In this document: one piece after another, positions 1 to 24,544 of the stretch
How the letters are laid out: each line of letters opens with the position of its first letter
Position numbering within the stretch: the stretch's first letter is position 1
Virus record (IMG/VR): IMGVR_UViG_3300009159_000305
Location: 1-24,544 of that record
DNA from: a virus
DNA length: 24,544 nucleotides
Reading direction: 5' to 3' (one strand)
Translations under genes and position numbers: made by a program
The notes under the pieces: model-generated
What the model saw: only the letters and a program-made list of their open reading frames with translations
Database searches by the model: none
Told to the model about the DNA's origin: nothing

Positions 1-247
1 AAGCCGGCAACGTCAATGTCGCTGGAGTAGAAGTAGTAGATGACACAGTTATGTTAACAGTAGCAGTAGCAGCAGATGAAGAGTACGGTACATACCCAAT
101 TTCTTTAGCTCTTGAAACGACGCTTGATAGTTTCAAGAGCTAAAGAAATTGGGTATGTACCGTACTCTTCATCTGCTGCTACTGCTACTGTTAACATAAC
201 TGTGTCATCTACTACTTCTACTCCAGCGACATTGACGTTGCCGGCTT
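1..247. repeat. Perfect fold-back inverted repeat at window start
   Basis: Bases 1-118 are the exact reverse complement of 130-247 (paired coordinates sum to 248), with an 11-nt loop at 119-129. I checked both arm ends and several internal stretches by hand and found no mismatch. The right arm continues in frame into the gp6-like gene, so the left arm is a mirror copy of gp6 coding sequence on the minus strand. A 118-bp perfect hairpin inside an essential baseplate gene is implausible biologically. Fold-back chimeras at contig ends, made by multiple displacement amplification, library preparation or the assembler, produce exactly this pattern. The symmetry may extend left of base 1, which cannot be seen. 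Bases 1-111 should therefore not be read as a real upstream region. Confidence 0.95.
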
Positions 248-1743
248 ATAGTTCTTTTAGTACGAGCATTGACGGCGAACAATACACATTCTATACTATA
301 GAGAGTATAGTCGCTACATTAGTAGGATCTACCTATACGTTTACAAATGTGAATATTAAGGAAGGTACACCACTAACATTTAAGTATACAGTAGTTGATG
401 GTACCCAATATATCATCCCTAATCAAAAAGTAGATATGTCTACATTGTCTGTCAGAGTACAAGATAGCGCTACGTCATCTAACTTTGCAACATGGATTAA
501 CCAAGAATTAATCATAAATTTAAACTCAACTTCTAAGGTATACTTCATCAAAGAGATCGAAGGCCAATTTAATGAATTGGAATTTGGTAACGGAGTCATA
601 GGTAAAGCTCTAGCAAATGGAAATATAGTTAACCTTACATACTTAGTAACTAATGAAGATGCTGGTAACGGAGCTAGGGTATTCGCTTATACTGGTTCAA
701 CACTATTAGGTGGTTCTGTTGCAGTTACTACAAGTACCCCAGCTGTCGGAGGAGCTGTTGCAGAGACCATCGATTCTATTAGATACAATGCGCCTAGATC
801 TTATTCAGCACAAAACAGAGCTGTGACAGTAGAAGACTATAGGACTATGGTATTTAGACTTTATCCAGAAGCTCAGACGATCAATGTATGGGGAGGTGAA
901 GATAATGATCCACCTGTCTATGGTAAAGTATTCTTATCAGTAAAGCCTACAACGACAGACGTATTGACTCAAAACCAAAAAGATTATATTAAAGATACTA
1001 TCTTAAAACAAAAGAACGTAGTGTCTATAACTCCAGAGATTGTAGATCCAGAATTTATTAATATTAAAATAGAATCATCAGTTTACTATAATCCTAGATT
1101 GACTGCTAAGTCTGAGAATACACTTAAATCATTAGTCGTTCAAACTATCAAAGATTATAATACTAATAATCTCAATTCATTTACTGGTGTATTTAGACAC
1201 TCAAACCTCAGTTCATTGATAGATAATACTGAAGATGCTATCGTTAGTAATATTACTACTTTAAAACTACATCGAGAAGTAGATGTACAGTATAATACTA
1301 ATGCTAATTATACAATTAATCTAGGAAATCCAATCTATGGATCTGGAGTTCCTGAACAATCGATCTTATCTACTGGATTTTATATAGCAGGTAACGACAA
1401 TATCGTGTATATAGAAGATCTTCCGACTGATGCAAATACAGGTCAATTACGTTTATGGTATTATAATGGAGGTACCAAGACTTATTTTAGAACTTTTGGG
1501 TCAGTGGATTATCCTAAAGGTATCATTAAACTAACAGAACTTGAAATAAGCGGCATCGATTTAGTAGATAGTCCAGTATTAGAGCTAATGATTAAACCAC
1601 AATCAAATGACGTAGTCTCTATTAGAAACCAGCTCGTCACCATCCCAGATAATAATATTACAGTCAATGTAGTATTAGATAAAGTTTCTGTAGGTGATCC
1701 TGGAGGCGGAACTAACTACATCTTCACATCAAGTAGAAATTAA
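112..1743 (+). CDS. 6: Baseplate wedge protein gp6-like, 5' end lost in fold-back
   Basis: This is a T4 gp6-like baseplate wedge protein, the ring-forming part of the tail baseplate. The stretch VSRAKEIGYVPYSSSA at residues 7-22 matches a region that lies about 100 residues inside the N-terminus of marine T4-like gp6 proteins. A segment around residues 145-190 (ELEFGNGVIGKAL, then NEDAGNGA) and a baseplate J/gp6-type segment around residues 230-278 (AVTVEDYRTMVFRLYP, then NVWGGE) follow. The apparent TTG start at 112 lies in the inverted repeat, and codons before about 130 are not trustworthy. The true gene starts further upstream and its N-terminal part is missing. T4 gp6 is 660 residues; 543 are open here. 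The stop at 1743 overlaps the next start by one base (TAATG). Confidence 0.85.
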   Translation: MKRRLIVSRAKEIGYVPYSSSAATATVNITVSSTTSTPATLTLPAYSSFSTSIDGEQYTFYTIESIVATLVGSTYTFTNVNIKEGTPLTFKYTVVDGTQYIIPNQKVDMSTLSVRVQDSATSSNFATWINQELIINLNSTSKVYFIKEIEGQFNELEFGNGVIGKALANGNIVNLTYLVTNEDAGNGARVFAYTGSTLLGGSVAVTTSTPAVGGAVAETIDSIRYNAPRSYSAQNRAVTVEDYRTMVFRLYPEAQTINVWGGEDNDPPVYGKVFLSVKPTTTDVLTQNQKDYIKDTILKQKNVVSITPEIVDPEFINIKIESSVYYNPRLTAKSENTLKSLVVQTIKDYNTNNLNSFTGVFRHSNLSSLIDNTEDAIVSNITTLKLHREVDVQYNTNANYTINLGNPIYGSGVPEQSILSTGFYIAGNDNIVYIEDLPTDANTGQLRLWYYNGGTKTYFRTFGSVDYPKGIIKLTELEISGIDLVDSPVLELMIKPQSNDVVSIRNQLVTIPDNNITVNVVLDKVSVGDPGGGTNYIFTSSRN

Positions 1744-3575
1744 TGTCGGTTAATTTAAAGAGCGTAGTATCTAAACAGATACCTGAATTTATCAGGTCTG
1801 ACTATCCCCTTTTTGTTGAGTTCATAGAAGCATACTATGAATATCTAAATACTAAATCTTTTACTAGTGGATCACAGACATATCAAGGCGGATATCAGCA
1901 ACGAAACATTGAAGAATTACGCGATCTAGATACTACTCTAGATGAGTTCATCCAGTATTTTAAGAATGAACTTGATGTATTCGGAGATAATTATGAATTC
2001 ATCGACAGAGCTTTCTTCTTAAGAAAAGCCAAACAAGTATTCACTGCAAAAGGTACGGAAGCATCCTATAAGTTCTTATTCAAGTTACTATATAATAAAC
2101 CCGCTGAGATTACTTATCCATGGGATCAAGTATTAAAAGCGTCTGATGGTAAATGGCAACAAGAGATGTCTATATTTGTAGACATAGCGACAGGTAACGC
2201 CTTTGATCTTGTTGGTAATAGGATCAATTTAAATGGAACAAATCTTGCTATCAAGGTATTCGTTACGCGAGTAGAACTCTACAGCGGGACCGTCTATCAA
2301 CTATTCATAGACAAGAGTTACTTTGGTACTATCCAAACTGGTTATACTATTAATGATGGTGGAGTTACAGGTACTATTATACCTACTACAGTAAAGTATG
2401 AGATACTTAACAAAGGTATTGGATTTAAAGTTGGAACATTTTTTGAGACCACTACTATCTCTGATGGTAAGACTATTACTCAAAAATTAAAAGTTACTAG
2501 CGTTGATGCCAATGGTGGTATTACAGGATTAACCACTATCCAGTTTGGCGCAGGATATGCGCTTGACTTCTATTCTACTAAGAACAACACTGATACAATA
2601 TCAGATTCTTCTTTAACTATAGATAAAAATAGTACTAGACAGTTTTCTATCCCTAATGATACATTAATCGATAAGTATGTAGATTATGGTTACCTAATAT
2701 CACCTATATATTCTGATTTAGATTATTCTGATAATACATATGCTGGTGTACTACTCAATCAATGGTATCAACAGACAGATGCTGGATTAAATGAAGTAAC
2801 TAACTTTGCCATCATTAAGTTTACCATAGGAGCTGTAGCAAAGTACCAAGGACAATTTATTAATAATGATGGGTTCTTAGATGACGAGATCTATATTCAA
2901 GATAGCAGATATTATCAAAAATATTCATATGTCATAACTATCAATGAGAGTTTAACTAAATATAAATCTCTAATTAAATCATATATACATCCTGCCGGTA
3001 CAGCTTTATTCTCTAATTATCAGATTCAGAATACATTTGCACCTACTGTTGGAGCAACATTTGAATTAATTGAATCAGCCTCTGGAGCTTCTGTAACTAA
3101 CATAAATAGATCTATTAGGGATATGTTTGTGTATCCTGCTGATGCTGGTGGTGTAATTAGATTAGACGCTTATGACTTAGATTACTCTATTCCTGATCAA
3201 TTCTATAATCCTCCAAGAGCATATAGATTCTTTGGGGATGCTAGAAATGTCTTAAGAACAACTGTTACTGTAGATGATTCAGGATCTGCTGCAGTTTCAA
3301 TAGTATTTAATGCTGCTACCGCTGTTGATGATGCCCTTGAAACTATTACATATGTAAATCATGGATTTGCTACTCAAGATGCTGTAGTGTATAGAACAAA
3401 TGGTGGAACAGCAGTTGGTGGCCTATCTAACCTAAATACATATTATGTATACAAAGTAGATAACGATACTATTAAATTAGCAACTTCAGCATCAAACGCA
3501 TTAGGTGGTTTAACAATTAATTTAACAGACGGTGTAGGAGCTAATCATACACTAACAAAAACAGAGATTTTTTAA
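1743..3575 (+). CDS. Baseplate wedge/virion structural protein in gp7 position
   Basis: A 610-residue structural protein, translationally coupled to gp6 through a TAATG junction. The N-terminus (KQIPEFIRSDYPLFVEF at residues 12-28, followed by EAYYEYL) and the segment around residues 90-130 (FTAKGTEASYKFLFKLLY, then EITYP) belong to a family that follows gp6 in marine T4-like phages. By gene order (6, 7, x, 8) it occupies the gp7 position, but it is much shorter than T4 gp7 (1032 residues), and I cannot show homology to gp7 itself. The middle is beta-rich. The last 93 residues (518-610) are a module that reappears in the next two genes, and here it forms the extreme C-terminus. No catalytic motif is visible. 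Confidence 0.65.
   Translation: MSVNLKSVVSKQIPEFIRSDYPLFVEFIEAYYEYLNTKSFTSGSQTYQGGYQQRNIEELRDLDTTLDEFIQYFKNELDVFGDNYEFIDRAFFLRKAKQVFTAKGTEASYKFLFKLLYNKPAEITYPWDQVLKASDGKWQQEMSIFVDIATGNAFDLVGNRINLNGTNLAIKVFVTRVELYSGTVYQLFIDKSYFGTIQTGYTINDGGVTGTIIPTTVKYEILNKGIGFKVGTFFETTTISDGKTITQKLKVTSVDANGGITGLTTIQFGAGYALDFYSTKNNTDTISDSSLTIDKNSTRQFSIPNDTLIDKYVDYGYLISPIYSDLDYSDNTYAGVLLNQWYQQTDAGLNEVTNFAIIKFTIGAVAKYQGQFINNDGFLDDEIYIQDSRYYQKYSYVITINESLTKYKSLIKSYIHPAGTALFSNYQIQNTFAPTVGATFELIESASGASVTNINRSIRDMFVYPADAGGVIRLDAYDLDYSIPDQFYNPPRAYRFFGDARNVLRTTVTVDDSGSAAVSIVFNAATAVDDALETITYVNHGFATQDAVVYRTNGGTAVGGLSNLNTYYVYKVDNDTIKLATSASNALGGLTINLTDGVGANHTLTKTEIF
3294..3572 (+). repeat. Shared virion module, copy 1 (C-terminus of gp7-position protein)
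   Basis: Encodes residues 518-610 of the upstream structural protein. Key positions shared with copies 2 and 3 are TAVDD, TITYVNHGF, a VxYxxxGGT turn, the YYVxKxxxDxIKLATS core, ALGG/ASAG, INLTDGVGA and HTL. This copy ends the protein and is not inserted within another domain. Confidence 0.85.
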
Positions 3576-3580
3576 GGAGT
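3574..3580 (+). promoter_or_regulatory. Strong Shine-Dalgarno AAGGAGT
   Basis: An AAGGAGT sequence overlaps the stop codon of the preceding gene (TAA at 3573-3575) and sits five bases before the ATG at 3586. It fixes that start and is the best ribosome binding site among the early genes of the window. Confidence 0.8.
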
Positions 3581-3585
3581 AGTAT

Positions 3586-4293
3586 ATGTTACATTCAAGC
3601 GTAAAACTTACAGGTAAGTTAGTCATCCAGAAATTTGATGACGCTAATAAACTTGTATATGAGACAGAGGTAAAAAACTTAGTAGTAACTTCAGGTAAAC
3701 AATTCATTGCATCTAGGATAGTAGCAAGCTCTGCCTCAGTCATGGGTTTTATGGCTATCGGAGACGATGCTTCAGTTGCAGCTACAACACAAACTACATT
3801 AGTTAATGAATTAGCCCGTGTAGCTGTAGATTCAGCAACAGCCTCTGGTGTAAATTCAACATTTGTTGCTACATTCCCAGCAGGTACAGGCACAGGTAAT
3901 ATAGTTGAGGCTTCTATCACTAATACTTCTGGTGCTTCTGTTATATCATTTGACGGAGACACTGCTGTTGATGATGGCGGTGATACTATCACTTACGTTG
4001 CTCATGGATTCGTTACTGGAGACTTAGTTACTTACACTGACGGTGGTAACACAGCGATAACTAACTTAACTGATGGCGCGCAATACTACGTCATTAAAAG
4101 TACAAATGATGTAATTAAACTTGCCACATCTTCATCTAATGCAAGTGCTGGAACTGCAATAAATATTACAGGAACATCAGGCGCTGGACATAAACTCTCA
4201 AAGGGTACTATGTTATGCAGAACAACATTCCCTGTAATCGCTAAGTCATCATCTGAAACTTTAGCTATTTCATGGGTAATTACTGTAGGATAA
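3586..4293 (+). CDS. Small virion structural/fibre-associated protein with inserted module
   Basis: A 235-residue protein of a phage structural family recognised by NLVVTSGKQFIASRI at residues 31-45, then MGFMAIGDD and TLVNELAR, and a C-terminal CRTTFPVIAKSSSE strand region (211-224) ending in AISWVITVG. Proteins of this type occur beside baseplate and tail-fibre genes in many phages; the exact role is not established. The base fold appears interrupted: residues 119-206 are the same module found at the end of the preceding protein. It sits between an ITNTSGA strand and a GTMLCRTTF strand that would read smoothly if joined. The gene has a strong AAGGAGT ribosome binding site and lies 6 bases before the gp8-like gene. 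Confidence 0.6.
   Translation: MLHSSVKLTGKLVIQKFDDANKLVYETEVKNLVVTSGKQFIASRIVASSASVMGFMAIGDDASVAATTQTTLVNELARVAVDSATASGVNSTFVATFPAGTGTGNIVEASITNTSGASVISFDGDTAVDDGGDTITYVAHGFVTGDLVTYTDGGNTAITNLTDGAQYYVIKSTNDVIKLATSSSNASAGTAINITGTSGAGHKLSKGTMLCRTTFPVIAKSSSETLAISWVITVG
3940..4203 (+). repeat. Shared virion module, copy 2 (inserted in small structural protein)
   Basis: Encodes residues 119-206. It carries TAVDD, TITYVAHGFVTGD, a TYTDGGNTAI turn, YYVIKSTNDVIKLATS and NASAGTAINI, followed by GAGHKLS. Host sequence on both sides looks continuous across the insertion. Confidence 0.85.
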
Positions 4294-4299
4294 TAAAAT

Positions 4300-7257
4300 A
4301 TGGCAACATCGTACGAAATATTCACGTCTAGATTTAAAAAGACGATCATTGATTCAGTCTATCAAGAGATCGTCTCTAAGACTGCTACGTACTATCATTG
4401 GTTTGGTAAAGAAAACTTATGGACAGACTTCTTAAGTCCATTCATCCCATCAGGTACTAGTGACACTCCTGGAGCTCCATCTTATAATTTTAGATATGAG
4501 TTACATGTTAGACGCGACATATTAACTGCTAAAAAGATTAAACCAGCCGATGTATCCTATGTTATAAGACGAATAGATTGGGAACCTGACACCGTGTATG
4601 ACATGTATGATGATGCGCTTGAATCATCAACTGGTATAGGTTATGGTCCAGCACCATCTGGTGCTACTAAATTAGAAGACGCTAACTTCTATGTATTAAC
4701 ATCTCAATATAATGTGTATAAGTGTATATGGAATAATAGCGCTGCAGTATCTACAGTTATGCCGACAGGTACTACACATCAGATCTTTACTACAGCTGAT
4801 GGATATAGATGGAAGTTTATGTATTCTCTTCCTATATCATTAAGAAATAAATTCTTATCTACGGCTTATATGCCAGTGACTACAGCTCTTAAAGCTCCAT
4901 ATTATTCTGGCGGATCTATTACATCCATCAATATTGATGCTGGAGGTATAGGTTATAATGCAGCAACTACTACAGCTACTATCAGTAGCTCAACGGGTTA
5001 TAAAGAAGAAAATCCTTATATCATTAACTCTATAACTATAACTGATGCAGGTGATTCATATTCTACGACTCCTACTATTACTATAGATGAACCATACTTT
5101 GCTAATGCTTGGGCATCTAGTGCAAGTATTATAGTTGGATCTTATATCAAACATTTTAACTCAGCTACCCAACATACTAATTATTATTATATTCTTTCTG
5201 GTACATTATTAGGCACTTCTGGTCCAACACATACTACGGGTACTGTGACTAATGGAAGCGCACAATTAAAATATGTAGGCACAAGAGCTAAAGCTTCTTG
5301 TGTATTAACTGGTACAGCAATATCTACTGTAACGTTAGATTATGCAGGTTTTGGGTACACTACTGGCACTCCTTCAGTGACTACATCTGCTGGAATAACT
5401 AAAGATAATGATTATGCTACAACTAATGCCTTTAGTACCGGTCAAATTATAAAATCAGGATTAAGATACTATACAGTTACTACAGGAGGTACAACCGGAA
5501 CTACAGCTCCAACTCATACTTCTGGCGCAGTTGCAAATGGTACAGCACTATTAACATACTTAGGTAGAGATGCAAATCTATCTGCAGTTACAACAAAGAC
5601 AGAAGCTGAGATAACATTAGAAATTAGTCCAGGCACTGATGCGGTATTTAGAGTAGATGTGACATCAGCTGGAACTAAATACAATGAAGTTCCTACAATA
5701 ACATTTACAGATCCAGCAACTCCAGGCGGTATTACTGCAACTGGTACAGTTGTAATTGCTTCTGGTGCAGTATCATATGTCACTATAAATGATCCAGGTA
5801 ATGGATACCTTACAACACCTACATGTACGATAACAGCTCCAAAGATTACATTTAATGGTGCTACTGCGGTCGATGATACTGCAGAAACTATTACATATAA
5901 TACCCATAAATTTGTTACAGGCGACTCTGTAACTTATCAAAATGGCGGAGGAACATCTATCACAGGTTTAACTTCAGGTAACACCACAGCAGGTTCATTT
6001 GTAACTTCTGGAAGATATATCATTCGAACTTTAACTGGTACTACGAATGCCCAGTGGAATACCGCTGCTGGTACAAGTGGAGTGACTTATGCAGTAGGTG
6101 ATATATTCACTGCAGCTGCAGCTGGCGCTGGTACAGGTACCGCTCAAAGAGTTTACTATATTATTCGTACAGATGCAAATACATTCAAGCTTGCTACCAC
6201 ATCAGCTAATGCGTCAGCAGGTACAGCTATCAATTTAACAGACGGTGTGGGTGCTGCACATACATTAACACTTACAAATGGTGCCGCATTAGGTACTGTA
6301 TACTTAGGTACCGGTGGAGAAGTAGTTGGTTATACTATAACAAATGCTGGTATAGGTTACACCACAGCAGACATCACTGTAACTGATAGCTCTGGATCTG
6401 GCTCTGGTGCTGCATTATCAGTAGACTTTGATATTGGTAACGTTAATACTTTACAATCAAACGTAGAGTTGTTAGCAGTACCTGGATCTATAGAAGCTGT
6501 CGTAGTTGAAGACGGAGGTGCTGGATATGGTGCCGCTACAGTAGAAATTTTAGGAGACGGTCAAGGTGCAACAGCTACAGCTACAGTTACCGGTGGTAAA
6601 GTAACAGCGGTCAATATTGTGAATCCAGGTTCTGGATATACATGGACAGACATAGTTGTCACTGGAGGTGTTGGCACAGGCTCACTAGTAAGAGCTATCA
6701 TGTCACCATTGGGTGGTCATGGATTTAATGCAGTTGAGGAACTATTTGCAAGATCACTACAGTTTTATACTGCAATTTCTAGAGACTTAAATCAAGGTAT
6801 AGAAATCACCAACGATTATCGTAAAGCTGGTCTCATTAGAAACCTTAAGAAGTTTGGTACTAATCAAAGATTTACTGATGAGATAGGTTCTGGATGCGTA
6901 TTAATTACTGGCCAATTTGATAAATTAAAACTATATCAAGATATGCTATTACTTAAAAAAGAAACTTCAGGTGTAAACTATAAAAAGTATCGTATAGTTG
7001 ACTTTAATGATACTCAGATCTTATTATCAGTATTCAATAACTTTAGCATTAATGTAGGTGATATTATTGTAACTGATCCTACAAATGGTGGCCTTATTTC
7101 TAGCCCAGAACTGCCAGTATCTACTATCACTGTAGAGAGTGTTTCAGAAAGAACCATTGACCAATTCTCTGGCGACTTTATGTTCTTTAGTGTTAGAGAA
7201 CCTTATGCCCCGGCAGATGATCAAATTATTACCATAAGAACCACTTTAACCTTATAA
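4300..7257 (+). CDS. 8: Baseplate wedge protein gp8-like, greatly enlarged
   Basis: A 985-residue gp8-like baseplate wedge subunit. T4 gp8 is 334 residues. The N-terminal portion (residues 1-200) keeps the gp8 layout: a FTSRFKKTIIDSVY helix, VIRRIDWEPDT (88-98), the NFYVLTSQYNVYKCIW strand pair (129-144), and TTADGYRWKFMYSLP (164-178). The C-terminus (about 798-985) ends with SGDFMFFSVREPYAP (957-971) and ADDQIITI, like the terminal strands of T4 gp8. Between them lies a long insert of about 600 residues. It is built from eight GxGY-type beta repeats, two PTHT-type modules, and a copy of the module shared with the two preceding genes that itself carries a nested insert. The insert probably projects from the baseplate surface; its function is unknown. 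Confidence 0.8.
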   Translation: MATSYEIFTSRFKKTIIDSVYQEIVSKTATYYHWFGKENLWTDFLSPFIPSGTSDTPGAPSYNFRYELHVRRDILTAKKIKPADVSYVIRRIDWEPDTVYDMYDDALESSTGIGYGPAPSGATKLEDANFYVLTSQYNVYKCIWNNSAAVSTVMPTGTTHQIFTTADGYRWKFMYSLPISLRNKFLSTAYMPVTTALKAPYYSGGSITSINIDAGGIGYNAATTTATISSSTGYKEENPYIINSITITDAGDSYSTTPTITIDEPYFANAWASSASIIVGSYIKHFNSATQHTNYYYILSGTLLGTSGPTHTTGTVTNGSAQLKYVGTRAKASCVLTGTAISTVTLDYAGFGYTTGTPSVTTSAGITKDNDYATTNAFSTGQIIKSGLRYYTVTTGGTTGTTAPTHTSGAVANGTALLTYLGRDANLSAVTTKTEAEITLEISPGTDAVFRVDVTSAGTKYNEVPTITFTDPATPGGITATGTVVIASGAVSYVTINDPGNGYLTTPTCTITAPKITFNGATAVDDTAETITYNTHKFVTGDSVTYQNGGGTSITGLTSGNTTAGSFVTSGRYIIRTLTGTTNAQWNTAAGTSGVTYAVGDIFTAAAAGAGTGTAQRVYYIIRTDANTFKLATTSANASAGTAINLTDGVGAAHTLTLTNGAALGTVYLGTGGEVVGYTITNAGIGYTTADITVTDSSGSGSGAALSVDFDIGNVNTLQSNVELLAVPGSIEAVVVEDGGAGYGAATVEILGDGQGATATATVTGGKVTAVNIVNPGSGYTWTDIVVTGGVGTGSLVRAIMSPLGGHGFNAVEELFARSLQFYTAISRDLNQGIEITNDYRKAGLIRNLKKFGTNQRFTDEIGSGCVLITGQFDKLKLYQDMLLLKKETSGVNYKKYRIVDFNDTQILLSVFNNFSINVGDIIVTDPTNGGLISSPELPVSTITVESVSERTIDQFSGDFMFFSVREPYAPADDQIITIRTTLTL
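5116..5292 (+). repeat. PTHT-type beta module, copy 1 within gp8-like protein
   Basis: Encodes residues 273-331: a SYIKHFNSATQHTNYYYIL strand region, then GTSGPTHTTGTVTNGSAQL and KYVG. It aligns by eye with residues 371-422 of the same protein. Confidence 0.7.
5410..5565 (+). repeat. PTHT-type beta module, copy 2 within gp8-like protein
   Basis: Encodes residues 371-422: GQIIKSGLRYYTVTTGG, then GTTAPTHTSGAVANGTALL and TYLG. This motif series is common in marine phage structural proteins. The two copies are separated by one GxGY-type repeat. Confidence 0.7.
5845..6273 (+). repeat. Shared virion module, copy 3, interrupted by a nested module
   Basis: Encodes residues 516-658 of the gp8-like protein. 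The first half (TAVDD, ETITYNTHKFVTGDSVTY, GGGTSITGL) and the second half (VYYIIRTDANTFKLATTS, NASAGTAINLTDGVGAAHTL) match copies 1 and 2. They are separated by about 57 extra residues (561-617) exactly where the other copies are contiguous. Confidence 0.85.
5980..6150 (+). repeat. Nested GRYIIRT/GTGTA module inside shared module copy 3
   Basis: Encodes about residues 561-617: AGSFVTSGRYIIRTLTGTTN, then a Gly/Ala-rich end with GDIFTAAAAGAGTGTAQ. It resembles a short, widespread phage structural module of the form GxYxIxxxGTTxxxxxGA...GxxFxAxxAGxGTGTA. It splits the host module in two. Confidence 0.65.
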
Positions 7258-7260
7258 ATA
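7253..7260 (+). promoter_or_regulatory. T4-type late promoter TATAAATA
   Basis: An exact TATAAATA, the T4 late-promoter -10 box, overlaps the gp8 stop codon (TAA 7255-7257) in one of the few intergenic gaps of the window. Transcription would begin near 7266, giving a leader of about 22 nt with GAAAGAG at 7272-7278 as ribosome binding site for the ATG at 7288. An 8-mer this AT-rich occurs by chance a few times per strand in such DNA, so its position is the real evidence. Confidence 0.7.
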
Positions 7261-7287
7261 TATAAAACATTGAAAGAGTAACCAGAT

Positions 7288-10200
7288 ATGTCACTTAATA
7301 CTAATATCAACCCATACTATGATGACTTTGATGAGACCAAAAACTATCATCGAATTCTTTTTAGACCTGGATATGCTGTCCAAGCAAGGGAATTAACTCA
7401 ACTCCAAACACAAATCCAAGACCAAATTAATAAGTTTGGTAAACACATATTTGTTAATGGATCTGTAGTATTAGGTGGAGGTCGATCATTTGAAAGGGAT
7501 ATCCTTTCTATTAAGTTAGACTCATCATTTTCTGGTGCTTCTGTAGACCCTACTAAATTTTTAAATACTGTTATAACTGGTGGAACATCAGGAGCAAAAG
7601 CTATAGTTAAATTAGCTATAGCAGCTACTGGTACAGATGCAATTACTTTATTAGTTAAAGTTATATCAGGTGGTCCATTCACTGCTTCAGAAACTATTAC
7701 TACTAATTCAACAGTAGCTTATTCAGCAAAAGTTCAAACGACAGATCCATTCAATGATGCTATCATATTCTCTGTAGATGATGGTGTATACTTCATTGAT
7801 GGTAAGTTTGTATACGTTGAAGCTCAGAAAATTGCAGTAGACAAATACACTAACACATCATCTAAAAATATTGGCTTCTTAGTAACTGAGAGCGAAGTAG
7901 ATTCAGATGCTGATAGTACTCTATTAGACGGTGCGCAAGGTACTCCAAACTATGCGGCTCCTGGAGCTAATAGGTACGGTATCACATTAACGTTAACAGC
8001 AAAAGGTTTAGCTACCGCATTAGATAATTTCGTTGAGATTGCTAGAGTTGTCGATGGCGATCTTGTACTTAATAAAGATAAGACTATCTATTCAGAGATT
8101 GGTAAAGAACTTGCTCGTAGAACTTTCGATGAATCAGGTGACTACACAGTTAAAAAATGGCCTATACAAATCTTAGATCACCAAGTTTCAGGAGCTACCG
8201 GTCCAGATGCAACTAAATTTAGCGTAGCATTAGATCCAGGTAAAGGTTATGTTAAAGGTTATGAGTATGAAACTATCAATCAGGAGTTCTTAACATTAGA
8301 TAGAGCTAGAGATACTGCTACCGCTACTGGTGTTAACGTTAGTCTTAACTACGGTAATTACTTACATGTTACTAGTGTATTTGGCGTATTCACCACAAAT
8401 GCTGCATCTAGTCCATACACAAGTATTGAATTACATAGCACATCTAGAACTTCAACCGTAACAGGCTCAATCACCACTACAACATTAACAGTAACAGCTG
8501 TGACTTCTGGAATACTTAGTGTTGGCACTGTACTCTCTGGCACTGGTGTTACTGCTGGAACTTACATCACAGCATTAGGTACAGGTACAGGTGGAGTTGG
8601 TACATATACGGTATCTCCTTCTCATGCTTCACCTACTGGTAGTATTACAATTACTGGAGCTGCCGGAGCTAATTCAAAAATTGGTACAGCTAGAGTTAGA
8701 TTCATGAGATGGAACTCTGGTACTGGTGCTAAGATAGATGATGTATATAGAATGTATCTATTTAATATTACTATGGATTCCGGAAAATTCTTTAAAGATG
8801 TAGAATCGCTTATCTATAATTCTGGATCTGGTTCATACATTACTGCTGGTGCAAGTGTAGATTTACTAAGTAAAGTCGGTGGATCTGCAACCGCAGATGT
8901 ATTCTTATCAGGTCAAGACTCTCCTGGTTTAGTATTCCCACTTTCTAATCAATATATCGATTCTATAAGTTCTGTAGAATATAGGATTCAAAGAACATTA
9001 CCATTAACATTTACTGCTGGAGTTGCTTATTCCACATTAAGTGCCAATGAACAATGGGTAGGTGCAGCTACAGTAAGTTCCGATGATAAGAATACTCATT
9101 ATCATATAGTATTCAATACTGTATCAGCTGCAGGCACTACAGGAATGTCTGCAGGTTCTATCTTAGATATGACATCTGGAACAAGATCAATTACTATTAG
9201 TGGTACTGCTAATGTAAACCATCAAATTACTGTTGACTTGAAAGACGCAGCATTTGCAGGTACTGCTACACTTATAGCAAGTATTGATTTAAGTACACAA
9301 TCTTCTTCTACTAGAACTAAAACATTATCTGGATATTCTATTAAGATCTTAGGTACTGGATCTGCAGGTGGTTTAAATGTAACCGCAGGCGGCAAAGATT
9401 CATTAGCTATATCAGATATCTATGATGTTTCTGCAATATACAATACTGGTACAACAAATCCAACTGCAGTTACAATCAACTCAACTACTGGTGCTTTAAC
9501 ATGGGGTGCAGTAGCACGTACAGACGTTACCGCAAATTATAGTATCGATGATGGTCAACGCGCAGAGTTTTACGATCATGGTAATATCGTACTTACCGGC
9601 ACAGCGCCAACAGCAACACATTATCTATTAGTCGTATATAGAAACTTCTCACATACTGGTTCTGGATTCTTATCAAGAGATTCTTATGCTATTGATTATG
9701 AAGACATCCCAACATTTACTGACCCATCAACTGGATCTGTAACTGAATTAAGAGATGCTATTGACTTTAGGCCAAGACGAGATAATGGTGCTACTACACT
9801 GTCAAATGGTCAAGTTCCTGATCCCGTTGCGACTATGGAAGCAACATATGATTATTACTTAGGTAGATTTGATAAGATCATAGCTACATCAGATAAACAA
9901 TTTGTTGTTAAAGAGGGAGTTCCTGCAGTATACCCATTAGTCCCAGCAGATGAGACAAATGGTATGACACTGTACATCTTAGCTATACCTCCATATACTG
10001 CTGATATTAAAGACGTTCAAATCAAATACATTGATAATAAACGTTATACTATGAGAGACATCGGCCGTTTAGAAAAACGTATCACTAATCTCGAGTACTA
10101 TACACAGCTTTCTTTATTAGAAAAACAAGCTAAAGACACTTCAATCCCAGATTCTACTAATCAAGAGAAGTTTAAAAACGGTTTTGCTGTAGACCCATTT

Positions 10201-12678
10201 ACATCACAAGACATATTCTATAATTCTGCTGCAGCATGGTCCGAAAGACGCTGGGGATGGTGGAATTCTTGGTTTAATGGATCAAGTACATGGTCATTAG
10301 GCGCAACTAATTATAATGAAAACTCATTAGCTCAAGCAGCTAACGTAGACTTCAACGCAGCTATCGATCCAATCAATCAAGAATTAAGAGCACCATTTAC
10401 TGTAACATTTAATGGATTTGAAGCTGATACTTTAACAACTACTGAAAAGAACGGAGACTTGGTAACATTAGAATACACTGAGTCAACTGCTATTAGTCAA
10501 CTAGTTGCTACAACTTATATTAATATCAATCCATTTAATGTAATTAGATTCAATGGCTCTATAGTATTAGAACCTGCATTTGATCAGTGGGTAGATACAC
10601 AATATTTACCAGCTGTTAATAAGATAGTTGATGTTCAAGTACCAGATGCTGCTGATGCTGTAATTCAAAATATTAGTGGTAGCGGTAACAGAGTATCTAT
10701 TACTAGTTCAACCACGACTATTCAATCGAACATTATTAGCCAAAATACTTCTTCATTAGGAACTAATGTGGTTGATGTTCAATACATCCCATTCATTAGA
10801 GCTAATACTATCAGAGGTACAGCTAAAACATTTAAACCTAATGCAAGATTATACCCATTTGTTGAGAATACTAGTGTTACTGCATATTGCCGTCCATTGA
10901 CATTGATAGAAGTGCAAAATCATATTGGCACTTTATTTGATCCTACACAAGGTGTGTATGAATCTTTATCAATCAGATCTACTAGCTCTACTGGCACGCA
11001 AACTGGTACAGCTAAGACCGCTATCTATACTCAACCATTAACTACAGATAGTACTAAAAGATATCTAACGGTGTTTGATGAGACAGGTACTATATCAGTT
11101 GGACAATATGTTGTGTCATTAAATCCGGATAGTAGCGTTAAAGGTTATGCAATTATTACAGCTAAGACTACATATGCTTTAGGTAATGCATTAATACCTG
11201 ATGAATATGGTAATATTGGATTTGAATTCCAATTGCCAGCTAACACATTTAAGACTGGTGAAAGAACATTCAGATTGATTGATAATACATCTAATGATAC
11301 TGAAGCACAAGAATCTATAGGCGAAGCTAAATATACTGCACTCGGTACGTTACAAACTAAACAAGAAACTCTATTAACTACACGTGCTGTACAAAATCAG
11401 CGCGTAACAGTACAAACTGGTAGTAGATATTGGCACGACCCATTGGCAGAATCATTCTTAGTTGATGATCTTGCATACCCACAAGGTATGTACGTATCAT
11501 CAGTAGATATCTGGTTCAGAACTAAATCTTCTAATGTACCAGTTACTTTAGAGATTAGACGTACTTCTAACGGATATCCAGAATCTACTAGATCAATACC
11601 ATTTGCAGAAACTATATTACAACCAGAACAGGTAAGTGTTTCAACTAATGGTACTACAGCTACTACGTTTAATTTTGCAAATCCAATTCACTTAAGTCCT
11701 GGTGAATATGCTTTAGTATTAACATCAAACTCACAAGACTATCAAGTATTCATCTGTGAAGTTGGTCAAACTGAATTAAATGGTACACAAAAAGTTAATA
11801 AACAGCCATACATTGGTTCATTGTTTAAATCTCAAAATGCATCTACATGGGAAGCAAACCAAAACCAAGACTTGAAGTTCTTAATTAGAAGAGCATCTTT
11901 TGTAACTTCAGGCACTGCAGAGTTTAATATCATTGATCCAGGTTCAGTAGCTAGTTATCAAACACTATTTGTTAAGACTTCTAATATATTGCCAACAGGT
12001 ACTAATATTAATTGGGCAGCCAAAGCGTGGTATGGATCAAGTTCATTTGATACAAACTGGATCCCTATTAACATTAATCAAGATCTTAACTATGGTGAAC
12101 TTAGACAAATTGCTGCAGCTGCAAGTACTGGCACAGGAGTTCCTAGTTTAAGATTACAAGCTACACTAACTACAGATAATACTGCTATATCTCCAGCAAT
12201 TGATGTATCAGCTATGGCAGCAATAACTGCTTTAAATAATATTAATAATGATATCACTAATGAAGCTGGTTCAAAATCTGGAGGAAACGCTACTGCTAAG
12301 TATATCAGTAAACCAATTAGTTTAGCTGACGGGTTTGATGCTTCTAACATGTGTGTCACTGTAGATATTAATATGCCGTCAGGAACTAATGTTTATGTGT
12401 ACTATAAGACATTGCCTACAGAGAAACAAACTCCTATCGATGATGAGAGCTGGGTAATCATGACTCAAGAAAAAGCTGTGACTGCATCAACATCATCTTT
12501 TGACTTTAAAGAATATAGGTTCTTCCCATCAGGTGCATTTAATGCTTATGGTGTCCCGCAAGATGGTCCTATTACTACTAGATTTAATGCATTCCAAATT
12601 AAGATAGTCATGACATCTTCTAGTCAAGCAGCTACACCTAGATTGCGTGATCTTAGAATTATAGCTTTGGATAGCTAA
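7288..12678 (+). CDS. Giant virion structural protein, DUF4815 family
   Basis: A 1796-residue tail/baseplate-associated structural protein. Its N-terminus ([18 protein letters not shown], residues 8-25, then [19 protein letters not shown]) is the hallmark of the DUF4815 family of marine T4-like phages. A TVTAVTSG...[10 protein letters not shown] module lies at about residues 392-458. A Trp-rich patch occupies residues 984-1002 (six Trp in 19). The C-terminal region (about 1380-1540) contains [25 protein letters not shown] and SPGEYALVL, typical of the distal beta-rich part of this family. It sits where T4 has genes 9 and 10 and may replace them functionally; that is inference from order. It starts behind a late promoter and ends one base before the next gene. 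Confidence 0.8.
8461..8661 (+). repeat. [18 protein letters not shown] module in DUF4815 protein
   Basis: Encodes about 67 residues reading [17 protein letters not shown], then [20 protein letters not shown], then a [16 protein letters not shown] segment. This is a very common mobile-looking beta module in phage virion proteins. It interrupts a region that otherwise reads as ordinary DUF4815 sequence ([14 protein letters not shown] before, [10 protein letters not shown] after). Confidence 0.65.
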
Positions 12679-12679
12679 T

Positions 12680-12886
12680 ATGAAGATCAAAGTAGAAAAT
12701 GAATCTTTAGTTAGAGATACTAATACTAATGCTATATTAGAAGTAGATACTACTAAGCTAAATAAATATAGAGCTATTAGACAGAGTATTAAAGATAAAG
12801 AACAGAAGATGGATTATTTAGCTGAAAGAATAAACAAATTAGAATCAATCATAGAACGGATGAATAATGGCGACAATATTACTTAG
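12680..12886 (+). CDS. Small conserved coiled-coil phage protein
   Basis: A 68-residue charged protein that begins one base after the giant structural gene and overlaps the next gene by 20 bases. The N-terminus reads VENESLVRDTNTNAILEVDT, and the C-terminal half (about 28-62) is a heptad-rich helix (IRQSIKDKEQKMDYLAERIN, then KLESIIERM) consistent with a coiled coil. Small proteins with a SLVRDxxxxAI start are familiar next to DUF4815 genes in marine T4-like phages, but I know of no assigned function. A role as assembly factor or connector is a guess from position. Confidence 0.7.
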   Translation: MKIKVENESLVRDTNTNAILEVDTTKLNKYRAIRQSIKDKEQKMDYLAERINKLESIIERMNNGDNIT

Positions 12887-14045
12887 AACAGGTGCAACTG
12901 GTGCAACGGGAGTTAAAAATACTCCTCTTACCAATGCAGAAATAGATACTAATTTTAGTAATCTTAATACTGATATAGGAACTAGATTATTATCTAGTGA
13001 TTATACGGCATCAGATGTATTGACTAAGATTAAGACTGTAGACGGTACAGGTTCTGGCTTAGACGCAGATCTATTAGATGGTCTCAATGCTGTGTCTGGT
13101 GCTACTGGTGCTAGCATAGTATCTCGAGATGCTTCTGGTAATTTTGCAGCAGGTACAATCACGGCAACATTAACTGGAAACGTAACAGGTAATACTAATG
13201 GTGTACATACCGGTGCTGTTACAGGTAACGTAACTGGCAATACTAATGGTGTACATACTGGTGCTGTTACCGGTGATGTCACAGGCAACGTAACAGGTAA
13301 TCTAACTGGTAATAGTACTGGAAATCATAATGGTGCTGTAGGTAATGCTACTCCAAGTACAGGAGCATTTACTACACTAAGTTCATCTGGAACATTATCA
13401 GCGGGTGGTGCAGTAACTTTAGGCGGCACAGTGAGTGTAAATGGTTCCAATGGTACTTCTGGCCAATACTTAAAATCTAGAGGTTCTAGTTCAAACCCAA
13501 TTTGGGATACTGTGTCAGTTAGTTTGATCTCTCAAGTTACAGATACATTAGCGGTTGAAAATGGCGGCACAGGTTTAACTGCTCCAGGAACCAGTGGAAA
13601 TGTATTATTATCTAATGGTACATCGTGGGATAGTCAACCTATTAATATTACTGTAACTGAATTAAATAATGATTCCACCGGATCATTCCCAACGGATGAG
13701 CAAATAGGAACAGCTCCAATATTTGCTGCTCGAGCATGGGCCCATTTTGATGGTACAAAAGATACTTCTAATGCTACATCTACATCAAATACAAATAGAT
13801 TAATTAAAGCTAGTGGTAATGTTACATCTATATTAAGAAATTCTATTGGTAATTATACATTAACATTTAGAACTGCTTTACCTAGTGCTAACTACGCGGC
13901 AATTGCTACAGGTTTTTTAAGTTCTGGCAATGCAGCTATCATTACTACAGATGCATATACTACTTCTACAGTAACAATAAATTGTGTAGATTCTAGCAAT
14001 GCTGAAGCAGATTTTTCACATGTAAATATTGTAATATTTGGATAA
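12867..14045 (+). CDS. Tail fibre protein with NVTGN repeats (paralogue 1)
   Basis: A 392-residue tail-fibre-like protein. Residues 1-100 form an N-terminal region shared with the next gene (PLTNAEIDTNFSNLN, SGLDADLLDGLNA, SRDASGNFAAGTITA). A low-complexity shaft follows at about residues 101-160, made of TGNVTGNTNG and HTGAVTG units and encoded by a 48-bp tandem DNA repeat. The C-terminus (about 285-392) begins PIFAARAWAHFDGT and contains SGNVTSILRNSIGNYTLTF, a terminal domain seen in many marine phage fibres and probably the tip that meets the host. It starts inside the preceding small gene (20-base overlap). Confidence 0.8.
   Translation: MATILLRTGATGATGVKNTPLTNAEIDTNFSNLNTDIGTRLLSSDYTASDVLTKIKTVDGTGSGLDADLLDGLNAVSGATGASIVSRDASGNFAAGTITATLTGNVTGNTNGVHTGAVTGNVTGNTNGVHTGAVTGDVTGNVTGNLTGNSTGNHNGAVGNATPSTGAFTTLSSSGTLSAGGAVTLGGTVSVNGSNGTSGQYLKSRGSSSNPIWDTVSVSLISQVTDTLAVENGGTGLTAPGTSGNVLLSNGTSWDSQPINITVTELNNDSTGSFPTDEQIGTAPIFAARAWAHFDGTKDTSNATSTSNTNRLIKASGNVTSILRNSIGNYTLTFRTALPSANYAAIATGFLSSGNAAIITTDAYTTSTVTINCVDSSNAEADFSHVNIVIFG
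13191..13286 (+). repeat. Two tandem copies of a 48-bp fibre repeat
   Basis: Two directly adjacent 48-base units (13191-13238 and 13239-13286) begin AATACTAATGGTGTACATAC and differ at only a few, mostly third-codon, positions. Each encodes 16 residues of the fibre shaft. Further shorter TGN-type units follow. Confidence 0.8.
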
Positions 14046-14054
14046 GGATTTTAA

Positions 14055-15155
14055 ATGGCAAGCTTAACACTACGAAGCATTAAGGGATCACCTCTAACAC
14101 TAGCTGAGGTAGATGCAAACTTTACTGCTTTAAATACTGAACTTGGTACAAAGCTAACTGCTACTTCATATAATGCAGCAGATATACTTTCAAAACTATT
14201 AACTGTTGACGGAGCTAATTCTGGTTTAGATGCAGACTTAGTGGATGGTTTAAATCCAACTGCAATAAATACTGGTAATAGTTTGGTTTCTAGAAATGCT
14301 TCAGGCAACTTTGCAGCAGGAACAATAACAGCAGCACTGACTGGTGATGTTACAGGTAACGTAACTGGTAATGTAATAGGAAACTTAACTGGAAACGTGA
14401 CAGGTAATACTAGCGGTTCTGCTGGTACATTAGCTAATACTAGAACGTTTACTATTACTGGTGATGGTTCATGGACGACTTCATTTAATGGATCTGCTAA
14501 CGTTACTGGAGCATTGACGCTAGCAACTACTGGAGTATCTGCTGGAACTTATACTAAGATTACGGTGGATGCTAAAGGCAGAGCTACAGCTGGTACATCA
14601 CTAAGTGGAACAGATGTTACTACAGCTTTAGGTTATACTCCATGGCATTCAGGTAACGATGGAACTGGATCTGGATTAGATGCAGACTTATTAGATGGTT
14701 ATAATTCAGCGACTGCAGCTACTGGTAATACTATAGCATTAAGAGATGCTTTTGGAAACTTAACAGCAACAGTATTTACTGGTGTTGCAACATCTGCAAG
14801 ATATGCAGACTTAGCAGAAAAATATACTACAGATAAAGAATATCCTGTTGGCACTGTTGTTGTTATCTCTGATAAAGAAGATTCTGAATGTACAGCATCA
14901 GATTATATAGGACAGCACTCTATAGGAGTTATATCAGAGAATCCAGCATTCTTAATGAATTCAGAATCATCTGGTCAAGCAGTTGCTATCAAAGGAAGAG
15001 TACCTGTTAGAGTAGTTGGCCCTATTAGAAAGGGAGAAACTGTCTGTGCAGCTACAAACGGTCAAGCTACATTAGGACAAGTTAATGCAATCGCAATTGC
15101 ATTAAAGACAGATTTAACTATAGAAGAAAAATTAGTGGAGTGCTTTATATTATAA
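14055..15155 (+). CDS. Tail fibre protein with chaperone/peptidase-G2-like C-terminus (paralogue 2)
   Basis: A 366-residue fibre protein that is a tandem paralogue of the preceding gene. Residues 1-95 align with it (PLTLAEVDANFTALN, SGLDADLVDGLNP, SRNASGNFAAGTITA), followed by a short TGNVTGN shaft. The C-terminus is different: after an SGLDADLLDGYNSA repeat, ARYADLAEKYTTDKEYPVGT (about 261-280) starts a region running to GRVPVRVVG and RKGETV. This resembles the Peptidase_G2/intramolecular-chaperone type tail found on other phage fibres. Whether it self-cleaves cannot be judged here. An AAGGA ribosome binding site (14045-14049) precedes the ATG. The 3' end overlaps the next gene by 16 bases, physically linking fibre and enzyme genes. 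Confidence 0.75.
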   Translation: MASLTLRSIKGSPLTLAEVDANFTALNTELGTKLTATSYNAADILSKLLTVDGANSGLDADLVDGLNPTAINTGNSLVSRNASGNFAAGTITAALTGDVTGNVTGNVIGNLTGNVTGNTSGSAGTLANTRTFTITGDGSWTTSFNGSANVTGALTLATTGVSAGTYTKITVDAKGRATAGTSLSGTDVTTALGYTPWHSGNDGTGSGLDADLLDGYNSATAATGNTIALRDAFGNLTATVFTGVATSARYADLAEKYTTDKEYPVGTVVVISDKEDSECTASDYIGQHSIGVISENPAFLMNSESSGQAVAIKGRVPVRVVGPIRKGETVCAATNGQATLGQVNAIAIALKTDLTIEEKLVECFIL

Positions 15156-15655
15156 CACTTAATGAAGTTGTTGAATTTATTCACAACCCTTTGGCATATA
15201 AACAAAATTTAGTTTCAATAATAAATGACAGGGGGATGCAAATCCCCCTTAATCATTCTAGTGAACTATATGATGATAAGCCTAAGACTATTAAGGTCGA
15301 AGGGATGGAACGCTATTCTAAAGTAATTTTAGATAAGTGTCGTGAGTTGGCTAATGAATATGATCATCATGGTCCTGTCACGTGTCACGCATTCATTGCT
15401 CAAGAAAACTCTCCATCATTTGATACTCATACTGATCCAGATGACGTCATCATAGTCTGTTGTGAAGGTAAAAAAACCATGATGGTGGATAGCACATATA
15501 TAGTATTAGAGGCAGGAGAATACGTTCATATTCCAGCTAATACACCGCATCAAGCACTAAATGAACATGCAGCATTAACATTAAGCTTTGGTTTAGAAAA
15601 CTATTTGAAGGATAAATCTCGTAATGAATTGGATGTTTTACCTAAAGACGACTGA
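15140..15655 (+). CDS. JmjC/cupin-like Fe(II) oxygenase
   Basis: A 171-residue protein with a double-stranded beta-helix signature: HTDPDDV with the metal pair H97 and D99, then EGKKTMMV, and the distal histidine H137 in HIPANTPHQALN. Spacing and the proline-rich loop before the distal His match JmjC-type or cupin Fe(II)/2-oxoglutarate hydroxylases. Some JmjC members hydroxylate protein side chains, which would fit a protein-modifying cassette, but the substrate is unknown. The GTG at 15140 is the longest option and lacks a well-spaced ribosome binding site; ATG 15236 is the next in-frame candidate. I prefer the long form because residues 7-40 look like genuine protein sequence. It overlaps the upstream fibre gene by 16 bases and the downstream radical SAM gene by 32. 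Confidence 0.65.
   Translation: MLYIITLNEVVEFIHNPLAYKQNLVSIINDRGMQIPLNHSSELYDDKPKTIKVEGMERYSKVILDKCRELANEYDHHGPVTCHAFIAQENSPSFDTHTDPDDVIIVCCEGKKTMMVDSTYIVLEAGEYVHIPANTPHQALNEHAALTLSFGLENYLKDKSRNELDVLPKDD
15230..15249 (+). terminator. GC-rich hairpin with GCAA tetraloop, possible terminator
   Basis: An 8-bp perfect stem (AGGGGGAT at 15230-15237 pairs with 15242-15249) closes a GCAA loop of the stable GNRA type. It lies 75 nt after the stop of the last fibre gene. It stands out in this AT-rich DNA. No clean U-tract follows (TAATCATTCT), and it lies inside the oxygenase reading frame, so it may instead be an attenuator or RNA-processing/stability element. Confidence 0.4.
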
Positions 15656-16667
15656 GACATGTAACTTAAACTGTCGCCATTGTTTTACTAATGGTATAAA
15701 TGGCGCAAAGATATATTGGGATCATAATAAAGTAATAGATTGGTTGCATAGATTCTCAGAACAAGCAACAGATACTGATACAGCTCATTGTGAGTTTCAT
15801 GGTGGTGAACCATTCTTAGTTCCTGTATCACAGATGCGCGAGGTATGGGACAAGTGTAAGACATCATTTACTAACATGACGTGGGGTGCAACCACTAACT
15901 TAGTGTTTAAGTTGTACCAAGAACATATAGACCTAATAAAAGGACCATTTGAAGGACGCATCGGCACTTCATGGGATCCAAAGATAAGGTTTGATAATAA
16001 GAAACAAGTAGATCTTTGGAGAAGTAATGTAAAGACGTTACTATCTGAAGGCATAACAATACGATTGTTTATAAGTGTCACAAAAGATACTATAGCTATA
16101 GATCCAATAGTCTTGTTAAGATGGATAAGAAGATTAGGAGTTCAAGAGGTATCATTTGAACGATTAACTAATAATGGAAACGCAAAGAAATTTCCTGAGA
16201 TATTTCCGTCTAACCTAGAACAGGATGCATGGTTCTTAAAGATGCATGAGCAGTCTGTACAATATGGAACAAGAGACTGGTTTGATAATGACTTCTTAGA
16301 AGTAGTATACTCTAAGTTTGAGACTGGATTTAATAAAGGTGGTACATTCTGTAGAGACTGTGAAGAGAAGATATTCACATTAAATGCTGATGGAACCATA
16401 TCTGGATGCCCAAATTCGGCACCAGAATTTCAGTTTGGACATATAGAAGATCCTATAAAAGATCTTATAAATAGTCCAATAAGGCTTGAAAACATAGCTT
16501 GTGAGGCATCAAGGAACGAGATATGTTATTCGTGCGATGTGTTTCAACATTGTGGTGGAGACTGCCATCAATTAGCCTGGGAAGGTGATATATGTGGCGC
16601 ACCTAAGAGTTTAATGAGAGAACTTGCAAAGAATCATAGAAAAGTATTCTCTATAATGCAAGTATAA
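15624..16667 (+). CDS. Radical SAM/SPASM protein 1, putative peptide-modifying enzyme
   Basis: A 347-residue radical SAM enzyme. The [4Fe-4S]/SAM cluster motif CNLNCRHC lies at C13, C17 and C20, followed by the SAM-binding HGGEP at 59-63. The C-terminus is a SPASM domain that binds auxiliary Fe-S clusters: C243, C246, then GC at 261-262, and CYSCDVFQHCGGDC (301-314) with exact CX2CX5CX3C spacing, then C324. SPASM proteins are mainly maturases that modify ribosomal peptides or proteins (for example sactipeptide, quinohemoprotein and HxsB/HxsC-like enzymes). It overlaps the oxygenase by 32 bases; a GAAGGA at 15607-15612 favours the ATG at 15624. It ends 20 bases before the CHxS-tail protein gene, its most obvious candidate substrate (inference). 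Confidence 0.85.
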   Translation: MNWMFYLKTTETCNLNCRHCFTNGINGAKIYWDHNKVIDWLHRFSEQATDTDTAHCEFHGGEPFLVPVSQMREVWDKCKTSFTNMTWGATTNLVFKLYQEHIDLIKGPFEGRIGTSWDPKIRFDNKKQVDLWRSNVKTLLSEGITIRLFISVTKDTIAIDPIVLLRWIRRLGVQEVSFERLTNNGNAKKFPEIFPSNLEQDAWFLKMHEQSVQYGTRDWFDNDFLEVVYSKFETGFNKGGTFCRDCEEKIFTLNADGTISGCPNSAPEFQFGHIEDPIKDLINSPIRLENIACEASRNEICYSCDVFQHCGGDCHQLAWEGDICGAPKSLMRELAKNHRKVFSIMQV

Positions 16668-16670
16668 ATA
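16663..16670 (+). promoter_or_regulatory. T4-type late promoter TATAAATA before CHxS-tail gene
   Basis: An exact TATAAATA overlaps the stop codon of radical SAM gene 1 (TAA 16665-16667), the same arrangement as at 7253. Transcription would begin near 16676, leaving a very short leader with AAGGA at 16676-16680 as ribosome binding site for the ATG at 16688. This marks the 190-aa protein as a late, virion-class gene. Confidence 0.7.
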
Positions 16671-16687
16671 GTATAAAGGAAAAATAG

Positions 16688-17260
16688 ATGGCAACTTTAA
16701 ATAATCCAATTAATCCGCAAAACATAGTCGATAGATTTGCGGACTATGTAGTGGCTACGGCAAACTCTGGTATTGCATGGGGCACTAATGCGTATCCATT
16801 TGCAGAATGGACTTATGGTGCTGAATTCGGGGGTACTACTGCTGGGAAAGCTATCGGTATAACCGGATCAAATGTTGATGCCGTAGGAAATGTCATCAAT
16901 GCCGCAAACATTTATAATACACTGTTGTCTGAGACAGCTACTTATACTAATATCAGAAACTTAAGAGCTTTATTATTTGTGGATGGTGGTGGAGGTGATA
17001 CTGGATCTAGACCAACTCCTGGATATGTATACGATGTTACAGCTGCCGCATATTTTAATACAGCATATCGGCAATCTATAGGAGCGGGTGCATCAGACGT
17101 TGTGTCGGGAAGTACTGCTACCGCGGCGGGTTTAGAAACATTTTTTGATAATTTAAGAACATCATATAATTCAGCTAGAGGAAATACAGTAACACTACAA
17201 GTAAATGTATGTCATGCTTCGTGTCATAATAGTTGTCACAATTCGCGAGGAAGAAGATAA
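16688..17260 (+). CDS. Virion-like protein with C-terminal Cys-His-x-Ser repeat, candidate modification substrate
   Basis: A 190-residue protein with no recognised enzyme motif. Residues 1-170 are small-residue-rich and aromatic, with Gly-rich stretches (VDGGGGDTG) and no cysteine or histidine. The last 16 residues, CHASCHNSCHNSRGRR (C175, C179, C183; H176, H180, H184; S178, S182, S186), contain every Cys and His of the protein in a strict four-residue period, followed by a basic RGRR end. This resembles a modified-peptide tail. HxsA proteins carry His-Xaa-Ser repeats and are linked to radical SAM enzymes HxsB and HxsC. Here the unit is CHxS, and radical SAM/SPASM genes lie on both sides. A late promoter directly precedes the gene. 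Alternatively the tail coordinates a metal ion. Function is inferred, not shown. Confidence 0.65.
   Translation: MATLNNPINPQNIVDRFADYVVATANSGIAWGTNAYPFAEWTYGAEFGGTTAGKAIGITGSNVDAVGNVINAANIYNTLLSETATYTNIRNLRALLFVDGGGGDTGSRPTPGYVYDVTAAAYFNTAYRQSIGAGASDVVSGSTATAAGLETFFDNLRTSYNSARGNTVTLQVNVCHASCHNSCHNSRGRR
17247..17253 (+). promoter_or_regulatory. Shine-Dalgarno GAGGAAG embedded in RGRR codons
   Basis: The codons for the conserved-looking RGRR end of the CHxS protein supply a purine-rich ribosome binding site seven bases before the ATG at 17260. That ATG overlaps the TAA stop by one base (TAATG). This decides the ATG over an in-frame TTG at 17233. Confidence 0.7.
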
Positions 17261-17979
17261 TGAATATTGTTGAAACTACTGCTCCAATATCAATTGAATA
17301 TTTAAAAAAATATTTTATTGATAAAAATACTTTATATATTATTGACTATAAACAAAGTCAATTAAAAAGTAATAAACTAATGACGTATTTAAGTAACTTA
17401 GAAATTCCATGTGATATTAAGTTGAATGAATTAGATACTGTTGAGTTATATGAATTAGTTAAATCATATATGGAAACTACTATGATTGTCAACTTAAAAT
17501 CTTTAGAATTATTTGTAATACACTTAATATTAGAAACAAAGGGTCTATTAAAAGAAGAGTGTCATAAAGACTTTATTGAAGCTAACAAAGAACTTATTGA
17601 TAGTTGGATTAGTAAATTAGATAGTTTAACTTTATATAATATGTTTTCTGTAGATAATGATGAATTTAAATCATTTGTTAAACAATTTCCAGAAGATGAT
17701 ACTGATAGTGTACATGGCATTAATTTTGTTAGTTTATTAAAAAATAAAGAGTTCTATGACATCTATATTAAGATCGATCAAAATAAATTAAAATTTTATA
17801 GTAAATATTTTCAAGAATATATGTTTAGAGGCAAAAATATGTATTCATACTGGGCAAATGAAAATAATTCGTTATTTTTATTAACATATGGTATTTCATC
17901 AGGAGTAATCAATACCGAACAATATATTTCCTCTAAGAAACAAGATATCCAGGAGTTGTCAAATGCTACATCTGTTTAA
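17260..17979 (+). CDS. Unrecognised 239-aa protein, coupled to CHxS-tail gene
   Basis: A hypothetical protein that I do not recognise. The N-terminus (NTLYIIDYKQSQLKSNKL, then EIPCDIKLN) looks like a beta-alpha-beta unit, and the rest is mainly helical with charged surfaces (LELFVIHLILETKGLLKEEC; FYDIYIKIDQNKLKFYSKYF). I see no membrane segment, signal peptide, Cys cluster or catalytic motif, and no clear PqqD-like peptide-recognition domain. Position is informative: it is translationally coupled to the CHxS protein, so it may be a partner, chaperone or recognition factor (inference). Its DNA is very AT-rich: 35 G+C in bases 17281-17460 (19%). It overlaps the next gene by 17 bases. Confidence 0.7.
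   Translation: MNIVETTAPISIEYLKKYFIDKNTLYIIDYKQSQLKSNKLMTYLSNLEIPCDIKLNELDTVELYELVKSYMETTMIVNLKSLELFVIHLILETKGLLKEECHKDFIEANKELIDSWISKLDSLTLYNMFSVDNDEFKSFVKQFPEDDTDSVHGINFVSLLKNKEFYDIYIKIDQNKLKFYSKYFQEYMFRGKNMYSYWANENNSLFLLTYGISSGVINTEQYISSKKQDIQELSNATSV
17951..17955 (+). promoter_or_regulatory. Shine-Dalgarno AGGAG
   Basis: AGGAG lies seven bases before the ATG at 17963, inside the 3' end of the preceding gene. It supports this start for the 400-aa protein despite the 17-base gene overlap. Confidence 0.7.
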
Positions 17980-19165
17980 AAAAGTATATTTAGATTTTGA
18001 TGACAAAATCAATATGAGCTATGATAGAATCATATGCTCTAAAATTTATGGAAATAATACGGATTCTATAGAATTAGCTAAAGTATTCTATGGAAAAAGG
18101 ATTGCAAGTGCCGACAGTATAGACAACTTAATAGGTAGAAATAAATCATATAATACATTTTTAGATATGTTATTACAATTAGATGATTTTTCAGATAATG
18201 ATACTGGGCCAATATATATCTATTGCGATAAAGAATCATATTATACTTTAGCTATTAAATGGCTTAAAGTAATACTACCATTTGCTGATGATGTTTCGGC
18301 ATGGAAATTTTTTAAATCGCACATATTCAAACAGCAAAATTTTGCAAATTCAAGACTATCTTCTACATTTAGATTTACTAGAGATAATCATACTTGGTTG
18401 ATGGAAGAAGCTAGATTTTATAGTATTTGGCGAGATCAAACATTATCTGTAGAAGAGCGCGAAACTTTTATTCCATTTTTACAAAAGAATAAATCTAAAA
18501 TAAGTGTTGAATTTTTATTAGCAGGATATCTGTATGATGGAAGGAACGGTGGAGCTTTAGCAGAAAGTATAACTCCATTAGTTAGAAAGGACTTAGAAAA
18601 ATACTTAAATGAACATAAAGAACTAATATTGGTACATCTTCAGCGAACAAAATTGCAAGAGATGTTAGGTGTAGTTAATGGTCCTTATACATTTGATAAT
18701 TTTTATGACATGCCTAATGATTCGTCTCCATTAGTTAACGTACTATTTAAACAAGATATTTGGGGTGATATTAATGTATTCATTAGACGCCCTTCTTCAA
18801 ATGGATCTATTAATTTATCTGCAATTACCGATGAAGATATAGAAAATCTTAAAAAGTGTAGTGAAGCGGCCACAGTAGCTATATTTGATGTAGAAGGTGG
18901 ATTTAAAACTACATATAATTGTATTCATGCTGAGTGCGATAAATTTGATTTTATTAAAATGTTTAGAACTAAAGATACATTAGATGTAGATGATCTTAAT
19001 AAAATTATTGATTATGAATTATATCATCAAAAACATTCTGCTGGAGCATTTTATGCAATTAACTTAGGAACGGTTAATACATATTTTGTAGATTTCTTAT
19101 TAAATAGTAAAGAAAATACTGGCGCTCTTAGACCTTATATTTTTGAAATGCCTAACGAGACTTAA
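17963..19165 (+). CDS. Unrecognised 400-aa protein of the radical SAM cassette
   Basis: A 400-residue protein without a recognised domain. It begins LHLFKKVYLDFDDKI and contains several hydrophobic strand-like stretches in its first third (PIYIYCDKESYYTLAIKWL, then ILPFADDVSAWKFF). A long helical middle follows (ISVEFLLAGYLYDGRNGG; VRKDLEKYLNEHKELILVHL), and the last third has mixed strands (TVAIFDVEGGFKTTYNCIH; AGAFYAINLGTVNTYFVDFL). No metal-binding cluster, nucleotide-binding loop or transmembrane segment is evident. It has a good AGGAG ribosome binding site, overlaps the 239-aa gene by 17 bases, and ends two bases before the second radical SAM/SPASM gene, so it belongs to the same transcript. 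A role in substrate delivery or enzyme scaffolding is only a guess. Confidence 0.7.
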   Translation: MLHLFKKVYLDFDDKINMSYDRIICSKIYGNNTDSIELAKVFYGKRIASADSIDNLIGRNKSYNTFLDMLLQLDDFSDNDTGPIYIYCDKESYYTLAIKWLKVILPFADDVSAWKFFKSHIFKQQNFANSRLSSTFRFTRDNHTWLMEEARFYSIWRDQTLSVEERETFIPFLQKNKSKISVEFLLAGYLYDGRNGGALAESITPLVRKDLEKYLNEHKELILVHLQRTKLQEMLGVVNGPYTFDNFYDMPNDSSPLVNVLFKQDIWGDINVFIRRPSSNGSINLSAITDEDIENLKKCSEAATVAIFDVEGGFKTTYNCIHAECDKFDFIKMFRTKDTLDVDDLNKIIDYELYHQKHSAGAFYAINLGTVNTYFVDFLLNSKENTGALRPYIFEMPNET

Positions 19166-19167
19166 AC

Positions 19168-20193
19168 ATGTCGATATATGATGTTATTGAATCGAAAGTT
19201 ATTGATTATAGTGAAATCGTAGTAGTTTTATTTGAAGACTGTAACTTAGTCTGCTCCTTCTGTCCGCAAAATCATTCATCTCAGGTTGGAGTATCTAAAC
19301 ATGAGATACTATCTAAGATCCCAGCTATAGTAAATTGGGTTAATACAAACACCCGTTCTAAAAACTTTAAACTCCATATCATGGGTGGAGAAGTATTCCA
19401 AGACAAGTTAGTAGATAGAGGGTTTCTTGATATCTATCAAGAGTTCATGGATAAGCTAAGAGCCGAAATAACACCAGATAAAGACATAGTATTTAACTAT
19501 ATCACCAACCTTGTATTTGATAATCCAAATCCAATCATTGAATTCTTAAATAAGAACACCTTAACTATTTCTACATCTTATGATAGTAAAGGTAGATTTA
19601 ATACTACACAATTAGATACATTTAAAAAGAACGTTGAAGTATTTAAAGACTTAATATCAATGGTATCTGTAGTCACTACACGACAAAATATCTTGGCAGT
19701 AATTAAAGGCGATTCATATTTTGATTATCTATATCAAAACTTTAATTGTGATTGGGATTCATTCATACCTGCAGTTGACGAAGCAAAAGAGATGATGCCA
19801 AAAGAGTCAGAGCTGCTGGCATTATATAAATTATTGGTTGATAAATACCCAAAGTGTTATAATATTCAGTACTTTACATCCGATAAAGCTGAGAATAAAA
19901 TGTCATGTACACGAGGAAATAGTTTTACAGTATTACATGACGGCACTATACCCACCGGTTGTTCAGGAGAACTATTCTTAAAAGGTAATAAGACTGAAGA
20001 TTTAAAATCTGGTGAAATTGTTATTAACTTCTTAAACACATATAATTGTTTTACATGCGAATACTATAAAAAGTGTCCATTCACATGTTTTATTAAGAAC
20101 GATTATAAACATATCGAAAGAGATGTTGAAGACTGTGTTTTTAAATTGACCTTTAAATATGTTGACGAAAAAAATAAAAGTAGCATTCATTAA
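19168..20193 (+). CDS. Radical SAM/SPASM protein 2
   Basis: A 341-residue radical SAM protein. The cluster motif CNLVCSFC has C25, C29 and C32, and IMGGEVF gives the SAM-binding GGE at 73-75. Residues TNLVF and TISTSYDSKGRFNT fit the barrel strands that follow. The C-terminal domain is SPASM-like: C247, GC at 264-265, then CFTCEYYKKCPFTC (294-307) with CX2CX5CX3C spacing, and C323. It is paralogous to the enzymes at 15624 and 23215 but clearly diverged. It starts two bases after the 400-aa gene and its 3' end overlaps the B12-type enzyme gene by 35 bases, suggesting tight translational coupling. A peptide- or protein-modifying role is inferred from the SPASM domain; substrate and chemistry (thioether, C-C link, epimerisation or other) cannot be told. 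Confidence 0.8.
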   Translation: MSIYDVIESKVIDYSEIVVVLFEDCNLVCSFCPQNHSSQVGVSKHEILSKIPAIVNWVNTNTRSKNFKLHIMGGEVFQDKLVDRGFLDIYQEFMDKLRAEITPDKDIVFNYITNLVFDNPNPIIEFLNKNTLTISTSYDSKGRFNTTQLDTFKKNVEVFKDLISMVSVVTTRQNILAVIKGDSYFDYLYQNFNCDWDSFIPAVDEAKEMMPKESELLALYKLLVDKYPKCYNIQYFTSDKAENKMSCTRGNSFTVLHDGTIPTGCSGELFLKGNKTEDLKSGEIVINFLNTYNCFTCEYYKKCPFTCFIKNDYKHIERDVEDCVFKLTFKYVDEKNKSSIH

Positions 20194-21892
20194 TCCTCCT
20201 CATGCTGACTGGTGCTTGGCTAATTTCTCAAGCTTCATGATGTTTAAGAGTCATTATATGCGTTATGGCAAATATAATGAACAAGTCGAATGGTTAATTC
20301 CTGTATACAAGTACAATCAATATGCTAGCGTAGAAGACATATATGAAGATGTTAAAGATGCTGATATTATATTGTTTAGTTGTTATGTATGGAACTATGA
20401 TGTGTGTGATCAAATCGCTGAATTGACTAAACAGAAAAATCCTAAAACTATATGCGTATTAGGAGGTCCACATGTTGGGACAAATGAACCTGAATTCTTA
20501 AAGTCAAGATCATATTATGATTTTACATTAAAACCTACTAAACCTGGAGAAAATTTTGTAGCTGAATTATTAGATTCTTACATTGATAATCAAGGCATCC
20601 CCAACATTAATGATTTATCATGGGAATTAAGATCATCAAAAACATGCCCGCAATTTATGCCAGACTATTCCATTTATGAGGATCATGAAGATCTGATGGT
20701 TATGATGCGCGAATATGCTAAAGATCAGCATTTAGAACCATTTATGATAATCGAGACTACTCGTGGTTGTCCATATCAATGCGCATTTTGTGAGTGGGGT
20801 GGGGGTATTGGTGGCAAGGTTTATAAAAAACCAATGGAAATAGTTAAGAAGGACATACTGGCGCTTAAGCGCACAGGATATAGAGATGTTTATTTAACTG
20901 ATGCTAATTTTGGGGCATTTTACGATAGAGATCTAGAAATATTTCAATTTGCTTGGGATAATGGTATAAATTTAACTGACATATCTACTATGAAAGCTAA
21001 AGATTTAAAACGTAGAAAAGATTTAGTTGATGCGTGGTTTAGTGTTGTTGGAGCTGGCCCAGAAACACACAGTGAAGTAACAACACGTAAAGAAGCTGGT
21101 CATATTTTAGCAGCTGGTGCAGTAGAGATGGCAGAATTATCTGATGCACCATCATATATCTCTATAGTTCCTACAGTATCATTTCAAAGTATATCTGATG
21201 AGGCAATGAAGATTGCTAAACGGGTTGATTTATCATTAGAAGATAAGATAGAACTATCTAGACACATACATAATAAATGCCATCAAGAAGGTTATCCAGT
21301 TCCAGCTATAGAATTAATTCTTGGGATGCCTGGATCAAATAAAGATCACTTCTATGGAGAGTTAGAATTATTATGGAATTTTAAATCATGGACAAGTTTT
21401 AGACATGATTATATGTTTTTACCTGATAGCGATCTAACTAAACCTGAGTATTTAAAAAAATATGACATTAAACTGGTAGAAGTGTATACTGATTTAATAG
21501 ATGAAGAAGGTGTTGATAATAAAAATAGTTTTTATAGAAATAAAAGAAATTATTTTAAAACTATATCATCATGCTATTCTTTTACATTAGAAGATATGGC
21601 AGAAATGTGGATAATGAATATCGCTGGAAATTATCTATTAAAACACATGTATGAAAAATTTGAATCAGATATAACTGCGGCAGAATTTGGTAAATTATCA
21701 TTTAAAGCTATGAAAAATATTGATTCATTTAATATTATTTGGGAAGAGATTATAGATATATTAAATCCTAATACTCCACCTAGGAATAGTAAAAGATTAC
21801 ATGGAAGACTTCGTAATTTAGTTATACATGACTTTATAGAAGAAAATAAAATATTAATTTATAATGATATTTTTATTACATTAAACACATGA
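20159..21892 (+). CDS. B12-binding-type radical SAM enzyme
   Basis: A 577-residue protein with the layout of class B radical SAM enzymes. An N-terminal Rossmann-like cobalamin-binding region (about 5-150) has KVAFINPPHADW, ADIILFSCYVW and the characteristic CVLGGPHVG (99-107). A radical SAM core follows, opening with ETTRGCPYQCAFCEWGG (199-215; C204, C208, C211). A classical DxHxxG base-off cobalamin motif is not visible, which is common in this class. A helical C-terminus of about 150 residues follows (MAEMWIMNIAGNYLLKHMYE at 480-499). Known relatives methylate unactivated carbons or phosphorus, or do ring chemistry. In a cassette with SPASM enzymes, C-methylation of a peptide is one plausible role. 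The start lies 35 bases inside gene 19168-20193, and the end overlaps the next gene by four (ATGA). Confidence 0.85.
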   Translation: MLTKKIKVAFINPPHADWCLANFSSFMMFKSHYMRYGKYNEQVEWLIPVYKYNQYASVEDIYEDVKDADIILFSCYVWNYDVCDQIAELTKQKNPKTICVLGGPHVGTNEPEFLKSRSYYDFTLKPTKPGENFVAELLDSYIDNQGIPNINDLSWELRSSKTCPQFMPDYSIYEDHEDLMVMMREYAKDQHLEPFMIIETTRGCPYQCAFCEWGGGIGGKVYKKPMEIVKKDILALKRTGYRDVYLTDANFGAFYDRDLEIFQFAWDNGINLTDISTMKAKDLKRRKDLVDAWFSVVGAGPETHSEVTTRKEAGHILAAGAVEMAELSDAPSYISIVPTVSFQSISDEAMKIAKRVDLSLEDKIELSRHIHNKCHQEGYPVPAIELILGMPGSNKDHFYGELELLWNFKSWTSFRHDYMFLPDSDLTKPEYLKKYDIKLVEVYTDLIDEEGVDNKNSFYRNKRNYFKTISSCYSFTLEDMAEMWIMNIAGNYLLKHMYEKFESDITAAEFGKLSFKAMKNIDSFNIIWEEIIDILNPNTPPRNSKRLHGRLRNLVIHDFIEENKILIYNDIFITLNT

Positions 21893-22392
21893 TTAATCAA
21901 TTTAATACAAAAGGATTTGTAAAATTATCTGAACCAAATGGTCTAGATCTTATAGATATTAATAGATTTCGTCTACCAAACACAGAAGAAAGATTAAGAG
22001 ATAATACCAAAGATGATGTGGATCCAGAATTAACTCAAAGATTGGAGTTATTTGCACACTATTTAAAAAATAAATACATTGATCCATTTTGGCCTACTAG
22101 TAAATATAATAAATTTATAGCTTTTGAAGGTGTAGATAAAGATAATCAAGGATGGCATACAGATATGATTGAAAAGTATGACATGTTTTTCTTATATTAT
22201 TTTGATGATACTCATGAGTCTACTGGTGGATCTGTAGAATTTAAATGGAAAATTAAAGATAAAGAAGATATGATTAGAATACAACCAAAAGCTGGTGATT
22301 TAATTCTGGTAAATAATAGTAAAGGATTTTGGCATCGTGCTAATCCAACAACCATTCAACGGAGAGTCGTTAGTTTTGACTTTAATATATGA
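21889..22392 (+). CDS. 2-oxoglutarate/Fe(II) oxygenase-like protein, intact HxD...H motif
   Basis: A 167-residue protein of the 2OG-Fe(II) dioxygenase fold, of the compact kind common in T4-like marine phages. GWHTDMIEKYDMFFLYYF (88-105) supplies the HxD pair H90 and D92. GGSVEFKW (113-120), the turn PKAGDLILVNNSKGFWHRA with distal H149 (133-151), and R158/R159 before the last strand give the full facial triad and a likely 2OG-binding arginine. It should be a hydroxylase or desaturase-type oxygenase; protein side chains, nucleotides or small molecules are all possible substrates. It is coupled to its neighbours by ATGA overlaps on both sides and is paralogous to the protein at 22681. Confidence 0.75.
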   Translation: MINQFNTKGFVKLSEPNGLDLIDINRFRLPNTEERLRDNTKDDVDPELTQRLELFAHYLKNKYIDPFWPTSKYNKFIAFEGVDKDNQGWHTDMIEKYDMFFLYYFDDTHESTGGSVEFKWKIKDKEDMIRIQPKAGDLILVNNSKGFWHRANPTTIQRRVVSFDFNI

Positions 22393-22688
22393 GTGAACTA
22401 GAACAATTGGTAGATCGTAAAAATAAAATTAACGCTGAGAGAGATCTGTGTTGTGAATTGGGTAATGCTTGGTTGACACGATTACATGATAATGAAGATG
22501 ATTCTATTAAATACGATCTATACACTAGATTAATTACAGACTTAGAAGAATATAGCCAAATAGTTAAATCTGAGGTAGTTGATATTAATAAAAGAATTTG
22601 TCAGATACTTAATGTAGAATCAATAGAAGACACTGAATATGCTCATATATGTCAATCTAAATATGGATTAGAGAAGCCAAATGATTAA
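22389..22688 (+). CDS. Unrecognised 99-aa helical protein between two oxygenase-like genes
   Basis: A 99-residue acidic, apparently all-helical protein (SELEQLVDRKNKINAERDLC; YTRLITDLEEYSQIVKSEVV) with four cysteines that do not form a recognisable metal motif. It starts with an ATGA overlap and ends with an 8-base overlap into the second oxygenase-like gene, so it is almost certainly translated. Its place between two paralogous oxygenase-fold proteins hints at an adaptor or subunit role, but I recognise no homologue. Confidence 0.65.
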   Translation: MSELEQLVDRKNKINAERDLCCELGNAWLTRLHDNEDDSIKYDLYTRLITDLEEYSQIVKSEVVDINKRICQILNVESIEDTEYAHICQSKYGLEKPND

Positions 22689-23205
22689 TGATTTATTAAC
22701 AAAAGGATTTAAAGTATTAGATGGTAAAAAATATTCTAGTCAATTAGATGTATCTAATATTGAATGGGAATATGAAGGTGGTATTAATAATGATTATCAT
22801 CCAGCAAGTGATAAAGAATTCATATCAGTGGTTTTAAAAACCATTCATACTCAAATTGAATTAGATTTTATTGCTCCACATTTTGATTCATATAAACTAG
22901 AAAGAGCTAGAATTTGGGAAGGAGTATGTTTGGATGCACAACAATGGCATCATCATTTTTATACACATCCTAGATTATTTTTCTTATTATATTGGAGTGA
23001 CACAAAATCTGCTGGAGATGGATCTATATGGTTTTCCGATGCTTCTCGTACAAAAGAATATAGATTATGGCCAACTCCTGGAACATTAATAGTTGCTAAT
23101 AATAGTAATAAATTTTTACATAAAGTAGAAAAAACAAATTCAAAACGAATCATAGCTGAATTTTATTTTGATTTAGATTTATCAACGTATCACGCTAAAT
23201 TATGA
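22681..23205 (+). CDS. 2-oxoglutarate oxygenase-fold protein with His replacing metal-binding Asp
   Basis: A 174-residue paralogue of the protein at 21889. Both begin MIN plus a TKGF segment, and both share the core pattern: QQWHHHFYTHPRLFFLLYW (87-105) aligns with QGWHTDMIEKYDMFFLYYF, and PGTLIVANNSNKFLHKV (133-149) aligns with AGDLILVNNSKGFWHRA. The key change is in the metal motif: HxD (WHTD) has become WHHH, so D92 is replaced by H92, while the distal H147 and R156 are kept. The site could be a three-histidine non-heme iron centre, as in cysteine-dioxygenase-type cupins, a different metal site, or a catalytically dead partner of its neighbour. It overlaps the 99-aa gene by 8 bases and lies 9 bases before the third SPASM gene. 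Confidence 0.65.
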   Translation: MINDLLTKGFKVLDGKKYSSQLDVSNIEWEYEGGINNDYHPASDKEFISVVLKTIHTQIELDFIAPHFDSYKLERARIWEGVCLDAQQWHHHFYTHPRLFFLLYWSDTKSAGDGSIWFSDASRTKEYRLWPTPGTLIVANNSNKFLHKVEKTNSKRIIAEFYFDLDLSTYHAKL

Positions 23206-23214
23206 AAGTATGTA

Positions 23215-24288
23215 ATGGATCTAATAATCAAACCAACAGAAAAGTGTAACTTTAAATGCACATTTTGTTCGAGCACACATATCACTGAAGATAAGACTGC
23301 AGAGTTAGATCATCAGCATATCTTTGACTTCTTAAAGAGGTTCCCAGAAACAAATACTATCATAGTCAACGGCGGAGATCCATTGATGATGGAGCCGGAC
23401 TATTACTGGAAGATCATAGAACACTTAGATGAGATAGGTTCTCATGCTAGTATATCATTCACTACAAACTTATGGCCATTCTATAAGAACCCAAATAAGT
23501 GGAAAGAACTATTTAATCATCCAAGACTCGGCATAACTACATCTTTCCAATATGGTGGCGGTAGACTTAAGGGAGACTTGACAGAGTTTAGCGAAGAAGA
23601 CTTTTGGAAGTGTTCAGATGCCATGTTAGAACACTGCGGATATAGACCAGACTTCATAGCAGTCATCACTGAAGAGAACGAACACGATGCGATAAAAAAC
23701 GTTGAGTTAGCTAAGAAGATGGGTGTAGAGTGTAAGCTTAACTATGCATTCTCATCGGGGCCACCGGTCAAGTTCAAGAATATAATCATGGGTCAAGAAG
23801 GTAAGCCATACCTATTAGCAGACATATATGAGATATATGTTGAGATATGGAAAAGGGGTTTAACTGAGTGGGAATATAATACCAAACAAATGGTTAAACG
23901 TTTGCGAGGTGAAGGTACTACATGTCCTCAAAATAGAGACTGCGATGATGGTATTAGAACTCTTCAACCTTCTGGTGATTACTATTCATGTGGTGCATTT
24001 GGTGATGACCAACAACATCCAATAGACTTTAAAAAAGAAATGACTGGTGAAAAGATATATCCTATTAAGTTTCAGCCTGAACTACAGAGTTTAAAACAGT
24101 CATGTTATACATGTCCTATGTTTCAAATATGTAATGGGTGCAAGAAGACTATCAAAGATCTTAAGAGCTATAACTTAGTTGAAGAACACTGTTACAAGAT
24201 GAAACAACTTGCACCTGATATAATCAAAGCTAATGGATTAGAATTAGAACCTACTCCATATGAGAGGGAATATGATTATATCAATTAA
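23215..24288 (+). CDS. Radical SAM/SPASM-like protein 3
   Basis: A 357-residue radical SAM enzyme that starts directly with its cluster motif: EKCNFKCTFCSS gives C11, C15 and C18. VNGGDP (51-56) is the SAM-binding turn, with GGD in place of GGE. TTNLWPFY and ITTSFQYGGGRLKG mark barrel strands. The C-terminal auxiliary-cluster region has C237, C243, SCG with C259, and CYTCPMFQICNGC (297-309). That last group has CX2CX5CX2C spacing, one residue shorter than the CX2CX5CX3C of the other two SPASM proteins here, followed by C326. Its DNA is far less AT-rich than the oxygenase genes just before it. It overlaps the next radical SAM gene by 17 bases. Confidence 0.85.
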   Translation: MDLIIKPTEKCNFKCTFCSSTHITEDKTAELDHQHIFDFLKRFPETNTIIVNGGDPLMMEPDYYWKIIEHLDEIGSHASISFTTNLWPFYKNPNKWKELFNHPRLGITTSFQYGGGRLKGDLTEFSEEDFWKCSDAMLEHCGYRPDFIAVITEENEHDAIKNVELAKKMGVECKLNYAFSSGPPVKFKNIIMGQEGKPYLLADIYEIYVEIWKRGLTEWEYNTKQMVKRLRGEGTTCPQNRDCDDGIRTLQPSGDYYSCGAFGDDQQHPIDFKKEMTGEKIYPIKFQPELQSLKQSCYTCPMFQICNGCKKTIKDLKSYNLVEEHCYKMKQLAPDIIKANGLELEPTPYEREYDYIN

Positions 24289-24544
24289 TCCATGGTACTA
24301 CTGTAACTTTAGATGTGACTTCTGTTACCTAACTAAAGAACAGCTAGACGATAAGACTCTATTAGATTTAAGAGTATTAGAAAATAGACTTGATGAAATA
24401 TTATTAGTCGAAGAGATCCATGGTATAGACTTATATGGTGGAGAGATAGGGTTATTAACCGAAGATTATGTAGAAGAGTTATGTGCCATAGTAAAATCAA
24501 GAGGTATAAATGACATAAACATAATCACTAATCTAAGTATGGTC
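24272..24544 (+). CDS. Radical SAM protein 4/5th of cassette, truncated by window end
   Basis: The reading frame from the ATG at 24272 stays open for 91 codons to the last base of the window. It begins MIISINPWYYCNFRCDFCYL, giving the cluster cysteines C11, C15 and C18, and carries LYGGEIG at 54-60 (SAM-binding GGE). ITNLSMV ends the visible part. It is thus the N-terminal third of another radical SAM enzyme. A GAGAGGG purine stretch (24262-24268) precedes the start, and the gene overlaps the preceding one by 17 bases. Whether it has a SPASM domain lies outside the window. Confidence 0.85.
   Translation, partial: MIISINPWYYCNFRCDFCYLTKEQLDDKTLLDLRVLENRLDEILLVEEIHGIDLYGGEIGLLTEDYVEELCAIVKSRGINDINIITNLSMV

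Follow-up and report, generated by a model that had tools for sequence, protein, structure and literature searches.

What does a phage do with a run of radical SAM enzymes placed directly behind its tail-fibre genes, and on which substrate would they act? The question is raised by 24.5 kb of sequence from an uncultured T4-like phage, recognised as such from the virus record and from baseplate wedge proteins matched by PHROG; this whole stretch of 24,544 nucleotides is referred to here as the window. Two tail-fibre genes are followed, in one direction, by a cupin/JmjC-like gene, the radical SAM gene R1, the gene of a protein ending in Cys-His-x-Ser units (CHxS protein), genes A and B and R2, after which come a B12-type radical SAM gene, a 2OG oxygenase gene, the gene of a 99-aa protein, a second 2OG-like gene, R3 and the truncated R4 (Table 1). 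All genes claimed in a preliminary description were found, co-directional and mostly overlapping, and their position behind a tail-fibre gene was confirmed by PHROG tail-fibre matches and by a borderline match of the fibre C-terminal domain ('YADLAEKY...') to Peptidase_G2, an autocleavage chaperone (PF11962, 24.8 bits against a cut-off of 25). In most loci of the T4-like and the tandem type, a fibre gene of the same family precedes the cassette. Where two unknowns had been counted there are three, at 17233 (gene A), 17963 and 22389, and ATG 17260, not TTG 17233, is the probable start of gene A, because it overlaps the CHxS stop codon in TAATG. In the near relative L009, the homologue of R4 has 316 aa and is followed by a 139-aa ORF.

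Table 1 Features of the cassette and its upstream neighbour in the window
Feature	Position	Strand	Basis or remark
Tail-fibre gene	14055..15155	+	Directly upstream of cassette; PHROG tail fiber match
Cupin/JmjC_2-like protein, candidate Fe(II) hydroxylase	15140..15655	+	Pfam; phrog_8014
R1, radical SAM/SPASM enzyme	15624..16667	+	phrog_1802; SPASM TIGR04085
TATAAATA, late-promoter-like box before CHxS gene	16663..16670	+	Exact match
CHxS protein, 190 aa; predicted folded N-domain (1-174) plus tail	16688..17260	+	AF2; PHROG 35144
C-terminal tail CHASCHNSCHNSRGRR, presumed modification site	17210..17257	+	Conservation in relatives
Gene A (phrog_20767), constant tail partner	17260..17979	+	PHROG; TAATG start (probable)
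Gene B, uncharacterised family, after gene A in most loci	17963..19165	+	
R2, radical SAM, Cys-rich C-terminus	19168..20193	+	
B12-binding radical SAM, optional module, resembling KedN5-like C-methyltransferase	20159..21892	+	Pfam, NCBIfam
2OG-Fe(II) oxygenase	21889..22392	+	Pfam, 32.8 vs 27 bits
99-aa uncharacterised protein, accompanies B12 module	22389..22688	+	
Second 2OG-Fe(II) oxygenase-like protein	22681..23205	+	Pfam, 23.2 bits, below cut-off of 27
R3, radical SAM, SPASM-like cysteines	23215..24288	+	
R4, radical SAM, cut by contig end	24260..24544	+	

The 190-aa protein with a Cys-His-x-Ser tail is present as described, with CHASCHNSCHNSRGRR as its C-terminal sequence. Across 166 distinct proteins the tail reads C-H-x-[S/N]-C-H-x-[S/N]-C-H-x-[S/A/N]-R-[G/S]-R-R, rare letters aside, with the reservation that in the set collected by the tail itself the invariance of Cys, His and Arg is partly imposed by the search pattern, which does not affect the set collected by R1. 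Judged from these sequences, the conservation is not due to chance, because the tail is nearly invariant at the exact C-terminus while its synonymous codons vary among relatives. At the position two residues after His, Ser was counted 454 times, Asn 57 times and Ala 16 times among 537 tail positions, and neither Gly nor Pro occurred among them. The proteins range from 120 to 370 aa, and the mean column identity of the whole-family alignment is 24%, with a variable N-domain and a near-invariant tail. The AF2 model, in which pLDDT averages 89 over the full length and is about 55 in the tail, predicts a folded N-domain and a disordered tail. The PHROG 35144 match covers the C-terminal end. Fold searches of the N-domain and of gene A against solved structures returned nothing usable, and the structural matches of the CHxS model were uncharacterised viral proteins only, the Atu_ph07 relative among them.

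The co-occurrence of this tail with radical SAM genes, proposed in the preliminary description and checked in four ways, is strongly supported. In tblastn searches of 50,697 GenBank phage records, the CHxS protein and R1 each retrieved the identical seven records, and in the six of these that were examined cupin, R1 and CHxS genes are consecutive. Starting from R1, the tail was present in 76 of 80 viral loci, each of these 76 also carrying gene A; the four loci without it are explained by contigs that stop at most 263 bases past R1. Starting from the tail, 114 of 120 stretches proved to be true C-terminal tails, and each of the 54 loci that continue for 3.5 kb or more beyond the tail contains gene A and a radical SAM gene. 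Starting from R3, gene A was found in all 36 fully flanked loci and a visible tail in 33, exact in 30 and variant in three (two with CHSSCHSSHSSRNRR, one with CHSSCHYSCHSSCHGD, which has no R-x-R-R end); in two further loci, L084 and L190, the tail lies on the same contig just beyond the stretch. Cases lacking a tail are otherwise accounted for by contig ends, outside tails or variants, with L371 as the sole exception. Wherever enough DNA was available, none of the four search directions gave a tail without enzymes, or enzymes without a tail, the outcome that the preliminary description had named as refuting. It is nearly certain that CHxS tail and radical SAM genes are paired. Gene A as a constant partner had been overlooked in the earlier reading, as had the chromosomal copies in predatory bacteria described below.

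All five radical SAM genes are present, and among the three that had been credited with SPASM-type cysteines R1 passes the SPASM model (31.4 bits, cut-off 27), R3 falls just short of it (23.2 bits) and R2 gave no match to it, although its C-terminus is Cys-rich. The B12 type passes the cut-offs for both of its Pfam domains, reaches 101 bits against the KedN5 model with its cut-off of 700, and is optional, with 49 matches in 48 of the loci scanned. Two of the three oxygenase folds that had been named, at 15140 and 21889, pass Pfam, and the third, at 22681, stays below the cut-off (Table 1). The cupin/JmjC_2-like protein scores above the Pfam cut-offs for Cupin_2 (34.2 bits) and JmjC_2 (33.7 bits), and in the annotated phages examined its gene lies directly 5' of R1.

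In an NCBIfam scan no enzyme of the cassette passed the cut-off of a characterised peptide maturase, and R1, R2 and R3 lay far under every one; known systems serve here for comparison. The earlier link to HxsB and HxsC holds as an analogy only, since R1 and R3 are far below the cut-offs of the Hxs families: R1 scores 21.6 bits against the 370 required for HxsB (TIGR03978), R3 29.8 bits against 267.9 for HxsC (TIGR03977), and membership was rejected on these scores. No NCBIfam match to HxsA or HxsD was obtained among the CHxS protein, A, B and the 99-aa protein (cupin and second 2OG-like protein left out). The Hxs system and the cassette both place tandem His-x-Ser units beside radical SAM enzymes, at least one of them with a SPASM domain; the cassette differs in the Cys before His and the C-terminal R-x-R-R of its tail, in the added genes A and B and the cupin, 2OG and B12 enzymes, and in its location in phages.

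A second comparison is offered by the enzymes of triceptides or three-residue cyclophanes (YhhB, HaaB, FxsB, XncB), which like R1 are SPASM radical SAM proteins and act on aromatic-x-X3 motifs, in which X3 is for instance Ser, Asn, Ala or Arg. SPASM radical SAM enzymes are known that link the aromatic residue to the C-beta two positions on; in the cases cited, His is linked to Ala or Arg, and Phe is linked to Ser (PMC11002830). The CHxS tails do carry a C-beta-bearing residue two positions after the aromatic one, whereas R1 stays far below the cut-offs of 370-450 bits of the corresponding families (FxsB 29.8, YhhB 28.3, AmcB 21.5 and XyeB 19.6 bits), and in the cassette several radical SAM enzymes would serve a substrate that is large and folded and has its tail at the C-terminus. 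Among the DarE/DynA maturases, DynA is the top NCBIfam match of R3 (44.7 bits) and the third for R1. Dynobactin contains a His-containing cross-link. Membership in the darobactin/dynobactin group was rejected with scores far under the 450-bit cut-off, and unlike these systems the cassette has no recognised short precursor, exporter or protease.

For the protein itself, the claim of late expression is supported by an exact TATAAATA box 17 nt 5' of the CHxS ATG, a T4-type late box that occurs within 80 bases upstream of 29 out of 154 CHxS genes (19%) against a background of about 0.5%, and upstream of none of 134 A genes and none of 178 R1-family genes. Such a distribution predicts a private late promoter for the CHxS protein, without one at R1 or gene A. 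In Atu_ph07 three virion clusters were delimited by ESI-MS/MS, CDS 31-76, 170-215 and 284-329 (PMC6102473), and the CHxS protein of this phage, CDS 170, opens the second cluster; that it was itself among the detected virion proteins is inferred from this place at the cluster edge. That the protein is a virion component, as had been proposed, thus gains indirect support from its position next to a fibre gene, which holds in most loci, from the private late promoter and from the cluster edge in Atu_ph07, and we consider a location in the virion likely.

Overall, the cassette is real and its parts are strongly paired, and it is probably a pathway by which the phage matures a fibre-associated protein. 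In the reading we favour, with somewhat better than even confidence, the phage carries a peptide-maturation pathway that acts on the C-terminal tail of this fibre-associated virion protein. The CHxS protein would be made late from its own promoter. Its N-domain, for which gene A may act as a carrier, would offer the disordered (C-H-x-S/N)n-R-x-R-R tail to the radical SAM enzymes, R1 and the rest. By analogy with the systems above, these enzymes may cross-link the His-x-Ser/Asn units, and perhaps Cys, by installing one side-chain bond at each unit, most plausibly a triceptide-like ring from imidazole to C-beta and perhaps also Cys thioethers, while the cupin, the 2OG oxygenases and the optional B12 enzyme could hydroxylate or methylate the tail. 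The matured protein would then become part of the particle, at the fibre or close to it, and its rigid, metal- or receptor-binding tail may act there at the bacterial surface.

The cassette is not confined to viruses. In a scan of bacterial genomes true CHxS tails appeared on contigs of Bdellovibrionota; in genome contigs the tail pattern also gave many chance matches in other frames (88 stretches, with 14 true tail ORFs in 80 loci). Gene A was detected in 15 of 291 Bdellovibrionota genomes and a CHxS-type tail in all 14 gene A-bearing genomes inspected; these copies retain the pairing of enzymes and tail. Two other phyla, represented by 398 and 198 genomes, yielded no gene A, in sets that included no positive control. 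The Bdellovibrionota copies are flanked by ordinary chromosome genes, and the contig of one of them measures 4.15 Mb. Tail variants such as YCHGNFPPPCHGSRGRR, YCHTNVPTPPPCHASRGRR, YCHSNHCSHSNHGSRGRR and CHSNCYTPPPKSRSRR keep the His, the Ser/Asn two residues on and the basic end, and Cys can be missing. Most of six loci with wide flanks have a prepilin-like gene and a 'VWND' protein of about 195 aa nearby. This protein had looked by eye like the C-terminal domain of the phage fibre, an identity that was dropped because profile comparison gave 33-36% probability with an out-of-register alignment (reversed control 0.2%). In the gene A tree the Bdellovibrionota sequences fall in several places with weak support, and the order, phage-first or Bdellovibrionota-first, is not given by it.

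Bdellovibrionota are known for predation as a group, whatever the habits of these particular genomes, and a role in the virion alone does not account for copies on the chromosomes of predatory bacteria. Putting both settings together, we tentatively suggest, as a possibility that we hold below even chance, that a virus-encoded pathway of several radical SAM enzymes covalently builds a chain of small rings on the C-terminal tail of a fibre-tip protein for use at the bacterial surface, and that it is shared with Bdellovibrio-type predators, in which it is chromosomal and stands beside pilin-like genes. Alternatively, the modified protein might work outside the particle, within the cell, infected or predatory, with for instance a part in takeover, in counter-defence or in remodelling of the envelope. 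The bacterial CHxS proteins, which have no obvious signal peptide and look cytoplasmic, would suit such a role, as would the weak similarity of R1, R3 and R4 to the viperin pVip; these matches are confined to the common radical SAM core, however, and R1 aligns over 64 of 257 positions only (31.6 bits), short of a full-length match, so that viperin membership was rejected. With the usual site behind a fibre gene, the late promoter and the virion cluster edge in Atu_ph07 also speaking against it, we regard the intracellular role as unlikely.

A cassette that occurs on bacterial chromosomes too and resembles radical SAM RiPP clusters in gene content could also produce a small peptide, the tail being matured, cleaved and released as an antibacterial, signal or metal carrier with the N-domain as leader. 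Neither Pfam nor NCBIfam recognised a RiPP-type maturation protease or exporter among the cassette genes of the window, though, and a protein of 120-370 aa with a confidently folded domain, its own late promoter and a gene at the edge of the Atu_ph07 virion cluster is hardly what such a leader would look like, which makes release of a peptide quite improbable. Least of all do we expect the tail to be an unmodified Cys/His cap that binds metal or forms disulfides while the radical SAM enzymes serve another pathway such as auxiliary metabolism, as was assumed in earlier papers that group radical SAM genes of marine T4-like phages with Fe-S or auxiliary metabolic genes (PMC5332604, PMC7150976), since tail and enzymes are inseparable in four search directions and in the Bdellovibrionota copies and His-x-Ser persists where Cys is lost.

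Maturation of the tail of a virion protein, the reading we prefer, would add to what has been written about these genes. Radical SAM genes of jumbo and marine T4-like phages are classed there as accessory, auxiliary metabolic or unknown (PMC8066314, PMC11898562, PMC5468394, PMC7029224, PMC5332604), and the published groups overlap the cassette in part (gp70 and gp71 of FLC6, gp70 and gp71 of SURPRISE13); the radical SAM passages of those papers link them to no substrate, tail or co-occurrence. Searches of the open-access PMC literature, subscription papers and preprints aside, found no paper that ties these radical SAM genes to a substrate tail or virion protein, and as far as these searches reach, chemical remodelling of the tip of a virion protein by a radical SAM set has not been described for a virus. 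If true, viruses would treat their own particles with radical SAM peptide chemistry, which would be a virion maturation of a new kind and perhaps also a novel means to grip the bacterial surface, and radical SAM genes of marine and jumbo phages so far deemed accessory or auxiliary metabolic would receive a function. For new cross-linking chemistry, it would also provide a set of enzymes that is defined and whose substrate tail is visible. With copies on the chromosomes of Bdellovibrionota, a connection of phage attachment with bacterial predation becomes testable.

The cassette is common to many large and T4-like phages. A single-protein scan of viral contigs with gene A gave one relative only. 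In a second layout, two short CHxS proteins stand in tandem after a fibre gene and are followed by a more divergent radical SAM set and by gene A. Atu_ph07, FLC6, SURPRISE13 and Phosso, phages with culturable hosts, all carry the cassette.

A B12-binding radical SAM gene, a 2OG-Fe(II) oxygenase gene and a gene for an unknown protein of approximately 100 aa form an optional module of the cassette, and these three genes travel together in phages as well as in Bdellovibrionota. An uncharacterised family of ~140-150 aa with the motif L-x-x-G/N-N-D-P-x-F is likewise found in phages and bacteria, either inside the cassette or at its end.

In Bdellovibrionota (loci L302-L309 and L322-L327), the complete CHxS cassette is chromosomal, and its neighbours are prepilin-like genes and a gene whose ~195-aa product carries a VWN-VWND motif. 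A link of these copies to a pilus is possible. Further cassette-bearing contigs were assigned to bacterial or archaeal genome bins (L254, L273 from a Rhodobacteraceae bin, L214, L233 and L252), and these look like phage DNA.

CHxS proteins of ~125-140 aa are encoded in tandem pairs immediately 3' of the fibre gene at six loci (L093, L117, L126, L160, L167 and L179), which carry their own divergent CX3CX2C radical SAM gene set.

Coordinates of cassette-associated features (L numbers, compared loci)
Feature	Locus	Position	Relatives
B12 radical SAM/2OG oxygenase/~100-aa module	window	20159-22688	L009, L030, L303, L325
~140-150 aa family member	L003	15085-15510	
~140-150 aa family member	L323	12895-13350	
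~140-150 aa family member	L324	5590-6045	
Two dihydrofolate reductase-annotated genes within cassette	L002 (phage SURPRISE13)	14406-15583	
GIY-YIG nuclease gene, insertion separating structural gene from cupin gene	L007 (phage FLC6)	3555-4463	
CHxS protein with four CH units (CHSNCHSNCHSNCHTNRSRR)	L124	8105-8878
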